Assembly: GCA_030529365.1 (NCBI GenBank)
Contig: JAUMXB010000002.1
Location: 186,001-250,000 of the forward strand
Origin: Cardiobacteriaceae bacterium
Lineage (GTDB): Bacteria; Pseudomonadota; Gammaproteobacteria; Cardiobacteriales; Cardiobacteriaceae
Direction of reading: 5' to 3'
DNA: 64,000 bases
How positions within the stretch are numbered: position 1 is the stretch's first letter; every line of letters begins with the position of its first letter. Under the pieces are notes generated by a model. The model saw only the letters and a list, made by a program, of their open reading frames with translations. It was not told the origin of the DNA and did no database searches. Below, piece after piece: positions 1 through 64,000 of this stretch. The position numbers and the translations under genes were made by a program.

Positions 1-1
1 G

Positions 2-61
2 CGAGTGCCCGGCATCCGCGACTTGCGCCCGTCCGAGATTGCCGAGATGCAGGGGCGATAA
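2..61 (+). CDS. C-terminal end of an unidentified phage gene
   Basis: An open frame enters from the left edge and ends with TAA at 59-61, overlapping the start codon of the next gene (TAATG). Only about 19 residues are visible, ending RDLRPSEIAEMQGR. The overlap shows translational coupling with the DUF3486 gene, so it belongs to the same head operon. The fragment is too short to name; in related phages a small conserved protein sits here. Confidence 0.5.
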   Translation, partial: RVPGIRDLRPSEIAEMQGR

Positions 62-600
62 TGGCGCAAAACAGCATCAAATCGTTGCCGCCCGCGCTCT
101 TGGAGCAGCTACAAGAATGGCTGCGCGACCCGGCAATCACCCAGATCGAAGCGACGGAGCGCCTCAATGCACTACTCGCCGAAATCGGCGAGCCGCCGCG
201 CAGCAAGTCGGCGGTCAATCGTTATGCGATGAAAATGAGCGAGGTCGGCGCAAAAATCCAGCAGTCGCGCGAGATTGCCGACATGTGGATTGCCAAATTT
301 GGCAACGCCCCGCAAGGCAAGGTCGGCGCATTGCTCAACGAGCTGGTACGCAACCTCGCATTTGAAACCGCGTTGCATATGAGCGAGGACGAGGAACCGG
401 CACACCCCGGAGCGCTGAAAGAGTTGGCACAGGCGATTGAGAAGCTGGAGCGGGCGTCGACAATCAACGACAAACGTCAGCGCGAAATCGAGCAAGCCGC
501 GCTTGCCAAAGCCGCTGCAAAAGTGGAAGCGACCGCCAAATCGCAAGGCTTATCGGATGAGGCAGTCGCGCTTATCAAGCAAAAAATCCTCGGAGGCTGA
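61..600 (+). CDS. DUF3486 family protein (Mu gp27-like)
   Basis: A 179-residue, mostly helical, charged protein without signal peptide or membrane segment. Position directly before the large terminase and the general sequence (N-terminal region with LPPALLEQLQEWL, long helical C-terminus) match the DUF3486/Mu gp27 family. That family occupies the place of a small terminase subunit in Mu-like phages, so a role in recognising DNA for packaging is inferred rather than shown. The start overlaps the stop of the preceding gene. The next gene begins 2 nt after its stop, and its Shine-Dalgarno GGAGG lies inside the 3' end of this gene. Confidence 0.8.
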   Translation: MAQNSIKSLPPALLEQLQEWLRDPAITQIEATERLNALLAEIGEPPRSKSAVNRYAMKMSEVGAKIQQSREIADMWIAKFGNAPQGKVGALLNELVRNLAFETALHMSEDEEPAHPGALKELAQAIEKLERASTINDKRQREIEQAALAKAAAKVEATAKSQGLSDEAVALIKQKILGG

Positions 601-602
601 TT

Positions 603-2048
603 GTGGCCGGTGTGCTCTTGCCTTACCAAATGCGTTGGCTGGACGATCCCGCACCGGTGCGCGTCTACGCCAAATCGCGGCGTATTGGCATCAGCTGGTC
701 AACTGCCGCCGAAGCGGCGCTGATTGCTGCCGCCGCGCGCGGCATGGACGTGTGGTATGTCGGCTACAACAAGGATATGGCGGAAGAATTTATCCGCGAC
801 AGTGCCGACTGGATCAAGCATTACCAGCTGGTTGCGGACGCCATCGAGGAGGAGATCATCCACGACGACGGCAAGGACATTCTGACTTTCGTTATCCGCT
901 GCGCCAGCGGTTTTCGCATCACGGCGCTGTCGTCACGGCCCTCTAACCTGCGCGGCAAGCAAGGCTATGTCATCATCGACGAGGCGGCGTTTCATGACCA
1001 GTTGGGCGAGCTTCTGAAAGCAGCGATTGCGCTCTTGATGTGGGGCGGCAAGGTGGCCGTCATCAGCACCCACGACGGCGTGGACAACCCCTTCAACCAG
1101 CTCTGCGAAGAAATCAAGGCGGGCAAAAAACCGTACTCCCTGCACCAAACCACTTTTGACGAGGCAGTCACCGAGGGCTTGTATCAGCGTATCTGCCAAG
1201 TGCGAGGGATTGATTGGACGCCCGAGGGTGAGGCCGCATGGGTGGCCAGTATCTATGACCAATACGGCGAGGATGCCGACGAGGAGCTGCGCGTTATCCC
1301 GTCTAACAGCGGCGGCGCGGTACTCTCGCGCGCATTGCTGGAGCTGCGCGCCGTGCCCACGCCGATTGTGCGGTTGAGCAAACCCGCCAGCTGGGCGCAA
1401 ATGCCCGAGCATCTGCGCCGTGCTGAGATTGCCGATTGGTGCAATGAGACCTTGCTGCCGCTGCTCACACCGCTTGATACCAGCCGCGAGCATGTTTTTG
1501 GGATGGACTTTGCGCGGCATCGCGACCTCTCCGTGCTCATACCGCTCTCTATCGCCCCTGATACGCGGCGGCGTCCTGAATTTGTGATTGAGCTGTCCAA
1601 TATCCCGCACGCGCAGCAGCGGCAAATCCTCTTTTACGTGCTCGACCGCTTGCCGCGCCTCTCGGCGGCATGGCTCGATGCCACCGGCAACGGCGAGTAT
1701 CTCGCCGAGACCGCCTTTGACCGCTACGGCCACCTCGTCAACCAGGTCAAAATCAGCAACAACTGGTACGGCGAGCACATGCCGCCGATGATTGCCGCGA
1801 TTGAGGACGATGCTTTGCCCGTGCCAAAGGACGCCGAGATCATCAACGACCTGCGCGCCCTGGAGCGCATCGACGGCATCGTCAAGCTCGGCAAGCACCG
1901 CACCGGCAAGGACAAGGACCGCCACGGCGACGCCGCGATAGCGCTGTGTCTGGCCTACGCCGCATCGCGTACCGACAACATGCCGCCGGTGGAAGTCGCG
2001 ATTGAGGCAAGAACACCGGATAACGAACAGACCTATTTGGAGTATTGA
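603..2048 (+). CDS. Phage terminase large subunit (Mu gp28-like)
   Basis: A 481-residue packaging ATPase/nuclease that would drive DNA into proheads. The N-terminal ATPase shows a Walker A-like segment (SRRIGISWS, about residues 21-29) and a Walker B segment YVIIDEAAF near residue 121. The C-terminal nuclease half contains FGMDFARH and the late DRHGDAAIAL segment, which supply acidic residues. Length matches Mu gp28-type terminases. A GTG start at 603 is chosen because GGAGG lies about 8 nt upstream and no better ATG follows. It is co-transcribed with the DUF3486 gene, and an operator-like palindrome starts 5 nt after the stop. Confidence 0.9.
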   Translation: MAGVLLPYQMRWLDDPAPVRVYAKSRRIGISWSTAAEAALIAAAARGMDVWYVGYNKDMAEEFIRDSADWIKHYQLVADAIEEEIIHDDGKDILTFVIRCASGFRITALSSRPSNLRGKQGYVIIDEAAFHDQLGELLKAAIALLMWGGKVAVISTHDGVDNPFNQLCEEIKAGKKPYSLHQTTFDEAVTEGLYQRICQVRGIDWTPEGEAAWVASIYDQYGEDADEELRVIPSNSGGAVLSRALLELRAVPTPIVRLSKPASWAQMPEHLRRAEIADWCNETLLPLLTPLDTSREHVFGMDFARHRDLSVLIPLSIAPDTRRRPEFVIELSNIPHAQQRQILFYVLDRLPRLSAAWLDATGNGEYLAETAFDRYGHLVNQVKISNNWYGEHMPPMIAAIEDDALPVPKDAEIINDLRALERIDGIVKLGKHRTGKDKDRHGDAAIALCLAYAASRTDNMPPVEVAIEARTPDNEQTYLEY

Positions 2049-2052
2049 GAGC

Positions 2053-2083
2053 ATTTGCGGCGCTGTTGCAAATAGCGCAAAAT
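2053..2083. promoter_or_regulatory. Operator-like palindrome, copy 1 (start of moron cassette)
   Basis: Half-sites ATTTGCGGC and GTTGCAAAT are separated by 3 bp and followed by AGCG. The same layout recurs at 2920, 15104 and, degenerately, at 25115. A weak promoter TTGCGG (2055-2060) with 17-bp spacing to CAAAAT (2078-2083) overlaps it. It sits between the terminase and the SAP-domain gene, so it could give that gene a separately controlled transcript. The regulator is unknown; the phage repressor or Cro-like protein is inferred. Confidence 0.45.
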
Positions 2084-2089
2084 CATCTC

Positions 2090-2908
2090 ATGAACACACA
2101 TACCGATTTTGCGCCTGAGCGGCGCTTTTACGAACAGGCTTATCAGCAGATCATTGTGGATGGGAAGATTGCTTTTCCCCGAGGTGCCCAGCAGGCCAAG
2201 ACCTTATTGTTGCGCGACTTGCGGCATGGCGATACTGATAAAACTACCAAAGCCTTGATGGAAAAGATGCAAGCGCAAGATTTTGCGTGGCCGCTGCATC
2301 AGCGCTGCGTGCAATTGTGCCTGGAACACGAGATTTACCCCGGCGCTTTTCATTATCTAGCTCTGCGTCCTCATTCACCCGAAACCTTGCCCGAAGCGCT
2401 TACTTTGCTGACGGTGCCCGAAATCAAAGCCGTGCTCAAGGCGCATGGCCAGCCGGTTACCGGCAAGCGCGCAGACTTGGAACGGCAGGCGCAGGAAGTA
2501 TTGCGGCTTGAAGACCTGCGCAGCAATTACACGGAAAAATTGGCGCAGCAGCAGGAGAAATTCAACCAGATGGCGCTCAAGGAGAAATATCACGCCTTGG
2601 TGAGCATGGTGGATATGCGCGCGCATTTTTTGCGACGGGTAGAGCAGCTGCAAGAGCTGCTGCAAGGGGAAGTGTTTAAACACGCGCTCCTGCCGATCGA
2701 AGCCGAGCCGGACGATGCCAAACTGGCGGCGCTGCTGGATGGATCGGGCTACGTCGATGCCGTCACGGAAAGCACCATCCATAAATTGCTTCCTCTATTT
2801 CCGGGCGGCGAACAGGAAATTTATACCAGACGTTTGCGGCGCGAATCCGCGCCGGAACGCCGACCGCAGCGGCAACCGTGGTGGAAAAAGCTCCGGCTGT
2901 GGAAATAA
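2090..2908 (+). CDS. SAP-domain-containing phage protein, function unknown
   Basis: A 272-residue soluble protein. Residues about 108-140 read LTVPEIKAVLKAHGQPVTGK followed by RADLERQAQ, which fits a SAP helix-extension-helix DNA-binding motif. A helical, probably coiled-coil stretch (about 150-190) follows, and the last 30 residues are rich in Arg/Trp/Lys. The ATG at 2090 is preferred over the upstream TTG because that codon lies before the operator palindrome. The gene sits between terminase and portal, where standard Mu-like phages have no such gene, and has its own promoter-like element, so it is probably a moron. Function is not recognised. Confidence 0.6.
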   Translation: MNTHTDFAPERRFYEQAYQQIIVDGKIAFPRGAQQAKTLLLRDLRHGDTDKTTKALMEKMQAQDFAWPLHQRCVQLCLEHEIYPGAFHYLALRPHSPETLPEALTLLTVPEIKAVLKAHGQPVTGKRADLERQAQEVLRLEDLRSNYTEKLAQQQEKFNQMALKEKYHALVSMVDMRAHFLRRVEQLQELLQGEVFKHALLPIEAEPDDAKLAALLDGSGYVDAVTESTIHKLLPLFPGGEQEIYTRRLRRESAPERRPQRQPWWKKLRLWK

Positions 2909-2919
2909 ATTTCCCCAAT

Positions 2920-2950
2920 ATTTGAAACTCGGTTACAAATAGCGTATCTT
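2920..2950 (+). promoter_or_regulatory. Promoter overlapped by operator palindrome, copy 2
   Basis: Half-sites ATTTGAAAC and GTTACAAAT (3-bp gap, 2920-2940) form the best copy of the palindrome and are followed by AGCG. A sigma70-like promoter overlaps it: TTGAAA (2922-2927), 17-bp spacer, TATCTT (2945-2950). A protein bound to the palindrome would cover the -35 and spacer. The promoter would drive the C4-like RNA and the Rha gene, which is the logic of the P1 immI operon. Confidence 0.55.
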
Positions 2951-3045
2951 TTGCTTCGAGGCGTAAGAACCTCTACAAAAGGCGGAAAGCTGCCCCCGAC
3001 AGATTGGCGGTTTTTTTGTACCTGCGTGCAAGCGCTTGTTTATGT

Positions 3046-3120
3046 CGGGAGGGCGGAGAATACAAGACCCCGCAAGGGGGAATTATCCCGGCCGTCCTTT
3101 TGCGGTTTCTTAACCTCCCG
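3046..3120 (+). ncRNA. Candidate C4-type antisense RNA upstream of the Rha gene
   Basis: A 75-nt segment is closed by a perfect 7-bp stem, CGGGAGG (3046-3052) with CCTCCCG (3114-3120). It contains a CCCC-GCAA-GGGG tetraloop hairpin (3068-3079). TCCTTTTG at 3095-3102 is perfectly complementary to CAAAAGGA at 3183-3190, the ribosome-binding site of the Rha gene at 3198. Size, position and complementarity match the P1/P7 C4 antisense RNA, which is processed from the antirepressor mRNA leader and blocks its translation. The assignment is by structure and context; no covariance-model search was run. Confidence 0.6.
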
Positions 3121-3128
3121 GCGCCCTA

Positions 3129-3158
3129 TGAGGAGAATCCAATTTTGGACTCTCCTCA
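3129..3158 (+). promoter_or_regulatory. Leader hairpin before the Rha gene
   Basis: TGAGGAGAATCC (3129-3140) pairs with GGACTCTCCTCA (3147-3158), giving a 12-bp stem with one mismatch and a 6-nt loop. There is no U-run, so it is not an ordinary terminator. It lies between the C4-like RNA and the ribosome-binding site of the Rha gene. It may be a processing site or part of the antisense target. Confidence 0.45.
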
Positions 3159-3197
3159 ACGGCTGAAAACGTAAGAAATTTTCAAAAGGAGTCTCTC

Positions 3198-3902
3198 ATG
3201 ACAAGCTACAAAGAACCGCTGGTTCGCCTTTCCGGTAACCGCCTGATTACCACCTCTCTTGCCGTCTCTCATCATTTCGGAAAAAAACACGCACATGTTT
3301 TGCGTGACATACAATTACTTGAATGTTCGCCTGAATTTGGTGCGTCGAATTTTCGACTCTCGTCGTACACCACCAGCCAAGGCAAGCAACTGCCCATGTA
3401 TGAAATCACCCGCGACGGCTTTTCCTTCCTCTGCATGGGGTTTACCGGCCGAGCGGCGGCGCAGTGGAAAGAAAAATACATTGCTGCCTTCAACGCTTTG
3501 GAACAGCAGGCACTGCAAGCACCTACCGCGCCATTCCGCCTTGAAGCGCATATGGCCACGCTTGCCCAGGGCATGACGGCTCTGCTTGCGCAAAACCAAC
3601 TGGTGCACCGCTATATCGCGCTCCTCGAAATGAACCAGAAGAGCAAGCGCCGTATCAAGCGCGAAGATGAAGCCATCATCCGCCAGTTGCACGACGAAGG
3701 CATGCGCCAGGCCGATATTGCGCGGCTTTTGCGCATTTCCGCTACCTCAGTCAACCGCATCCTGCACGGGGAATACAAATTTTCCGACAGCCCTGCCGGC
3801 AAGGGCATCAGCGAGTTGCTGGAAGAAATGCTTGCCCGCGAGCAAGCGCAATTGTCCGCAGCGCTTATCACACTGCCGCACGATTCGGAGGTGCGCTCAT
3901 GA
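3198..3902 (+). CDS. Rha family phage regulatory protein with C-terminal helix-turn-helix
   Basis: A 234-residue cytoplasmic protein. The N-terminal 100 residues carry the Rha (pRha) signature: VSHHFGKKHAHVLRDI, then YEITRDGFSFLCMGFTG and AAQWKEKYIAAFNALE. Residues about 150-195 form a helix-turn-helix (IRQLHDEGMRQADIARLL, then SATSVNRIL). Rha proteins are often encoded in immunity loci and can act as antirepressors or block phage growth in particular hosts. The AAAGGAG ribosome-binding site is the predicted target of the C4-like RNA upstream. Its stop overlaps the next gene by 4 nt. It interrupts the head operon, so it is probably an acquired cassette. Confidence 0.75.
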   Translation: MTSYKEPLVRLSGNRLITTSLAVSHHFGKKHAHVLRDIQLLECSPEFGASNFRLSSYTTSQGKQLPMYEITRDGFSFLCMGFTGRAAAQWKEKYIAAFNALEQQALQAPTAPFRLEAHMATLAQGMTALLAQNQLVHRYIALLEMNQKSKRRIKREDEAIIRQLHDEGMRQADIARLLRISATSVNRILHGEYKFSDSPAGKGISELLEEMLAREQAQLSAALITLPHDSEVRS

Positions 3903-4099
3903 GCCTGATCAGCCGCAAACAGTCGCAGTTTGATAATGCCCGCGATGTACTTCATGCCACCGACAGCGTGCTGGGGTTGATTGAGGACTTGACCGCCAAC
4001 CAGCGCGAAGATCAGGTGATGTGCAATACCGCCGGGCTTTTCTGGATTGTCAGCCTGTTGCGCGATGAAATCCGACCGCACCTGCAAGACAAGCCCTGA
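3899..4099 (+). CDS. Small hypothetical phage protein
   Basis: A 66-residue protein starting in an ATGA overlap with the Rha gene, so the two are translationally coupled. It is helical with no recognised domain; a central segment reads CNTAAGLF-like (MCNTAGLFWIVSLLRDEI), not hydrophobic enough for a clear membrane helix. It is the last gene of the moron cassette and is followed by a strong terminator at 4120. Function unknown; a partner or accessory of the Rha protein is possible. Confidence 0.55.
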   Translation: MSLISRKQSQFDNARDVLHATDSVLGLIEDLTANQREDQVMCNTAGLFWIVSLLRDEIRPHLQDKP

Positions 4100-4119
4100 T
4101 ACACTGATCAACCACACCA

Positions 4120-4151
4120 GGCGCAGCATTGCCCGCTGCGCCTTTTCTTTT
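4120..4151 (+). terminator. Rho-independent terminator ending the Rha cassette
   Basis: GGCGCAGC (4120-4127) pairs perfectly with GCTGCGCC (4135-4142) across a 7-nt loop, followed by TTTTCTTTT. It ends the cassette transcript immediately before the promoter-like motif at 4152. Confidence 0.85.
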
Positions 4152-4173
4152 GGCTAACTAGTCTAATCGCGCC
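4152..4173 (+). promoter_or_regulatory. Phage late-promoter-like motif, copy 1
   Basis: GGCTAACTAGTCTAATC followed by GCGCC. The same sequence recurs at 7711 and 24094. TCTAAT matches a -10 hexamer at 5 of 6 positions and no -35 is evident, as in activator-dependent Mu promoters. It begins one base after the terminator and about 50 nt before the portal gene, where transcription must restart. Confidence 0.6.
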
Positions 4174-4220
4174 TTGGCGCTTCTCCGCCTATGCTCCGTC
4201 ATTATCCCCGGAGTATTTAT

Positions 4221-5678
4221 ATGGCACGAAAAAAATCATCACGGAAACATAAACCTAACAAACCCCTGGCGATGGAAGTGGCGGTTGAGCGCGGCCTTAC
4301 CACCGTCGAAAGCATCGACAAGATTTTGAACGATCGCCTCGGCGGCGACACCAACGCCTATCGCGACTTGCTCACCGATACCACCGTTACCGGATGCTGG
4401 GCGCAGCGGCAAACCGCGCTTGCGAAACTTGAGCGCCAAGTATTGCCGCATGACCCGGACAATCCCGCCGACGTCGAGGCCGCCGAGTTTGTCGAAGCGC
4501 AGCTTGCGCGCGTCAACTTTGACCAAATCCTCAAGGCCATGCACTGGGGCGTGTTTTACGGCTTGGCCGTCGGCGAAATCATGTGGGGCGTCGAAGATGG
4601 CCGCGTGGTGCTCGATCATGTGTTGGTGCGCGACAGAGCCAAATTTAAATACGACGTCGACGGGCAGCTGCTCTACACCGGCAATAATGCTGATGAGGTA
4701 ATGCCGGAGCGCAAGTTTTGGATGTTCTCGGCAGGCGGTGACACAACCGACAACCCCTACGGCTTGGGGCTGGCGCATTTTCTCTACTGGCCGATTTTGT
4801 TCAAAAAACACAACGTCAAATTTTGGTTGATGGGCAACGAGAAGGCGGCAACCTCTATCCCGCACGGCACCTTTGACCCCCGCTCGCCCACCGCCGCCAA
4901 CGACAAGCAACAGCTGCTCGCCGCGCTTTCCGCCATCAAAAATGGCTCGGCCACTGCCACCCCGAACAATACGCTGGTGCAGCTCCTCAAAGGCGAGAGC
5001 GGCACCCAGGATTACGAGACGCTGTGCCGCTACATGGACGAGGGCATCGCCCTGGTGACGCTGGGGCAGGTGATGACCAGCCAGGCGGTGGGCGGGCAGT
5101 ACAAGGCCGAGGTGCAGGACGACGTCAAAGACGACATCATCAAGGCCGATGCCGACCTGCTCTGCGCCTCCTTTAACGCGACGATTGCGACGTGGTTGAC
5201 GGAGTGGAATTTTCCGAGTGCCAAGCCGCCGAAGCTGTGGCTGCTCGCCGAAGAACCAGACGAGAGCGAGGCCAAGGCCGAGATGTACGCCAAGCTCGCC
5301 GTGCTCGGCTACCGCCCGACGCTGGATCATGTGAAAGAAGTATTCGGCGGCGACTGGGAGGTCATACCGCAAGGCGCATTGCCTGCGCCGGAGGATACGC
5401 CGCCTGCCGACTTTGCTGAGGGCGACCCCGAGCCGGAAACCCCGCCCGACAGCATGAGCGAACGCTTGGCACGCGAACTCGCGCCACACAATGACCAATG
5501 GATTGCCCGCATCGCCGATGAACTCGGCCAGTGCGAAACCCTGCTCGAATTCCGCGAGCGTTTGGATGCGCTTGCCGGTGAGTTGTCCATCGACGATTAC
5601 GCGGAGATATTGGCTCGCGCGAGCACCGCCGCGCACTTTGCCGGGCGCGCCGAAGCATCCGATGAGGGACGCGCATGA
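4221..5678 (+). CDS. DUF935 phage portal protein (Mu gp29-like)
   Basis: A 485-residue portal subunit, expected to form the dodecameric ring at the capsid vertex through which DNA is packaged. Family-typical segments are visible: MHWGVFYGLAVGEIMW (about 107-122), VRDRAKFKYD, and LYWPILFKKHNVKFWLMGNE (about 185-204). The C-terminal 100 residues are acidic and proline-rich. The start at 4221 is chosen because GGAG lies upstream and it removes a non-conserved leader from the ATG at 4191. The stop overlaps the start of the F-like gene (ATGA). Transcription probably begins at the motif at 4152. Confidence 0.9.
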   Translation: MARKKSSRKHKPNKPLAMEVAVERGLTTVESIDKILNDRLGGDTNAYRDLLTDTTVTGCWAQRQTALAKLERQVLPHDPDNPADVEAAEFVEAQLARVNFDQILKAMHWGVFYGLAVGEIMWGVEDGRVVLDHVLVRDRAKFKYDVDGQLLYTGNNADEVMPERKFWMFSAGGDTTDNPYGLGLAHFLYWPILFKKHNVKFWLMGNEKAATSIPHGTFDPRSPTAANDKQQLLAALSAIKNGSATATPNNTLVQLLKGESGTQDYETLCRYMDEGIALVTLGQVMTSQAVGGQYKAEVQDDVKDDIIKADADLLCASFNATIATWLTEWNFPSAKPPKLWLLAEEPDESEAKAEMYAKLAVLGYRPTLDHVKEVFGGDWEVIPQGALPAPEDTPPADFAEGDPEPETPPDSMSERLARELAPHNDQWIARIADELGQCETLLEFRERLDALAGELSIDDYAEILARASTAAHFAGRAEASDEGRA

Positions 5679-6928
5679 GCCTTGCCCACCGTCGCCTGCC
5701 GTTTAGCGAGCAAATCCGATTTTTTCGCGGCAAGCTCAATATCCCCACGCAAAGCTACGCCGACATCTACGGCGCGGAGCATGATGCCGCCTTTGTCGTC
5801 GCCGGTATGGCGCGCATGGATATGCTTGCCGACATGCGGCAAGCGGTGGACAAATCCATTGCAGGGGGGATGTCGCTCGCAAAATTCCGCAAAAGTTTTG
5901 ACAGTATCGTTGCGCGCTACGGCTGGCAGTACAACGGCGGCCGTGACTGGCGCAGCCGCATCATCTACGACACCAACCTCTACAGCAGCTATCAGGCGGG
6001 CAGATACGAGCAGCAGCAAAGCATCAAGCATCTGCGTCCTTATTGGGAATATCAGCATCTTGATGGGCAAAAACACCCGCGCCCCGAGCACGAGGCATGG
6101 GACGGGCTGGTACTGCATGCCGATGATCCGTGGTGGCAGACGCATTACCCCATCAATGCCTACGGCTGCAAATGCACCGTCTTTGCCCACAGCGAGCGCA
6201 GCCTTGCGCGCAACGGCCTCAAGGTCGGCAAGGCACCACCTGTCGAGATGCACACCGTGGTTGTCGGTAAAAACAGCGCCAACCCGCGCATGGTTGCCGT
6301 GCCCAAGGGCATTGACCCCGGCTTTGACCGTATCCCAGGCAAAGATCGTGAACGTGCTGCACAAATGCTGCTCGAAAAGGCCAAGGGCGTACCCCCGAAG
6401 ATGGCCAGCACGGCAGTCTCGGCAACGCTCGCTCATGCCCAGGTGCGGCGTCTGCTCAATGCCGAAGTGGCCGAGATGGTGGACACCGTGGCACGCGAAA
6501 AGGTGGCGCGCGGCGTCAACAAGTCGGTGGGCGTCATCCTCCCCGAGATTATCGAGGCGCTCACCGCGCGCGACATGGCACCGGCCACTGCCGTGATCAC
6601 CCTGCGCGACCGCGACATCCTCCACGCCCTGCGCGATGACAAGCACCAGCCGTTGCCGGTGGATTTTTGGCGCAATATCGCAGAGCACATTGCCGCGCCC
6701 GAAGCCGTGCTGCTCATGAAAAACGAAACGCCACCGGTGCTGCTCTATATCTACGACCTGGGCGGCGACAAGGGCAAGATGGCGCTGAAAATGGATTACG
6801 ATCTTGAGGTGAGGACGCCGGAAGGCAAGCGCAAAATCAAGGGAAACATCCTGCGCACCGGCTCAATGCTTTACACACAAGATGAAATTGAAAGCCTGAA
6901 AGGGCATATCGAAATCTGGAAGAAGTAA
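5675..6928 (+). CDS. Mu F-like head morphogenesis protein with C-terminal nuclease-like domain
   Basis: A 417-residue minor head protein. Residues about 115-170 carry the Phage_Mu_F signature: HPRPEHEAWDG, DDPWWQTHYPINAYGCKC, with His and Cys residues suited to metal binding. F-like proteins are ejected or head-assembly proteins bound near the portal. The last 130 residues (from about 285) look like a separate alpha/beta unit with ITLRDRDILHAL and LLYIYDLG. They resemble the PBECR nuclease-like domains often fused to F-like proteins; that part is inference. It overlaps the portal gene by 4 nt. A tRNA-like element on the other strand follows. Confidence 0.85.
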   Translation: MSLAHRRLPFSEQIRFFRGKLNIPTQSYADIYGAEHDAAFVVAGMARMDMLADMRQAVDKSIAGGMSLAKFRKSFDSIVARYGWQYNGGRDWRSRIIYDTNLYSSYQAGRYEQQQSIKHLRPYWEYQHLDGQKHPRPEHEAWDGLVLHADDPWWQTHYPINAYGCKCTVFAHSERSLARNGLKVGKAPPVEMHTVVVGKNSANPRMVAVPKGIDPGFDRIPGKDRERAAQMLLEKAKGVPPKMASTAVSATLAHAQVRRLLNAEVAEMVDTVAREKVARGVNKSVGVILPEIIEALTARDMAPATAVITLRDRDILHALRDDKHQPLPVDFWRNIAEHIAAPEAVLLMKNETPPVLLYIYDLGGDKGKMALKMDYDLEVRTPEGKRKIKGNILRTGSMLYTQDEIESLKGHIEIWKK

Positions 6929-6935
6929 CGGGGGC

Positions 6936-7061
6936 GATACGCCGGGCAGGATTCGAACCTGCACTATACACCAAGGCAGGATGGCGATTTACCCCGTTGT
7001 ATAAACCATCATCCCTTGAGCCTCGCTGCCCTCTCACCTTAATTGGGCCCTTCGGCGTATC
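6936..7061 (-). ncRNA. tRNA-like structured element, 126 nt
   Basis: Read on the minus strand, the ends pair perfectly over 9 bp (GATACGCCG with CGGCGTATC). Next to the 3' end is a canonical T-arm, GCAGG-TTCGAAT-CCTGC. Near the 5' end is a D-arm-like hairpin, GCCC-loop-GGGC with AAGG in the loop. The central 65 nt exceed a normal anticodon plus variable region and form a hairpin closed by GGATG/CATCC. I found no clean anticodon arm, and no CCA follows. A -10-like TATACT ends about 10 nt upstream (7072-7077). It could be a degenerate tRNA, a tRNA mimic or a novel phage RNA. Confidence 0.5.
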
Positions 7062-7088
7062 ACCTGCAAGCAGTATAACGGAAAGCAC

Positions 7089-7547
7089 ATGGCAACACTG
7101 AATATTAACGATCCCCGCATCATCGCCTACCTTGAAGACCTCGCCCGCGCCGGATTCTTGGACAAAGCCGTCTGGAAAACCATTGGTGAGGCACTGCTGC
7201 GCTCAACCAAAAAGCGCTATGCGAAACAGCAGGCGCCGGACGGTACACGCTGGGCGCCGCTCTCGCCCCAATACGCCGCGTGGAAAAAGCGCCACAAAAA
7301 AGGGCGGAAAATCCTGAAGCTGGAAGGGGAAATGCGCAATACCTTGAACTATCAGGCAGGCGATGCCTCAGTAGCGATTGGCTCAGACCGTGAATACTCT
7401 TCCATCCACCAATTCGGCGGGCGCTTTAAAGCGTTTGGCCAGCACAACGCGGTGATGCCTGCCCGTCCGTTTTTGGGGCTGTCTGCCGAGGATGAGCAAG
7501 CCATCTTGGACACCATCGCCGACGCTTTTGAGGCCAATCAGCCCTGA
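7089..7547 (+). CDS. Phage virion morphogenesis protein (Mu G-like)
   Basis: A 152-residue basic protein of the Mu gpG family, involved in joining tails to heads. Family features are the central WAPLSPQYAAWKK, GRKILKLEGEMRNTL, then SIHQFGG and the C-terminal MPARPFLGLS. ATG at 7089 follows the tRNA-like element; the upstream ribosome-binding site GGAAAG is moderate. It is followed 7 nt later by a terminator, so it ends the portal-F-G transcript. Confidence 0.85.
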   Translation: MATLNINDPRIIAYLEDLARAGFLDKAVWKTIGEALLRSTKKRYAKQQAPDGTRWAPLSPQYAAWKKRHKKGRKILKLEGEMRNTLNYQAGDASVAIGSDREYSSIHQFGGRFKAFGQHNAVMPARPFLGLSAEDEQAILDTIADAFEANQP

Positions 7548-7553
7548 CCGCGT

Positions 7554-7576
7554 AAACGGCGTTTTAAGCCGTTTTT
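7554..7576 (+). terminator. Terminator after the G-like gene
   Basis: AAACGGC (7554-7560) pairs with GCCGTTT (7568-7574) around GTTTTAA and continues into a T-run. It separates the portal-F-G transcript from the protease-capsid transcript. The rest of the gap to 7711 shows nothing recognisable. Confidence 0.75.
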
Positions 7577-7710
7577 GCGCAAAACACGGGCAAGCAATGC
7601 TGCACGCCGCGAAAGCGGCTAAAATGGCATTTAGCAATCGCCGTAAATGTATCCGCGTTGCGCCTCACTCTCCCGTTTTGCTGTCCTGCGCAAAGCACCC
7701 CCGCAAAAAT

Positions 7711-7729
7711 GGCAAACTAGTCTAATCTC
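7711..7729 (+). promoter_or_regulatory. Phage late-promoter-like motif, copy 2
   Basis: GGCAAACTAGTCTAATC, shared with 4152 and 24094. As at 4152 it lies downstream of a terminator and about 35-50 nt before the first gene of the next head transcript. A GC hairpin, GCCGCCC with GGGCGGC, follows around 7741-7762 and would cover the protease start region. Confidence 0.6.
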
Positions 7730-7761
7730 AATCTTGCCTGCCGCCCGCCACAATGGGCGGC

Positions 7762-8727
7762 ATGAACAAGATCGCCATATTCAAAACCGGCCGCCACACC
7801 GCCACCTCCGGCGATGTGCTCGACGCCACCCCCGAGATGCTCGCGGCCATCGCTGCGGGCTACAACCCCACGCTGCACGAATCCCCCGCCGTCGTCGGCC
7901 ATCCCAAGCACGACGCGCCCGCCTATGGCTGGGTGCGCGCGCTCTCATTTGACGAGCCGAGCGGCGTCCTCTATGCCGACTTTGCCCAGGTGGACCCCCA
8001 GTTTGCCGATTGGGTCGCCGCCGGGCGCTACAAAAAGCGCTCCGCCTCTTTTTACACCGCCGACCACCCCAGCAATCCTACGCCCGGCAAGCCCTATCTG
8101 CGCCATGTCGGCTTTCTCGGCGCACAGCCGCCCGCCGTGAAAGGCCTTGCCGATTTTGCCGGCACAGACGAGCCGGTATACGAGTTTGCCGATTTACCCG
8201 ACCCACCCCAACCCTTACCCCACGAGGAAACCATGGAAAAAGACGAAGAACTGAAGAAAAAAGAACAGGAACTCAACGAACGCGAGAAAGCGCTTGCTGA
8301 AAAAGAGGCAGAGCTGAAACGCAAAGAGGCCGAGCTGGAAGCCGAAGAAGCGGCGCGCGAAGAAGCCGAAGCCGCCGATTTTGCCGAGGGCCTGGTCAAA
8401 ACTGGCCAATTGCTGCCGCGCGAAAAGGCCGCCGTGGTATCTGCGATTTTGCAGGTCGGCAAAGACGCCACCTTTGATTTTGCCGAGGGCGGCAAAGTGA
8501 GCAAATGCAGCACCGCGCAGGGCTTAAAAGACGTGCTCGCGCGTCTCCCGAAAACCATCGATTTTGCCGAGCACACCGGCGACGACCCCAACAAGCGCAC
8601 GCTGCCGCAGGCAAGCGACCAGGTCGATGACGACAAGGCCGCCGCCGCGCTCGACAAGCGCATCCAGGACTTCGCCGAAGCCAATGGCATCAGCTACGCC
8701 GAAGCCGCCATCCAGATTGGAGAATAA
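7762..8727 (+). CDS. Phage head maturation protease (Mu I-like) with C-terminal scaffold region
   Basis: A 321-residue protease-scaffold fusion. The protease half shows the Mu protease I signature VVGHPKHDAPAYGWV and KRSASFYTADHP. From about residue 158 the chain becomes a charged coiled coil (runs of EKEAELKRKEAELE), the scaffold part. During capsid assembly the protease is expected to cut the scaffold and itself. The start is uncertain: ATG at 7753 and 7762 are both possible, and I prefer 7762 for the family-like N-terminus MNKIAIFKTG. An internal start at 8233 would produce the scaffold alone. Next gene begins 2 nt after the stop. Confidence 0.8.
   Translation: MNKIAIFKTGRHTATSGDVLDATPEMLAAIAAGYNPTLHESPAVVGHPKHDAPAYGWVRALSFDEPSGVLYADFAQVDPQFADWVAAGRYKKRSASFYTADHPSNPTPGKPYLRHVGFLGAQPPAVKGLADFAGTDEPVYEFADLPDPPQPLPHEETMEKDEELKKKEQELNEREKALAEKEAELKRKEAELEAEEAAREEAEAADFAEGLVKTGQLLPREKAAVVSAILQVGKDATFDFAEGGKVSKCSTAQGLKDVLARLPKTIDFAEHTGDDPNKRTLPQASDQVDDDKAAAALDKRIQDFAEANGISYAEAAIQIGE
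8233..8727 (+). CDS. Nested in-frame scaffold protein (Mu Z-like)
   Basis: ATG at 8233 is in frame with the protease gene and has GAGGAA about 6 nt upstream, a better ribosome-binding site than the protease start itself. The product, 164 residues beginning MEKDEELKKKEQELNE, would be exactly the coiled-coil scaffold region. In phage Mu the scaffold gene Z is nested in frame in the 3' part of protease gene I, so the arrangement is expected. That the internal start is used is inferred, not shown. Confidence 0.55.
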   Translation: MEKDEELKKKEQELNEREKALAEKEAELKRKEAELEAEEAAREEAEAADFAEGLVKTGQLLPREKAAVVSAILQVGKDATFDFAEGGKVSKCSTAQGLKDVLARLPKTIDFAEHTGDDPNKRTLPQASDQVDDDKAAAALDKRIQDFAEANGISYAEAAIQIGE

Positions 8728-8729
8728 CC

Positions 8730-9056
8730 ATGCCCCATCACAATATTTTGAGCAAAAAAGTCACGCTGGCCGAAGACGTCAAAAAAGGCCAGATCGTGAG
8801 CTGGTCGGGTGAGCTTGCCACCACCGGCAGCACCACCAAAGAGCCCGCAGGCATCGCCCAGTACGACGGCAAGACCGGCGAGACTATCGCCATCACCACC
8901 ATTGGCCTTGAGGACGTGGCATTGACCGGCGTCAAGGTCGGCGATGGCGTCAAGGCCAATGCCGGTGCCGCCGAGAAGGCAACCAACGCGACGGAAGCGT
9001 TTGCCACCGTGGTTGAGGTGGTCAACACCGCCACCGCCGAAATCCTCATCAAATAA
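8730..9056 (+). CDS. Capsid decoration-like protein
   Basis: A 108-residue, beta-rich, Ala/Thr/Val-rich protein between the protease/scaffold and the capsid genes. Features such as VKKGQIVSWSGELATTGS, PAGIAQYDG and VKVGDGVKANAG resemble DUF2190-type or head-decoration proteins that bind the capsid surface. The assignment rests on composition and position. A TAACC spacing places its ATG 2 nt after the protease stop, so it is translationally coupled. Confidence 0.65.
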   Translation: MPHHNILSKKVTLAEDVKKGQIVSWSGELATTGSTTKEPAGIAQYDGKTGETIAITTIGLEDVALTGVKVGDGVKANAGAAEKATNATEAFATVVEVVNTATAEILIK

Positions 9057-9068
9057 GGAAGAAAACAC

Positions 9069-10016
9069 ATGTCAAGAAGCGAATTGCAACGCCTGCGCGT
9101 CGTTGATCAAATCCTCACCAAGGTCGTGCGCGGCTACAATCTCGATCAGGAATTCTCCGGCCATCACCTCTTCCCGGATGTCGAAGTCACGGCAATGGGC
9201 GGCAAGATCATCAAATTTGGCAAGGATGCGTTTGTCGTGGTGAACACCACCCGCGCGCCGGGCGAGACCGTGCGCAGCGTCGGCATCACCTACTCCAGCG
9301 ACAATTATGCCCTCGAAAACCGCCTGCTCGAAGGCAAGGTGCCGGAGGAGTTTGCCGCCGAAATGAACAAGGTGCCGGGCATCAAGGCACAAACGCTGGC
9401 TGTCAATGTCGTCATGGCAAAAATGCGCCTCGAAGGCGAGGCCAAAAAAGCCAAGCTCGCCACCACCACCGCCAACTACGCCAGCGGCCACACCGAAGCG
9501 CTCTCCGGCACCTCGATGTGGGACAACGCTGCCTCAAACCCGCTCGAAGCCATCAGCGACGGCAAAGCCAGCATCCGCAAAGCGATTGGCCGTTATCCCA
9601 ACGTACTGCATCTTGACCTCTACGCCTATGAAGCGCTCAAGCGACACCCCAAAATCATTGAGCACTTCAAATTTACCGGCGAATCCAGCATCACCACGAA
9701 GATGCTTGCCAGCTATTTCGACGTTGAGACCGTGGTCGTTGCCAAAACCGTATCCGTCGCCACGCTGGATGCGCCGTTTGCTGAATTGTGGGGCAACAAC
9801 ACCGTGCTGGCCTACGTCCCGCCCGCTGCGATGCGCGCCGCCGCCGTGCCGTCATTTGGTTACAACTACTTGCTCAACGGCATGCCCAAGGCCGAAAAGG
9901 GCTATTTCGAGGAGAGCGACCGCTCATGGCATTACCCGGTGCTGATGGCAGACCAGCCGGTATTGACCGACAACACTGCGGGCTTTTTGTTTACCAACAC
10001 CGCGACGATCAAGTAA
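9069..10016 (+). CDS. Phage major capsid protein
   Basis: A 315-residue protein in the capsid position of the head operon. It begins with a helical N-terminal segment (SELQRLRVVDQILTKVVRGY) and continues with mixed alpha/beta sequence typical of HK97-fold capsid proteins of B3/D3112-type phages. No clear prodomain is visible, in keeping with the separate scaffold upstream. A good ribosome-binding site (AAGGAAG) precedes the ATG. The upstream gene ends 12 nt before it and a small gp35-like gene starts 10 nt after its stop. Confidence 0.8.
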   Translation: MSRSELQRLRVVDQILTKVVRGYNLDQEFSGHHLFPDVEVTAMGGKIIKFGKDAFVVVNTTRAPGETVRSVGITYSSDNYALENRLLEGKVPEEFAAEMNKVPGIKAQTLAVNVVMAKMRLEGEAKKAKLATTTANYASGHTEALSGTSMWDNAASNPLEAISDGKASIRKAIGRYPNVLHLDLYAYEALKRHPKIIEHFKFTGESSITTKMLASYFDVETVVVAKTVSVATLDAPFAELWGNNTVLAYVPPAAMRAAAVPSFGYNYLLNGMPKAEKGYFEESDRSWHYPVLMADQPVLTDNTAGFLFTNTATIK

Positions 10017-10026
10017 GGGGGGCGTT

Positions 10027-10413
10027 ATGCCACATTATGAGTTGCTCTACCCCGTGCGCCATGACGGCGTGCGTTATGAGCCACCTGCCGTGGTGGAGAT
10101 GAGCGAGCCGGAGGCGGCAGCTCTGCTCGCTGCCGGCATCGTCAATGCTGCCGCCATGCCGGCGGCAGAGGCCGCGCCGCAAACCGGCGTGCTCGACCTC
10201 ACCCCGCAAATCGTTGCCCAAGTGTTTGCCGAGCGCGCCGTCAAAACGGACAAGCAGCCCACGCTTGCCCAGGCCGTCAGAATCCTCGGCAAAAACACTG
10301 ACGCGGGCACCACCGACGATGGCATCCGCCTGGTCATCGACCCCAAAACGCTCACCCAGGAGCTGCTGGATGAGGCTTGGGGCATTTACACCGCCGCGCA
10401 GGATGAGCCATGA
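10027..10413 (+). CDS. Mu gp35-like small head protein
   Basis: A 128-residue protein. The N-terminal 45 residues (YPVRHDGVRYEPPAVVEM, PEAAALLAAGIV) match the short N-terminal module common to Mu gp35/HI1506-like proteins. The C-terminal part holds a helical segment (AQAVRILGKN) often seen in head-tail region proteins. A GGGGG ribosome-binding site precedes the ATG. The stop overlaps the next start by 4 nt. Role in head completion is inferred from position only. Confidence 0.6.
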   Translation: MPHYELLYPVRHDGVRYEPPAVVEMSEPEAAALLAAGIVNAAAMPAAEAAPQTGVLDLTPQIVAQVFAERAVKTDKQPTLAQAVRILGKNTDAGTTDDGIRLVIDPKTLTQELLDEAWGIYTAAQDEP

Positions 10414-10883
10414 ACTACTGCACGCCGCTGGACCTCATCGCCCACGCCAACCGCGCCCGCCTCGTCGGGCAGTTGGCAGGCAATGATTATGCACCCTTGC
10501 CTGATGCCGCCGCCGTGCTGGATTACTTCACCACCGGCAATGCCGCGCCCGGATTTGAGGATGTGCTCGCAAATCTCAAGGCGCGCGTCGAGCAGGCCAT
10601 CACCCATGCCAGCGGCGACATCAACGGCTATCTGGCGCTGATCCCCGACATCAAGTTGCCAGCGGACACCCTTGCCGCCGCGTGCATGGATATGGCGCTG
10701 TATCGGTTGTTCGACCGCCTCGAGGACGGCTCAGTCATCAAGCAGCTCAACGACAGCCGCCATGCCTTTTTTGACCGTCTCGTCACCGGCAAGGCAGTGG
10801 TCAACCGCGATCTCGCATATGGCGCGGCGCAGACCGTCGGCCCCGACGCCGTCTTTACCGCGCAAACACTGGAGGGCTACTGA
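10410..10883 (+). CDS. DUF1320 family protein (Mu gp36-like)
   Basis: A 157-residue protein of the gp36/DUF1320 type, a likely head-tail connector (adaptor). Typical features: MNYCTPLDLIAH at the N-terminus, a long helix with AITHASGDINGYLAL near residue 70, and ALYRLFDRLEDGSVIKQL near 105. It starts in an ATGA overlap with the gp35-like gene and its stop overlaps the gp37-like start, so the three are translationally coupled. Confidence 0.8.
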   Translation: MNYCTPLDLIAHANRARLVGQLAGNDYAPLPDAAAVLDYFTTGNAAPGFEDVLANLKARVEQAITHASGDINGYLALIPDIKLPADTLAAACMDMALYRLFDRLEDGSVIKQLNDSRHAFFDRLVTGKAVVNRDLAYGAAQTVGPDAVFTAQTLEGY

Positions 10884-11362
10884 TGGCAGACATCTTCGCG
10901 CCGCGTGAGGTATTGACGCGCCACCTGCAAAAGCTGGTGGAGCAAGGCATCTTGCGCTACGTCGGCCAGGCGCGCGAGTTTGGCGATGTGCTGGAGGGAC
11001 GGCAACCGGCGGTGCATCTGGCCGCCTACGTCATCTTTGACAAGTACAGCAACGTTTCCACGCAGGCACGCAATCAAAAGATGACCCAGCAATACAGCGT
11101 CGTCATCGCCATTCAGGACGCGCGCCCGGTGCGCAGCGGCCACGGCTACGGCGGCAACAGCGACGGCGAGATCATCGCCGCCGTCATGAGCCACGTCGAG
11201 GGACTCGCGATTACCGACGGCGACACCACAACCACCCCCGGCTACGGCAAGCGCTTCACCTTGACCGATGCCGATCAGGCCTTTTACCCGCCCGGCGGCT
11301 GGGCCTTTTATCCCCTCTCATTTGCCATTGACGTTATCAACACAAGGACAACGACCCCATGA
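10883..11362 (+). CDS. DUF1834 family protein (Mu gp37-like)
   Basis: A 159-residue protein of the gp37/DUF1834 type, placed between the connector and the tail genes and thought to terminate the tail or seal the neck. Sequence segments QYSVVIAIQDARPVRSG and FYPPGGWAFYPLSFAIDV are in the expected central and C-terminal positions. Start and stop overlap both neighbours, which shows tight coupling. Confidence 0.75.
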   Translation: MADIFAPREVLTRHLQKLVEQGILRYVGQAREFGDVLEGRQPAVHLAAYVIFDKYSNVSTQARNQKMTQQYSVVIAIQDARPVRSGHGYGGNSDGEIIAAVMSHVEGLAITDGDTTTTPGYGKRFTLTDADQAFYPPGGWAFYPLSFAIDVINTRTTTP

Positions 11363-12108
11363 AAAACAGCATCAACTATGATCACGGCTTTATCGGCACC
11401 GGAACCCCATACTTTATCCCGGATGAACCGGATGCCGCCGCCCTCTATTTTGGTAACCCGGTAGCGGCCAAAATCGCCCTCTCATCCGAAACCAAAACCC
11501 GCAAATCGCGACGCAAACACGATGCCGGAGCCGTACTCGACGGCATCACCACGCCGAACGCACCGGAAGTCACGCTACAAACTGACACTTTCCAACCGCT
11601 AAACTGGGCGATGGCGATGATGGGCACCAGCGCCGAACAAACCGTAACCGTGCAAACCGTGGCCGACGAGGCAGGTAAGGCGCGTCTCTACGGCTACCAC
11701 AAGCTCAAGCATGGCGACATCGATCCCGCCACCTTGCAAGTCAAAAAAAGCGGCTCTCCTATCGACAAAAGCAAATATGTGCTGATCGCCGAAGCCGGGC
11801 TGGTGCAAATCACCGATCCCAGCGCCGCCGCTGAAGGCGATGAGCTTACCTACGATTACAAGACCAAGCAGGTCAAGAAAATCGTTATCGACGGCGCGCG
11901 CGTCACCAGCTTCAAAGGCACGGTCATCATCGATGGGGAAAACGACGTCACCAAGCAGCGCTGCAAGCTCATCATCCCCAACGTCACCCTTGCCGTGGAA
12001 GGGGAATTTGACTGGTACAGCGACGATTACAACAGCGTCACCATGAAAGGCACCGCCGCCGTCGGCAAGAATGGCGAAGCGCCTTACACCGTCGAACTCT
12101 ATGAGTAA
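11359..12108 (+). CDS. Probable major tail tube protein
   Basis: A 249-residue beta-rich protein. The C-terminal third (FKGTVIIDGENDVTKQRC, then VEGEFDWYSDDYNSVTMKG) resembles tail tube subunits of long-tailed phages, which stack into the tube around the tape measure. No sheath gene lies beside it, in line with a flexible non-contractile tail of the B3/D3112 kind. It starts in an ATGA overlap with the gp37-like gene. It is the only clear tail component; the genes that normally follow are missing. Confidence 0.65.
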   Translation: MKNSINYDHGFIGTGTPYFIPDEPDAAALYFGNPVAAKIALSSETKTRKSRRKHDAGAVLDGITTPNAPEVTLQTDTFQPLNWAMAMMGTSAEQTVTVQTVADEAGKARLYGYHKLKHGDIDPATLQVKKSGSPIDKSKYVLIAEAGLVQITDPSAAAEGDELTYDYKTKQVKKIVIDGARVTSFKGTVIIDGENDVTKQRCKLIIPNVTLAVEGEFDWYSDDYNSVTMKGTAAVGKNGEAPYTVELYE

Positions 12109-12119
12109 GCGGAGGGAGT

Positions 12120-12308
12120 ATGACCGCAAAACAGCATACCGACACCGTTGTCGTCAAATTGACCGCGCCGGCCACGATAGGCAACGTGTCATTTGCCGTG
12201 GGCGCAACCGTCGCCCTGCCACCGGAAACCGCCGCATGGTTGGTTGAGCAGGGCAGCGCCCGCATTGTTGATGATGGCAAGGAGGTGGCCGCGAAAAAGG
12301 GCAAGTAA
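12120..12308 (+). CDS. Small gp38-like phage protein
   Basis: A 62-residue protein, MTAKQHTDTVVVKLT at the start and a lysine-rich end (KEVAAKKGK). The middle segment VALPPETAAWLVEQGSARIV resembles the short modules found in Mu gp38/DUF2635 or gp35-type proteins. GGAGGG lies 6 nt before the ATG. It is the last intact virion gene; a terminator follows 25 nt later. Confidence 0.6.
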   Translation: MTAKQHTDTVVVKLTAPATIGNVSFAVGATVALPPETAAWLVEQGSARIVDDGKEVAAKKGK

Positions 12309-12333
12309 ATGCACACATTGAGATGAATCACAA

Positions 12334-12359
12334 AAAAAGCCGCAGAAATGCGGCTTTTT
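12334..12359. terminator. Bidirectional terminator at the end of block 1
   Basis: AAAAAGCCGC (12334-12343) pairs perfectly with GCGGCTTTTT (12350-12359) around a 6-nt loop. With A-runs and T-runs on both sides it can stop transcription from both directions, from the head operon and from the leftward 79-codon gene at 12383. Confidence 0.9.
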
Positions 12360-12373
12360 AACAGGAGCTTAAA

Positions 12374-12418
12374 ATGCAGCACTTATGGCTTGTTTTTATC
12401 CATAAAGTCAGTCACTAA
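12374..12418 (+). pseudogene. Stranded gene start after the terminator
   Basis: A clear ribosome-binding site (AGGAG) precedes ATG at 12374, but the frame stops after 14 codons (MQHLWLVFIHKVSH) and runs antisense into the leftward gene at 12383. The next tail gene should begin here in a Mu-like phage. The simplest reading is that only the 5' signal of that gene survived the rearrangement. Chance occurrence cannot be excluded. Confidence 0.3.
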
Positions 12419-12622
12419 TTGGTATTCTTCTTCGCTTGAAAACGTAATTTTGAATGTCTCAATGTCATTGAGTTCTATTGATAGCTCGGGGAATTTTTCC
12501 TGAATCATTCTCATATATTCTTCAGCGGACTTAGAGGTTGCAAGGATTATTTTCTTGCCATTCGATTCTATTTCATGCTGTTCTCTTAAATGCACAATGT
12601 ACGTTTTTGGATAGCTACACAT
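12383..12622 (-). CDS. Small hypothetical protein
   Basis: A 79-residue acidic protein (CSYPKTYIVHLREQHEIE at the N-terminus, SEEEYQLVTDFMDKNKP at the end). No family recognised. AAGGA lies about 9 nt before the ATG and a TATAAA-like -10 is about 35 nt upstream, so it likely has its own promoter. Its DNA is clearly more AT-rich than the head genes to its left, which marks a junction between segments of different origin. It ends at the bidirectional terminator. Confidence 0.6.
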   Translation of the reverse strand: MCSYPKTYIVHLREQHEIESNGKKIILATSKSAEEYMRMIQEKFPELSIELNDIETFKITFSSEEEYQLVTDFMDKNKP

Positions 12623-12731
12623 AGTGTTGATTCCTTATTTTTACAATTTATATAACATGATAGATCATGCCTAACTCACAGAGGTAATCATTCCGCTGTG
12701 AAAAATCTATATGGGGGGGCAGGAGTAATTT

Positions 12732-12887
12732 TCAAGATTCCCACGGCATTCGCTTGGCATACTCGCTGATGCCCCACAGTCCGGCCTTGCTTTGCCGGGC
12801 TTTGTTTTGTACGGGCAGCAGTCCGGCCGGCTCTTTGCCGTAGTCGTAGTATTTGGGATGCAGCCACGCGCCGCCTTGCGCAATCAT
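12732..12887 (-). pseudogene. C-terminal fragment of a staphylococcal-nuclease-like protein
   Basis: Minus-strand translation ANMIAQGGAWLHPKYYD, then KARQSKAGLWGISEYAK and a final MPWES, matches the end of SNase-fold thermonucleases (N.xMV..G.AWvy.kY, ...A...GLWa....PW). Only the last third of the fold is present and the catalytic Arg/Asp/Glu part is missing. The frame continues upstream into the TGA stop of the gene at 12903, so nothing in between could supply the rest. It is a truncated remnant; the 51-codon stretch from ATG at 12887 could still be translated. Confidence 0.6.
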
Positions 12888-12902
12888 GTTAGCGCAAGGC
12901 TT

Positions 12903-13895
12903 TCACATGCTGGAAAGCGCCAGCAAAAGAATCACGACAGCAATGACCACTTCGGTTTTTGATCTGATTTTCAAAGGCCCGATAGAAAAGCCTTTGGACT
13001 TCCGCCGTTTTTTGGCGGGAGAAGATTGGGGCGTTGAGGAACGCGATGAGGCAGCCTGCCTCTGTGCCAGCAGCTTTGCCCTGCTGGGCTCCAGATGTGT
13101 ATATCCTCCCCAATCCGGGCGATGACCGCCAACAATATAACCACCCATCCGTTTCAGAACGGGGCGAATGCCAACGGCAATTTCCACCCATTTGCCGTTG
13201 GTATCACGTTGTGATTCAGTGATGTAATCCCAGTTAGGGTCGGTTTTGGGGTCAATCCGGTCAGGGATTTTTTGCAGTGTCTTCAATATGTGCTGGAAAT
13301 TCAGGGCCGGGCAGATTTCCAGACTTTTCAGGCGCTGCATCAATTCTGCCGTAATCCATGCCTTGTCAACGTGCCAAACGCCGTTGCTGTCCATGTGGCC
13401 ATGTTCCAGCCATCCGCCGCCCCATGCCGAAATGGGCATTTCAAGACGTTTGCAGCCCCAGAGATTGATGTTGTATTCGCTTTCGCCAAAGCAGTAGCGC
13501 TTGCCGTTGTAGGCTTTCTGATACCCCTGATAGCAGCCAAGCGCGCCATAGGTTAGATGCTTTTTGCTGGCCAACTCGCCATTGATGCGCATGCTGGACG
13601 TTTTCCAGCTGCCCACCAAATCAAAAACCGTGATGATCAAGTCAATTTCCGTGACCGGCAAGCGCACGGTATGTCTTATGCTTTTCCCTTCGCCTTCTGT
13701 CGTATAGCTCGGGATGCGCTCACATATCTCCACGGCCTTGAGATAATTGGGGGAGGCGCTGTAGCCAAAGGTGATTTCTGCCTGCGCCACGTTTGTTGTT
13801 GCCGGGCTCCTTTCTTCATTCGCCTGACGGCCACAAGCAGGGCACAACACAGCTGGTGGCAGTACGGGGACATTGCAGTGATTACAGGATGGCAT
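12903..13895 (-). CDS. Zinc-ribbon, membrane-anchored hypothetical protein
   Basis: A 330-residue protein. It starts with a zinc ribbon, MPSCNHCNVPVLPPAVLCPAC (two CxxC pairs), has a soluble middle of about 250 residues, and ends with a basic stretch (KKRRKSKG) and one hydrophobic segment (VVIAVVILLLALSSM). It would be a C-tail-anchored inner-membrane protein with its body in the cytoplasm. The start at 13895 is chosen because AAGGAGA lies just upstream. It shares an operon with the repressor and so is probably expressed in the lysogen; superinfection exclusion or another host-benefit role is possible but unproven. Confidence 0.6.
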   Translation of the reverse strand: MPSCNHCNVPVLPPAVLCPACGRQANEERSPATTNVAQAEITFGYSASPNYLKAVEICERIPSYTTEGEGKSIRHTVRLPVTEIDLIITVFDLVGSWKTSSMRINGELASKKHLTYGALGCYQGYQKAYNGKRYCFGESEYNINLWGCKRLEMPISAWGGGWLEHGHMDSNGVWHVDKAWITAELMQRLKSLEICPALNFQHILKTLQKIPDRIDPKTDPNWDYITESQRDTNGKWVEIAVGIRPVLKRMGGYIVGGHRPDWGGYTHLEPSRAKLLAQRQAASSRSSTPQSSPAKKRRKSKGFSIGPLKIRSKTEVVIAVVILLLALSSM

Positions 13896-13906
13896 AATTT
13901 TCTCCT

Positions 13907-14695
13907 TCAGCCCCAGCGTCCTTGCCACACTTTTTTGCCGATAATCTCGTAATCGTCCTTTGGCGTCAGCATCCATTCGCGGTAAATCTGGTTGTCGCTG
14001 ATCACCCGGATGCCGTCTTTCTCACGCATCAGCCGCTTGATATAGAGCGATTCATCCACGCGCAGCACAAAAATGCCGCCATCCGGCTCACGCTGCAAAT
14101 CATCGATCATCAGGGCATCTCGCGGATGCAGGGTTGGCTCCATGCTGTCGCCCTTGACCATCACGCACGCCAAATGCGCCTCCTGCAAGCCTTCCTTGCG
14201 CAGCGAATAACGGGTAAAGGCCAGATAGGTTTTCAACTGCCCGAAGCCTGCCAGTGCGCCATGACCGGCGCTCACCTCGATGTCATAGAGCGGGATCATT
14301 GCAAAGTCATCTGGATCTATCCCTTCCGGCCAACTTTTTGGGGGGTTGATGTGAGGTAAACCGCTAGCGTAGGTGGTTTTGTCATCATCACTCACGCTTT
14401 GGAGAGAGAAACCGGCGACGTCGCCAGTTTTCTCTTTCTTGAAATCATCAACGTATTGTTTTTTATAGGCGCTATTTTTAGAAACCGGCGACGTCGCCGG
14501 TTTTCCGGTGAGGATGTAGAGGATATCCAAGCCCAGCTCACTCATTAGGGCGCACTTGTCGCTCGGGATAGTTGTTGTGTCATTTTCCCAGCGGGAGATT
14601 GTGGGATAGCTGATCCCCAAAGCATCAGCCAAGGCGTTTTGTGATTTATACCCTTTTGATTTTCTTTCTTCTTCCAAGCGTTTGCCAATGCTCAT
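13907..14695 (-). CDS. Phage repressor, XRE helix-turn-helix plus S24 peptidase domain
   Basis: A 262-residue CI/LexA-type repressor that should keep block 2 silent. An XRE helix-turn-helix occupies about residues 17-40 (NALADALGISYPTISRWEN). The S24 domain has the cleavage pair Ala143-Gly144, catalytic Ser184 (KGDSMEPTL) and Lys220 (YIKRL). Such repressors self-cleave when RecA is activated, so SOS induction is expected. The linker (about residues 64-97) is encoded by two copies of a palindromic repeat. The gene is divergent from the Cro-like gene, with operators between them. Confidence 0.9.
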   Translation of the reverse strand: MSIGKRLEEERKSKGYKSQNALADALGISYPTISRWENDTTTIPSDKCALMSELGLDILYILTGKPATSPVSKNSAYKKQYVDDFKKEKTGDVAGFSLQSVSDDDKTTYASGLPHINPPKSWPEGIDPDDFAMIPLYDIEVSAGHGALAGFGQLKTYLAFTRYSLRKEGLQEAHLACVMVKGDSMEPTLHPRDALMIDDLQREPDGGIFVLRVDESLYIKRLMREKDGIRVISDNQIYREWMLTPKDDYEIIGKKVWQGRWG

Positions 14696-14710
14696 TTATA
14701 AACCTTTCAC

Positions 14711-14780
14711 ATTTGTAGCAAAATATTTTGCATGATTATGCCAAAAAACTATTGACATAGTATATTTGTGCAAATAATAT
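14711..14780. promoter_or_regulatory. Repressor/Cro operator region and early promoter
   Basis: A consensus rightward promoter is present: TTGACA (14752-14757), 17-bp spacer, TAATAT (14775-14780). Its spacer holds ATTTG-TG-CAAAT (14764-14775). A perfect 14-bp palindrome GCAAAATATTTTGC lies at 14718-14731, preceded by ATTTGTAGC, the half-site also seen in the palindromes at 2053, 2920 and 15104. The layout fits a lambda-like switch in which repressor and Cro-like protein compete for sites controlling the early operon and the leftward repressor transcript. Confidence 0.75.
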
Positions 14781-14815
14781 AAGCCAAACATGAAATACAC
14801 CCGACGGAGAGGGCC

Positions 14816-15082
14816 ATGAAAGGCGAAAAAATTTCACAAATGCTAAAAACGAAAGGATTGAATTTCCCGCTTTTAGCAGAGGCATGCGGAGTAACAACAG
14901 CTCACGTTTACAACGTCGCTTATCGCAAAACCACAAGTCTCGTTATTGCACAAAAAATCGCTTGCGCCATTGATGCGCCTTTTCAGCAAGTTTTTCCCGA
15001 ATATGCAGAAAAAGCGCAAAAGCGAGTAGAACGCGCGCAAAAAATTTCACGTTTATCGCAAAAACTCAGTAGTGCGGTATGA
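14816..15082 (+). CDS. Cro/Ner-like DNA-binding protein
   Basis: An 88-residue protein with an N-terminal helix-turn-helix (FPLLAEACGVTTAHVYNVAY, about residues 18-37) and a basic helical tail. It is the first gene after the early promoter and is divergent from the repressor, the position of cro in lambda or ner in Mu. It likely turns down the early and repressor promoters. GGAGAGGG precedes the ATG. Confidence 0.75.
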   Translation: MKGEKISQMLKTKGLNFPLLAEACGVTTAHVYNVAYRKTTSLVIAQKIACAIDAPFQQVFPEYAEKAQKRVERAQKISRLSQKLSSAV

Positions 15083-15103
15083 GTATACCTATTTTTGCCA
15101 GAC

Positions 15104-15128
15104 ATTTGAAACCGCGTTCCAAATAGCG
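15104..15128. promoter_or_regulatory. Operator-like palindrome, copy 3
   Basis: ATTTGAAAC and GTTCCAAAT separated by 3 bp, followed by AGCG, between the Cro-like and winged-helix genes. No convincing -10 follows, so here the site may act as an autoregulatory operator or roadblock rather than as part of a promoter. Confidence 0.45.
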
Positions 15129-15138
15129 GAGAAAAACA

Positions 15139-15438
15139 ATGAACACGAATGAATTATCCAGCACCCAATTGCGCGGCTACCAAGTGATGAAAGCCCTGTT
15201 TGGACACGAGATTGACGGCATCTCCTGTCAGCGCATCGCCGATGGCCTCGGTATCAAAAAGGTCGCGGTATTGCGCGATTTGCAAACGCTGCAAGCCGCA
15301 GGACTCGCCGAACAGCTGCCCAACAAGGGCTGGCGCATCACTGCTGCACTGGGGCGCGAGGCCATCAAGATGCTCAACAACCTCAATGCTGCGCGCGACC
15401 GTGTGGATGAGGTGCTGAACCGCTACACACCACGTTGA
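15139..15438 (+). CDS. Winged helix-turn-helix regulator
   Basis: A 99-residue protein with an IclR/MarR-like winged helix: ISCQRIADGLGIKKVAVLRD forms the helix-turn-helix (about residues 28-47) and LAEQLPNKGWRITA the wing. It lies between the Cro-like gene and the transposition genes. AGCGGAG precedes the ATG. Role as an early-gene regulator is inferred; its own upstream palindrome suggests autoregulation. Confidence 0.65.
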   Translation: MNTNELSSTQLRGYQVMKALFGHEIDGISCQRIADGLGIKKVAVLRDLQTLQAAGLAEQLPNKGWRITAALGREAIKMLNNLNAARDRVDEVLNRYTPR

Positions 15439-15469
15439 TCGATTACCCCTGCTTATCAAGGATTACCCC

Positions 15470-16423
15470 ATGTCTCAAAAAACACCCACCGCACAACACC
15501 CGCAAACCGACATTGAAGAATTTACTGTTGACGAGCGCGAATTTGCCGCCGACGTGGCAGCTGCCAACGCGATGAGTGATGCCGCTCGCACACTCACTCA
15601 AGAGCGCATTGATATGAACCAAATGCTGGGGCGTGTGCAAGCCACCCAGGCAATTGCAGCCATGCTGGATAGCTTGTCACTGGCGCAAATTGCACAAATC
15701 AAGGAGGCCAAGGCTTATCGCCATTTCCATGATCAGACCATGATGATTGATGGCATAGAAGTGCGCCTCAGTACATGGGAAGGATTCTGCGCAGCAATCG
15801 GCGGCAGCCGCCGCAGTATTGAAGAGAAGCTGGACAACCTGCAACTCCTCGGCGAGTCCGCCCTTGCTCGCGCCCAGGAATTGGGCATGACCACCCGCGA
15901 ACTGCGTCGCCTGCGCAAGCTGGATGAGTCCGACCAAAAGGTGATTGTCGGCGAACTTGAGGCCGCAGTGGGCGATAAGGAGGCCATCATCGACCTCATT
16001 ACCGAGATGAGCGCCAAACACGCCAAGGACAAAGACGCGCTGGAGAAGCAGCTCGAAGACCAGCAAGCCGAAGCCAAGGCCAGCACCCGCATTTTGCAGG
16101 ACAAGGACAAGAAGATTGCCGAATTGCAAAAGCAGATTATCAAACAAGAAAGTCGCTCTATTGATGAGCAGCACGAAGAAGCCTTGCTGCGCATTGGCCG
16201 CGCCATGATTGATGCGCTGTCTCCGTTGGCCGGACTGGAAGATGCCATCACCGGCGCGTTGGAAACCGGAGAGGCCGCGTTGCGGTTGCGCGCCGCCAAT
16301 GCCCTGCACGAGATGAAGGCTGCCATCGAAGAATTGCAGCTGAAATATGAGTTGGCTCATGTGCAGCCGGTAGATGACAGCTGGATGAACGGTATCAACG
16401 ATCTTGCCGAAGCCGAAGAATAA
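15470..16423 (+). CDS. Coiled-coil phage protein preceding the transposase
   Basis: A 317-residue acidic protein without membrane segments. The N-terminal third is Ala-rich helix. The middle (about 160-225) is strongly charged coiled coil (KDALEKQLEDQQAEAKA, KDKKIAELQKQIIKQESR). Similar long helical proteins stand before the transposase in some B3/BcepMu-type phages, but their function is unknown. The end is 10 nt before the transposase start, so it is in the same operon. Confidence 0.6.
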   Translation: MSQKTPTAQHPQTDIEEFTVDEREFAADVAAANAMSDAARTLTQERIDMNQMLGRVQATQAIAAMLDSLSLAQIAQIKEAKAYRHFHDQTMMIDGIEVRLSTWEGFCAAIGGSRRSIEEKLDNLQLLGESALARAQELGMTTRELRRLRKLDESDQKVIVGELEAAVGDKEAIIDLITEMSAKHAKDKDALEKQLEDQQAEAKASTRILQDKDKKIAELQKQIIKQESRSIDEQHEEALLRIGRAMIDALSPLAGLEDAITGALETGEAALRLRAANALHEMKAAIEELQLKYELAHVQPVDDSWMNGINDLAEAEE

Positions 16424-16432
16424 GCGGTTGAT

Positions 16433-18223
16433 ATGAATACGGCTTACTTGATGGAACTCATTGGCAAACTGGAAGCTGCTCCGCGTGGCGAACGAGACGC
16501 CATCGTAAGCCAGGCAGCGGCACTGACGGGGAAATCGAAAGTGACTATTTATCGCAATATCAAAAAACTGGGCTGGACTTCGGGCAGAAAACCCCGCTCC
16601 GACAAAGGCACGCACTGCATGAGTGAAGACGAGATTTTGCATATCGCCGCGTTGAAGCGAGCCACCCAGCGCAAAAATGGCAAAGAGATGTTGAGCACGA
16701 AGGCTGCCATCGAGATTGCTGTTGCCAATGGTGATTTGCGTCGCGCATACAGCGAGGGGACGGTCAACCGCCAGTTGCGTGCAAAAGGGGTGTCCATGCG
16801 GCAACTGAACCGCGCCACGCCACACGTTACCTTGGCATCCGCCCATCCCAACCACATGTGGCAAGTAGACCCGTCATTCTGTGTCCTTTATTACCTCAAA
16901 GGATGCAGAGGGTTGGCCGTCATGGACGAGGCGCAGTTTTACAAAAACAAGCCGCAAAACTTTGAGCGCATCGCCACAAAGCGCGTGCTGCGTTACGTCT
17001 GCGTCGATCACTGTACAGGGGCGTTTTACTGCCGTTATTACAACGTCGCCGGCGAGAACGCCGAAACCATGTTCGATTTTCTCATGCACGCCATGGGCAC
17101 AAAAGACAAGCAGCACAACCCCTTTGAGGGCGTGCCCAAGTTGCTTTATTGGGACAAGGGCAGTGCGCACCAATCATCCCTGATTGTCCAGTTTCTCAAA
17201 GGAATGGGAATTGAATGGCACGCCCATATCAAGGGCAACAGTCGTGCAAAGGGAAGCGTGGAAAAGCACAACGACATCATCGAAACCAATTTTGAGAGCC
17301 GTTTGTCCTTTGCTCGCATCCAATCCATCGACCACCTGAACGCTGCCTGCGAGAAATGGCAGCGCCATTTTCAGAGCACACAAATCCACAGCCGCCACGG
17401 TATGACCCGCTTTGCCGCATGGCGCAAGATTACCGCCGACCAATTGGTGGCACGCCCGCCGCTGGAAATCTGCCGCATGTTGTTGGCAGGCAAGGCCGAC
17501 AAGCGCAAGGTGGGCGGCAATTACCAGATCAGCTATGCCATCCCCGGCTACGGCAGCCGCCAATACCGCGTGGCCGAGGTGGACAACGTGCGCATCGGCG
17601 AAACGGTAGAGGTGCAGGTCAACCCCTACGCCGCGCCGAGCATTTGGGTGTCGCACCCCGATCAATTCGGGCAAGTCAAGCGCTACGAGATCGCGCCGCT
17701 TGCCGTCAACGAGTGGGGCTTCACCGAGGACGCGGTGGCCGTGGACGGGCATTTTCAGCAAGCGCCGCTTACCGACATCGACCGCAACCGCCAGCACCTC
17801 GACGAGATCGCCTGGGGCACGCGCGATGCGCAAGCGGTGGACAAACTGCGCAACAGCAAGTCCGAGCCCGCCTTCGGTGGCCGTGTGGATGCGCTGGATT
17901 ACCTCGGCAAGCCGCCCGCCGAGCCATCCAAAGTGATGCCCATGCCGCGCAGCGGCAAGCCGCTTGAGGTGGCCGCCGAAGCTCCCAAGCAAATCGACGT
18001 CAACCCGCTGTTTGTGCCTGCCGCACAGACGCGCGAGGAGCGCATCCTGCCGCTGCTTGATTTTATGCGCTGGGTGGTAGAGCAACTGGGCGAAATGCCC
18101 GAAGGAATGAACGATGAAATCCGCGACAGCTACTCGGGTGGCCTGCCCGAGAGCGCTTACCAAACCGCCCTGCAAACGCTTTTGCGCAACCGGGACAAAG
18201 CCAAACTCAAGGTGATCGCATGA
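16433..18223 (+). CDS. Phage DDE transposase (MuA-like)
   Basis: A 596-residue transposase that would cut and join the phage ends during integration and replicative transposition. An N-terminal helix-turn-helix (LTGKSKVTIYRNIKKLGW, about 31-48) leads to an integrase-core catalytic domain with the acidic triad Asp146 (WQVDPS), Asp241 (YWDKGSAH) and Glu277 (KGSVEKHN), all intact. A beta-barrel-like region follows (about 350-440). The C-terminal part with FMRWVVEQLGE may contact the ATPase partner. The stop overlaps the start of the MuB-like gene (ATGA), as expected for an A-B pair. Confidence 0.9.
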   Translation: MNTAYLMELIGKLEAAPRGERDAIVSQAAALTGKSKVTIYRNIKKLGWTSGRKPRSDKGTHCMSEDEILHIAALKRATQRKNGKEMLSTKAAIEIAVANGDLRRAYSEGTVNRQLRAKGVSMRQLNRATPHVTLASAHPNHMWQVDPSFCVLYYLKGCRGLAVMDEAQFYKNKPQNFERIATKRVLRYVCVDHCTGAFYCRYYNVAGENAETMFDFLMHAMGTKDKQHNPFEGVPKLLYWDKGSAHQSSLIVQFLKGMGIEWHAHIKGNSRAKGSVEKHNDIIETNFESRLSFARIQSIDHLNAACEKWQRHFQSTQIHSRHGMTRFAAWRKITADQLVARPPLEICRMLLAGKADKRKVGGNYQISYAIPGYGSRQYRVAEVDNVRIGETVEVQVNPYAAPSIWVSHPDQFGQVKRYEIAPLAVNEWGFTEDAVAVDGHFQQAPLTDIDRNRQHLDEIAWGTRDAQAVDKLRNSKSEPAFGGRVDALDYLGKPPAEPSKVMPMPRSGKPLEVAAEAPKQIDVNPLFVPAAQTREERILPLLDFMRWVVEQLGEMPEGMNDEIRDSYSGGLPESAYQTALQTLLRNRDKAKLKVIA

Positions 18224-19329
18224 CTTTGCAAGAGATTATGACCGCGCACAACATCAGCCAGCCGCAATTGGCCGCCGGTGTCCTGCGCGCCGACGGCAAG
18301 CCCTACAGCGTGGCTGTCATCAACCGCATCGCCCGCCATGGCGAATATCCCAAATCCGCCGACCGTGCGGCGCTGCAAGCGCAAATCAGCGCCCGCCTGC
18401 AAGCCCTGGGCGTCGCCGATGCCCCGGACTGGCCCACCGAACAACAACCCGCAACATGGGAGTACCCCGACATGCAGATATTGACCCAACAAGCCCGCCA
18501 GACCTTTTGCCTGCCCAAGTCGCCGTTTGTTGACGACGTGCAAACGCGCGAGGACGTATACCTCTCCGACGAGCAGCGCTATATCCGCCAGAACATGCTC
18601 TTTGCCGCCAAGCAAGCCGGATTTATCGCCATCATCGGCGAGTCCGGCGCAGGCAAGACCACGCTCAAGCGCGATCTGATTGAAGGCATCCGCCAAAGCG
18701 GCGAGGCGATCATCGTGGTGCAGCCGCAAGCGATTGACAAGACCAAGCTCACTACTGCGCATCTGTGCGACGCCATTATTGAGGATATCAGCCAGGGCAC
18801 CGCCACGCCGAAGCGCTCAATGGAGGCCAAGGCGCGGCAAATCCAGCGCCTGTTGACCGAAAGCAGCCGCGCCGGCAACAAGCACTGCCTGATTATTGAC
18901 GAGGCGCACGATCTCACCGTGCCGATGCTCAAATACCTCAAGCGCTTTTGGGAGCTGGAGGACGGCATGCGCAGATTGTTGGGCATCGTCCTTATCGGCC
19001 AACCCGAACTCAAGCTCAAGCTCTCCGAGCGCAATGCCGATTTGCGCGAGGTGGTGCGCCGCTGCGAACAGGTCGAGTTGCAGCCGCTCAACGCCTACGT
19101 CGGCGATTACCTCACCCACAAGCTGCGCCGCATCGGCTTGCGCTTTGAGGATGTTTTTGCCGCCGACGCCGTATCCGGCCTGACCGCCCGCCTCACCCAG
19201 CAAAGCGGCAAGCACACCGTGTCGCTCCTCTATCCCCTCATCGTCAACAACACGGTCATCGCCGCCATGAACGAAGCCGCCAAGCTCGGGCAAAACCGCA
19301 TCACTGCCGACATTTTCGCCGGTATTTGA
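18220..19329 (+). CDS. AAA ATPase, transposition target-selection protein (MuB-like)
   Basis: A 369-residue ATPase. Residues 1-60 form a helical, DNA-binding-like N-terminus. Walker A is GESGAGKTT (140-148) and Walker B is IIDEAH (225-230), in the ExeA/TniB/MuB family style. MuB proteins bind target DNA as ATP-dependent filaments, deliver it to the transposase and give target immunity. It is translationally coupled to the transposase gene. All nucleotide-binding motifs look intact, so transposition could still work. Confidence 0.9.
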   Translation: MTLQEIMTAHNISQPQLAAGVLRADGKPYSVAVINRIARHGEYPKSADRAALQAQISARLQALGVADAPDWPTEQQPATWEYPDMQILTQQARQTFCLPKSPFVDDVQTREDVYLSDEQRYIRQNMLFAAKQAGFIAIIGESGAGKTTLKRDLIEGIRQSGEAIIVVQPQAIDKTKLTTAHLCDAIIEDISQGTATPKRSMEAKARQIQRLLTESSRAGNKHCLIIDEAHDLTVPMLKYLKRFWELEDGMRRLLGIVLIGQPELKLKLSERNADLREVVRRCEQVELQPLNAYVGDYLTHKLRRIGLRFEDVFAADAVSGLTARLTQQSGKHTVSLLYPLIVNNTVIAAMNEAAKLGQNRITADIFAGI

Positions 19330-19340
19330 GGAGCAACGAC

Positions 19341-19565
19341 ATGGAGCTGAAAAGAAAAAACATCGATGGCGAGATGCACAGACGCTGCACCAAATGCGCT
19401 GAATGGCTGCCGGAAACCACGGAATTTTTTCATCACGACCGCAATCGCCCGCAAGGCCTCGCACGGCGCTGCAAAGCCTGCTACGCCGATTACCCCAGTG
19501 TTATCCGCCGCAACGCCGAGCGTGCGGCAAACCGCAAACAACCTGCACAAACGCAATGGAGATAA
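19341..19565 (+). CDS. Small zinc-finger protein
   Basis: A 74-residue basic protein with two Cys pairs, CTKC near residue 16 and CKAC near residue 44, separated by the EFFHHDRNRPQGLARR segment. This resembles the zinc-ribbon halves seen in small phage HNH or recombination-associated proteins, but no HNH catalytic residues follow. TGAGGAG precedes the ATG at 19341, which is better than the upstream TTG. Probably nucleic-acid binding; function unknown. Confidence 0.6.
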   Translation: MELKRKNIDGEMHRRCTKCAEWLPETTEFFHHDRNRPQGLARRCKACYADYPSVIRRNAERAANRKQPAQTQWR

Positions 19566-19569
19566 GCCC

Positions 19570-20085
19570 ATGACCACACCCAGCCCGCAAGACCAACTTT
19601 GGCAAGCCTTCGACACCAAGGTCGATCAGGAGGATTTTCCCGATACCCTGGGCGATGCCTTCCGCCATGTTGCCGACCGCCCGGCAGACCTCGCCACCGC
19701 CTTGAGCACCATGCTTTACACCCTGGGCAATTACCAAAAGATGGTTGCCGCACATTTTACCCGCGGAATATTTGTTGACGCGCTCAACAAATTGCAAATG
19801 CAAGAGGATGCCGTCGAAGTTTATTTCAGTTTCTCCGAGCGCGTGGAGGGATGCTTGCGCGTCACCCAACGCGGCATTTACGTCGAGTTGAGCCATTACA
19901 ACGTGCGCTGGGGCGACTTCAGCACTCCATTCAAAAGCACCTCGTTACGCCACAAAAAACCGGAAAACATTGATTTTTTCAACATGCTGACCGCGCATTT
20001 TGAGGCGCTTGAGCATGCCGCCGGTGAGCTCGCCGGGCTGATCCGTGCCCAGCGTCAGCGCCATAGAGATTGCCTTGTTTGTTGA
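19570..20085 (+). CDS. Hypothetical early phage protein
   Basis: A 171-residue protein starting 4 nt after the zinc-finger gene. It begins TTPSPQDQLWQAFDTK and contains an AVEVYFSFSERVEGCLRV segment that suggests a beta hairpin followed by helix. There are no membrane segments. No family recognised. Position in the early operon suggests a role in replication or host takeover. Confidence 0.55.
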   Translation: MTTPSPQDQLWQAFDTKVDQEDFPDTLGDAFRHVADRPADLATALSTMLYTLGNYQKMVAAHFTRGIFVDALNKLQMQEDAVEVYFSFSERVEGCLRVTQRGIYVELSHYNVRWGDFSTPFKSTSLRHKKPENIDFFNMLTAHFEALEHAAGELAGLIRAQRQRHRDCLVC

Positions 20086-20114
20086 ATAAGCCAATAAAAA
20101 TAAGGAGTAAAAGT

Positions 20115-20288
20115 ATGGGCGAAAAAGTGCTGGAGCTATTCAAGGTGTTTGTCGAAGCCGGACATGCCACCGCACACCAAATGATAGCCGACGGCCTGGA
20201 CAATCTGGCTGCCGACTTTGAATTGGATACCGGAAAAACAATCAAAATCAGCATTGAAGTTGTTGATACTGAAGACGAAGATTTTTAA
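20115..20288 (+). CDS. Small acidic hypothetical protein
   Basis: A 57-residue acidic protein (GEKVLELFKVFVEAGHA at the N-terminus, ending VVDTEDEDF). AAGGAG lies 8 nt before the ATG. Its length, lack of cysteines and acidic tail are all that can be said. It precedes the Gam gene by 9 nt. Confidence 0.5.
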   Translation: MGEKVLELFKVFVEAGHATAHQMIADGLDNLAADFELDTGKTIKISIEVVDTEDEDF

Positions 20289-20297
20289 GGAAAGCAC

Positions 20298-20816
20298 ATG
20301 AGCAAGAAAACCCGTATCAAAGCCGCTACCACCGAAGCCCCGCAAACCCGCGAGGAAACGCAAACTTGGATCAAGGAGCTCGGCGACGTGCAGCGCGAGA
20401 TGGCGCGCCAGACCGCCGAGATGAACGATGAAATCGGCGTCATCACCGAGCGCTACAAAGACCCGCTCAACACCCTCACCGACCGCGCCAAGGCGCTGCA
20501 AAAGGGCATTCAGGCTTGGTGCGAGGCGCACCGCGCCGAACTCACCCAGGGCAAGGGCAAGACCGCCAATTTGGTGACGGGTGAGGTGAGCTGGCGGCAG
20601 CGTCCGCCGTCCATTGCCATTCGCGGTGTGGAAAGTGTGCTGGATGCGCTGCGTAGCCTTGGTTTGCATCGCTTCATCCGCACCAAGGAGGAGGTCAACA
20701 AAGACGCCATGCTCAATGAGCCGGATATTGCTGCCACCGTGGCGGGGGTATCTGTGCGCAAGGGGGCAGAGGATTTTGTCATCAAGCCGTTTGAGCAGTC
20801 GGGAGAAATGGCATGA
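20298..20816 (+). CDS. Gam-like host nuclease inhibitor
   Basis: A 172-residue protein of the Mu Gam family, which binds double-strand DNA ends like Ku and protects them from RecBCD-type exonucleases. A long N-terminal helix (EETQTWIKELGDVQREMARQ, then AEMNDEIGVITERY) is followed by TGEVSWRQRPPSIAIRG and the C-terminal KEEVNKDAMLNEPDIA segment, all family-typical. GGAAAG precedes the ATG. It overlaps the next small gene by 4 nt. Confidence 0.85.
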   Translation: MSKKTRIKAATTEAPQTREETQTWIKELGDVQREMARQTAEMNDEIGVITERYKDPLNTLTDRAKALQKGIQAWCEAHRAELTQGKGKTANLVTGEVSWRQRPPSIAIRGVESVLDALRSLGLHRFIRTKEEVNKDAMLNEPDIAATVAGVSVRKGAEDFVIKPFEQSGEMA

Positions 20817-20992
20817 CCATACGCAAAAATCCGAGCATGATTGCGCTCACTTTGGCGACCGTTTTTGTACTTTTCGGCATGACGTTGTGTGCTGGTTTGG
20901 CTATGGGCGGTAAATGGGCAATGGGGCTGATCCTTCTGGTATTCAGTGCCAGCGCTTCTTTATTCGCCCTCAGTAATCTGGAGGACGAATGA
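20813..20992 (+). CDS. Small two-helix membrane protein
   Basis: A 59-residue protein starting in an ATGA overlap with Gam. It has two hydrophobic segments, IALTLATVFVLFGMTLCAGL and WAMGLILLVFSASASLFAL, separated by a short GGK turn, so a helical hairpin in the inner membrane is likely. Its stop overlaps the DUF2786 start. Function unknown; small early membrane proteins of phages may affect host physiology or superinfection. Confidence 0.6.
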   Translation: MTIRKNPSMIALTLATVFVLFGMTLCAGLAMGGKWAMGLILLVFSASASLFALSNLEDE

Positions 20993-21693
20993 ACGAGCAG
21001 CAACGCGACATCATCGAGCGCATTAAAAAATGCCTGGCGCTCGCCAAATCATCCAACCCCAACGAGGCGGCCACTGCCTTGCGCCAGGCGCAAATGCTTA
21101 TGCAACGTTGCGGCCTCACCGCTGCCGATATCGGCATGGCCGACATCGGCGAGACCGCACGCCTGTTGAGCGCCAGCAAGCTGCCTGCATGGCATCATTG
21201 GCTGATCCGCATCATTGCCGATGCTTTCGGGTGCGACACCGTGATTGACGTCGGCTGGCGCGGTGGCAAGCGCTCGCATATCAAGTTTATCGGCACCGCT
21301 GCGCGCACCGAGATTGCCGCTTACACCTACACCGTGCTTTACCGCCATATTCGCGGCGCGCGTGCCGCCTTCATTGCCAACCTGCCCGCTCGCTGCAAGG
21401 CGCGCACCAAGACCCTGCGCGCCGACAGCTACTGCGAGGGCTTTGTCGCCGCCGTAGCCGCCAAAGTGTCTGCCTTGGCCCTGGAGCCGGAGGAGACGCA
21501 AGCGCTTGCCGCTTATGTCGCCAGGCATTACCCCGATGCGCAAAAAGCAACCGCCGCGCGCAGCGCCGACAAAGACAAAAAGGCGCGCAACAAGCAGCCG
21601 GATTACAGCAGCCAGGGCTACCGCGACGGCAGCAAGGTCGCGTTGCACCGCGCCATGCACGGCACCACACAAGCCAGACTGGAGCAAGCATGA
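20989..21693 (+). CDS. DUF2786 domain protein
   Basis: A 234-residue protein. The N-terminal 45 residues (IKKCLALAKSSNPNEAATAL, QAQMLMQRCGL) are a clear DUF2786 module, found in many phage and plasmid proteins of unknown function. The middle has WHHWLIRIIADAFGCD and the C-terminal region is basic. The gene overlaps both neighbours by 4 nt. A nucleic-acid-associated role is often assumed but not shown. Confidence 0.75.
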   Translation: MNEQQRDIIERIKKCLALAKSSNPNEAATALRQAQMLMQRCGLTAADIGMADIGETARLLSASKLPAWHHWLIRIIADAFGCDTVIDVGWRGGKRSHIKFIGTAARTEIAAYTYTVLYRHIRGARAAFIANLPARCKARTKTLRADSYCEGFVAAVAAKVSALALEPEETQALAAYVARHYPDAQKATAARSADKDKKARNKQPDYSSQGYRDGSKVALHRAMHGTTQARLEQA

Positions 21694-21869
21694 ATCCTTT
21701 CATCAGCACCTGCGGCGAGAAAGTGACTGTTGCTGACCGCCTGTCCGCCGTCAATGGTTTTGACCGGGAGCAGCTGCTCGCTGCCTTGCAATGCCCAGGA
21801 CTGCAAAAATCCGTCGAGCGCCGCATCAGGGCGCGCTTGAAAACTCTTGACAAGGAGCAAGCATCATGA
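21690..21869 (+). CDS. Small hypothetical protein
   Basis: A 59-residue basic protein (NPFISTCGEKVTVADRLSAV, ending ARLKTLDKEQAS) in the frame between DUF2786 and the next gene, overlapping both by ATGA. The tight overlaps support it as a real gene. No family recognised. Confidence 0.5.
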   Translation: MNPFISTCGEKVTVADRLSAVNGFDREQLLAALQCPGLQKSVERRIRARLKTLDKEQAS

Positions 21870-22078
21870 GCATCGACAAATACTTGTACCCCAACGAATC
21901 CATGCTGGAGCGCCTCACTCGCCGCATCCGCGAGGCCTGCTTCGGCGTCGGCGTGCGTGTGCATCCGGACGGCAGCTGCACGCTGCGCCGTGGTTTTCGT
22001 CGCACCAACATTCCCGCGCATCAGCTGGTGATGATTTACCAGATGGGCGAGCTGCTGCATGACGTCAAAAATCCGTGA
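21866..22078 (+). CDS. Small hypothetical protein
   Basis: A 70-residue basic protein (SIDKYLYPNESMLERLTRRI at the start, HQLVMIYQMGELLHDVKNP at the end). It overlaps the preceding gene by 4 nt and ends 7 nt before the next ATG. No domain recognised; the Arg-rich middle would suit nucleic-acid binding. Confidence 0.5.
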   Translation: MSIDKYLYPNESMLERLTRRIREACFGVGVRVHPDGSCTLRRGFRRTNIPAHQLVMIYQMGELLHDVKNP

Positions 22079-22085
22079 GGCAAAG

Positions 22086-22289
22086 ATGACAACCATCACC
22101 CGTGACCATCCCGGTTTCGAACAACTTCTGAATGGAGTGATCGAGCTCATGCTCGATCGCGGCATGGAGATTTCCGACGTTGAGGCATTTAAAGCATGCG
22201 TACCGGCTCTGGTCATTGCTGACGACGAGGTGCGCATCCAGCTGCCAGAAGGCGCGGTCGTCGAATATGGCGGAGAGGTTGAAGCATGA
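22086..22289 (+). CDS. Small hypothetical protein
   Basis: A 67-residue acidic protein (TTITRDHPGFEQLLNGVIEL at the N-terminus, RIQLPEGAVVEYGGEVEA at the end). It overlaps the next gene by 4 nt (ATGA). GGCAAAG is a modest ribosome-binding site. No family recognised. Confidence 0.5.
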   Translation: MTTITRDHPGFEQLLNGVIELMLDRGMEISDVEAFKACVPALVIADDEVRIQLPEGAVVEYGGEVEA

Positions 22290-22786
22290 AAATTCGCTGC
22301 CCGGCCTGCGGCGCAACCGCCAGCCTCGATGCCCTGATTGCCCACGATGACGCCCGCGAAGCACTCAAGCTGCTGGTGCAACTGGGCGGCGAGATGGCAA
22401 GCGTCACCATGCGTTATCTCGGGTTGTTTCGTCCGGCCAAAACCGAGCTGACCTTTGCCCGCCTCGCCAAGCTCCTTGCCGAGATCGTGCCGGACATGCA
22501 GGCGCAGCGCATCGAGCGCAACGGCCAGCTGCATGACGCACCGCCTGCGGCATGGATATGGGCAATGCAACAGACACTGGCCGCGCGCGATAGCGGCAAG
22601 CTCACCGTGCCGCTGAAAAGCCACGGCTATTTGTACGAGATCCTCACCAACTACCGCGCGGAACCGGGCGTTGTCACCGCTCCGGCACAGCCCGGCCAGG
22701 CGATGCAGACGGTAGGGCAGCCGATGGCACAAGCACCGAGCAAGGTAGTGGGAGCGATCGCCGCGCTGGAAGGATTAAAGAGATGA
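22286..22786 (+). CDS. Phage early protein with N-terminal Cys pair
   Basis: A 166-residue protein opening with MKIRCPACGATASLDALI, a single CxxC that could form half a zinc site. The middle, RYLGLFRPAKTELTFARLAK, then MQAQRIERNGQLHDAPPAAW, is conserved among early proteins of Mu-like phages as I recall them; those remain without assigned function. The C-terminal 40 residues are a flexible Pro/Ala/Gln-rich tail. It starts in an overlap with the preceding gene. Confidence 0.6.
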   Translation: MKIRCPACGATASLDALIAHDDAREALKLLVQLGGEMASVTMRYLGLFRPAKTELTFARLAKLLAEIVPDMQAQRIERNGQLHDAPPAAWIWAMQQTLAARDSGKLTVPLKSHGYLYEILTNYRAEPGVVTAPAQPGQAMQTVGQPMAQAPSKVVGAIAALEGLKR

Positions 22787-22787
22787 T

Positions 22788-23177
22788 ATGCCAAATGAAA
22801 TTTACAACGCCATCATCGAAGGACTACAAAAACTCGTCGCTCTGCGGCTGCGCGGCGCACCATCTGAAGCCGGCATCGTCGCAGTGGCTGTCGTGTGGGA
22901 AGAAGCGCTTACCCATGCCGTTGACTGGCGTAAAGAAGACTTGCCGCGTGTCCGCCATGCGTTTTCTCGCTGCTATGCCGAGCTCAACGATTGGCCGTCC
23001 CCACGAATGTTCATTGAGCGCCTGCCGCCACGGCCACCCCCACCAGAATTACCCACTCCACCCATTGACCCAGCCAAGCGTGCGGAATTACGCAAGAAGC
23101 TAAAAGAACTCACAAAACTACTGACGGAGCCCGAACATGCACGACCTCAATCAAGCCGAAATCATCGCCAAACTTAA
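22788..23177 (+). CDS. Hypothetical early phage protein
   Basis: A 129-residue protein: helical N-terminal 75 residues (AVVWEEALTHAVDWRKEDLP), a run of prolines (RPPPPELPTPP) and a basic helical tail (AKRAELRKKLKELTKLL). The start lies 1 nt after the upstream stop. Its last 14 codons overlap the next gene in another frame. Function unknown. Confidence 0.5.
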   Translation: MPNEIYNAIIEGLQKLVALRLRGAPSEAGIVAVAVVWEEALTHAVDWRKEDLPRVRHAFSRCYAELNDWPSPRMFIERLPPRPPPPELPTPPIDPAKRAELRKKLKELTKLLTEPEHARPQSSRNHRQT

Positions 23178-23313
23178 TGAAGCGGCCGATGCCTGCATCG
23201 ATGCCATCCTCGAAATCCGGCAAAACGATCTCACACAAGTCAAAAGCCTGCTTGGCTGCGCGCTGCGCGCCATCGATCCTGTACTCCGCTCGCTTGATAC
23301 AGAGGAGGCATAA
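23137..23313 (+). CDS. Small helical hypothetical protein
   Basis: A 58-residue acidic, all-helical protein (HDLNQAEIIAKLNEAADACI, ending DPVLRSLDTEEA). It overlaps the preceding gene by 41 nt in a different frame and ends 1 nt before the GemA ATG. GGAG sits 11 nt before its ATG, and its 3' end supplies the ribosome-binding site (AGAGGAGG) of the next gene. Confidence 0.5.
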   Translation: MHDLNQAEIIAKLNEAADACIDAILEIRQNDLTQVKSLLGCALRAIDPVLRSLDTEEA

Positions 23314-23314
23314 T

Positions 23315-23722
23315 ATGTACGTCGGCAATCAAAAAGCCCGCATCCATATTGGCAAAGCCAAGCTCGGCATGGATGACGACACTTACCGCGCCTTTTTGAT
23401 GCGCATCACCGGCAAGGACAGCAGCGCAAAAATGGACGATGGCGAGCGCGCCAAGGTTATCATCGAGATGACGCGCCTGGGCGCTTTCAAGGGTGGACGC
23501 CGTTTGCTCACGCGCCAGCAGCGCGCCTGTCTCGCCAAGTGGTACACCCTGCGCAAGATCGGGGCAGTAAAAAGCAAGGACAAATCCAGTTTCAACCGCT
23601 ATATCAAGGAGCGCTTCGGCAAATGGAATCTGGCCGACCTCTCCGACGGCGATACCAACAAGCTCTACAACATGCTCGAGGGCTGGATTGAGAGCGTTGA
23701 CCCCACAGCCGCGACAAAATGA
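23315..23722 (+). CDS. GemA/gp16 family (DUF1018) protein
   Basis: A 135-residue basic protein of the Mu gp16/GemA family. Family hallmarks are IHIGKAKLGMDDDTYRAFLM (about 10-29), then ARVIIEM-like and the C-terminal NRYIKERFGKWNLADLSD. In Mu, GemA affects host gene expression and DNA supercoiling. ATG at 23315 has AGAGGAGG immediately upstream. It overlaps the Mor gene by 4 nt, the same GemA-Mor order as in Mu-like phages. Confidence 0.85.
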   Translation: MYVGNQKARIHIGKAKLGMDDDTYRAFLMRITGKDSSAKMDDGERAKVIIEMTRLGAFKGGRRLLTRQQRACLAKWYTLRKIGAVKSKDKSSFNRYIKERFGKWNLADLSDGDTNKLYNMLEGWIESVDPTAATK

Positions 23723-24093
23723 CAGACAATTTCCAGTGGGGCGTCAGCATCCCCGAGCCAGACATCAACGAGACCGGCGAGTTTTTCGCCGCGCTCTCCG
23801 ATCACCTGCATGCCACACTGATCAGCCAAGGCATCGACGCCGAGCGCGCCAGCGCCGCCATAGATGCCACTTTGGTTGAGCTGGCAAAAACCTTTGCTGG
23901 CGAACGCATTTACATAGGCAAACAACCCGCCATCTTTGCGAAATGGATGCGCGCATACAACGACCTGCGCACCATGCACTACCGTGATGTTGACCGTAAA
24001 TACGGCTGGTCGCCCGGATACTCTCTAAAAATCAAAGATAAAATCGTTGCCATGATGGTGCGCCGCACCCAGCTACGCCTGCCGATGGAATAA
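23719..24093 (+). CDS. Mor family transcription activator
   Basis: A 124-residue member of the Mor/C activator family. The N-terminal half is a helical dimerisation region. The C-terminal half contains a helix-turn-helix, DVDRKYGWSPGYSLKIKDK (about 94-112). In Mu, Mor made early turns on the middle promoter that leads to late expression. Here the stop codon is immediately followed by the shared promoter-like motif (24094), so the likely target sits right behind its own gene. A C-type second activator is not seen in the window. Confidence 0.8.
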   Translation: MTDNFQWGVSIPEPDINETGEFFAALSDHLHATLISQGIDAERASAAIDATLVELAKTFAGERIYIGKQPAIFAKWMRAYNDLRTMHYRDVDRKYGWSPGYSLKIKDKIVAMMVRRTQLRLPME

Positions 24094-24115
24094 GGCAAAC
24101 AAGTCTAATCGCGCC
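24094..24115 (+). promoter_or_regulatory. Promoter-like motif, copy 3, behind Mor
   Basis: GGCAAACAAGTCTAATC followed by GCGCC. It differs from the copies at 4152 and 7711 by one or two bases in the common part. It starts directly after the Mor stop codon and about 185 nt before the methylase, the position of the Mor-dependent middle promoter in Mu and, after the deletion, the only promoter-like signal for the methylase gene. Confidence 0.6.
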
Positions 24116-24192
24116 CTTGCAGCGCAACGCTGATAATCCCCGACAGCAAGACGAGCGAGCGACAGGTGGTAGGACACCCGCCGCCCCTCACA

Positions 24193-24256
24193 GTGAACAC
24201 CCACTGCAAGCAAGGCTCGCCCCTCTCGCGAGAGGTCGGCAAGCCTACAGGTTCAC
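24193..24256 (+). promoter_or_regulatory. Long hairpin in the methylase leader
   Basis: Nested inverted repeats: GTGAAC (24193-24198) with GTTCAC (24251-24256); AGGCTCGCC (24213-24221) with GGCAAGCCT (24238-24246), one mismatch; and the perfect palindrome CCTCTCGCGAGAGG (24222-24235) at the tip. It ends about 13 nt before the ribosome-binding site at 24269. A folded leader suggests post-transcriptional control of the methylase, comparable in logic to the mom leader of Mu; this parallel is inference. Confidence 0.6.
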
Positions 24257-24279
24257 CACCCGCTATGCAAGGACTCACG

Positions 24280-25089
24280 ATGCCGACAGCAACAACCAAA
24301 GCACGCCCCATCATCCCTTGGATTGGCGGCAAACGCCGCCTCGTCAAACACATCTTGCCTTTAATCCCGCCACATCAATGTTATGTAGAGCCTTTTGCGG
24401 GCGGCGCGGCACTATTCTTCCTCAAGCCTGCCAAGGCCAAAGTCGAAGTTTTAAACGACATCAACGGCGACCTGATCAACCTGTATCGCATCGTTCAGCA
24501 TCATTTACCGGAGTTTCTGCGCCAGTTTGAGTGCCTGCCCGCCAGCCGTGAGCAATTCGTGAGCTTCCAGCGGGCAAACCCGGAGACGATGACCGACGTT
24601 CAACGTGCGGTACGTTTCTATTACCTCCAGCACCATGCCTTCGGCGGCAAGGTCACTGGACAGAACTTCGGCACAGCCACTACAACACCAGCATCTGACC
24701 CATTGACCGCGACACAAGCCCTGCAAACCGCCCGCCAGCGCCTGTCCGGCGTTTATATTGAGCGTGAGACATGGCTACAGTGCATGCAACGCTACGATCG
24801 CCCGCACACCTTCTTTTACTGCGATCCGCCATATTGGCGCACTGAGGGCTACGGCGTGCCGTTCGCCTGGTCGGAATATGAGGCGCTGCATGATGTGATG
24901 AGGCAAGCGCAAGGGGCGGTGCTGATCAGCATCAACGACCACCCGGACATTAGGGCCTTGTTCGCCGGGCAGCACATCAAAACACTAGATATCACATACA
25001 GCATCAGCCGACAGAAACGAGGACAAAAATCCGGCGAGCTGCTGATCAGCAATTACCCATTCCCGGCAAACGAGCGGGCAAAAAAATAA
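24280..25089 (+). CDS. Dam-type adenine-N6 DNA methyltransferase
   Basis: A 269-residue alpha-class (D12) methyltransferase. The S-adenosylmethionine-binding motif is IPWIGGKRRL (12-21) with VEPFAGGAALFF (36-47); the catalytic motif IV is DPPY (182-185). The target specificity cannot be read by eye; GATC is common for the family. ATG at 24280 is preferred because AAGGA lies 7 nt upstream; longer forms would run through the leader hairpin. It is placed at the right end of the phage, like mom in Mu, and could protect phage DNA from restriction. Confidence 0.85.
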   Translation: MPTATTKARPIIPWIGGKRRLVKHILPLIPPHQCYVEPFAGGAALFFLKPAKAKVEVLNDINGDLINLYRIVQHHLPEFLRQFECLPASREQFVSFQRANPETMTDVQRAVRFYYLQHHAFGGKVTGQNFGTATTTPASDPLTATQALQTARQRLSGVYIERETWLQCMQRYDRPHTFFYCDPPYWRTEGYGVPFAWSEYEALHDVMRQAQGAVLISINDHPDIRALFAGQHIKTLDITYSISRQKRGQKSGELLISNYPFPANERAKK

Positions 25090-25114
25090 CCACCATGCGG
25101 CGGTTGTTTCTGAT

Positions 25115-25139
25115 ATTTGTAACGCGGTTGCGATATGCG
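25115..25139. promoter_or_regulatory. Degenerate operator-like palindrome, copy 4
   Basis: ATTTGTAAC, 3 bp, then GTTGCGATATGCG, which aligns with the GTTnCAAATAGCG side of the copies at 2053, 2920 and 15104 with two mismatches. It lies 25 bp after the methylase stop, near the phage right end, where transposase or regulator binding sites would be expected. Confidence 0.35.
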
Positions 25140-25155
25140 TAACTTTCGCAAATCG

Positions 25156-25237
25156 GATTTATGTCACTTTTTCGCGCGATTTATGTCGCGCGGGATTAGC
25201 AGGGCATAACCGCAAACCAGTTGTTCGTTTATGCTGT
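25156..25237. repeat. Short repeats at the probable right phage end
   Basis: GATTTATGTC occurs at 25156-25165 and 25179-25188, 23 bp apart, with a degenerate copy GTTTATGCTG at 25228-25237. Repeated 20-odd bp transposase sites are typical of transposable-phage ends. I saw no matching copies at the left side of block 2, so the assignment is tentative. The rest of 25090-25334 holds no gene. Confidence 0.4.
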
Positions 25238-25238
25238 A

Positions 25239-25312
25239 CGGTTACGGCTTCGCCTAACCGTAGCTACTTGCTTTCGCGAAACGATGGCAGGTCGGCCATT
25301 ATGGCCGGCATC
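25239..25312. repeat. Host palindromic repeats beside the prophage end
   Basis: CGGTTA/TAACCG form a hairpin (25239-25260), and GTCGGCCATTATGGCCGGC (25291-25309) is a near-perfect palindrome. The second is nearly the same as GTCGGCCATTGATGGCCGAC inside the host tandem repeat at 30.3-30.7 kb, so this marks host rather than phage DNA. Confidence 0.6.
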
Positions 25313-25334
25313 GAACTGCAAGCGGGATGGCGAC

Positions 25335-26138
25335 TTATTCCTCGCGCGGGCGCAAATAGGTGGCGAAGCGTGGCAGGCCGTTGTCGGTAAAGCCGCGGTA
25401 GCGGTAGGTAATGGTGCTGCCGATGGCAGGCGGCTGTTCGCGTTCCTGGTTGCTGAAGCCTGAGCCGATGCGGAAGCGGCCGAGGCTGTTTTCGCAGGTC
25501 AGCGCGCCGAGGCGGTTTTCGTGTTTGCCCTTGCCGGGGTGATGGGCGATGACGGTGCATTCGGCATCGTGCGCGCTTTTCATTTTCAGGAGCTGGCTGT
25601 GGCGGCCGCTTTGGTAGGGCAGGAGCGGGTTGCGCAGCATGACGCCTTCGCCGCCGTTGCGTTCGATGTCGCGCAAATATTGCAGGGCGTGCTCGCGGCT
25701 TTGCACGGGAATTTGCGGGATGAGGGTGATGCGCGCTTGCGGGTGCTGTTTCAGCCACTGTTCCAGCACGGAGAGGCGCTGGTGCAGGTTGCCCTCGGCA
25801 TCGGGGACGTCAAAGACATGCAGACGGATATGGCTCCAGTCACCATGGCTGGCGCGCACGGCGGCGGAGATGCGCTGGAATTCACCGCGGCGGGTGTAGA
25901 GCTCGCCATCAAGGGCAAAGGGCGGAAAATCTTTCAGGAAACCGGGCGGCGGCGTGAAGGAATAGCCGGCGCGGCTCACGAGTTGTCTGCCATCCCAGTA
26001 GGCGCGCACGCCGTCGAGTTTTTCGCTCATGACGTAGCCCTGGATTTGCTGGTCACGGTATTCTTCGGCGAGCAGCAGTTTGGGCGCGGCGTGGACGAGG
26101 GTGGCGAAGAAAAGGATGGCAAGGGAGAGCCATTTCAT
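25335..26138 (-). CDS. ligE: Periplasmic ATP-dependent DNA ligase (LigE type)
   Basis: A 267-residue minimal ATP-dependent ligase. It begins with a signal peptide (MKWLSLAILFFATLVHA), so it should act in the periplasm. The nucleotidyltransferase motif I is SEKLDGVRAYW with catalytic Lys40, followed by FALDGELYTRRGEF (motif III region), GGEGVMLR (motif IV) and LLKMKS (motif V). A compact OB domain forms the C-terminus. Such exported ligases occur in Neisseria, Haemophilus and relatives and are thought to act on extracellular or incoming DNA. An intergenic AAGCGCTT element lies just upstream, and the prophage ends just downstream. Confidence 0.9.
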   Translation of the reverse strand: MKWLSLAILFFATLVHAAPKLLLAEEYRDQQIQGYVMSEKLDGVRAYWDGRQLVSRAGYSFTPPPGFLKDFPPFALDGELYTRRGEFQRISAAVRASHGDWSHIRLHVFDVPDAEGNLHQRLSVLEQWLKQHPQARITLIPQIPVQSREHALQYLRDIERNGGEGVMLRNPLLPYQSGRHSQLLKMKSAHDAECTVIAHHPGKGKHENRLGALTCENSLGRFRIGSGFSNQEREQPPAIGSTITYRYRGFTDNGLPRFATYLRPREE

Positions 26139-26166
26139 GGGCTGTTATTGATGGTGGGTAGTGGAA

Positions 26167-26252
26167 TGGTAAATTTTCTCACGATTAAGCGCTTTACCTG
26201 AGAAATTTTCTCATGATAAGCGCTTATCCGTGATAAAAAACAACTATTTTTA
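26167..26252 (+). repeat. Paired AAGCGCTT intergenic element, copy 1
   Basis: Cores AAGCGCTT at 26187-26194 and 26218-26225, flanked by AAATTTTCTC and GAGAAATTTTCTC, ending in a GATAAAAAACAACTATTTTT tail. It lies between ligE and rho. Confidence 0.85.
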
Positions 26253-26268
26253 ATAGATTTCTGAGAAT

Positions 26269-27531
26269 CTATTTGCCGCCTTTCATGGAGTTGAAGAATT
26301 CTTCGTTGGTCTTGGTGTTTTTCAGACGCTCCAGCAGGAATTCGATGGCTTGCAGTTCGTCCATGGGGTGAAGAATCTTTCTGAGAATCCAGGTTTTTTG
26401 CAATACGTCGGGGTCGATCATCAGCTCTTCGCGGCGGGTGCCGGAGGGATTGATGTCGATGGACGGGAAGACGCGCTTCTCGGCAATGCGGCGGCTCAGG
26501 TGCACTTCCATGTTGCCGGTGCCCTTGAATTCTTCGTAGATGACTTCGTCCATTTTCGAGCCGGTATCGACGAGAGCGGTGGCGATGATGGTGAGCGAGC
26601 CGGCTTCTTCCGTGTTGCGCGCGGCGCCAAAGAAGCGCTTCGGGCGTTGCAGGGCGTTGGCATCGACGCCGCCGGAGAGAATCTTGCCGGAGGCGGGGGC
26701 GACGGTGTTGTAGGCGCGGGCGAGGCGGGTGATGGAGTCGCAGAGGATGACGACGTCTTTCTTGTGCTCGACCAGGCGTTTCGCTTTTTCAATCACCATT
26801 TCTGCGACTTGCACATGGCGCTGCGCCGGTTCGTCGAAGGTGGAGGAGATGACTTCGCCGCGCACGCTGCGCTGCATTTCCGTGACTTCTTCCGGGCGTT
26901 CGTCGATGAGGAGAACGATGAGGTAGCATTCGGGGTGGTTGTGGGTGATGGATTGCGCGATGTTTTGCAGCATCACGGTTTTGCCCGCTTTTGGTGGCGA
27001 CACGATAAGCCCGCGCTGGCCCTTGCCGATGGGGGCGATGAGGTCGATCATGCGCGGAGTGATGTCTTCCGAGCTGCCGTTGCCGAGCTCGAGTTTGAGC
27101 ATTTCGTCGGCGTGCAGCGGGGTCAGGTTTTCAAAGGGAACCTTGTGCTTGGCCACGCCGCGCGGATCGAAGTTGATGGTGTCGATTTTGGTGAGCGCGA
27201 AATAGCGTTCGTTGTCTTTGGGCGGACGGATTTTGCCGGTAATGGTGTCGCCGGTGCGCAGGTTGCAGCGGCGGATGATGCTGGGGGAAACGTAGATGTC
27301 GTCAGGGTTGGCCTGGTAGGAGTTGACTTCGGCGCGGAGAAAGCCGTAGCCGTCGGCGAGGAGTTCCAGGGTGCCTTCGCCGGAGATTTCTTCGCCGTTT
27401 TTGGCGTGCGCCTTGAGAATGGCGAAAATGAGATCCTGTTTGCGTTTGCGCGAAATATCCTCAAGCCCCATTTCTTCGGCAATAGCCAAGATTTCCTGGG
27501 GCGATTTTTGTTTCAAATCACTTAGATGCAT
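26269..27531 (-). CDS. rho: Transcription termination factor Rho
   Basis: A 420-residue hexameric RNA-dependent ATPase that terminates transcription. The start [11 protein letters not shown] at 27531 gives the same length as E. coli Rho (419); upstream in-frame codons are not conserved. The N-terminal RNA-binding domain shows [14 protein letters not shown]; Walker A is [10 protein letters not shown] near residue 180, followed by [16 protein letters not shown] (Walker B region) and [20 protein letters not shown] (Q- and R-loops). It follows trxA, the conserved trxA-rho order, with a short hairpin between them. Confidence 0.97.
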
Positions 27532-27558
27532 ATATTTTTCGTGGGAAGGGGAGGAAGG

Positions 27559-27580
27559 GATGCCCGAAGAAACGGGCATC
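27559..27580 (-). terminator. Hairpin between trxA and rho
   Basis: GATGCCCG and CGGGCATC pair perfectly over 8 bp with a 6-nt loop. On the transcribed strand a pyrimidine-rich stretch rather than a clean T-run follows, so it may be a partial terminator or attenuator ahead of rho. rho is autoregulated in E. coli; this element could serve that, by inference. Confidence 0.5.
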
Positions 27581-27589
27581 GGAAAAGAA

Positions 27590-27916
27590 TCAGGAGAGGT
27601 GCGGAGCGAGCGCGGCGAGAAGCTGGGATTTGGAAGCAAGACCGATGATGGTATCGACATGCTGGCCGTTTTTGAAAACCATCATGGTGGGGATGGAACG
27701 GATGCCGTATTGGGCAGCAAGCGCGTTGTTGGCATCGACATCCACTTTGGCGATATCCAGCTTGCCGGCCAGCTCGCCAGCCACTTCATCCAGAACGGGA
27801 GCGAGCGCGCGGCAGGGGCCACACCATTGCGCCCAGAAATCGACCAGCACGGGCTTGTCGGACTGCATGACTTTTTCCTGAAAATCAGCCTCGGATACGG
27901 CAAAAGGCTTGCTCAT
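27590..27916 (-). CDS. trxA: Thioredoxin
   Basis: A 108-residue cytoplasmic thioredoxin with the active site [11 protein letters not shown] (WCGPC) and the cis-proline segment [11 protein letters not shown]. Length equals the family norm. ATG at 27916 is chosen because GGAG precedes it and the upstream in-frame ATG at 27928 lies within that Shine-Dalgarno region. It reduces protein disulfides, including ribonucleotide reductase. It is followed by rho on the same strand. Confidence 0.97.
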
Positions 27917-28131
27917 GAATGACTCCATTGAATGTAGAAAATGGCCGAAGACCCTCGGCAGGTAAAGAAAAAGCGCTCAAGCGGCGCAGTGGCGCGAAGT
28001 ATATGCGCCTTTGCCATGCAATTCAATAGCGGCCGTCCGGGCCGCCGCATTTTCGTGCAGGGAAAAGCGGAATTTTGAGAATGCTTTTTCAGACAATAAG
28101 TTGCCTATCATTTCGGTACGCAAAGACTTCA

Positions 28132-28160
28132 TTGATTACCAAACGGAAAAGCCGTAAGAT
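28132..28160 (+). promoter_or_regulatory. Promoter of glyA
   Basis: TTGATT (28132-28137), 17-bp spacer, TAAGAT (28155-28160), about 30 nt before the glyA start. The rest of the trxA-glyA gap (27917-28131) shows no gene. Confidence 0.65.
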
Positions 28161-28190
28161 AGCGGCCTTTTCCACAACCGCAGAAATACT

Positions 28191-29447
28191 ATGTTCAACA
28201 AAGACATGACTATCGCAGGGTTTGACGACGAATTGGCGCGCGCCATCAAGGCCGAGGAGAAGCGTCAGGAAGATCATATCGAGCTGATTGCTTCGGAAAA
28301 CTATTGCAGCCCGCGAGTCATGGAAGCGCAAGGTTCCTGTCTCACCAACAAATACGCCGAAGGCTATCCCGGCAAGCGCTATTACGGCGGTTGCGAGCAT
28401 GTGGATGAAGTGGAAAGGCTTGCTATCGAGCGCGCCAAGATGCTGTTCGGCGCCGATTATGCCAACGTGCAGCCGCATTCCGGCTCGCAGGCCAATGCCG
28501 CCGTATTCCTTGCGCTTCTCCAGGCGGGCGATACCGTGCTTGGCATGGATCTCGCGCATGGCGGCCATTTGACGCATGGCTCGGCAGTGAATTTTTCCGG
28601 CAAGACGTACAAGGCCGTCCATTACGGGCTGGACGCCAAAACCGGCCTCATTGACTACGACCAGGTGCAGCAGCTCGCCAATATGCACAAGCCGAAAATG
28701 ATCATCGCCGGCTTTTCCGCCTATTCGCAGATTCTCGATTTCGAGCGTTTCCGCGAGATTGCCGACAGCGTCGGCGCCTATTTGCTCGTCGATATGGCGC
28801 ACGTGGCTGGCCTCGTGGCAGCCGGGCTTTATCCCAATCCGGTGCCGTTTGCCGACGTGGTCACCTCCACCACGCACAAAACCCTGCGCGGCCCGCGCGG
28901 CGGCCTGATTCTCGCCAAGGCCAACGAAGAGATCGAGAAAAAGCTCAATTCCGCCATCTTCCCCGGCATCCAGGGCGGCCCGCTGATGCATGTGATCGCC
29001 GCCAAAGCCGTCGCCTTCAAGGAAGCGCTTGATCCTTCCTTCCAGATTTATCAGGAGCAGGTGGTCGATAACGCCAAGGCGATGGCGAAAGTGTTCAACA
29101 GCCGCGGCTATGACGTGGTTTCCGGCGGCACGAAAAACCATCTGCTGCTCGTGAGCCTCATTTCCAGGGAAATCACCGGCAAGGCTGCCGATGCCGCGCT
29201 TGGTCGCGCGCATATCACGGTGAACAAGAATGCCGTGCCCAACGATCCGCAATCGCCTTTCGTCACCAGCGGCATCCGCATCGGCACCCCGGCGATTACC
29301 ACGCGCGGCTTCAAGCAGGCCGAAGCCAAGCAGGTGGCCAACTGGATTTGCGACATTCTCGACGATATCGACAACGAGGAAACCATCCTCGCCGTGCGCC
29401 AGAAAGTCAGCGAACTCTGCGAAGCCTTCCCCGTTTACGCGGGCTGA
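28191..29447 (+). CDS. glyA: Serine hydroxymethyltransferase
   Basis: A 418-residue pyridoxal-phosphate enzyme converting serine and tetrahydrofolate to glycine and methylene-tetrahydrofolate. Recognisable blocks are [20 protein letters not shown] (about 32-51), [20 protein letters not shown], and the cofactor-lysine motif [13 protein letters not shown] near residue 229. Length equals that of E. coli GlyA (417). It has its own promoter and is followed 5 nt later by nrdR, an association seen in many bacteria. Confidence 0.97.
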
Positions 29448-29452
29448 TTGCC

Positions 29453-29923
29453 GTGCACTGCCCGGTTTGCAACAGCCCTGATACCAAAGTCGTGGACTCG
29501 CGGCTCGCGGAAGGCAACCGTATCCGCCGCCGCCGCGAGTGCCAGAATCCCGCTTGCGGCGAACGCTTTACCACGTTTGAAAGCATCGAAACCTTCATGC
29601 CGATGATCGTCAAGCAAAACGGCAACCGTGAATCCTATTCGGCAGAAAAACTGCGGCGCGGACTGACCCGCGCCATTGAAAAGCGGCCGGTTACCGCCGA
29701 GCAGCTGAACCAGCTTATTGCCAACATCGAACATCGCCTGCGGCAAAGCGGCGAGCGCGAAGTGGCTTCCAAAGTGGTGGGGCAATGGGTGCTGGAAGGG
29801 CTGAAAAACCTGGATCATGTCGCCTATATCCGCTTTGCTTCCGTGTACCTGAGCTTTGAGGATGTGGCTGCCTTTGAGCAGACCATTGCGGAGCTGGGCG
29901 GCGGCAAGGCAAGGAAAGCATAA
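29453..29923 (+). CDS. nrdR: Transcriptional repressor NrdR
   Basis: A 156-residue repressor of ribonucleotide reductase genes. The zinc ribbon CPVCNSP through CQNPACGERFTTFE occupies residues 3-40; the ATP-cone follows (VKQNGNRESYSAEKLRRGL). It senses ATP/dATP and represses nrd genes through NrdR boxes. The start is GTG at 29453, because the family always begins with this zinc ribbon and no ATG lies in place; the frame remains open far upstream inside glyA. It is co-transcribed with glyA. Confidence 0.95.
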   Translation: MHCPVCNSPDTKVVDSRLAEGNRIRRRRECQNPACGERFTTFESIETFMPMIVKQNGNRESYSAEKLRRGLTRAIEKRPVTAEQLNQLIANIEHRLRQSGEREVASKVVGQWVLEGLKNLDHVAYIRFASVYLSFEDVAAFEQTIAELGGGKARKA

Positions 29924-29966
29924 CGCCCTGCCGTTCGAACCGGCGCTGTGCCGAGACCGTATATGC

Positions 29967-30000
29967 ATTCCCGCACTGGTGTTCCGGTGCGGGAATTTTT
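29967..30000 (+). terminator. Terminator after nrdR
   Basis: ATTCCCGCAC (29967-29976) pairs with GTGCGGGAAT (29987-29996), followed by T5. It ends the glyA-nrdR operon. Confidence 0.9.
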
Positions 30001-30006
30001 GTGCAA

Positions 30007-30090
30007 TGAGAAAATTTCTCATGAATAAGCGCTTATTGTGATAAATTTTCTCACCATAAGCGCTTGTAAGTGGTAAAAAATCACTATTTC
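30007..30090 (+). repeat. Paired AAGCGCTT intergenic element, copy 2
   Basis: Cores at 30027-30034 and 30058-30065, flanked by GAGAAAATTTCTC and AAATTTTCTC, with tail GGTAAAAAATCACTATTTC. It lies just after the nrdR terminator. Confidence 0.9.
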
Positions 30091-30169
30091 TTATGGTTTT
30101 TTGGAAAGGTTTTTGGCGATGCCCGCAGGCGGGTATTTTCCCTGTCGGGCATCAATACCCGATCTACGA

Positions 30170-30796
30170 GCGACGGAACGTAGGGTGGGTGTCAACCCAC
30201 CGTCGCGAAGCGATGGTAAGTGCGGTTAGCCCACCGTGCGATGGACAAACTCCTCAATGGTGGGCTGAAGCCCACCCTACGAAAAACGTGCGGTGCGAAT
30301 GGTAGGTCGGCCATTGATGGCCGACATCAAAAAAACGATGGGCGACGGGGCGTAGGGTAGGTGTCAACCCACCGTCGCGAAGCGATGGTAGGTGCGGTTA
30401 GCCCACCGTGCGATGGACAAACTCCTCAATGGTGGGCTGAAGCCCACCCTACGAAAAACGTGCGGTGCGAATGGTAGGTCGGCCATTGATGGCCGACATC
30501 AAAAAAACGATGGGCGACGGGGCGTAGGGTAGGTGTCAACCCACCGTCGCGAAGCGATGGTAGGTGCGGTTAGCCCACCGTGCGATGGACAAACTCCTCA
30601 ATGGTGGGCTGAAGCCCACCCTACGAAAAACGTGCGGTGCGAATGGTAGGTCGGCCATTGATGGCCGACATCAAAAAAACGATGGGCGACGGAACGTAGG
30701 GTGGGTGTCAACCCACCGTCGCGAAGCGATGGTAGGTGCGGTTAGCCCACTGTGCGATGGACAAACTCCTCAATGGTGGGCTGAAGCCCACCCTAC
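30170..30796 (+). repeat. 172-bp tandem repeat, about 3.6 copies
   Basis: TAGGGT-GGGTGTCAACCC starts at 30181, 30353, 30525 and 30697, exactly 172 bp apart. Copies are nearly identical (mainly GGGTGGGT/GGGTAGGT and GGAACG/GGGGCG differences). Each unit holds the inverted repeats GTGGGCTGAAGCCCAC and GTCGGCCATTGATGGCCGAC. Open frames across this region come from the repeat and have no sign of coding. No gene between 29924 and 31061. Confidence 0.95.
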
Positions 30797-30880
30797 TGAT
30801 TGGCACTCATCCTGTTGGGGTTCGCTGCGCTCACCGCCAACCTACGGGGTTAGACAGCGGTTTTTCAGGATGCGATGTAG

Positions 30881-30997
30881 GGACGTTGCCTGCAACGTCC
30901 TTGGTGGGGATTCGGGACGTAGCTTGCTACGTCCCTGCACAATCGCTGCGCGATGGCGGCTTCCGCTTGCCATCAAAATGCGTTCGCATTTTGATGG
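30881..30997. repeat. Cluster of perfect inverted repeats
   Basis: GGACGTTGCCTGCAACGTCC (30881-30900), GGGACGTAGC/GCTACGTCCC (30914-30935, 2-bp centre) and CCATCAAAATGCG/CGCATTTTGATGG (30970-30997, 2-bp centre) follow the tandem repeat. They are intergenic palindromes; a relative of the second is found at 48852. Function unknown. Confidence 0.75.
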
Positions 30998-31061
30998 GTG
31001 CCCGGACAACACTCACCCGACGTCTGCGCCGCCTGTTTGTCAGAAAGGGTTGTGCGGGGTT

Positions 31062-33188
31062 TCAGGTTGCATGGCTATGGCCTTTTGCCACGGCGGGTGG
31101 GCACAGGCGCAGGTGCGCGGCAAAGAGTACGGCAAAGAGGGCAAGGCCTGCGAGGCGCACGGTGTTGTCCGGCCAGAGGAGCGCTGCACCGGCGGCCGCG
31201 CAAAGAATGCGCCAGAAGATGCCGATCGGGCGCTCCATGCAGCCCTGGAAAGCGGCGGCAAAGGCATAGGTACCGACGCAGGCAAAGGCGAAGATGATGA
31301 ACGCCACACCGAAATCACCGTGCAGGAAGGGCGTATAGGCAAAGAGCACCGGCATGATGTAGAGCCCCTTGGCCAGTTTCCAACTGGTAAAGCCGGTCGC
31401 CATCGGCGGCGTTTTCGCAATCACGGCGGCAGTAAAGGCGGCAAGGCATACCGGCGGCGTGACGTTGGAATCCTGCGACAGCCAGAAGATGATCATGTGC
31501 GCGGAGAGCAGCATGGATTGGGCGATGGCGGGATCAACGCCTTCCTTGCGGATGAGGAAGCGCAGTTCGTCCGGCAGGCTCGCGAGCAGCGTCTGCGCTT
31601 CGGGCAATGCCATGGGGGCGGCCACTTTTTCCACCAGCGCGGGATCGGCGAGCATGAGCATGGGATGCACGGCTTGCGGGAGCTGGCCGTCGGCAATGAG
31701 CTGTACCAGCTGCGCATCGAGCATCATGCCGAGCAGCGCCGGCGCGGACAGGGTGGCGAGCACGATGTAGGCGGCGGTGACCGGCAAGCCCATGCCAAGC
31801 ACTAATGAAGCCAGCGCAATCAGGATGATGGCGATCATCAGGTTGCCATCCGCCCATTGCGAGATCATCAGCGAGAAAGTGGTGCCGATGCCGGTGGTGG
31901 TGATGGTGTTGACGATGAGACCCACGGCGCAGAGCAGCACGCCCATCATGATCATGCCCTTGCTCGCGGAGATCAGCGCTTCGAGGCAGGCGGCGATGCC
32001 CATTTTGGTTTTGGTGAACCAGCTCGAGACGACGATGGCGGCAATGCCGGCGAGCGCGGCGTAAGTTGGCGTATAGCCCTGAATCAGCAGGATGATGAGG
32101 AGCACGATGGGGGCGATGAAGCTCGCGCCCTGGTCTTTCAGCGCCTGCATCAGCGGTTTGCTGTCGGCATCTTTCATGGGCGGCAGCGCGTGCTTTTTCG
32201 CTTCGATGCGCACGAACATGGCGACTGACAGGAAATAGAGCACGGCTGGCAAGAAGGAAACGGCGACGATGTGCTCATAGGGAATCAGCGTATAGCTTGC
32301 CATCACGAAAGCGCCCGCGCCCATGATGGGCGGCATGATTTGCCCGCCGGTGGAGGCAGCGGCTTCGATGCCGGCGGCAAATTTGGGCGGGAAGCCTGCC
32401 TGCTTCATGAGCGGGATGGTGATGACGCCGGTGGAGGCAGTGTTGGCAACCGCTGAGCCGGAAATGGTGCCGGTCAGCCCCGAAGCGATGACGGCTACCC
32501 AGCCCGGCCCGCCAACGAAGCGGCCAGCCACGCCGCGCGCGAGATCGACGACGAAATCGCCAGCGCCGCTTCTGATCAGGAAAGCGCCGAAGATGATAAA
32601 GAGGAAAACGTAAGTGCTGGAAATAGAGGCAATCGAGCCGAACAGTGCATCATCGCCGAAAATGGAGCGCATGGCAGCAGTTTCTGGAGCCAGCCCGCTG
32701 AAGCGGAAGACGCCGCCGAGTTCGCGACCCAGCCAGCTGATATAGGAGAGCGACAGCACGATGAGAATGGGGATGATCCAGCCGGTGCTGCGGCGCGTCA
32801 GTTCGAGGACGGCAATGAGGAGAATGGCGGCAGCAAACCAGGCGGCAGGGGTGAAAAGGTCCTGCTGCGTCTGCTGGCGGATATAGAAATCTTCGCGGTT
32901 CACCATGAAATAGGCGACGGCGGCGACAGCGGCAAGCCCCAGGGCAATATCCAGCCACAGGGTGCCGCGCGGGTCTTCACGCGACAACGGATAGTAAAAA
33001 ACGGCGAGCAGGGCGAATCCGGCAAAGTGCAGCATGTTGCGCTGGCTTTCGTCCACGAGGAGAAAATGCGCGTTGGCGATGTGGAAGACGGCGATGGCAA
33101 GCGCGAGCAGGTTGACGAAAACGAGCAGCGCCTTGGGCGTGTGCAGGGTGCCTTCATCTCGGGCAGTGAAAACGGAGAGGATGTTCAT
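31062..33188 (-). CDS. TRAP transporter fused permease subunit (4TM/12TM)
   Basis: A 708-residue inner-membrane protein with many hydrophobic segments. It is the fused small-plus-large membrane subunit of a TAXI-type TRAP transporter, which uses a cation gradient to import organic acids. Typical large-subunit motifs are SGSAVANTASTGVITIPLM, TGGQIMPPIMGAGAF and MGLPVTAAYIV. The start at 33188 (MNILSVF) gives a normal N-terminus; a longer TTG form starts at 33239. It lies 78 nt downstream of the solute-binding subunit on the same strand. Confidence 0.9.
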   Translation of the reverse strand: MNILSVFTARDEGTLHTPKALLVFVNLLALAIAVFHIANAHFLLVDESQRNMLHFAGFALLAVFYYPLSREDPRGTLWLDIALGLAAVAAVAYFMVNREDFYIRQQTQQDLFTPAAWFAAAILLIAVLELTRRSTGWIIPILIVLSLSYISWLGRELGGVFRFSGLAPETAAMRSIFGDDALFGSIASISSTYVFLFIIFGAFLIRSGAGDFVVDLARGVAGRFVGGPGWVAVIASGLTGTISGSAVANTASTGVITIPLMKQAGFPPKFAAGIEAAASTGGQIMPPIMGAGAFVMASYTLIPYEHIVAVSFLPAVLYFLSVAMFVRIEAKKHALPPMKDADSKPLMQALKDQGASFIAPIVLLIILLIQGYTPTYAALAGIAAIVVSSWFTKTKMGIAACLEALISASKGMIMMGVLLCAVGLIVNTITTTGIGTTFSLMISQWADGNLMIAIILIALASLVLGMGLPVTAAYIVLATLSAPALLGMMLDAQLVQLIADGQLPQAVHPMLMLADPALVEKVAAPMALPEAQTLLASLPDELRFLIRKEGVDPAIAQSMLLSAHMIIFWLSQDSNVTPPVCLAAFTAAVIAKTPPMATGFTSWKLAKGLYIMPVLFAYTPFLHGDFGVAFIIFAFACVGTYAFAAAFQGCMERPIGIFWRILCAAAGAALLWPDNTVRLAGLALFAVLFAAHLRLCPPAVAKGHSHAT

Positions 33189-33266
33189 GGGAAAACCGGT
33201 TGGTTTGCAAAAAGCAGGCTGGGTGAGGCTGCTATGCAACCAACCCAGCCTGCGGGCAGTAGAGGA

Positions 33267-34268
33267 TTACTTGGCGATCAAATGCTCGGGAATGGTCAGC
33301 CCTTGTTCCTGATAGTAGCGGGCGGCACCCGGGTGCAGGGGCAGGGGCAGGCCTTCGACGGCTTTTTCCAGAGAGAGCGCCTGCGTGGCGGCATGGATGC
33401 CGGAGAGGAAGCCCAGGTTTTCATAGATGGTTTTGGTGATCTGGTAAACATCTTCCTCGGCTACGTCGGCGTTTACCGCAAGCAAATTGGGCTGGGCGAT
33501 GGTCGGCAGATCCTTGTCCACGGAGACGTAGGTGCCGGCCGGAATCACGTAGCGCGTCCACAGTTTGCGACCAGCGTCCATTTTTTCCAGTTGCTCGTCA
33601 GTGACTTCGAGCAGGGTGACTTGTCCGGGAACAGCAGCAAAGAGCTTGGTAATCGCACCTGCCGGTACGCCTGCGGGAATGGAGGTGCCGACGACTTGCT
33701 TGTCTTGCAGCGCTTCGGCGCTCGGGCCGTAGCCGCCGTACATCAGGTCATAGTCCTTGTAGATATCGATGCCGAGGCCGGCGAGCAGGGTGGCGTTGGA
33801 GCCGATGTTGCCGGAGTTGCGCGCGCCGAGCGCCATGCGCGCGCCTTTCTGGGCGGCAAAGTCGGCCACGGTGCCGGTTTCGGCTTTTTTGCTGTCAATG
33901 ACGAAGTGCTCGACGTTTTGCCAGAGCAGGGAAACGGAGCGCAGGTTTTCCTGCTTGCCGACGGCTTCCATGGGGCCGGTGCCGGTGAAGGCGTAGTAGC
34001 CGTACAGGCCTTGCAGCAGGGAGAATTGCGCTTCGTTCTTGCTCATGAGACGGATGTTTTCATCCGAGCCGGCGGAGCTGATGGCCGAGAGGCTGATGCC
34101 GGTCTTGGGTTCGAGCTTGACCTTGGTGACGGTAGAAAGCGCCACGCCAACGGGGTAGTAGGTGCCGCCAGTGGAAGCGGTGGCGAGAACGTATTCTTTC
34201 TTTTCCGCCTGGGCGAAAGTGGCGGTGCAGCAGAGGGCGGCAGCAGCGGCAAGCATGAGCTTTTTCAT
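33267..34268 (-). CDS. TAXI family TRAP transporter solute-binding subunit
   Basis: A 333-residue periplasmic protein with signal peptide (MKKLMLAAAAALCCTATFAQA). The mature part has the TAXI family signature YVLATASTGGTYYPVGVALS and GARNSGNIGSNATLLAGLG. It captures a substrate, possibly glutamate or a related acid, and passes it to the fused permease. The start at 34268 is set by AGGAG 6 nt upstream and the signal peptide; upstream codons lie in the promoter region. It is divergent from yjiH. Confidence 0.92.
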   Translation of the reverse strand: MKKLMLAAAAALCCTATFAQAEKKEYVLATASTGGTYYPVGVALSTVTKVKLEPKTGISLSAISSAGSDENIRLMSKNEAQFSLLQGLYGYYAFTGTGPMEAVGKQENLRSVSLLWQNVEHFVIDSKKAETGTVADFAAQKGARMALGARNSGNIGSNATLLAGLGIDIYKDYDLMYGGYGPSAEALQDKQVVGTSIPAGVPAGAITKLFAAVPGQVTLLEVTDEQLEKMDAGRKLWTRYVIPAGTYVSVDKDLPTIAQPNLLAVNADVAEEDVYQITKTIYENLGFLSGIHAATQALSLEKAVEGLPLPLHPGAARYYQEQGLTIPEHLIAK

Positions 34269-34393
34269 GTTTTCTCCTGTAATCCTGAGAGGTTGGGTAA
34301 CAAACCGTCGCGAGGCGACAAGAATGCGCCGCGTATCATAACAAAAGGTAATCCGCTGCCCCAAAGGAGATTGTTTGGGCGGAGAAAATGTGG

Positions 34394-34480
34394 TGGAAAA
34401 ATTTCTCATAATTAAGCGCTTATGATGAGAAATTTTTGCATAATAAGCGCTTATCTCTGGTAAAAAATAACTATATTTTT
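34394..34480 (+). repeat. Paired AAGCGCTT intergenic element, copy 3
   Basis: Cores at 34414-34421 and 34445-34452, tail GGTAAAAAATAACTATATTT. It lies between the divergent TAXI and yjiH genes. The rest of 34269-34674 is AT-rich promoter region without genes. Confidence 0.9.
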
Positions 34481-34674
34481 GGGTTTAATAAATAATATGG
34501 CAATGGCAGGGAGGAGTATTTTTTACTCGGGTAAATGAAATCTGCCCGTAATGCGAAAAACTTCCTTATATCATCAACAAGATATATTTTTTACCGAAAA
34601 TTTTTTCTAAATATGTTTAAAATGTGCCCACGCAGCAATTGTTGCGGTTTGTCAATGTTAACAAGGAGGACGTC

Positions 34675-35466
34675 ATGGAGCAGTCAACGCCACGCAAAGC
34701 GGGTGTCGGCGCATACATCGCTTTGATCTTCGCCATTATTTTCTTCTCGGGCTTGAGCGTCAGCCCGCCGATGAAGGAATTGGGCACGAAAATCGCCGAG
34801 GCGGTCAATGTGGAGCCGGCCAAGGTACACAAGATTTTCAGCGTTTTCGATTTCAATACATTGAACGGCAAGTTCGGCAGCGTGATCGTGCCGGACAGCA
34901 AGGGCTCCATGAAAGCCGCTGACAGCAAGGCGGAAAGCGGCGAGGCCGCGCTCGGCAAGGGCAATTTCTCCGGCAAGGGCGGCGAAGGCGCGCGCCAGGG
35001 CTTCATGTTTGCGCTGACGCTGGTGCCGACCACGATGTTTGCCCTTGGCATGGTCGCGGTGCTCGAGCATTACGGCGCGCTGGAAGCGATGCGCCGCATT
35101 TTCAGCGTGATTCTGCGGCCGGTGATGGGCATACCGGGTGATACGGGGCTGGCGATGATTGCGAGCTTCCAGTCCACCGACGCGGGCGCGGCGCTGACCC
35201 GAAGTCTCTACGACGAAAAAATGCTCACCGAGAAAGAGCGCGATATTTTCACGATGTTCCAGTTCAGCGCAGGCGCGACGATTACCAACTTCCTCGGTTC
35301 GGGTGCGGCGTTGCTGGCGCTCACTTCCGCCACTGGCGAGAAAGTGCCGGCGACTATCGGGTTGTGTTTTGCTGTTTTGTTTTTCTTCAAGTTTTTTGGG
35401 GCTAATTTGATGCGCCTGTATCTCAACATGACAATGCGCAAGGAAGAGAAAGGAGGTCAGCCATGA
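34675..35466 (+). CDS. yjiH: YjiH family nucleoside-recognition-domain membrane protein
   Basis: A 263-residue membrane protein with a first hydrophobic segment (AYIALIFAIIFFSGLSV), an Ala/Lys/Gly-rich extracytoplasmic loop (about 50-110) and further segments carrying the gate motif TGLAMIASFQSTDAGAAL. It belongs with YjiG to a two-gene membrane pair of unknown transport or signalling role. ATG at 34675 has a strong AAGGAGG. The stop overlaps yjiG by 4 nt. Position before two M20 peptidases suggests a link with peptide or acyl-amino-acid use. Confidence 0.8.
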   Translation: MEQSTPRKAGVGAYIALIFAIIFFSGLSVSPPMKELGTKIAEAVNVEPAKVHKIFSVFDFNTLNGKFGSVIVPDSKGSMKAADSKAESGEAALGKGNFSGKGGEGARQGFMFALTLVPTTMFALGMVAVLEHYGALEAMRRIFSVILRPVMGIPGDTGLAMIASFQSTDAGAALTRSLYDEKMLTEKERDIFTMFQFSAGATITNFLGSGAALLALTSATGEKVPATIGLCFAVLFFFKFFGANLMRLYLNMTMRKEEKGGQP

Positions 35467-35927
35467 GCGCGGGCAACGAGAAAAAAATGATCACCGACAT
35501 TTTCGTTGACGGTGTCAAACGCGGCTGGAATATCGCGATCAGCAGCATGCTGCCCAACGTGATGATGGCTTTCGTGCTGATTTATATCCTGAATCTGACT
35601 GGTCTTCTTGATTTGCTCGGCAAGCTGTTTGCGCCGGTCATGGGTGTTTTCGGCCTGCCTGGCGAGGCGATGATGGTGCTGCTCGCGTCGTGGATGTCGA
35701 TGGGCGGCGGTGTTGGCGTGGCATCGGGTCTTTTTGCCAGTGGCGCGCTGGGTCTTGCCGATATTGCCGTGATTGCGCCTTCCATGTATCTCATGGGTTC
35801 GCAGTTGCAGTACATGGGGCGGCTGCTCGGCGTGGTCGGCATTCCCGGCAAGCATATTCCGGTGATGCTGCTCATTTCCGTCATCAACGCTTTCCTGGCC
35901 CTGTGGGTCATGCAGATTCTTGTATAA
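35463..35927 (+). CDS. yjiG: YjiG family membrane protein
   Basis: A 154-residue membrane protein, SpmB-like, with segments MMAFVLIYILNLTGLLDLL, VLLASWMSMGGGVGVASGLF and a C-terminal ISVINAFLALWVMQILV. YjiH and YjiG are always neighbours and probably form one complex. Its ATG overlaps the yjiH stop and GGAGG lies just upstream inside yjiH. The M20 peptidase gene follows after 12 nt, in the same operon. Confidence 0.85.
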   Translation: MSAGNEKKMITDIFVDGVKRGWNIAISSMLPNVMMAFVLIYILNLTGLLDLLGKLFAPVMGVFGLPGEAMMVLLASWMSMGGGVGVASGLFASGALGLADIAVIAPSMYLMGSQLQYMGRLLGVVGIPGKHIPVMLLISVINAFLALWVMQILV

Positions 35928-35939
35928 CAGGAGAAACGT

Positions 35940-37061
35940 ATGGACAAGCAAACTTTCCTCGAACACCTGAAGCCGTTCATCAATACCGACTGCGGCACGT
36001 ATGACACCGAAGGTGTGGCCAAGGTGGCGGAGATGATCAGCGACAAATACCGCGCGCTCGGCGGCTGGCATATCCAGAGCCGGCATCTGCACGATGAAGT
36101 CGGCCCTGGTCTTTTGATCAGCAACCGCGAAAATCCCGATCATTTCGATGTGCTGCTGATCGGCCACCTCGATACCGTTTTCCCCAAAGGCACCGCGGCC
36201 GAGCGCCCCTTCAAGGTGGAAGGCAACCGCGCCTACGGCCCGGGCGTGGCCGACATGAAAAACGGCGTCATTGCCATGTATGCCGCGCTTGCCGAGCTGG
36301 ATCCCGCTGTGCGTGACAAGCTCTCCATTGGCGTCCTGCACAACCCGGACGAAGAAATCGGTTCCATCCATTCTGCCGACTGGATTGTGGAAGTGGCGAA
36401 AAAGGCCGATCGCGTGCTCGTCTGCGAATCGGCGCGTGCCGATGGCTCGCTGGTCAGCCAGCGCAAGGGCTACGGCAACTTTATCCTGGGCTTCAAGGGC
36501 GTGGCCGCGCACGCCGGCAACGAGCCGGAAAAAGGTCGTTCCGCCGTGCTGGAAATGGCGCACTGGATTACTGAACTCACCCGCTTCAATGATTATGCCA
36601 ACGGCACCAGCGTGACCGTCGGCATTGTCAAGGGCGGCAGCGCTTCCAATGTCGTCCCCGAGCATGCCGAAGCGATTGTTGACATGCGCTTCTGGGATAA
36701 CGCCAAGTTCGAGGAAATTCACGGCGCGCTACAGGAAATGGCGAAAAAACCGCATGTGGACGGCGTGGAAATCACCGTCACCGTCAAGTCGCATAAACCG
36801 GCGATGATCATGAACGACGGCACCAAATCCCTCATGCAGCTCGTGGAAAAAGCAGGCGCGAAAATCGGTCTGCCCATTACCTGGCAGGCGGTGGGCGGCG
36901 GCTCGGATGCCAACCTCACTTCCTCGCACGGCATTCCTTCGCTTGACGGCTTCGGCCCGATTGGCGCGTGCTTCCATAGCGACAAGGAATATCTGGAAAT
37001 CGACAGCATCGAGCAGCGCGTCGCGCTCATCAAGGCCGTGCTGGAAGAAATAGCCGCCTGA
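35940..37061 (+). CDS. M20 family metallopeptidase, glutamate carboxypeptidase (CPG2) like
   Basis: A 373-residue cytoplasmic di-zinc peptidase without signal peptide. Metal and catalytic motifs are visible: LLIGHLDTVFP (His and Asp, about 79-89), GPGVADMKNGV (Asp ligand), HNPDEEIGS (Glu-Glu pair) and a C-terminal SHGIPSLDGFGPIG. CPG2-like enzymes cut C-terminal glutamate from folate-type or N-acyl substrates. AGGAG precedes the ATG. It is in an operon with yjiH-yjiG; abgA follows after an intergenic repeat. Confidence 0.88.
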   Translation: MDKQTFLEHLKPFINTDCGTYDTEGVAKVAEMISDKYRALGGWHIQSRHLHDEVGPGLLISNRENPDHFDVLLIGHLDTVFPKGTAAERPFKVEGNRAYGPGVADMKNGVIAMYAALAELDPAVRDKLSIGVLHNPDEEIGSIHSADWIVEVAKKADRVLVCESARADGSLVSQRKGYGNFILGFKGVAAHAGNEPEKGRSAVLEMAHWITELTRFNDYANGTSVTVGIVKGGSASNVVPEHAEAIVDMRFWDNAKFEEIHGALQEMAKKPHVDGVEITVTVKSHKPAMIMNDGTKSLMQLVEKAGAKIGLPITWQAVGGGSDANLTSSHGIPSLDGFGPIGACFHSDKEYLEIDSIEQRVALIKAVLEEIAA

Positions 37062-37077
37062 TATTGCCAGGTTGAAT

Positions 37078-37161
37078 GGTAAAATTTACCATTACCAAGC
37101 GCTTACCGTGGGAAAATTTCTCATGATAAGCGCTTTTTGATAGTAAAAAATCACTATTTTT
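37078..37161 (+). repeat. Paired AAGCGCTT intergenic element, copy 4
   Basis: Cores at 37097-37104 and 37128-37135, tail GTAAAAAATCACTATTTTTA. It lies between the M20 peptidase and abgA. Confidence 0.9.
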
Positions 37162-37290
37162 AATGAATTTTTGAAATTACGTCTGTTGCACCCAAAAGTG
37201 GGGCCACGGCAGAGTGGCTTTCAGCCACTATCATTTGATAACAGGTTCGCCATATTGCCCGCTTTCCCTTTGCCGGAGCATCTTTTTGCC

Positions 37291-38589
37291 ATGACTGCTG
37301 TTTCTCCCGACTTGCAGCGCCAGATCGTGCAGTGGCGCCGCGATTTTCACCGCTATCCCGAGCAGGGATTTCTGGAAATGCGCACCGCTTCTCTGGTTGC
37401 CGCCGAGCTGTCGCGTCTCGGTTTTGCCTTGCGTCTCGGGCGTGAAGTAATGGCGGAAGCGGCCATCATGGGCAAACCGGATGCGCAAACCACGGCACGG
37501 CACGCGGAATGGGCGCTGGCGCATGGCGCGGACGAGGTGTTTTTTCATCATTTTCGTGACGGCCATACCGCCATCGTGGCGGAATGGAAAACGGCGCGAC
37601 CGGGGCCGGTGACTGTGGTGCGCGTGGACATGGATGCGCTGCCCGTGCAGGAAAGCGAAGATGCCGCGCACTATCCGCAGCGCGAAGGCTTTCGCTCGCA
37701 AGTGCCGGGCAATATGCACGCCTGCGGGCACGACGGCCATACCGCGATGGGGCTGGGATTGGCGCGGCTGATTGCCGCACAGGGCGACGCATGGCGCGGC
37801 ACGTTGCGCCTCATCTTCCAGCCTGCCGAGGAAGGCGTGCGCGGCGCGAAGGCGATGGTCGAGGCCGGTGTGGTGGATGATGCCGATTATTTCGTCGCCG
37901 TGCATCTCGGCACCGGCGTGCCGGCGCGGCATTTCGTGGCCGCGACCAAGGGCTTTCTTGCCACCACCAAGCTGGATATCCGTTTGCGCGGCGTGGCCGC
38001 ACATGCCGGTGCCGCGCCTCATGCGGGGCGCAACGCGCTGCTCGCTGCTGCCAATATTGCGCTCAACAGCCATGCCATCGCCCGCCACGGCGAAGGCGCT
38101 TCGCGCGTGAACGTGGGCGAGTTACATGCGGGCAGCGGACGCAACATCATTGCCGACCGCGCTTTGCTCAAGCTGGAAACGCGCGGGGCGAGCAGCACCA
38201 TCAACGCGGCGATTCTCGAGCAGGTGCAGGCGATTGTCGCCGGTGCGGCGCAGATGTACGGCGTGCAATGGGAAATGGAGACGGTCGGCAGCGCGATACA
38301 TGTGCAGCCTTGCGCGGATTTCGCCGCGCGGCTTGCCAGCGTGGCGCAACAGTCACCGTGGTTTGCGCAGGTTGTCGCGGAAGATGAAGGCTCTCTCGGC
38401 TCGGAAGATGCCACCTATTTCATGGAACGGGTGCAGGCGTGCGGCGGCAAGGCGACCTATTGCGTGGTCGGCAGCCATTTGCCTGCCGGCCATCACCACG
38501 AGCGCTTCGATATCGACGAAGAAGCGCTTTTCGCTGGCGTGGACGTGCTTTTCCGCCTGCTGTGCGATTGCAATGGTGTTGCTGGATAG
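37291..38589 (+). CDS. abgA: p-Aminobenzoyl-glutamate hydrolase subunit A-like amidohydrolase
   Basis: A 432-residue M20D amidohydrolase closely resembling E. coli AbgA. Shared blocks are WRRDFHRYPEQGFLEMRTAS, RVDMDALPVQ, MHACGHDGHTAMGLGLA, IFQPAEEGVRGAKAMVEAGV and ASRVNVGELHAGSGRNII. AbgA with AbgB splits the folate breakdown product p-aminobenzoyl-glutamate. No abgB or abgT is in the window. ATG at 37291 is chosen from the homology start; GGAG lies 13 nt upstream, so translation may be modest. Confidence 0.9.
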   Translation: MTAVSPDLQRQIVQWRRDFHRYPEQGFLEMRTASLVAAELSRLGFALRLGREVMAEAAIMGKPDAQTTARHAEWALAHGADEVFFHHFRDGHTAIVAEWKTARPGPVTVVRVDMDALPVQESEDAAHYPQREGFRSQVPGNMHACGHDGHTAMGLGLARLIAAQGDAWRGTLRLIFQPAEEGVRGAKAMVEAGVVDDADYFVAVHLGTGVPARHFVAATKGFLATTKLDIRLRGVAAHAGAAPHAGRNALLAAANIALNSHAIARHGEGASRVNVGELHAGSGRNIIADRALLKLETRGASSTINAAILEQVQAIVAGAAQMYGVQWEMETVGSAIHVQPCADFAARLASVAQQSPWFAQVVAEDEGSLGSEDATYFMERVQACGGKATYCVVGSHLPAGHHHERFDIDEEALFAGVDVLFRLLCDCNGVAG

Positions 38590-38670
38590 TGTTTTTTTCT
38601 CATCATGAAGCGCTTATGGTGAGAAAATTTATCATGTTAAGCGCTTATTGATGGGAAAAATCATTATTCC
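38590..38670 (+). repeat. Paired AAGCGCTT intergenic element, copy 5
   Basis: Cores at 38608-38615 and 38639-38646, with a diverged tail GGGAAAAATCATTATTCC. It starts directly after the abgA stop. The rest of the gap to 38878 has no gene; TAGAAT at about 38829 may be the -10 of the VOC gene. Confidence 0.88.
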
Positions 38671-38878
38671 CAGGGGTTTTTTGATGGGAATCTTAGGGGC
38701 ATCCTTTTGCATGTGCGGCACAGATTTTTCACGGCAGATGAAACAATAATGCGATAAATACGAGCAGGGTATGCAATATGCCCTGTTTTTATCATGATGA
38801 AGCGCGTGCCGCGCTGAAAAAACGTGCTAGAATGATTTTTTCGCAATATTTGTCGCAACGGCATGCAAGGAGAAGCGT

Positions 38879-39232
38879 ATGTCCCGCCAACATTACACCA
38901 TCAACTACATCGAATTCCCGAGCAGCGACAAGATAACACTCGAAGCCGCAAAGAATTTCTATGGCGAAGTCTTCGGCTGGCGTTTCCGCGACTGGGGCGA
39001 CAGCTATGCCGAAAGCGATTCTTCCGGCCCGGGTGTAGGGTTTGATGCGGGCAAGGACAGGGTGGATTCCCCGCTCGCCGTGATTTATGCGGAAGATCTG
39101 CTGAAGGCCTATGTTTCCGTGCAGGTGGCGGGCGGCAACATCAGCCGCGAGATTTTCGATTTTCCCGGCGGCCGCCGTTTCCATTTCGTTGATCCGGCCG
39201 GAAACGAGCTGGCGGTGTGGTCAGACAAGTAA
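38879..39232 (+). CDS. VOC family (glyoxalase-like) protein
   Basis: A 117-residue single-domain vicinal-oxygen-chelate protein. It begins SRQHYTINYIEFPSSD, with AAKNFYGEVFGWRFRDWGD near residue 20 and a C-terminal RRFHFVDPAGNELAVWS carrying the usual Glu ligand. The substrate cannot be deduced; many small members are of unknown activity. AGGAG precedes the ATG. It is a single-gene unit closed by a strong terminator. Confidence 0.88.
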   Translation: MSRQHYTINYIEFPSSDKITLEAAKNFYGEVFGWRFRDWGDSYAESDSSGPGVGFDAGKDRVDSPLAVIYAEDLLKAYVSVQVAGGNISREIFDFPGGRRFHFVDPAGNELAVWSDK

Positions 39233-39253
39233 CGCTTTTCCCGATCGGAAGCC

Positions 39254-39281
39254 AAAAGCAGCCTGGCGGCTGCTTTTTTTG
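39254..39281 (+). terminator. Terminator after the VOC gene
   Basis: AAAAGCAGCC (39254-39263) and GGCTGCTTTT (39268-39277) form a 10-bp stem with a 4-nt loop, followed by a T-run. It also lies at the end of the convergent lhgO gene. Confidence 0.92.
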
Positions 39282-39298
39282 TGCGCGGGCAAAGGCGG

Positions 39299-40495
39299 TC
39301 ATGCACCCACTTTTTCCGCCACTTGCGCGACGATACGCGCGCCGATGGGAATGGCGGAGGTGGCGGCGGGAGAGGGCGCATTGCAGACATGCAGGCTGCG
39401 CGGCGTGTGTTGCCAGAGGAAATCGTCGATGAGCTTGCCGTCTTGCGAGACGGCCTGCGCGCGCACGCCAGCGGGATAGTCGCCCAGATCGGCAAGCGCG
39501 ATGGACGGGCAATATTTGCGCACTTCCTGCAAATAAAAGCGCTTGAACCATGAATTGCGCTGCTCTTTCAGGCCATGCCGCCAATGCTGGAAGAGCACGC
39601 GGCGGATGGCGGGATTGGCAAGCATTTGCGCCAGTTCGCGCAAGCTGATGTCGCGCTTGCGATAGCCTTCGCGCTGCATGGCGAGCACGGCGTTGGGGCC
39701 GACGGTGACAGTGCCGTCGATCATCCGCGTCAGATGCACGCCCAGGAAAGGCACGGCCGGATCGGGAATGGGATAAATCAGGTGGCGCACGATGTGGTTG
39801 TGCTTTTCCGGCAGCAGATAATATTCGCCGCGGAACGGGCAGATGGTGAAATCCGGCGTGATGCCGCTCATGGCAACTACGCGGTCTGCCTGCAATCCCG
39901 CGCAGCTGACGAGAAAACGCGCCTGGTGCGTGCCGCGCGGGGTGCGGATGATGAGATGATCTGCATGCTCGGCAATGGCCTGAACCGGCGTTTGATAGCA
40001 AATGTCGCCGCCGCGTTCGCGCACGATGTCAGCCATTTTTTCACAGATTTGCCGGTAAGAGACGATGGCGGTGGAAGGCACGAAAATCGCCGCCAATCCG
40101 CGCACGTTCGGCTCGCGCGCGGCGAGTTGCGCCGCATCCCACCATTCGCGTTCGATGCCGTTTTCCGCGCTGCGCGCGTAGAGCGCTTGCATGCGCTCCA
40201 GCTCCAGCGCATTGGTGGCGACCAGCAGCTTGCCGCATTCGTCGAAAGGGATATGATGCGTGCGGCAAAAGGCTTTGGTGGCGGCATTGCCTTCGCGGCA
40301 AAGTTCGGCCTTCAGGCTGCCCGGCTGATAATAGACGCCGGCATGGATGACGCCGCTGTTGTGCCCGGTTTGATGGCGCGCCGGTCCATCCTCCTTTTCC
40401 AGCACGAGAATCCGGCTGCCGGGAAAGCGCTCGCCGAGCTGCATCGCTGTGGATAAACCCAGAATCCCCGCACCAATCACTGCAAAATCGTACAT
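39299..40495 (-). CDS. lhgO: L-2-hydroxyglutarate oxidase/dehydrogenase
   Basis: A 398-residue FAD enzyme of the DAO fold that oxidises L-2-hydroxyglutarate to 2-oxoglutarate, passing electrons to oxygen or the quinone pool. The N-terminal FAD motif is YDFAVIGAGILGLSTAMQL. HQTGHNSGVIHAGVYYQPGS is the family hallmark near residue 47, and IPDPAVPFLGVHLTRMIDG lies in the substrate domain. MYDF at 40495 is chosen so that the chain starts at the FAD strand; upstream ATGs at 40507 and 40525 are possible. It converges with the VOC gene. Confidence 0.9.
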   Translation of the reverse strand: MYDFAVIGAGILGLSTAMQLGERFPGSRILVLEKEDGPARHQTGHNSGVIHAGVYYQPGSLKAELCREGNAATKAFCRTHHIPFDECGKLLVATNALELERMQALYARSAENGIEREWWDAAQLAAREPNVRGLAAIFVPSTAIVSYRQICEKMADIVRERGGDICYQTPVQAIAEHADHLIIRTPRGTHQARFLVSCAGLQADRVVAMSGITPDFTICPFRGEYYLLPEKHNHIVRHLIYPIPDPAVPFLGVHLTRMIDGTVTVGPNAVLAMQREGYRKRDISLRELAQMLANPAIRRVLFQHWRHGLKEQRNSWFKRFYLQEVRKYCPSIALADLGDYPAGVRAQAVSQDGKLIDDFLWQHTPRSLHVCNAPSPAATSAIPIGARIVAQVAEKVGA

Positions 40496-40633
40496 GGCCA
40501 CTTCCATTTCCAACCTTCCCCGCAAAAGCGGCTATGGTCGGGCAAATTGCGGCGGCAGACAAGCCTGCCCGCTATCTCTGCGTGCCATATGAAAATTTGC
40601 TGGCGCAGAGATGAAAAAGGGATGAAAAATGTA

Positions 40634-40666
40634 TTGACAATATAAATAGGAATTCTTACTATTATC
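40634..40666 (+). promoter_or_regulatory. Promoter with Fur-like inverted repeat
   Basis: TTGACA (40634-40639), 17-bp spacer, TACTAT (40657-40662). The spacer and -10 lie in an AT-rich imperfect inverted repeat centred on GAATTC (AATAG...CTATT, 40645-40663) that loosely resembles a Fur box. The transcript would start near 40669. Fur control is only a suggestion from sequence resemblance. Confidence 0.6.
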
Positions 40667-40668
40667 CG

Positions 40669-40743
40669 CGACAGAAACGTTCTGTCTCTGTCACATTGCC
40701 TCATGATGATTTGCCCCGGGAACCTCTCCCGGGGATTTTTTTT
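40669..40743 (+). ncRNA. Candidate small regulatory RNA, about 75 nt
   Basis: A complete small-transcript layout. A sigma70 promoter precedes it. A 5' hairpin GACAGAA-ACG-TTCTGTC (40670-40686) is followed by an unpaired stretch containing CACATTGCCTCATGATG, then a Rho-independent terminator CCCCGGG-CCCGGGG with T8 (40714-40743). The unpaired CACATTGC is also found in the seed region of E. coli RyhB. No open frame with a ribosome-binding site fits inside. It could be an iron-responsive Hfq-type RNA; this is inference from promoter and seed. Confidence 0.6.
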
Positions 40744-40893
40744 ATGCGCGCGACAATGCGGCCGTATTGGAAAAAGTATGCAGTTGCCGGAAAGGCAGCG
40801 GATGAGGCGGTCTTTTCCCCCTGCAAACAGGAAGCTCCATATATCCCTGAATGCCCGGAGGCAATCGGGCGATGCATCTTGTGCGGATTTGTA

Positions 40894-40976
40894 GATGAGA
40901 AAATTTGTCATTAATAAGCGCTTGTTGAGAAAATTTATCGTAATAAGCGCTTGTTAATGGTAAAAATTCACTATAA
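40894..40976 (+). repeat. Paired AAGCGCTT intergenic element, copy 6
   Basis: Cores at 40916-40923 and 40945-40952 (29 bp apart here), tail GGTAAAAATTCACTAT. It lies between the two candidate small RNAs. No gene is visible between 40744 and 41106. Confidence 0.88.
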
Positions 40977-41106
40977 AAGCATATTTTATAAAAAATCATG
41001 TTTGCAAAGAGATGTAGCAGATCCCAGCTTTGACAGGGCTGCGATATTTTCAGTGCGCCATACTGTCATTCCACCTTGCTATCCCGCGCAACCCTCTATT
41101 CGGGCG

Positions 41107-41160
41107 AAAAAAAACCCGACGCGAGGTCGGGTATCAATCATTGTTATCACATTGCCAATG
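41107..41160 (-). ncRNA. Candidate short leftward transcript with terminator
   Basis: On the minus strand TATAAT (41166-41171) with a weak TTGCTT 18 bp upstream would start RNA near 41160. After about 28 nt a perfect terminator follows: ACCCGAC-loop-GTCGGGT with T8 (41107-41132). The whole RNA would be about 54 nt. A very short frame starting ATGATTGAT runs through the terminator stem, so a leader peptide is not supported. It may be a small RNA or the attenuated start of a lost gene. Confidence 0.45.
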
Positions 41161-41311
41161 CGCGCATTATACGGAATTGCGACTGAAGAAAGCAAATTTT
41201 TTCATAAAAATCATATTAGTACCGTAAACGTCCTAATTGCGGGGTACGGGCATGCGCGCCCTGGCAGGCGTGCTTTTGCTAAAATGTGCCCCGTTATTTT
41301 AGGAGACGTTT

Positions 41312-42505
41312 ATGCAACAGTATGTTTTGGTGTTGAACTGCGGTTCTTCCAGTCTGAAATTCGCCGTGATCGATCCGCAAAGCGGCGACGAAGTGTGCAA
41401 GGGGCTGGCAGAGCGCCTGGGCCAGGAAGGCGCATCCATCAAGGTCAAGCATGGCGGCGACGCGGAAGAAAGCGCTTTGCCCGCACCGGGCACGCATGTG
41501 GAAGCGCTGCTCTATATCGAAGAAGCGCTTGAGCGCTTCGGCTTGCAGCAGGCGCTTTGTGCCGTGGGGCATCGCGTGGTGCATGGCGGCGAGTTTTTCA
41601 GCGAATCGGTGCGCGTCGATCAAAGCGTGCGCGACAAGATTGCCGAGTGCATCCGTCTCGCGCCGCTGCACAATCCGGCGCATGTGATCGGCATCGACGC
41701 GGCCACCAAGGCCTTCCCGGATTTGCCGCAGGCGGCAGTATTCGATACCGCCTTCCACCAGCGCATGCCGGAAAAAGCCTATCTTTACGCGCTGCCGATG
41801 TCTCTTTACAAGGATTACCATATTCGCCGCTACGGTTTCCACGGCACGTCCTACCGCTATGTTTCCGCTCAGATGCCGGCGCTGCTCGGCAAGGAAAAGC
41901 CGAAACTCGTCATTTGCCACCTGGGCAACGGCGGTTCGCTGGCAGCGATCGATGGCGATCATTCCGTCGATACCACCATGGGGCTGACGCCGCTGGAAGG
42001 CATTGTGCATGGCACGCGCAGCGGTGATCTCGATCCGGCGATTCCGACGCTGTTGATCGAGCAGTTCGGCATGAGCGCGGCGGAAGTGGATGCAACGCTC
42101 TGGAAAAAATCCGGCCTGCTCGGCCTTTCCGGCATTTCCAACGATTGCCGCACGCTGGAAGAAGCGATGGAGGAAGGCGACGCGGACGCCACCCGTGCGC
42201 TCGAGATTTACTGCTATCGTCTTGCCAAGCATATCGCGGCGCAAATGGTGGCGCTTGGCGGCTGCGATGCGCTGGTCTTTACCGGCGGCATCGGCGAAAA
42301 CTCGCCGTTTGTGCGCAAGCACGCGGTAGAGCAGCTCGCCTTCCTCGGCTTTGCGCTGGACAGCGCGAAAAATGACACGACCCTGCGCGGCAAGCAGGGC
42401 AATATTGCCGCTGAAGGCAGCAAGCCGGTGTGGGTGGTGCCCACCAACGAAGAACTGCTGATTGCCCGTGATACCGCAGCGCTTTGCGGGGGAGCGCAGG
42501 CATGA
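41312..42505 (+). CDS. ackA: Acetate kinase
   Basis: A 397-residue enzyme interconverting acetyl phosphate plus ADP and acetate plus ATP. ASKHA-fold motifs are NCGSSSLKFAVID (9-21), VGHRVVHGGEFF, YGFHGTSYRYVS (about 172-183), HLGNGGSLAAIDG and FTGGIGENSPFVR. AGGAGA precedes the ATG. Its stop overlaps the pta start, giving the usual ackA-pta operon for acetate overflow and ATP generation. Confidence 0.97.
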   Translation: MQQYVLVLNCGSSSLKFAVIDPQSGDEVCKGLAERLGQEGASIKVKHGGDAEESALPAPGTHVEALLYIEEALERFGLQQALCAVGHRVVHGGEFFSESVRVDQSVRDKIAECIRLAPLHNPAHVIGIDAATKAFPDLPQAAVFDTAFHQRMPEKAYLYALPMSLYKDYHIRRYGFHGTSYRYVSAQMPALLGKEKPKLVICHLGNGGSLAAIDGDHSVDTTMGLTPLEGIVHGTRSGDLDPAIPTLLIEQFGMSAAEVDATLWKKSGLLGLSGISNDCRTLEEAMEEGDADATRALEIYCYRLAKHIAAQMVALGGCDALVFTGGIGENSPFVRKHAVEQLAFLGFALDSAKNDTTLRGKQGNIAAEGSKPVWVVPTNEELLIARDTAALCGGAQA

Positions 42506-44592
42506 CCAAGGCCATACTGGTTGTCGCCACGCACAACGGCGTGGGGCTGACGTCTTCGACCATGGGGCTTTATCACGCGCTCGACCGTCTCGGTGTGAAA
42601 GTGAGCTATCACAAGCCGGTATTGCAGAGCGCGCTCACTGCCCACGAAGACAACAGCCTGCGCCTCATGGCGCAATATTGCCGCGGCGCGCAGGACGGCT
42701 CGCTCTCCATCCACACCATGGAAGTGCAGCACGCGCTCAATACCCACAATCTCGACGAGCTGATGGAAACGGTTATCCAGCGCTTCGAAGCGGCCAAGGG
42801 CGATGCCGATATCGTCGTCATGGAAGGCCTGCTGGAAACGCCGAACGTGCCCTATGCCAACGAGCTCAACCAGGCCATTGCCCGCTCGCTGGGCGCGGAT
42901 GTCGTGCTGGTGACCAGCGCGCGCGTGGACAATGTCGCGCAGATGGAGAACCGCCTCGATTATGCGGCGGACGGCTTCGGCGGCTATTTGCGCGGCCAGC
43001 TGCTCGGCGCCATCATCAACCACGTCGGCGCGCCTGGTGGCCTGAGCCTTGCCGATGTGCAGGGTTCGCGCGTCTTCGGCCTTTCTTTCCAGCTGCTCGG
43101 CGCAATTCCCGACAATACCGAACTTGCCGCGCCGCGCGTTATTGATTTGCAGCGCCATTTGCAGGCGGGCATCGTTTTCTCCGGTGAACTGGAAAAGCGC
43201 CGCGTGCACGATTACGTTATCTTCGCGCGCAGCGTGCCCAACGCTACGCGCTATCTCGTGCCCAACAACTGCATTTTCTGCCCGGGCGACCGCGACGATG
43301 CCCTGATGGCCGTCACCATCGCCGCCACTGCCGGCACGCAAATGGCCTGTCTGGTGCTGACCGGCCCGACCGAGCCGTCGGCTTCGGTGATGGCGCTTTG
43401 TGAAGGGCCGTTGCGCCGTTCCGGTCTGCCGGTCATGCATGTCGATACCAACACCTGGGGGCTGACGCGGCGCATGGAGGATTTCAACCGCCATATTCCC
43501 GTTGACGACATCGAGCGTATCCAGCGCACCCAGGAATTCTTTGCCGAACACATCCAGGGCGGCTGGGTTGACAAATACTTCGCTGACGTGCGCAAAAAGG
43601 AAATTTCCCCCGCCGCGTTCCGCTACCAGATCGTGCAGCGTGCCATTGCCGCAAAGAAAACCATTGTGCTGCCGGAAGGCGACGAACCGCGTACTGTGGT
43701 GGCAGCAAGCGAATGCGCTTCGCGCGGCATGGCGCGCTGCGTTTTGCTGGCAAGCCCCGAGCGCGTGCAGGCCGTCGCCAGCCAGCAGGGCGTGACGCTC
43801 GGCGACAATGTCGTCATCGTCGATCCCGAACAGGTGCGTGAGCGCTATGTGGAGCGTCTTGTCGAATTGCGCGCGCACAAGGGCATGACGCCCGGGCGTG
43901 CGCGCGAGGAATTGATGGATAACGTCATGCTCGGCACCATGATGCTGGAAGCGGGCGAGGTGGATGGTCTGGTTTCCGGTGCGGTGCACACCACTGCCAA
44001 TACCATGCGTCCGCCCTTGCAGATCATCAAGACGGCCAAGGGCACAAACATGGTGTCTTCCGTGTTTTTCATGTGCCTGCCCGACCAGGTGTTGGTCTAT
44101 GGCGATTGCGCCATTGTTCCCAATCCCGATGCCGACGAACTGGCGCAAATCGCCATCCAGTCGCACGATACAGCGAAGGAATTCGGCATTGATCCGAAAG
44201 TGGCGATGATTTCCTATTCCACCGGCACGTCCGGTGCGGGTGCGGACGTGGAAAAAGTGAAGGCGGCCACTGACAAGGTGCGCGAACTGCGCCCGGATAT
44301 TCTCGTCGATGGCCCGCTGCAATACGATGCCGCCGCCGTTGCCGCCGTGGGCGAGCAGAAAGCGCCGGGCAGCGCCGTGGCCGGCAAGGCGACAGTGTTC
44401 GTCTTCCCCGATCTCAATACCGGCAACACCACCTACAAGGCGGTGCAGCGCGCCGCCAACGCCGTTTCCATGGGGCCAGTATTGCAGGGCATGCGCAAGC
44501 CGGTGAATGACCTGTCGCGCGGTGCGTTGGTCGATGACATCGTTTACACCATCGCCATCACCGCCGTGCAGGCCGCGCAGGACAAGGCATGA
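42502..44592 (+). CDS. pta: Phosphate acetyltransferase
   Basis: A 696-residue long-form Pta that converts acetyl-CoA and phosphate to acetyl phosphate. The N-terminal CobB/BioD-like P-loop-type domain (ATHNGVGLTSSTMGLYHALD) and the central DRTGG domain are regulatory; the C-terminal catalytic domain includes TIVLPEGDEPRT-like (KTIVLPEGDEPRTVVAASEC) and GAVHTTANTMRPPLQIIKT. Length is close to E. coli Pta (714). It starts in an ATGA overlap with ackA and overlaps hisI at its end. Confidence 0.96.
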   Translation: MTKAILVVATHNGVGLTSSTMGLYHALDRLGVKVSYHKPVLQSALTAHEDNSLRLMAQYCRGAQDGSLSIHTMEVQHALNTHNLDELMETVIQRFEAAKGDADIVVMEGLLETPNVPYANELNQAIARSLGADVVLVTSARVDNVAQMENRLDYAADGFGGYLRGQLLGAIINHVGAPGGLSLADVQGSRVFGLSFQLLGAIPDNTELAAPRVIDLQRHLQAGIVFSGELEKRRVHDYVIFARSVPNATRYLVPNNCIFCPGDRDDALMAVTIAATAGTQMACLVLTGPTEPSASVMALCEGPLRRSGLPVMHVDTNTWGLTRRMEDFNRHIPVDDIERIQRTQEFFAEHIQGGWVDKYFADVRKKEISPAAFRYQIVQRAIAAKKTIVLPEGDEPRTVVAASECASRGMARCVLLASPERVQAVASQQGVTLGDNVVIVDPEQVRERYVERLVELRAHKGMTPGRAREELMDNVMLGTMMLEAGEVDGLVSGAVHTTANTMRPPLQIIKTAKGTNMVSSVFFMCLPDQVLVYGDCAIVPNPDADELAQIAIQSHDTAKEFGIDPKVAMISYSTGTSGAGADVEKVKAATDKVRELRPDILVDGPLQYDAAAVAAVGEQKAPGSAVAGKATVFVFPDLNTGNTTYKAVQRAANAVSMGPVLQGMRKPVNDLSRGALVDDIVYTIAITAVQAAQDKA

Positions 44593-44978
44593 GCACTTTG
44601 CTGGACGCCATCCGCTTCAATGGCGACGGGCTGGTCAGCGCCATCGCCATCGATGCCGAAGACGGCAGCGTACTCATGCAGGCGTGGATGAACCGCGAAG
44701 CGGTGCTGGAAACGGTGGCGCGCGGCGAAATGGTCTATTTCAGCCGCTCGCGGCAAAAGCTCTGGCACAAGGGCGAAACTTCCGGGCATACCCAGCAGGT
44801 CGTGGAACTGTGGCTGGACTGCGATGGCGATGCCCTGCTTGCACGCGTGCGCCAGCAGGGCGGCATTGCCTGCCATACCGGCCGCAAGAGCTGCTTTTAC
44901 CGCAAACTGGCAAACGGCGTCTGGCAGGATGCCGCGCCGGTTCTGAAACGGGCGGAGGATATTTATGGAACATCTTGA
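44589..44978 (+). CDS. hisI: Phosphoribosyl-AMP cyclohydrolase
   Basis: A 129-residue zinc enzyme for the third step of histidine synthesis. Motifs: LMQAWMNREAVLETVARGE, YFSRSRQKLWHKGETSGHTQ, DCDGDALLARV and the Cys-rich CHTGRKSCFY. Unlike E. coli HisIE it is separate from HisE. It starts in an ATGA overlap with pta and overlaps hisE by 14 nt, so it is in one transcript with both. Confidence 0.95.
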   Translation: MSTLLDAIRFNGDGLVSAIAIDAEDGSVLMQAWMNREAVLETVARGEMVYFSRSRQKLWHKGETSGHTQQVVELWLDCDGDALLARVRQQGGIACHTGRKSCFYRKLANGVWQDAAPVLKRAEDIYGTS

Positions 44979-45288
44979 AACCCTTGCCGAACTGGTTGAC
45001 ATCATCCGCGCGCGGCGCGGAGCGGATGCCGGGGAAAGCTATGTGGCAAGCCTGCTGCACGCGCCGGTGGACAAAGTCCTGAAAAAAATCGGCGAGGAAG
45101 CGACGGAAACGGTGATTGCCGCCAAGGGCGGCGTGCGCCAGGAAATCGTCTATGAAAGCGCGGACTTGCTGTTCCATCTGCTCGTCATGCTCGAGCACCA
45201 AGGTATCGCCGCAGACGAAATTTTTGTAGAATTGCGCCGCCGTTTCGGATTGTCCGGTCTGGCGGAAAAAGCACAACGCAAACAGTGA
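44965..45288 (+). CDS. hisE: Phosphoribosyl-ATP pyrophosphatase
   Basis: A 107-residue helical enzyme hydrolysing phosphoribosyl-ATP, the second step of histidine synthesis. The MazG-like motif KIGEEATETVIAAKGG (about 46-61) and ESADLLFHLLVMLEHQGI are typical. It overlaps hisI. The hisI-hisE-tatABC order, as in Pseudomonas, continues with tatA 12 nt downstream. Confidence 0.95.
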   Translation: MEHLETLAELVDIIRARRGADAGESYVASLLHAPVDKVLKKIGEEATETVIAAKGGVRQEIVYESADLLFHLLVMLEHQGIAADEIFVELRRRFGLSGLAEKAQRKQ

Positions 45289-45299
45289 GGTTTTAAATC

Positions 45300-45533
45300 A
45301 TGGGTAATATCGGGCCATTTCAGCTGCTGATCATTCTTGCCATTGTCGTCCTGATTTTTGGCGGCAAGCGCCTGCGTTCGCTCGGCTCGGATCTCGGCGC
45401 CTCCATCAAGGGCTTCAAGGAAGCCACGCGCGAGGCCAAGGAAGAAGAGCCGGCACAGGCAAAAATCAGCCACGAGAGTGATCCCACGGTCATTGAAGTG
45501 AAGGTCAAGGAAAAAGACCAGTCGCAGTCATAA
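45300..45533 (+). CDS. tatA: Sec-independent protein translocase TatA
   Basis: A 77-residue pore-forming subunit of the Tat system. One N-terminal membrane helix ([19 protein letters not shown]) is followed by the hinge and amphipathic helix ([20 protein letters not shown]) and a charged tail. It multimerises to pass folded proteins across the inner membrane. AGGTTTTAAATC gives a modest ribosome-binding site. First gene of tatABC. Confidence 0.95.
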
Positions 45534-45542
45534 GGTTATCCC

Positions 45543-46040
45543 GTGTTTGACATCGGCTTTTGGGAACTGGCGTTCATCGCCATCATCGGCATTGTGGTCG
45601 TCGGCCCCAAGCGCTTGCCGGAAGTGGTGCGTACCGTGGCCGTGGTGCTGCGCAAGGCGCGCCGCATGTTCAGCGACGTGAAGGCGGATATCGAACGCGA
45701 GCTGGATCTCGACGACATGCGCCGCATCGTGCGCGAGGCCGATATGGAAGAGCATATCCGCCAGTTGAACCAGTCCGTCATGGATGCCGAGAGCGAGGTG
45801 CGCACGAGCGGCAAGGCGCTTCTGCGCGACATCGACGACGTGAAAGCCAAGGCCGAATCCATGCTGGACGTTTACGAACCCGGCGCGCATGACGGCGAAG
45901 CGCAGGCAGAGCGCCATGCCGATACCGGCATCGAGCCGCGTCTCGACCTCGGCGAGGCTGCCGCAGTACCGCCAGCACCTTCTTCTCCCGCGGCCATTCC
46001 GGCGGGTATTTCCAACGACATCAAAAATCCCCGTCCATGA
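45543..46040 (+). CDS. tatB: Sec-independent protein translocase TatB
   Basis: A 165-residue Tat receptor subunit. The N-terminus MFDIGFWELAFIAIIGIVVV, GPKRLPEVVR, is diagnostic, followed by a long amphipathic helix and a disordered Pro/Ala-rich tail. GTG at 45543 is the start because the family always begins MFDIG; AAGG lies upstream. Overlaps tatC by 4 nt. Confidence 0.95.
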   Translation: MFDIGFWELAFIAIIGIVVVGPKRLPEVVRTVAVVLRKARRMFSDVKADIERELDLDDMRRIVREADMEEHIRQLNQSVMDAESEVRTSGKALLRDIDDVKAKAESMLDVYEPGAHDGEAQAERHADTGIEPRLDLGEAAAVPPAPSSPAAIPAGISNDIKNPRP

Positions 46041-46810
46041 AACCACCCCATTCCGAAGACGAAAACGACGACAGCGAAATGCCCGTCGTCGAGCATCTCA
46101 TTGAATTGCGCACCCGCCTGATTCGCATCATTCTCGCCATTGTCGTGGTATTCGTGGCGCTATTGCCTTTCAACGGCGAGATTTACACCCTTTTTGCGCG
46201 TCCGGTGCTCGCCAATCTGCTGCCCGACCAGACCATGCTGGTCAAGGATGCCATCGACGTGCTGCTCACGCCGATCAAGGTCTGCTTCATCATTGCCGTG
46301 CTCGTCACCATCCCCTGGATTCTCTACCAGATCTGGGCCTTCGTCGCGCCCGGCATGTATCGCAACGAAAAGCGCCTGATGTTGCCGATTCTCATCTCCA
46401 GCACCCTGCTTTTCTATATCGGCGTGCTCTTTGCCTATTTCGTGATTCTGCCCATCATGTTCAACTTTCTGATCGGCATCGAATTGCCCGGCGTCACCTT
46501 CATGCCCGACATTACCAACTACATGTCGGTGAGCATTGCCATGTTCTTTGCTTTCGGCGTGGTATTCGAAGCGCCGGTCGCGACGGTGATACTCGTCATG
46601 CTCGGCGTGGTCAGCACGGAAACGCTGGCAAGCAAGCGTCCCTACATCATTCTCGGCGCCTTTGTCGTCGGCATGCTGCTGACGCCGCCCGACATTTTCT
46701 CGCAAACCCTGCTCGCACTGCCGCTGCTGGTGCTGTTCGAGTTTGGCCTGCTGATTGCCCGCCGTCTGGAGCGGCAACGGGAAGCGGCTGAAAATGCAGA
46801 AAATTCATAA
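46037..46810 (+). CDS. tatC: Sec-independent protein translocase TatC
   Basis: A 257-residue inner-membrane protein with six hydrophobic segments, the twin-arginine signal receptor. Key segments are VVEHLIELRTRLIRIILAI (the conserved Glu and cytoplasmic N-terminus), IWAFVAPGMYRNEKRL and FGVVFEAPVATVIL. It forms the receptor complex with TatB. It starts in an ATGA overlap with tatB. An intergenic repeat follows. Confidence 0.96.
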   Translation: MKPPHSEDENDDSEMPVVEHLIELRTRLIRIILAIVVVFVALLPFNGEIYTLFARPVLANLLPDQTMLVKDAIDVLLTPIKVCFIIAVLVTIPWILYQIWAFVAPGMYRNEKRLMLPILISSTLLFYIGVLFAYFVILPIMFNFLIGIELPGVTFMPDITNYMSVSIAMFFAFGVVFEAPVATVILVMLGVVSTETLASKRPYIILGAFVVGMLLTPPDIFSQTLLALPLLVLFEFGLLIARRLERQREAAENAENS

Positions 46811-46819
46811 ACTATCTTA

Positions 46820-46905
46820 AAATAGTCATTTTTTACCACAATGAAGCGCTTGTTGTGAGAAAATTTATCGCGATAAGCGCTTATTGGCGAGAAAAATTAC
46901 CATTT
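46820..46905 (-). repeat. Paired AAGCGCTT intergenic element, copy 7 (inverted)
   Basis: The tail sequence comes first (AATAGTCATTTTTTACCA), then cores at 46844-46851 and 46875-46882, so the element is in the opposite orientation to copies 1-6. It lies between tatC and the YidE-like gene. Confidence 0.9.
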
Positions 46906-47051
46906 TACATGTACGCAAAGTGATGGCACGGCGTGATATCACCATTCCCTGCCAGATGCGCACAGCGACAACACCGTTTCCACCACGAAATGGCGCAACG
47001 CCGTTGCCGGCACGCGGTACAATACGCCGTTTTTGATTTCCCGGTCTTCGT

Positions 47052-48743
47052 ATGTTTGCACAACTGTTTGCCAATCCCGAAAGCGTGGCCTATTCCGCCA
47101 TGATTTACAGCCTGGTGATTTTTCTGGGCGCTGCGCTGGGGCGAGTGCGCTTTTTCGGCATTACGCTGGGCGTCGCCGCCGTGCTGTTTTCCGGGATCAT
47201 CGTTTCCTATCTCGGCTTCATGGCGCATGAGCCGGTGGCGCATTTTGTGCGCGAATTCGGCCTGATTCTTTTCGTGTACGGCATCGGCCTGCAAGTGGGG
47301 CCGGGCTTTTTCGCCTCGTTCCAGCGCGAGGGCGTCAAGCTGAACCTGTTCATGCTCATGGTGATTGCGCTTGATATCGTGATCGTGCTGGCCTTTCTGC
47401 ATCTGGGCAATATCGACTTGCCGGTGCTGGTCGGCATCATGCAGGGCGCAGTCACCAACACTCCGGGGCTGGGCGCCGCGCAGCAGACCGTGGGCAGCCT
47501 TGGCGACAGCGGCGCACTTGCCGTGCAAATGGCGGCAGGCTATGCCGCAGCCTATCCCGGCGGCATCGTCGGCCTGATTGCCGCGATGTTTGCCCTGAAA
47601 TGGCTTTTCCGCATCCATGTGCAGGCGGAAAACCGCCTCACCTTGCGCCGCCAGCGGGCAGGCATGGCATCGGTCACCAGTCTGGCGCTGGAAGTGGACA
47701 ATCCCATGCTCACCGGCAAGACGCTTTCCGTCATCCGCCACACCCTGCCGATCAGCCTCGCCATTTCCCGAGTACGGCGCGGCGATGACGTGCTGCTCGC
47801 GGAAGACGACATGCCGATCCACAGCGGCGATATTCTGTTTGTGATCGCGCGCGATGACGAGGCTGAGCGCCTGCAAACCCTGATCGGCAAACAAGTCAGC
47901 CGCAGCGTTTTCCACGAGGGCGCGCGCGCCGCCACGAATACCGGCGACATCAACGCGCTGCGCATCAACGTCACGCAAAACGCGGTCTGCGGCAAAAAGC
48001 TCTCCAGCCTGCATGTGCGCGAGCGCTTTGGCGTCAACATCACCCGCGTGCGTCGCGCGGGGCTGGAATTTGTGCCCGACCGCAACACGCGTCTGCAATT
48101 TGGCGATTCCATTACCATCATCGGCGATTCCGCGCATATGAAGCGCGCGATAGCCGCCTTCGGCAACTCGAAAAAGCAGCTTGAAGCGCCGCACCTGGCG
48201 GAACTCTTTTTCGGCATTGCCCTCGGCATTCTGCTCGGCTCCATCCCCATCAGCGTGCCCGGCATTCCCGAACCGCTGAAACTTGGCCTGGCCGGCGGCC
48301 CGCTGATCGTCGCCATTCTCATCAGCCGTTATGGCGGGCGTTTTTCCGTGACCCACTACGTCTCGCAAAGCGCCAACCTGATGGTGCGCGAACTTGGCCT
48401 CGCCCTGTTCCTTGCCAGCGTGGGGCTGAGCGTCGGCCCGGCATTCTTTGATGCCATCCTGCATGGCGACGGCCTGAACTGGATGCTGACCGGCATCGTC
48501 ATCACCTTCGTACCGCTGCTCCTGACCGGCATCGTCGCGCGCTGGTGGGGCAGGCTCACCTACCCGGAAATCTGCGGCGTGCTCACCGGCGCGCATACCT
48601 GCGCACCGCTGTTGCCGTTTTCCGGCGACGTTTCGCAATCGGAGCAGACCGCGCTGAAATACGTTACCGTCTATCCGCTCGCCACTTTCCTGCGCATTAT
48701 GGTCGGGCAGACGCTGATTATCGTGTTCTGGGCAGGGTTGTGA
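47052..48743 (+). CDS. YidE/AspT-type transporter with TrkA-C (RCK_C) domains
   Basis: A 563-residue membrane protein of the aspartate:alanine exchanger superfamily. Two membrane halves (about 1-190 and 375-563) flank a cytoplasmic part with two TrkA-C-like repeats (VDNPMLTGKTLSVIRH, and RINVTQNAVCGKKLSSLH). The motif QGAVTNTPGLGAAQQTV in the first half and GVLTGAHTCAPLLPF in the second are the paired signature motifs. The substrate is unknown. No clear ribosome-binding site is seen before the ATG. Confidence 0.88.
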   Translation: MFAQLFANPESVAYSAMIYSLVIFLGAALGRVRFFGITLGVAAVLFSGIIVSYLGFMAHEPVAHFVREFGLILFVYGIGLQVGPGFFASFQREGVKLNLFMLMVIALDIVIVLAFLHLGNIDLPVLVGIMQGAVTNTPGLGAAQQTVGSLGDSGALAVQMAAGYAAAYPGGIVGLIAAMFALKWLFRIHVQAENRLTLRRQRAGMASVTSLALEVDNPMLTGKTLSVIRHTLPISLAISRVRRGDDVLLAEDDMPIHSGDILFVIARDDEAERLQTLIGKQVSRSVFHEGARAATNTGDINALRINVTQNAVCGKKLSSLHVRERFGVNITRVRRAGLEFVPDRNTRLQFGDSITIIGDSAHMKRAIAAFGNSKKQLEAPHLAELFFGIALGILLGSIPISVPGIPEPLKLGLAGGPLIVAILISRYGGRFSVTHYVSQSANLMVRELGLALFLASVGLSVGPAFFDAILHGDGLNWMLTGIVITFVPLLLTGIVARWWGRLTYPEICGVLTGAHTCAPLLPFSGDVSQSEQTALKYVTVYPLATFLRIMVGQTLIIVFWAGL

Positions 48744-48970
48744 GACTTTCCCACTGGGAACTCCAGCGCGGATGGCAAAAGTGCTGGGGTTCGGCAAAGC
48801 CTCATCTCAACCCGCGCTTGCTATCGCTGTGAGGCGGCGGAATGGTTGGGGATGGACGTAGCAGGCTGCGTCCCTACATCTGCGCCGTCTGTTGATCGGA
48901 GATGATGTGCGGGTTTTCAGCTTGAATGGCTACAGGATTCCCGTCGCTGCGGATGTTGCGGCAGGCCGTG
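48744..48970. repeat. Gene-free gap with a host palindrome
   Basis: No gene is visible. GGACGTAGC/GCTGCGTCC near 48852-48872 is a relative of the palindrome at 30914-30935, and the phrase CTGCGCCGTCTGTT also resembles sequence near 31020. It is a dispersed host repeat region. Confidence 0.5.
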
Positions 48971-49960
48971 TTATGGGATGACGCCCATGCCGATCAGTGC
49001 TTCGCGGGCGCCAATATCGCCGGCGGCTTCCGCTTTTTTCAGCCATTCGATGGCGCGTTGGCGGTTGCGCTTGACGCCGTGGCCTTCGGCGTACATGAAG
49101 CCGAGCATGACCTGGGTATCCTTGTCGCCCTGGTTGGCAGCCATTTCCAGCCATTTCACCGCCTGTGCGCTATCCTTGCGGACTTTCCAGCCGTCGCGGT
49201 ACATCATGCCCAGTAGCTTTTGCGCGCGGATGCTGCCGTTTTCCGCGGCCTTGTGATACCAGTCGAGCGCCTGGGGCATGTCCACTTCCGCGCCCCGCCC
49301 GTATTCAAGGGCGCGGCCCAGCTGGTATTGCGCGTTGCCGTGGTTTTGCTCTGCGGCGCGGGCGAAAAAGCGTCGCGCCTGTTCGTTGTCCTGCACGATG
49401 CCGTGCCCCTGGGCGTAGGCCAGCCCCATGCGGTATTGCGCTTCGGCTTCACCAAGGCCGGCCGAGCGGGCATACCATTGCAGGGCGAGGGTGCGGTCGC
49501 GCGCCACGCCCTGGCCGTCGGCATACATTTTGGCAAGGCGCAGCTGTGCCTTGCCGTGCAGGCTCTCGGCGGCTTGCTGGAGGAGGCTGGCGGCTTTCCA
49601 TTCGTCTTTTTCCACGCCGCGGCCATCCAGATAGGCGAGCGCGAGCTGGTATTGGGTGTCGGGATCGCTGGCGCTGGTATCGCCGCTGCTGGCGGCGTTT
49701 TCCAGGGTTTGCGAGGTGTTCTGGTAGAGGCTTCTGGCTTTGTCGAGGTCGCGCGGGACGAGGATGCCTTCCTCATACATTTGCGCAAGGCGGGCCTGCG
49801 CCCGGGCGTGCCCTTTTTCGGCGAGCTGGGTGTAATAGTGGTAGGCGTCGCGGTAATTGCCTTTGGCGAAGGCGAGGTCGGCCTTGGCGAGATCGGCCTG
49901 GTCATCGGCATGGGCGAGAGCACAGCAGGCCAGCAGGAGGGGCAATAGGCGGCATTTCAT
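48971..49960 (-). CDS. Sel1-like repeat protein, exported
   Basis: A 329-residue protein with a signal peptide (MKCRLLPLLLACCALAHA) and about seven Sel1/TPR-like repeats of roughly 36 residues, for example AQYRMGLAYAQGHGIVQDN and AQKLLGMMYRDGWKVRKDS. Such solenoids bind peptides or proteins in the periplasm or at the surface. The start at 49960 is chosen from the signal peptide. Partner unknown. Confidence 0.88.
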   Translation of the reverse strand: MKCRLLPLLLACCALAHADDQADLAKADLAFAKGNYRDAYHYYTQLAEKGHARAQARLAQMYEEGILVPRDLDKARSLYQNTSQTLENAASSGDTSASDPDTQYQLALAYLDGRGVEKDEWKAASLLQQAAESLHGKAQLRLAKMYADGQGVARDRTLALQWYARSAGLGEAEAQYRMGLAYAQGHGIVQDNEQARRFFARAAEQNHGNAQYQLGRALEYGRGAEVDMPQALDWYHKAAENGSIRAQKLLGMMYRDGWKVRKDSAQAVKWLEMAANQGDKDTQVMLGFMYAEGHGVKRNRQRAIEWLKKAEAAGDIGAREALIGMGVIP

Positions 49961-49999
49961 CGGTGGCGTCCTTGTGATTCCATTCTGACAATCATGCAA

Positions 50000-51343
50000 T
50001 TATAGCGGTTGTGGCGTTGCCGGCGGGCGGGTGATTTTCAAGACGCGGCGCACGCCGAGGATGGCGTTGCAGGTGAGCCCGGCAACGATGCCGCCCCACA
50101 GGCCGTAGATGCCGTAACCGAAGCCGTAGGCAAGGAGCAGCCCACAGGGAAAGCCGATGATCCAGTAGCCGATGAGGGCGTAGTACATGGGCGCCTTGGT
50201 GTCCTGCATGCCGCGCAGGATGCCGGCGGCGCAGACCTGGATGCCATCGACGAACTGGAAAATGCCGACGATAAAGAGGATGTTGACGGCAATGGGGATG
50301 ATGTCGGCGTTGTTGGTATAAAGGCCGATGATGGCGCGCGGAAAGAGGAAGATGACGAGCGCCGCGAAGATCATGATGACGGCGGTGAGATAGAGGCCGC
50401 CGATGGCGCGCTGGCGCAGCGCTACGTAATCCTTGCTGCCGTTGGCGTTGCCGATGCGGATGGTGAGCGCCGAGGCGAGGCCGAGCGGGATCATGAAGGA
50501 GAGGCCGCCGTAGTTGAGGGCGATCTGGTTGGCGCCGGTGTAGATGGCATCCGAGCGGCTGACGATGAGGCTGACGCCGATGAAGAGCCCGGCTTCCATG
50601 ATGATGCCGAGCGCAATCGGCAGGCCGATGCGCACATAGGTTTTCAGCTCGCCGATGTCGGGGGCGGCAAAGCGGGTGTAGAGGCGGTAGGGCTGCCAGC
50701 GCGGGTTGCGCCAGGTGGCATGAAAGATGGCGATGGCGTAGAGAAAGCCGCACAGGGCAGTGGAGATGGCCATGCCGACGGCACCAAGCGGCGGCACGAT
50801 CCAGAAGCCTTTGAGGAGAAGGTAGTTGCCGATGATGTTGACGGGAATCAGGCAGATTTGAATGATGACGCCGGTACGCGGATAGCTCATGCCTTCCAGA
50901 AAGTAGCGGGCGGCAAGGGCGAAAACGAAGACGCCGCCGCCCGGCGCGACGGTGAGAAGGTAGGCGCGCGCGCCAGCTTCGATATCGGGCGCGCTGCCGA
51001 TAAGGCGCGGCAGATAGGCGGCGCACAGGGTGAGCACGGTGGTGAGAATGCCGAGCAGGGCGGTGAGCCATACGCCCTGCTGGAAGCTGCGGCGGATGCG
51101 CAAGGTATCGTTGGCGCCATGGTATTTGGAGATGTTGGTGGTGATGACCAGCGCGATGCCGAGCATGAAGAGAAAGACGAAGCTGAAAATTTGCGCGCCG
51201 AGCGCCACGGAAGCGAGCACCTGCGGTGTTTCGCGGCCGGCCATGATGGTGTCGATGACCGGCATGATTTGCCCGAGAAGCTGGGTGAGGATCATGGGCA
51301 GGGCCAACGCAATGGTGGTTTTCAGTTCGTGACGGATGTTCAT
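50000..51343 (-). CDS. MATE family efflux transporter
   Basis: A 447-residue inner-membrane protein with about 12 hydrophobic segments. The N-terminal half has LALPMILTQLLGQIMPVIDT and IMAGRETPQVLASVALG; the second half LPIALGIIMEAGLFIGVSL, typical of NorM/DinF-type multidrug and toxin extruders driven by H+ or Na+. The start at 51343 is preferred: the longer frame to 51391 runs into the intergenic repeat. No strong ribosome-binding site is seen. Confidence 0.92.
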   Translation of the reverse strand: MNIRHELKTTIALALPMILTQLLGQIMPVIDTIMAGRETPQVLASVALGAQIFSFVFLFMLGIALVITTNISKYHGANDTLRIRRSFQQGVWLTALLGILTTVLTLCAAYLPRLIGSAPDIEAGARAYLLTVAPGGGVFVFALAARYFLEGMSYPRTGVIIQICLIPVNIIGNYLLLKGFWIVPPLGAVGMAISTALCGFLYAIAIFHATWRNPRWQPYRLYTRFAAPDIGELKTYVRIGLPIALGIIMEAGLFIGVSLIVSRSDAIYTGANQIALNYGGLSFMIPLGLASALTIRIGNANGSKDYVALRQRAIGGLYLTAVIMIFAALVIFLFPRAIIGLYTNNADIIPIAVNILFIVGIFQFVDGIQVCAAGILRGMQDTKAPMYYALIGYWIIGFPCGLLLAYGFGYGIYGLWGGIVAGLTCNAILGVRRVLKITRPPATPQPL

Positions 51344-51364
51344 GGGGCAAAAATATTCATAATT

Positions 51365-51454
51365 ATGGTAAAAATAGTGATTCTTTACCATAATAAAGCG
51401 CTTATCGTGAGAAATTTTCTCGCGATAAGCGCTTGTTGCTGAGAAAATTTACCA
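51365..51454 (-). repeat. Paired AAGCGCTT intergenic element, copy 8 (inverted)
   Basis: Tail GGTAAAAATAGTGATTCTTTACC first, then cores at 51396-51403 and 51427-51434. It lies between the MATE gene start and the pilZ end, in the opposite orientation to copies 1-6. Confidence 0.9.
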
Positions 51455-51474
51455 CTCGCGCGAGTGGAGAAGTG

Positions 51475-51834
51475 TTACAGGGTATGTGAGGGAAGGCCGG
51501 TATGCAGGGTCTTGCCAAGGCCTTTTTCGATGGTTTCGCGGATTTTTGGCACTTCACGTCCCAGAAGCTGGATGCCGATGCCGGGGATGCGGTTGACTTC
51601 CTTTTTCGGCGGATTGAGCCAGACGACGCGGCCGGATACCGCAAATTTGCCAAGATCCTGCGGGAGCTGGAGGAAGATGAACACTTCCTGTTCGAGCTGG
51701 TAGCGTTCGTCGGTGGCAACGAAGATGCCGCAGCCGTCCACGAAGGGCATGTAGGCATTGTAGAGCGCGCGGTTGTCAGCGATGTTGACGCGGATGACGC
51801 CTTTTTTCAGTTTGGATTGGACGGTGTCGCTCAT
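51475..51834 (-). CDS. pilZ: PilZ-domain protein, type IV pilus assembly
   Basis: A 119-residue protein of the PilZ family found after holB in many gammaproteobacteria. It contains GCGIFVATDERYQLEQEVFI and FAVSGRVVWLNPPKK, with GIGIQLLG at the end. It lacks the N-terminal RxxxR of c-di-GMP-binding PilZ domains, as does Pseudomonas PilZ, which binds PilB and FimX rather than the nucleotide. It overlaps holB by 4 nt. Confidence 0.88.
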   Translation of the reverse strand: MSDTVQSKLKKGVIRVNIADNRALYNAYMPFVDGCGIFVATDERYQLEQEVFIFLQLPQDLGKFAVSGRVVWLNPPKKEVNRIPGIGIQLLGREVPKIRETIEKGLGKTLHTGLPSHTL

Positions 51835-52775
51835 AGGACGGGATTCCTTGGATCGAGGGTTTCAAGCAGCAGGGATTTGACGGCCAGCGCCGGCGCGCCT
51901 TGGCGCCGCCCAGGATGGCGGTTTTTGCAGAGCGCCGCGTGCAGACGATGCAGGCGGGGAAGGTCGAGGCCGGGAATGTGGCAGGCTGCGGTTGGCGCAA
52001 GATTTTGCCAATTTTCCATGGTGCTGTCCAGCTGGCGCGCATGGATGAGCGCGGCAACCTGTTCGCTGCACCAATCGAGTACGTCTTCGCCGGGAATGTT
52101 TTCCAGCGCCAGCAGAAAGGCGCTTTCACGGGCAGGCCGCAGACAGAGATGAATCAGGGCATCGAGTTGCCAGGGGGGCAGGGGAACGGCGTTGATGGCG
52201 GCGTGCGGGTTGTCATGATGGCGGCGCAAGAGTTCACGGGCACGATCGGCATCGAGCCCCTGCTCCTCGCAAAGCCAGGCGAGGCTTTGCGCGGTATCGG
52301 GCTGCGGCACCCGCCAGGGACGCGCGCGGCTCGCGATGGTGGGCTTGACGGCGAGGCGGTTGGGCGCGGAGAGGCAGAAATGGCTGTGCGTTTGCGGTTC
52401 TTCCAGGGTTTTCAGGAGCGCGTTCAGGGCGGGGTCGTCGTAGCGGTCGATATTGCCGAGATAGATGCCGCGGCGTGCGCTGATGACAGGAGTGGTGGCG
52501 AGTTGTGCATTGAGTTCGCGAATCTGCGCGATGGTGAGCTTGTCGCGATGGTAGAGATAGTCGGGATGGAGATCGCGCGCAATCAGGTGGCAGGACTGGC
52601 AATGGCCGCAAGCCTGGCCTTGCTGGGGCTCGAGGCAGAGCAGCGCTTTGAGATAGAGGCGGGCGAGGGCATGGGCGTTGTCGCGCTGCCCATCGAGAAA
52701 GAGGAGGGCATTGGGCGGACGGGTGATGAGCGGGGCAAGCGCTTCAGCCTCGGTAGCAAGCCAGGGATAGCACAT
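51831..52775 (-). CDS. holB: DNA polymerase III delta-prime subunit
   Basis: A 314-residue clamp-loader subunit. It shows the zinc-binding CGHCQSCHLI near residue 57 and RGIYLGNIDRYDDPALNALLK (sensor region, SRC-like). The Walker A position reads LDGQRDNAHALARLY without GKT, as expected for the non-ATP-binding delta-prime. It lies between tmk (3-nt gap) and pilZ (4-nt overlap), the standard order. Confidence 0.9.
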   Translation of the reverse strand: MCYPWLATEAEALAPLITRPPNALLFLDGQRDNAHALARLYLKALLCLEPQQGQACGHCQSCHLIARDLHPDYLYHRDKLTIAQIRELNAQLATTPVISARRGIYLGNIDRYDDPALNALLKTLEEPQTHSHFCLSAPNRLAVKPTIASRARPWRVPQPDTAQSLAWLCEEQGLDADRARELLRRHHDNPHAAINAVPLPPWQLDALIHLCLRPARESAFLLALENIPGEDVLDWCSEQVAALIHARQLDSTMENWQNLAPTAACHIPGLDLPRLHRLHAALCKNRHPGRRQGAPALAVKSLLLETLDPRNPVL

Positions 52776-52778
52776 GGT

Positions 52779-53393
52779 TTACTCCAATTCGGCAAGCGCT
52801 TGCGCAATATGGGAAAAGACGGCTTCCGGGCTGCCGCTCGCGTCGATGAAGCGGGCATTGGCGAGCTGCGCGCGGGCGCGGTAGGCATCGCGCACGGCGT
52901 CGAAAAAGGGCGCGTCTTCCTGTTCGAAGCGGTCATGCGCGTTACCGCGCGTGGCGATGCGGCGTGCACTTTCTTCTGGAGACAGGCCGAGGATGAGACG
53001 CAGATCCGGTTCGAGATGGGCGGGCAACAGCGCTTCGAAGGCGGCAATGCTGGCCGCAGGAATGCCGCGCGCCGCACCCTGGTAGGCGTAAGTGGCATCA
53101 TTGTAGCGGTCGCAAATTACCCATTGTCCACAGGCCAGGCGCGGGCGGATTTCCTGCACGAGATGTTCGTTGCGCGCGGCAAGGATGACGAGGAGTTCGG
53201 TATAGGCGTCGGCATGGGTGGCGGGATCGAGCAACAGGGCGCGCAGGGTTTCGCCTAGCGCTGTGCCGCCGGGTTCTCGGGTGAAATGGGCGGCGATGCC
53301 TCGCGTGGCGAGCCAGTCGGCAATCAGCGCCATTTGCGTGGATTTGCCCACGCCTTCGCTGCCGTCCAGGGTGATGAATCGTCCGCGCATCAT
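52779..53393 (-). CDS. tmk: Thymidylate kinase
   Basis: A 204-residue kinase phosphorylating dTMP to dTDP. Motifs: P-loop LDGSEGVGKSTQMALI (8-23), the DRX region FTREPGGTALGE, and ICDRYNDATYAYQGAARG. Length is the family norm. It overlaps mltG by 4 nt and precedes holB, as in other gammaproteobacteria. Confidence 0.95.
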   Translation of the reverse strand: MMRGRFITLDGSEGVGKSTQMALIADWLATRGIAAHFTREPGGTALGETLRALLLDPATHADAYTELLVILAARNEHLVQEIRPRLACGQWVICDRYNDATYAYQGAARGIPAASIAAFEALLPAHLEPDLRLILGLSPEESARRIATRGNAHDRFEQEDAPFFDAVRDAYRARAQLANARFIDASGSPEAVFSHIAQALAELE

Positions 53394-54394
53394 TTCTGCT
53401 GGCTGCGCCAGGCGGCGACCGCTTTCTGGTGCGCTTCGTAAGTGGCGGAAAAGACGTGGCCGCCTTTGCCGTCGGCCACGAAATAGAGGGCGTCACCATC
53501 GTCAGGATGCAGACTTGCCTCAATGCTGGCGCGGCTCGGCAGGGCAATGGGCGTAGGCGGCAAGCCGGAGCGGGTATAGGTGTTGTAAGGGGTGTCGGTT
53601 TGCAGGTGGCTTTTGGTGATCACGCCCTGGTAGTCTTTCGCGCCATAAATGACGGCGGGGTCGGTTTGCAGGCGCATGCCCTGTTGCAGACGGCGCACGA
53701 AAACGCCGGCCACCTGTTCGCGTTCGCTCGCCACGCCGGTTTCCTTTTCGACGATGGAGGCAAGGACAAGCGCTTCGTAAGGGGTTGTCAGGGGAAGATT
53801 GTCGGCACGTTTGCGCCAGGCGGCATCAAGATAGTCGTGCATCGCCTGGTGCAGACGTTTGAGAAGGGCGAGATCGGTTTCGCGGTAGGGGAAGTGGTAG
53901 GTATCGGGCAGGAACCAGCCTTCGAGAGAGCCTTCGATGCCGAGTGCCCGGGCAATATCGGCGTCGCTTTTGCCGGCGAGGGTGTGCTCGAGGTGCGGAT
54001 CGGCGGCGATTTGCGCGAGGAGCTGGGCCACGGTACGCCCTTCGACGATGGTGATGCTGAAAGTGGCGACTTTGCCGGCGGCCATGTCAGCCAAGAGGTC
54101 GGCGATGGTGGCATTGCCTTGCAGGCGGTAATCACCGGCTTGCAGGCGCGAGGCCTGGCCGCTCAGGCGTGCATGGACGATGGCGGGCAGGGCGGAAGGA
54201 ATGATGCCGTCTGCTTGCAGGCGTTGGGCGATGGTGGTGATGTTGTCGCCGCGTTTCACCGTGAAGATATCGTGATCGCTGACGTGCAGCGGGATTTGCA
54301 GGCTGCGCTGATAGTGCCAGTATCCCAGCCCGCCGAGCAATGCACCTGCAAGCAGGGCAAAGAGGAAAAAGCGGGCGAGGATGCGGCGCAGCAT
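53390..54394 (-). CDS. mltG: Endolytic peptidoglycan transglycosylase MltG
   Basis: A 334-residue YceG/MltG protein with one N-terminal membrane anchor (FFLFALLAGALLGGLGYWHY) and a periplasmic catalytic domain. The catalytic motif is ASIVEKETGVASERE with the conserved Glu near residue 218. It cleaves nascent glycan strands and sets their length. The start at 54394 lies 4 nt after fabF. No pabC gene sits between fabF and mltG here. Confidence 0.93.
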   Translation of the reverse strand: MLRRILARFFLFALLAGALLGGLGYWHYQRSLQIPLHVSDHDIFTVKRGDNITTIAQRLQADGIIPSALPAIVHARLSGQASRLQAGDYRLQGNATIADLLADMAAGKVATFSITIVEGRTVAQLLAQIAADPHLEHTLAGKSDADIARALGIEGSLEGWFLPDTYHFPYRETDLALLKRLHQAMHDYLDAAWRKRADNLPLTTPYEALVLASIVEKETGVASEREQVAGVFVRRLQQGMRLQTDPAVIYGAKDYQGVITKSHLQTDTPYNTYTRSGLPPTPIALPSRASIEASLHPDDGDALYFVADGKGGHVFSATYEAHQKAVAAWRSQQK

Positions 54395-54398
54395 GGCG

Positions 54399-55661
54399 TC
54401 AGATTTTCCTGAAGATCAGGCTGGCGTTGGTGCCGCCAAAGCCGAAGGAGTTGGAAAGCGCGATGTTGATCGGATGCGGGCGCGCGGTGTGCGCCACATA
54501 ATCTAGATCGCAGTCGGGATCGGGATTGTCGAGGTTGATCGTCGGCGGGGCGATCTGGTCGCGCAGGGCGAGCAGGGTAAAGATGGCTTCTAGGCCACCA
54601 GCAGCACCCAGCGCATGGCCGGTCATGGATTTGGTGCTGCTCACCAGGAGTTTGTAGGCGTGTTCGCCAAAGGCGCGCTTGATGGCAAGGGTTTCCGCCA
54701 CGTCGCCTGCAGGTGTGGAGGTGCCATGGGCGTTGATGTAGTCCACGTCTTCGGCGGCAATGCCTGCATCTTTCAGGGCATTGGTCATGCAGCGCGCCGC
54801 GCCGCTGCCGTCTTCGAGCGGGGCAGTCATGTGGTAGGCGTCAGCGCTCATGCCGATGCCGATGATTTCGCCGTAGATTTTCGCACCGCGTGTCTGGGCG
54901 CGTTCCAGGCTTTCCAGCACGAGCACGCCCGCGCCATCGCCGAGCACAAAACCGTCGCGGTCGCGATCCCATGGACGCGAGGCTTTTTCCGGTGCGTCAT
55001 TGCGCGTGGACAGCGCGCGCGCTGCGGCAAATCCGGCAATGCCCATGTCGTTGCCGGCCATTTCCGCGCCCCCTGCGATCATTACGTCCACATCGCCCAT
55101 CTGGATCATGCGCACGGCCTGGGCGATTGAATGGGTGGCACTCGCGCAGGCGGTGACAGTAGCGAGGTTGGGACCTCGCAAGCCGTAGCGGATGGAGAGA
55201 TTGCCTGCGATCATGTTGATGATGTTGCGCGGTACATAAAACGGCGACACGCGCTTGGCGCCGCCGTCGAGAAAATCCTTGTAGCCTTCGAGCATGCCGG
55301 GCAGGCCGCCGATGCCAGAGCCAATGATAATGCCGGTGCGTTCGGCAAGTGCATCGTCTCCAAAATCAAGGCCGCTGTCTTCTATGGCATCAATGCCTGC
55401 GGCCAAGCCATAGAGAATAAATGAATCCATTTTGCGTACGTCTTTTCTGTCGAAATAACGTTGCGTGTCGAGATCAATGATGTTGCCGCGAAATCTCACC
55501 GGGAGAGAGGTGGCATCATAATCAGCTATCGGACGGATACCGCTTTTGCCGGCAAGGATGTTTTGCCAGGCGCCTGCGATAGTGGAGCCGACCGGGCTGA
55601 CAATGCCCATGCCAGTGACGACTACCCGGGGGATGTTGCGTTGCACATTCATTGCGTTCAT
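54399..55661 (-). CDS. fabF: 3-Oxoacyl-ACP synthase II
   Basis: A 420-residue elongating ketosynthase of fatty acid synthesis. The catalytic triad is visible: Cys in TVTACASATHSIAQ, His in NAHGTSTPAGD and His in SMTGHALGAAGG. ATG at 55661 follows AAGGAAC; a second ATG lies 3 codons later. The longer open frame upstream runs antisense-free through the terminator and acpP region and is not used. It follows acpP, with a strong hairpin between. Confidence 0.96.
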   Translation of the reverse strand: MNAMNVQRNIPRVVVTGMGIVSPVGSTIAGAWQNILAGKSGIRPIADYDATSLPVRFRGNIIDLDTQRYFDRKDVRKMDSFILYGLAAGIDAIEDSGLDFGDDALAERTGIIIGSGIGGLPGMLEGYKDFLDGGAKRVSPFYVPRNIINMIAGNLSIRYGLRGPNLATVTACASATHSIAQAVRMIQMGDVDVMIAGGAEMAGNDMGIAGFAAARALSTRNDAPEKASRPWDRDRDGFVLGDGAGVLVLESLERAQTRGAKIYGEIIGIGMSADAYHMTAPLEDGSGAARCMTNALKDAGIAAEDVDYINAHGTSTPAGDVAETLAIKRAFGEHAYKLLVSSTKSMTGHALGAAGGLEAIFTLLALRDQIAPPTINLDNPDPDCDLDYVAHTARPHPINIALSNSFGFGGTNASLIFRKI

Positions 55662-55710
55662 GGTTGTTCCTTGGTCTCGGCGGCGAGCGCAAAAAGGGCC
55701 GTAAAACAAA

Positions 55711-55749
55711 ACGCCAAAAAAGCCACAGAGGCTGTGGCTTTTTTGGCGT
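55711..55749. terminator. Long terminator hairpin between acpP and fabF
   Basis: ACGCCAAAAAAGCCACAG pairs with CTGTGGCTTTTTTGGCGT, 18 bp with a 3-nt loop. It contains T-runs on both strands. It should reduce transcription from the highly expressed acpP into fabF, a common way to set different levels. Confidence 0.85.
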
Positions 55750-55755
55750 CCCTGA

Positions 55756-55995
55756 TCAAGCGTTGTGAGCTTTGACGTAGTCGATCGCGCTTTGTACGGT
55801 GGTAATTTTTTCGGCGTCTTCATCCGGAATTTCGCAGTCGAATTCCTTTTCCAAAGACATGACCAGCTCGACCAGATCGAGAGAGTCGGCCCCGAGGTCA
55901 TCCATGAAATGGGCTTCAGGCTTGACCTGAGCTTCGTCAACGCTCAATTGCTCGGCGATGACTTTGATGACGCGTTCTTCAATTGTGTTACTCAT
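55756..55995 (-). CDS. acpP: Acyl carrier protein
   Basis: A 79-residue acidic four-helix protein with the phosphopantetheine site [17 protein letters not shown] (Ser about residue 38). Shuttles acyl intermediates between Fab enzymes. AGGAAATTTCA precedes the ATG. It sits between fabG and fabF, the conserved place. Confidence 0.97.
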
Positions 55996-56094
55996 TGAAA
56001 TTTCCTGTGGTTAGAGGGTAAAAAGGAATCAAAAATGCCGGTGCATGATAGCACCGACTGTGGCAACGACAAAGCCTGCATGGCAGGCAGCCTG

Positions 56095-56832
56095 TCAAAT
56101 CATGTACATACCGCCGTTGACGTGCAGAGTCTCGCCGGTGACATAAGATGCGGAAGCGAGATAAACCGCTGCGTCGGCAATGTCTTCCACAGTGCCGAGG
56201 CGGGCGAGTGGCACCTGTTCGCTCAAGAATTTCTTCTGTGCTTCCGGGAGGGCGTCGGTCATGTCAGTAGCGATGAAACCGGGAGCAATAGTATTTACCG
56301 TGATGCCGCGCGATCCCACTTCGCGGGCAAGTGCCTTGGAAAAGCCGATGAGGCCTGCCTTGGCGGCGGCATAGTTGGTTTGTCCGGCATTACCCATGAC
56401 ACCAACCACCGAAGCAATATTGATGATGCGGCCGAAACGCGCTTTCATCATCGTCTTGCTTACTGCTTTGCACAGGCGGTAAATGCTGGTGAGGTTGGTA
56501 TCGATGACGCGATCCCATTGCTCGTCTTTCATGCGCATCAGGAGGTTGTCGTCGGTAATGCCAGCGTTGTTGACGAGAATGCTGACGTCGCCATATTGCT
56601 CGCTGATCGCTTTCAGGGTGTCTTCGATCTGCGCGGCATTGGTCACGTTCAGGCACATGCCTTGTCCGGCAAGGCCCTGTTCTTTCAGGTCGGCGCTGAT
56701 TTTGTCAGCGCCGGATGGGCTGGTTGCCGTACCAATGACAGTAGCGCCTCGGGCAGCAAAGGCATGCAGGATAGCGCGGCCAATGCCACGGCTTGCGCCG
56801 GTTACCAATACGATTTGTCCTTCAAAATTCAT
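56095..56832 (-). CDS. fabG: 3-Oxoacyl-ACP reductase
   Basis: A 245-residue short-chain dehydrogenase using NADPH. The nucleotide motif is VTGASRGIGRAILHAF; NNAGITDDNLLMRM and the catalytic Ser-Tyr-Lys in NIASVVGVMGNAGQTNYAAA follow. It overlaps fabD by 4 nt. Confidence 0.97.
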   Translation of the reverse strand: MNFEGQIVLVTGASRGIGRAILHAFAARGATVIGTATSPSGADKISADLKEQGLAGQGMCLNVTNAAQIEDTLKAISEQYGDVSILVNNAGITDDNLLMRMKDEQWDRVIDTNLTSIYRLCKAVSKTMMKARFGRIINIASVVGVMGNAGQTNYAAAKAGLIGFSKALAREVGSRGITVNTIAPGFIATDMTDALPEAQKKFLSEQVPLARLGTVEDIADAAVYLASASYVTGETLHVNGGMYMI

Positions 56833-57764
56833 GATTGCTCCAGAAATTGCTGTACCGCTTCAATGTCGGCCGGTTCGGCAAACGGCTGGGTGCGGAAATC
56901 CTTGTTGATGCGCTTGTTTAGCCCGGTGAGTACTTTGCCGGGGCCGCATTCGATAAAGCGGGTGATGCCCTGTTCGGCCAGAGCGTTCATGCAGGCAACC
57001 CAGCGTACCGGCTTGTAGAGTTGTGCGCCAAGCGCACTTTCGATACCTTCCGCGCTCTGGCGGGTATGGGCATCGACGTTATAGACGATGGGTACTTGCG
57101 GGTTTTGCCAGCGGATCTTGTCGAGATAAAAACTGAACCTGGCCGCTGCCCCTTTCATGAGATCGCAGTGCGACGGCACGCTGACCGGCAGCACCACGGC
57201 TTTCATGGCGCCTTCTTTCTTGGCGGCTTCCACGGCTTGTTCGACGCCATGTTTCGTGCCGGCAATGACAACTTGTCCTGGAGCATTGTAGTTGGCAGGA
57301 GACACAGTGTCCTTGATGGCGCGACAAATGGCAGCCACTTGGGCATCTTCCAAACCGAGAATGGCAGCCATGGCGCCTTCGCCGTAAGGCACCGCTTCCT
57401 GCATCAATTCTCCGCGCTTGTGAACCAGACGAATCGCATCTTCGAAATCCAGTGCTCCGGCAGCACACAGTGCAGAGTATTCACCGAGAGAATGACCAGC
57501 CATGGCAGCAGGCTGTAGTGCGGTTTTCTCGCGCAGAATATCGTAGCAGGCGATGTCAGCTGCCAGCATGATGGGCTGGGTGTAGCGGGTATGGTTTAGA
57601 AAGCCTTTTTCGTCTTTCTGTACGATTTGCCACAAGTCTTCACCAATTGTTGAAGAGGCGTGGTCAAAGCGGGATTTCACTTGGGGATAAGCAGCGTGCA
57701 AGGCGCTCAACATGCCTTTTGACTGCGAACCTTGCCCGGGAAAAATGACGGCAACCTTTTTCAT
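56829..57764 (-). CDS. fabD: Malonyl-CoA:ACP transacylase
   Basis: A 311-residue enzyme loading malonyl groups onto ACP. PGQGSQSKGM at the N-terminus, catalytic Ser in AAMAGHSLGEYSALCAAG, and His in VSVPSHCDLM (serine-histidine pair) are present. GGAGG precedes the ATG. It lies between fabH and fabG. Confidence 0.97.
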   Translation of the reverse strand: MKKVAVIFPGQGSQSKGMLSALHAAYPQVKSRFDHASSTIGEDLWQIVQKDEKGFLNHTRYTQPIMLAADIACYDILREKTALQPAAMAGHSLGEYSALCAAGALDFEDAIRLVHKRGELMQEAVPYGEGAMAAILGLEDAQVAAICRAIKDTVSPANYNAPGQVVIAGTKHGVEQAVEAAKKEGAMKAVVLPVSVPSHCDLMKGAAARFSFYLDKIRWQNPQVPIVYNVDAHTRQSAEGIESALGAQLYKPVRWVACMNALAEQGITRFIECGPGKVLTGLNKRINKDFRTQPFAEPADIEAVQQFLEQS

Positions 57765-57783
57765 ATCTCCTCCTTAGAACGCA

Positions 57784-58752
57784 TTAATAAGCGAGAATAC
57801 AGCCGCCCCAGGTGAAACCACCACCAAACGCTTCCAGTAACAAAGTTTGGCCACGACGAATCTTGCCGCTGCGAATGCCATCATCCAATGCCAGAGGTAC
57901 GGAGGCAGCAGATGTGTTGGCATGACGATCGACTGTGACGATGACCTTTTCCATGGGAAGATTCAAATGTTCGGCTGTTGAGCGAATGATACGCAAATTG
58001 GCCTGATGCGGCACGAGAAAATCTATATCTTCCGCCCGCATTTGGCAAAGCTCCAGTAACTCATTGACCAGACTGCTCAAAGAGCGGACGGCAACCTTGA
58101 AGACTTCGCGTCCCTGCATGTGGACATGGGGAGAAAGTGTATCGCGGTTTGCCTTGGCACTGCCCGGGCCCTTGGGAACCCAGAGAAGTTCGCGCTGGCT
58201 GCCATCGCTGTGCAGGATGCTGCCGTAAATGCCGGGCTCGTCGCTCGCTTCGAGAATGACCGCGCCGGCACCATCACCAAAGAGAATGGCAGTAGTGCGA
58301 TCCTGCCAGTCGAGAATATTGGAAAAGATTTCTGCGCCAACCACCAGGGCACGCTTGCATTGTCCGCTTTTGATGAAATTGTCTGCAATGCTCAGAGCAT
58401 AGACAAAGCCGGAACAAACAGCCTGAATATCAAAGGCCGGGATGGAACGGGCCTTGAGCAGGTGTTGCAGTTGGCTGGCAACGCTGGGGAAAGTATGCTG
58501 CGGAGTGGTAGTGGCCACAATGATCAGATCAAGATCGCTTCCTTGCAGGTCAGCAGTTTCCAAGGCGCGGGAAGCGGCCCGAAACGCCAGATCGGCACAG
58601 CTTTCATGTTCAGCAGCAATGTGACGTTGGGCAATACCGGTTCTGGTACGAATCCATTCATCGGAAGTATCGAAATACTGGCGTAATTCATCATTTTTTA
58701 TCACGCGCTCGGGCAAGTAACTGCCAGTGGCAGATATGCGGCTGTAAATCAT
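57784..58752 (-). CDS. fabH: 3-Oxoacyl-ACP synthase III
   Basis: A 322-residue initiating ketosynthase using acetyl-CoA. Catalytic residues are Cys in [17 protein letters not shown], His in [11 protein letters not shown] and Asn in the [13 protein letters not shown] segment. It overlaps plsX by 4 nt. Confidence 0.97.
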
Positions 58753-59789
58753 GAGGATGTGGTCTCGTCGAGGGAGGCATTCTGCTTGAGTTGCTCACGG
58801 ATGCGGCCAATCACGTTGCGCTCGATTTCGAGGCGGGCAATGTTGATGGCATTGGCATATGCGAAAGCATCGGCATTACCGTGGCTTTTGACTACGACGC
58901 CTTGCAGGCCAACAATACTGGCGCCGTTATATCCTCTGGGATCAATGCGCCCCTTGACTCTTCTCAAGGCGGGGAGGGCAAACAGTGCAGCCAGCTTCGA
59001 CCAGAGGTTGTGGCGGAAAGAGCTTTCCATTTCCTTCTGAATGAATTTGGCCAGCCCTTCTACGGTTTTCAGGGCGACATTTCCGACAAAACCATCACAA
59101 ACAACAACATTGAGATTGGCACGCAAGAAAATATCGTTGCCTTCGACAAAGCCGATGTAATGAATATTGCTTTTTTCGAGGAGTTTGCCAGTTTCTTTCA
59201 CCGTATCGTTGCCTTTGATGGCTTCTTCGCCAATATTGAGCAATCCCACGGCAGGTTTCTCGATATTGTCCACGGCGCGGGCGAGTTCACTGCCCATGAT
59301 GGCGAATTGGCGCAGTTGTTCCGGTTTGGAATCTACGTTGGCGCCAAGATCAAGCCAGTGGACATGCCCATGCAGTGACGGAACGGTAGCGCAGATGGCA
59401 GGACGCGAAATGCCGGGCAGCATTTTCAGGATATAACGCGCTGATGCCATGAGCGCGCCGGTATTCCCGGCACTGACACAGGCCTGTGCTTCGCCGTCGC
59501 GCACCAGCTCGATGGCGCGCCACATGGAGGAGTCGTTTTTGTGGCGCAAGACGCTGGCCGGATTTTCGTCCATGGCGACGATCTGGCTCGCGTGCCGGAC
59601 GGTAATGCGCTGCGGATTGAGTTGGGCGAAGGCAGGGTGGCTTTCGATACTGACCTGATCACCCACCAGGATGAAATGAATATCGGGATGGCGCTTCTGC
59701 GCAATCCCGATAGCAGGCAAGGTGGTATCCAGCCCGATATCACCGCCCATGGCGTCAATGGCGAGCGTGGAGCGCGTAGCGCGTGTCAT
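58749..59789 (-). CDS. plsX: Phosphate acyltransferase PlsX
   Basis: A 346-residue enzyme making acyl phosphate from acyl-ACP for phospholipid synthesis. It begins with [19 protein letters not shown], and has [16 protein letters not shown] and [17 protein letters not shown]. It lies between rpmF and fabH, the conserved order. Confidence 0.96.
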
Positions 59790-59795
59790 TGCTGT

Positions 59796-59999
59796 TTATT
59801 CGTCGTCTTCGAAAGAAATTACTTCGGCAGGACGGACAATGGCTTGACGGCCGCGATAGAAACCGTCTTTGGTGACGTGGTGACGGCGGTGACGCTCGCC
59901 ACTGGTGCTGTCGGTTGACAGGGTGGCGTAGCCGAGTGCGTCGTGGCTACGGCGCATGTCGCGTTTTGAAGGGGTTTTCCGGTTCTGCTGGACAGCCAT
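59796..59999 (-). CDS. rpmF: 50S ribosomal protein L32
   Basis: A 67-residue basic protein: [20 protein letters not shown] at the N-terminus is diagnostic for L32. It lacks the four cysteines of some L32 forms. Its ATG overlaps the yceD stop (TAATG) and it is 6 nt before plsX. Confidence 0.96.
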
Positions 60000-60529
60000 T
60001 ATGATTGCTCCTTGGACTTAATCAGTTCTTTCAGGACGGCGAAGGGATTGTCTTCAGCCTGGGAAGGAGATTCTTCTTCAGCGGTGACTTTCTCTTGCGG
60101 CGCCTCACAATATTCATGCTTGGCAATCATTGGCATTGCCAAGAGCACTTCTTCTTCGGCGAACCACGCCAGTTCAAGTTCATGACCGGCGCAGATCAAT
60201 GTTTCGCTGCCGTCTTCAATGCGATCTTCCTGGGCCGGGTCGGCAATGAGTACATAGTCGAAATCATGCCTGATTTCGTTTTGCATCATTTCCAGGCAGC
60301 GTTGGCATTGCAGCTGCAGGGTAACCGCCACCTGCCCGCGCAGGCGGGGGTATTGGTTTTTATCCACCAGACCTTCCAGGCGCAGGCGGATGGTGTTGTC
60401 GTCTTTCGCCCATTCTCGCAGGGAGTGGGTGGCGGACACCGGCACTTCTCCGGCACACATCAAGCGCTTGCGGGCAAAGTCCCACGGGTCGATATGTGCA
60501 GGCAAGGGGGCGACGGGATGGCGCATCAT
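59999..60529 (-). CDS. yceD: YceD/DUF177 family protein
   Basis: A 176-residue acidic protein of the YceD family, always before rpmF and linked to 23S rRNA or ribosome assembly. It shows the paired Cys [10 protein letters not shown] near residue 79 and [10 protein letters not shown]-like sequence upstream ([18 protein letters not shown]). The start at 60529 (MMRH) is an estimate; an upstream TTG at 60553 is possible. It is the first gene of the rpmF-plsX-fab operon. Confidence 0.85.
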
Positions 60530-60563
60530 ACTCTCAACATTTTGAAGTGTCAAAAAGGATTGT

Positions 60564-61436
60564 TCAGCCGATCAGGCGGTAGGCGCGTGAAAAATGCTGA
60601 TAAACGAGATCCGAAATTTCACGCATGCGGTTGCTGCGGCTGGTGATCCACGAGGCGTAGTTATCTACTTTGCGTTGTTTTTCGATGATGCCGGTGAAAG
60701 TGTAGGGATATCTGTTGCCGGCGGCATCGCGGCATTCGATGATGCCGGTGTTGCCGCAAAGCATGGCGGTGGAGCCGGTTTTGTCGAAGACGCTGGCGCT
60801 TTGCGGTACGAATCGGGTTTTTGTGCGGATACGGTCGTTGTTGGGGATGGCCATCATGGCGAGCAATTGTTCCGCGCCAGGCAGGCTGCGGCTCCAGAGC
60901 GCTTGCAGGAAGCGGTCGTAATCGGCGGCGGAGGCGCGGTTTTGGTAAGTGCGGCCGCCTTCGGGGATGTATTCGACGATATGGATGTCGCGGAAGATGT
61001 GCGGCGCTTCCTTTTTCAGCATCCATTGCACGCCCTGCGGGCCGCCGAGGCGCTTGATGATGTGGTTGGTGAATTCGTTGTTGCTGGTCACGATCATTTC
61101 GCGCATTTCGTTCATGACGCGCGGGCTCAAGGGATAGAGCACGGGATCTTTGTGGTAGTGGCACATGAGGTAGGCCTGGATGACCAGCGGTTTGACCATG
61201 CTTGCCGCTTGCAGGGAGGCGTTGGCATTGAGTGAGACGACGCTGCGCCTTGCGCGCAGATCGGTGACTTGCCAGGCGGTTTTTTCATCGGCAGCGAGCA
61301 GCCCTTGCGCGCGCATTTGTCGCACGCGCTGGTTGACGGCTTCCTGCACGTTTTGTGCGAAAGCAAGTTGCGGCGCGAGAAGTCCGCCGGCGGCCAGTGC
61401 GGCGCTGCGGGCAAGAAAGGCACGTTTGCTGAGCAT
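60564..61436 (-). CDS. Exported class A beta-lactamase-like serine hydrolase
   Basis: A 290-residue protein with the serine-hydrolase motifs of penicillin-binding proteins and class A beta-lactamases: SMVK (Ser79-Lys82), SNN (118-120, the SDN position) and KTG (219-221). The N-terminus SKRAFLARSAALAAGGLLA resembles a Tat signal in which KR replaces RR, then AFA gives a cleavage site. Glu166 of class A enzymes is not evident by eye, so it may be a peptidase or esterase rather than a beta-lactamase. The gene lies between yceD and ampD. Confidence 0.8.
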   Translation of the reverse strand: MLSKRAFLARSAALAAGGLLAPQLAFAQNVQEAVNQRVRQMRAQGLLAADEKTAWQVTDLRARRSVVSLNANASLQAASMVKPLVIQAYLMCHYHKDPVLYPLSPRVMNEMREMIVTSNNEFTNHIIKRLGGPQGVQWMLKKEAPHIFRDIHIVEYIPEGGRTYQNRASAADYDRFLQALWSRSLPGAEQLLAMMAIPNNDRIRTKTRFVPQSASVFDKTGSTAMLCGNTGIIECRDAAGNRYPYTFTGIIEKQRKVDNYASWITSRSNRMREISDLVYQHFSRAYRLIG

Positions 61437-61521
61437 GGAAGGAAAGGGTAGGAAAAACGGCGCGCATTTTAACAAAAGCGCAAGATATGACAAGCATTTT
61501 TGCGTTTTCCCTGCGCCGGAA

Positions 61522-62097
61522 TCAGCCGTTTTGCAGGAGACGCAGGAAATAGGTGTGATTGAAGGCGGGGCCGGGGTCGGTTTTGCGTTCGGGAGCGATG
61601 TGCTGATGGGTGGTGATGTTGTCGGTCGTGAGCGCGGGCAGGGCGGCGAAAAGCGCTTGCGTGAGGGTGGCGAGGCTTTGGTATTGCTTCAGGGTGTAGG
61701 GGTGGTGATCGCTGCCGTTGAGTTCCACGCCGACGGAAAAGTCGTTGCATTGCGTGCGGCCGCGAAAGGAGGAGATGCCGGCATGCCAGGCGCGGCGGTA
61801 GATGGGGACGTATTGGCGGATGTGGCCATCGCGGGCGATATAGAAGTGTGCCGAGACTTGCAGGTCGGCGATGCCCTGGAAATAGGGATGTTCGTCGCGG
61901 TGTTCGGGGAGGGTGCCGAGAAAGAGGGCGTCGATGTATTTTTCGCCGTATTGGTCGGGCGGCAGGCTGATGTTGTGCAGGACCAGGGTGTCGATGACGG
62001 TGCCGGCGGGGCGTTCGTTGTGGAAAGGGCTGGGCAGGTGCCGGGCAGTTTGCAGCCAGCCGTGCGGGTCAAATGCGGACAATTTGGTGTGAGGCAT
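61522..62097 (-). CDS. ampD: 1,6-Anhydro-N-acetylmuramyl-L-alanine amidase
   Basis: A 191-residue cytoplasmic zinc amidase of peptidoglycan recycling. Zinc ligands are in LVLHNISLPP (His), RRAWHAGISSFRGR, and DPGPAF near the end; THQHIAPERKTDPGPAF matches the AmpD C-terminus. It removes the peptide from anhydro-muropeptides and so limits AmpR-dependent beta-lactamase induction. It reads leftwards from the origin-like gap. Confidence 0.93.
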   Translation of the reverse strand: MPHTKLSAFDPHGWLQTARHLPSPFHNERPAGTVIDTLVLHNISLPPDQYGEKYIDALFLGTLPEHRDEHPYFQGIADLQVSAHFYIARDGHIRQYVPIYRRAWHAGISSFRGRTQCNDFSVGVELNGSDHHPYTLKQYQSLATLTQALFAALPALTTDNITTHQHIAPERKTDPGPAFNHTYFLRLLQNG

Positions 62098-62105
62098 GGG
62101 AAATG

Positions 62106-62340
62106 TTATGCACAGTTGCGGGGTTGTGGGAAGGTGGAGAAATGCAAGTCAAAAATTGTCATAGAGAACAGGAAATTTTGGCAACGCTATGTATTCAAAG
62201 GATAAAAAAATCTTCAATGCGTTTGCAAGCAATTGATAATTTTTGGGTTTCGGCGGTGCTCTGGCGTGGCGTAGGGGAGTTATGCACAAGGTTTTCCACA
62301 GGGATTCGGTGTAGATTATATTTTTTTATTATTTTTTATT
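62106..62340. other. DnaA-box cluster next to an AT-rich stretch (origin-like)
   Basis: TTATGCACA at 62106-62114 and 62280-62288 match the DnaA box TTATnCACA exactly; TTTTCCACA at 62292-62300 fits the relaxed TTwTnCACA. A nearly G/C-free run begins at about 62312 (GATTATATTTTTTTATTATT and on) and could be an unwinding element. Genes on the left read leftwards and on the right rightwards. It could be oriC or a DnaA-regulated region. The 62098-62581 gap holds no gene. Confidence 0.45.
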
Positions 62341-62400
62341 ATAAAATAGCGTATTTTTATCGTTATAAGCGCTTAGATATGGTAAAAAATCACTATTTTT
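62341..62400 (+). repeat. AAGCGCTT intergenic element, copy 9 (half)
   Basis: One core, AAGCGCTT at 62367-62374, followed by the typical tail GGTAAAAAATCACTATTTTT. The first core and its flanks are missing. It lies in the AT-rich stretch before zur. Confidence 0.8.
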
Positions 62401-62581
62401 TGGTATTTTATATTTCTATGTAAGGTTTTGGCAGGAGAAATATAGCATGCACTACGTTTGTCGGGCAGGTATTTTTACAGGCAGGTGTTTGCCGGCAAAA
62501 AAGCAAGAAGATGTTTGCGCGCCGGAATGACAAAGATGTTAGAATTTTGCCTCCAACCAAATGACCGGATACGGGTTTCAT

Positions 62582-63019
62582 ATGTCCATCATCGAAGCTG
62601 CCGAGAAATATTGTGCTGCCAAGGGAGCCAAGTTGACGGAGATTCGTCGTCAGGTTCTCGAGCTGGTGCTCCAGTATCCCGATGTGATCAAGGCTTATGA
62701 TGTGCTTGCTGATTTGCAGCGCATTCGCAGCAATGCCGCGCCGCCTACGGTATATCGCGCGCTGGATTTTCTGGTGGAAATGGGCATTCTGCATCGCACG
62801 GAGTCGCTGAACGGTTTTGTTTTTTGTCCGCATTTTGCGGATGAGCATTCGGCGATCATTCTCAATTGCCGGCTTTGCGGGCATACGCAAGAGTGCAACG
62901 CCGATGCCCAGTTGCAGCAGTTGCAGGCTTTTTGCAAGGCGCAGGGTTTCGAGCTTGGTAGCGAGGCGTTGGTGTTGTCCGGTTACTGTCAGGATTGCCT
63001 CGAGCAGCATGAGCATTGA
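62582..63019 (+). CDS. zur: Zinc uptake regulator Zur (Fur family)
   Basis: A 145-residue Fur-family repressor. The winged helix shows RQVLELVLQYPDVIKAYDVL and APPTVYRALDFLVEMGILHR, closer to E. coli Zur (PTVYRALDFLLEQG) than to Fur. Two Cys pairs, CRLCGHTQEC and CQDC at the end, form the structural zinc site; CPHFADEHSA supplies regulatory ligands. It should repress zinc uptake genes. ATG at 62582 follows a weak ribosome-binding site; an upstream in-frame ATG at 62561 exists. Confidence 0.85.
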   Translation: MSIIEAAEKYCAAKGAKLTEIRRQVLELVLQYPDVIKAYDVLADLQRIRSNAAPPTVYRALDFLVEMGILHRTESLNGFVFCPHFADEHSAIILNCRLCGHTQECNADAQLQQLQAFCKAQGFELGSEALVLSGYCQDCLEQHEH

Positions 63020-63089
63020 AATTCGTTTTTCCTGTTTTATTTCGCCGGGCAATATCCGGTTTTTATAATCCATCATTGCGAGATTTTTC

Positions 63090-63557
63090 ATGAATGACAC
63101 TTGTCGCGACATTATGCTGACCAACCCGGTGGTCTTGCGACCGGAGCAGACGCTGCTCGAGGCGCTGCATACCATTCACAGCCATGGCGTGCGTTATTTG
63201 CCGGTAGTGGATGATGAGGGCAATTTTGTGGGGATTTTCACTTCCCTTGAACTGATTCGCCTGTTGCTGCCGCAAACCTTCAGTATCAAAATGGGCAAAA
63301 TGCCGGTGGATCTCAATTTCATGCGCACCAGTGTGAGCGAGTTGCGCGAGCGTCTGGGCGAGCTCGGACACGAGAAGATCAGCCAGCATGTGATCAAGGA
63401 AGATATCCCTACGTGCACACCGGATAGCTCCATCATGGAGGCGATCTACCTGCTGCATACCTATCATGCCCATGTGGTGGTGACGGAAGCGGGCAGCCGC
63501 AAGTTTGCCGGTATCGTAACCATCAACGGTTTGTTCGATCACATTTTTGACAAGTAA
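63090..63557 (+). CDS. CBS-domain-pair protein
   Basis: A 155-residue protein made of two CBS domains: CRDIMLTNPVVLRPEQTLLE with RYLPVVDDEGNFVGIFTS, then IKEDIPTCTPDSSIMEAIYL with HVVVTEAGSRKFAGIVT. CBS pairs bind adenosine nucleotides and act as energy sensors. It precedes a transporter by 12 nt and is probably in its operon, so it may regulate it. Confidence 0.88.
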   Translation: MNDTCRDIMLTNPVVLRPEQTLLEALHTIHSHGVRYLPVVDDEGNFVGIFTSLELIRLLLPQTFSIKMGKMPVDLNFMRTSVSELRERLGELGHEKISQHVIKEDIPTCTPDSSIMEAIYLLHTYHAHVVVTEAGSRKFAGIVTINGLFDHIFDK

Positions 63558-63569
63558 TTCAGTATTATC

Positions 63570-64000
63570 ATGAATCATGCTATTGACGCTGCCGCAAATC
63601 AGGCGATTTTCGGCCTGAATCCCATGTGGCTTTCCGCCATCATTCTTATCATTGTTTATATCATTCTGATCACGGAGAAAATCAACCGTGCGGTGATTGC
63701 GCTCATCGGCGCGTCGCTGATGATTTACTGTGGTCTTCTGAATCAGCAGCAGGCCATCGGCAGTATTGATTTCAATACGATATTCCTGTTGACTGGCATG
63801 ATGGTACTGGTCAATATCACTGCAAAAACCGGGGTATTCCAGTATGTGGCCATCAAGTCGGCCAAGATGGTGCGCGCCAATCCGGTTGGCATTCTGGCCA
63901 TGATTTGCATCATTACCGCTGTGTTTTCCGCGCTGCTGGATAACGTGACGACGGTTCTGCTGGTCACGCCGGTTACGCTGCTGATTACGGAGCAGCTCGG
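63570..64000 (+). CDS. ArsB/NhaD superfamily (P-protein-like) transporter, N-terminal part
   Basis: The first 143 residues of a membrane protein, cut by the window edge. Hydrophobic segments include PMWLSAIILIIVYIILI, AVIALIGASLMIYCGLL, TIFLLTGMMVLVNITAKTG and ALLDNVTTVLLVTPVTLLI. The DNVTTVLLVTPVTL motif is typical of the ion transporter superfamily containing ArsB, NhaD and P-protein. The substrate cannot be judged from this part. It follows the CBS gene by 12 nt. Confidence 0.8.
   Translation, partial: MNHAIDAAANQAIFGLNPMWLSAIILIIVYIILITEKINRAVIALIGASLMIYCGLLNQQQAIGSIDFNTIFLLTGMMVLVNITAKTGVFQYVAIKSAKMVRANPVGILAMICIITAVFSALLDNVTTVLLVTPVTLLITEQL

Follow-up and report, generated by a model that had tools for sequence, protein, structure and literature searches.

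The window, a stretch of 64,000 nucleotides from a 2.3-Mb draft genome of a member of the Cardiobacteriaceae, contains a Mu/B3-like head module comprising genes for the portal, gpF, gpG, the protease and the major head protein. An sRNA-Xcc1 RNA (RF02221, 73 bits; positions 3044-3130, plus strand) occupies part of a block between terminase and portal; on one side of it is a gene at 2045-2908, on the other a Rha-like gene at 3198-3902, these gene names being read from the sequence. The gpF and gpG genes are separated by a gap of 160 nt (gpF stop at 6928, gpG start at 7089), and the minus strand of this gap encodes an RNA element whose arms follow the order found in tRNA: acceptor, D, middle and T. 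The features of the locus, in window coordinates, are:

5675-6928, plus strand: Mu gpF-like minor head protein (PHROG 220, E 2e-100), upstream flank of the gap
7089-7547, plus strand: Mu gpG-like tail-completion/Neck1 protein (PHROG 26, E 7e-39), downstream flank of the gap
6933-7064, minus strand: tRNA-like RNA of 132 nt, hereafter the long form
7053-7064, minus strand: closing (acceptor-like) stem, 5' strand, pairing with 6933-6944
6933-6944, minus strand: closing stem, 3' strand, ending 4 nt from the gpF stop codon
7028-7048, minus strand: D-arm, stem GCCC/GGGC with a 13-nt, GG-containing loop AATTAAGGTGAGA, within a 22-nt block that is invariant in three species
6975-7022, minus strand: long hairpin replacing the anticodon arm, with compensatory changes in its stem and an invariant apex TTTATACAACGGGGTAAA at 6988-7005
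6946-6962, minus strand: T-arm GCAGG-TTCGAAT-CCTGC, 1 nt from the closing stem
7072-7077, minus strand: -10 box TATACT, separated by 7 nt from the first base of the stem and at a similar distance in both relatives

A preliminary description of this DNA had placed the RNA opposite two head genes. The RNA is indeed encoded on the strand opposite to gpF and gpG; it lies, however, entirely between the two genes and overlaps neither. The perfect 9-bp stem, the D-arm-like hairpin, the TTCGAAT loop on its 5-bp stem, the -10-like box and the lack of a CCA end were all present as described, and the closing stem reaches 12 bp if one T.G pair is allowed, with 11 bp kept in relatives. The 65-nt middle does lack an anticodon arm, but it is not the unclear region it was taken to be, as it forms the long hairpin with the invariant apex. 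The minimum free energy of the 126-nt core is -51.5 kcal/mol compared with -39 +/- 3.6 for shuffled sequences (z -3.5), and none of 200 shuffles was as low.

Two genomes of the same family (G009 and G011) retain the long form at the 3' end of gpF, with 77-79% identity to the window copy over 130 nt; a search for related loci with gpG as the query found no relative. In comparison with Cardiobacterium valvarum the RNA is 78.5% conserved, against 72.7% for the last 300 nt of gpF and 57% for the first 300 nt of gpG, and the noncoding RNA is the best conserved part of the gpF-gpG stretch. Five blocks of 7-22 nt, which include GGTTCGAATCC as well as the hairpin apex and the D-loop block, are invariant. 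The closing stem keeps all 11 of its pairs in the three sequences, 7 of them having changed on both sides, while across the whole structure these three related sequences display 12 pairs changed on both sides, with 98.2% of the paired cells intact. This covariation was reached by none of 500 shuffles, and all slid registers scored far lower. Non-Watson-Crick cells read on the minus strand comprise 16 G.T and a single A.C, indicating that the minus strand is the selected RNA strand. The earlier proposal that the element is under selection is thus upheld by the compensatory pairs and by conservation exceeding that of the flanking coding sequence, and the suggested comparison with related prophages returned two family-level relatives that display these changes. 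The preliminary description would have abandoned the proposal if phages kept the flanking genes without the RNA and compensatory change were lacking. Phages with gpF and gpG but no RNA do exist; compensatory change, however, is evident in 12 pairs. Structure, conservation, strand and position identify the window element as a real, selected small-RNA gene.

In another phage lineage, an independent 130-nt homologue of the long form occupies the gpF-gpG gap, again antisense, in the phages L275 and L277 (model R1, 44.6 bits, E 2e-10), well above the background of this model on tRNAs, which does not exceed 28 bits. Matches to R1 at 25-28 bits in a class sample were discarded, as those inspected align as ordinary tRNA-like cloverleafs. 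Exact occurrences of the 14-mer TATACAACGGGGTA in viral contigs were likewise attributed to chance, as 57 of 58 had no T-arm after it; the remaining one was C. valvarum.

The gap of C. valvarum, at 427 nt, contains three minus-strand tRNA-like elements in tandem: a divergent long form (R1, 39 bits), a short form of 74 nt and the counterpart of the window copy. A short form is also found in the gap of the Pasteurella phage AFS-2018a, where the closing stem is different yet complementary. A search pattern built from these two short-form sequences matched 81 viral contigs (59 distinct elements with flanks) and 26 genome records, the latter mostly from Pasteurellaceae (Avibacterium, Haemophilus, Gallibacterium, Necropsobacter, Lonepinella and others), together with Neisseria, Cardiobacterium and Pelistega; the elements are 74-88 nt long. 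The genome matches L187, L197 and L206 were set aside as chance. Nearly all short-form loci in which both genes could be placed have the element antisense in the gpF-gpG gap, a position kept in Neisseria phages despite a gpF that is only about 30% identical. Among 33 distinct sequences, each of the 8 closing-stem pairs has changed on both sides, with 96.5% of cells paired, and the covariation score of 0.448 (0.118 for shuffles) was reached by none of 500 shuffles. It should be emphasized that the search pattern itself prescribed the D- and T-arm letters, and their invariance in this alignment is thus by construction.

Variation in these arms was instead drawn from matches to a second model, R2, which found members with other D-arms and with other, still complementary, T-stems. 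Across the forms the T-stems vary yet remain paired throughout, and the T-loop stays TTCGANY; a GG in the D-loop and a T-loop of the type TTCRANY are shared by the window copy and all forms compared with the exception of the variant in L285. The D-arm of the short form could be drawn in two ways, and its pairing is ambiguous. A hairpin UUUCC/GGAAA has its third pair broken in 7 of 11 sequences, while a D-stem CC/GG with GG in the loop holds in all 11, with one UC/GA change, which would favour the tRNA-like arm. Among genomes, R2 matched 22 of 140 in the Haemophilus parainfluenzae family, 9 of 83 in the Neisseria dentiae family, 12 of 201 in a further gammaproteobacterial family and 1 of 268 in the Pelistega family; in an even sample of the class it matched 1 of 369. 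Against the window copy R2 matched the T-arm only, at 7.6 bits. The kinship of the long and short forms is therefore proposed not from a model match beyond the T-arm but from their common slot, strand and arm order and their tandem arrangement in C. valvarum. Judged by these features, the tRNA-elbow RNAs lying antisense in the gpF-gpG gap of beta- and gammaproteobacterial Mu-like phages, which are not in Rfam 15, are best read as one family.

The window copy has a -10 box but no good -35, and no intrinsic terminator was found at it. Most copies of the short form are preceded by TTGATT-N17-TATAGT. In 56 of 65 distinct upstream regions the best pair of boxes includes a -10 with five of six consensus matches, and in 45 of those 56 a 17-nt spacer separates it from a TTGATT-like -35, the -10 mostly lying 4-9 nt before the stem; as a shuffled control was only moderately lower, more weight falls on the fixed geometry. 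C. hominis (L207) has a strong intrinsic terminator directly 3' of the RNA, and in Neisseria copies a 13-bp stem is followed by a T-run. Predicted sigma-70 promoter boxes, with fixed spacing in the short form, are thus conserved, a statement that concerns the boxes and not their activity.

The distribution of the element is patchy. Among 80 phages with a related gpF, a motif test placed the short form in 34, another antisense sequence with a T-arm in 4 and neither in 42, although one of these 42, L285, carries the variant matched by R2; several phages without the RNA have a gpF-gpG gap of 0-3 nt. The further gammaproteobacterial family includes L391, with the order gpF, antisense RNA, gpG, and L398, with a remnant of gpG, while others of its copies are solitary, near integrase or umuC genes. 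Free copies also occur beside hsdR and comM (Pelistega), and another beside a phage primase with Mor and protease genes, the neighbours being named from the sequence and not by domain search. Such copies are sometimes repeated at a spacing of 320-1382 bp. Since about half of the gpF relatives lack the RNA and free copies exist, it is accessory rather than part of the capsid. In L397 (1498-1683, plus strand) a free tRNA-like RNA near a possible integrase gene has an int-alpA RNA (RF02996) 32 nt downstream.

The gap has other contents too. Four phages without the tRNA-like RNA (L298, L300, L307 and L292) have a different structured antisense sequence there, with a TATA-like -10, in several cases a strong terminator, and no Rfam match. 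A third antisense form is present on the minus strand of L313/L101 (phage B3; 4241-4368) and of L282 (3532-3651); changes in its closing stem and arms between two variants look compensatory, and it overlaps the annotated 99-nt B3ORF34. A scan with the B3-like core CCGGGAAATCGCCAG gave about as many matches as a 15-mer is estimated to produce by chance. The gap takes protein cargo as well: between the RNA and gpG, the phages L102, L105, L113, L118, L145, L161 and others encode one or two additional small genes, on either strand.

We propose that a Mu-like prophage carries the window element as an autonomous accessory small-RNA gene, a 'moron', encoding a mimic of the tRNA elbow that is expressed from the prophage, a reading to which we assign a probability of roughly 0.55. 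Transcription by host RNA polymerase would most likely begin at the base of the closing stem, leaving the 5' end base-paired from its first nucleotide and the transcript stable. The RNA is predicted to fold as a tRNA elbow, with the GG of the D-loop and the TTCGAAT T-loop, on a non-standard closing stem; as a hairpin replaces the anticodon arm it could not decode. Expressed in the lysogen, it would act in trans. The Mu-like phages of Pseudomonas carry anti-CRISPR genes in their plasticity region G (PMC4378225), and the element resembles such 'morons' in being an accessory insert that brings its own promoter and in some cases a terminator, and in its patchy occurrence among relatives; it differs in being an RNA rather than a protein gene, and in being antisense. 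The elbow stays constant against a freely varying closing stem and middle arm, which points to an elbow-reading protein as the likely partner. Phage-encoded tRNAs evade tRNA-targeting defences (PMC11555353, PMC10264068), and this, together with the anti-CRISPRs among Mu-like accessory genes, makes a counter-defence decoy plausible. Such a decoy would occupy a host protein that recognizes the elbow, for example a phage defence that attacks tRNA, or an enzyme of tRNA processing. A mimic recognized by tRNA enzymes, one of the possibilities raised in the preliminary description, would still be the best guess. By analogy with these systems we advance the decoy role tentatively, and a search for a consistent defence neighbour or interacting partner found none.

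The main rival explanation is control of the head operon by antisense in cis. It could be argued that minus-strand transcription towards gpF interferes with the late head transcript, or that read-through RNA pairs with it, delaying the late genes in the lysogen. This would be consistent with the antisense orientation of almost every phage copy, abutting the gpF stop codon, and with the unrelated structured antisense sequences, some with terminators, that other Mu-like phages have in the gap. The tRNA-like RNA, however, overlaps neither gpF nor gpG, selection acts on its internal tRNA-like fold, free copies lie away from head genes and several copies terminate before gpF. We consider cis control unlikely, albeit the strongest of the alternatives.

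The remaining explanations fare considerably worse than an accessory RNA acting in trans. The location among head genes in many phages could reflect an RNA for capsid assembly or packaging that is bound by gpF, gpG or the portal, a role the preliminary description had entertained. The close gpF relatives that lack the RNA, several with a gap of 0-3 nt, and the solitary copies beside umuC, hsdR and integrase genes, outside any head operon, speak against it, and a packaging function is highly improbable.

Equally doubtful is a translational tRNA with an altered anticodon arm, whether charged and used or drifting into decay. Some members do come near to true tRNAs: in L333 the acceptor is 7 bp and the T-stem 5 bp, and ARAGORN called the L284 member (4278-4349, minus strand) as tRNA-Stop(tta), making it a candidate UAA-reading or decayed tRNA. 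This suggests that the family descended from a tRNA whose anticodon arm was replaced. The idea that the window copy itself is an unusual tRNA did not withstand scrutiny, however. ARAGORN, one of the tools earlier put forward for this purpose, reported no gene in it, nor did its intron and tmRNA options at the default score; the Rfam tRNA model RF00005 gave 17.1 bits against a cut-off of 29; CCA is absent; and in place of an anticodon arm with a 7-nt loop there is a hairpin of 48 nt whose apex, though conserved, is not an anticodon. An intron-containing tRNA was rejected on the same result, as ARAGORN -i at a lowered score produced only a weak tRNA-Gly-like cloverleaf whose acceptor differs from the conserved stem. 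A duplicated host tRNA was also dismissed, as BLAST against the window's own genome yielded only fragments of 15-22 nt elsewhere. The gap RNAs share with tRNA the arm order, the GG of the D-loop and the TTCGAAT T-loop, and are phage-borne like phage tRNAs. In contrast to tRNA they have a variable hairpin for the anticodon arm, closing stems of 8-13 bp and, in most members, 1-4 nt between the T-arm and the closing stem. Simple decay is excluded by the compensatory changes. They resemble tmRNA in having tRNA-like ends without an anticodon arm but are far shorter, with no tag reading frame apparent, and ARAGORN made no tmRNA call on the window RNA.

It is also very improbable that the element acts as DNA, as an attachment site, a recombination or transposition signal or a repeated mobile element whose palindrome merely resembles a tRNA. 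The repetition of some free copies and the int-alpA RNA next to the L397 copy fit such a view; the promoter boxes at fixed spacing, the replacement of A.C by G.T on one strand and the conservation of the single-stranded tRNA motifs in the D- and T-loops do not.

YrlA RNAs carry a T-arm and mimic tRNA. They are noncoding, 114-130 nt long and arranged in tandem arrays, and in three Cardiobacterium relatives (G004, G009 and G011) tandem YrlA RNAs adjoin TROVE-domain matches. The YrlA loci of relatives score 70-87 bits with RF02553, and their TROVE matches range from weak to curated level. The least likely of all the explanations is that the Ro protein Rsr binds the window RNA as a Y RNA-like ligand, as the arrays in these relatives might suggest: RF02553 did not match it in the window's genome at E values up to 10, the same genome gave no match to TROVE (PF05731), and YrlA, which is Rsr-associated, has a permuted order as read from the sequences (T-arm first, with a closed acceptor), unlike the tRNA order of the window RNA. 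A YrlA or Y RNA identity was therefore rejected. Searches with Rfam 15 over the window RNA and L065, L100, L282, L275, L284, L332, L246, L392 and others returned no match that reached a gathering threshold over the RNA. The open-access literature contained nothing relevant on the RNA, its sequence or small RNAs of Mu-like prophages; subscription papers and most preprints lay outside this scope, and an earlier report is possible.

The trans-acting accessory RNA may be one instance of a broader arrangement. At about even odds, the Mu-like phages of beta- and gammaproteobacteria reserve the antisense gpF-gpG slot for a small structured RNA, the commonest occupants being anticodon-less tRNA mimics that would be mobile among phages and hosts and target, in trans, proteins that recognize tRNA. 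If so, a stable RNA mimicking tRNA is carried by a large group of temperate phages, of which many reside in bacteria of the human and animal upper airway, and goes unseen in standard annotation, being rejected by tRNA finders and lacking an Rfam model. Such an RNA would provide a new handle on how phages deal with tRNA-directed defences or tRNA enzymes, in the form of an RNA 'moron' that is directly testable. This study also illustrates that covariation can uncover antisense RNA genes in operons annotated as purely protein-coding.
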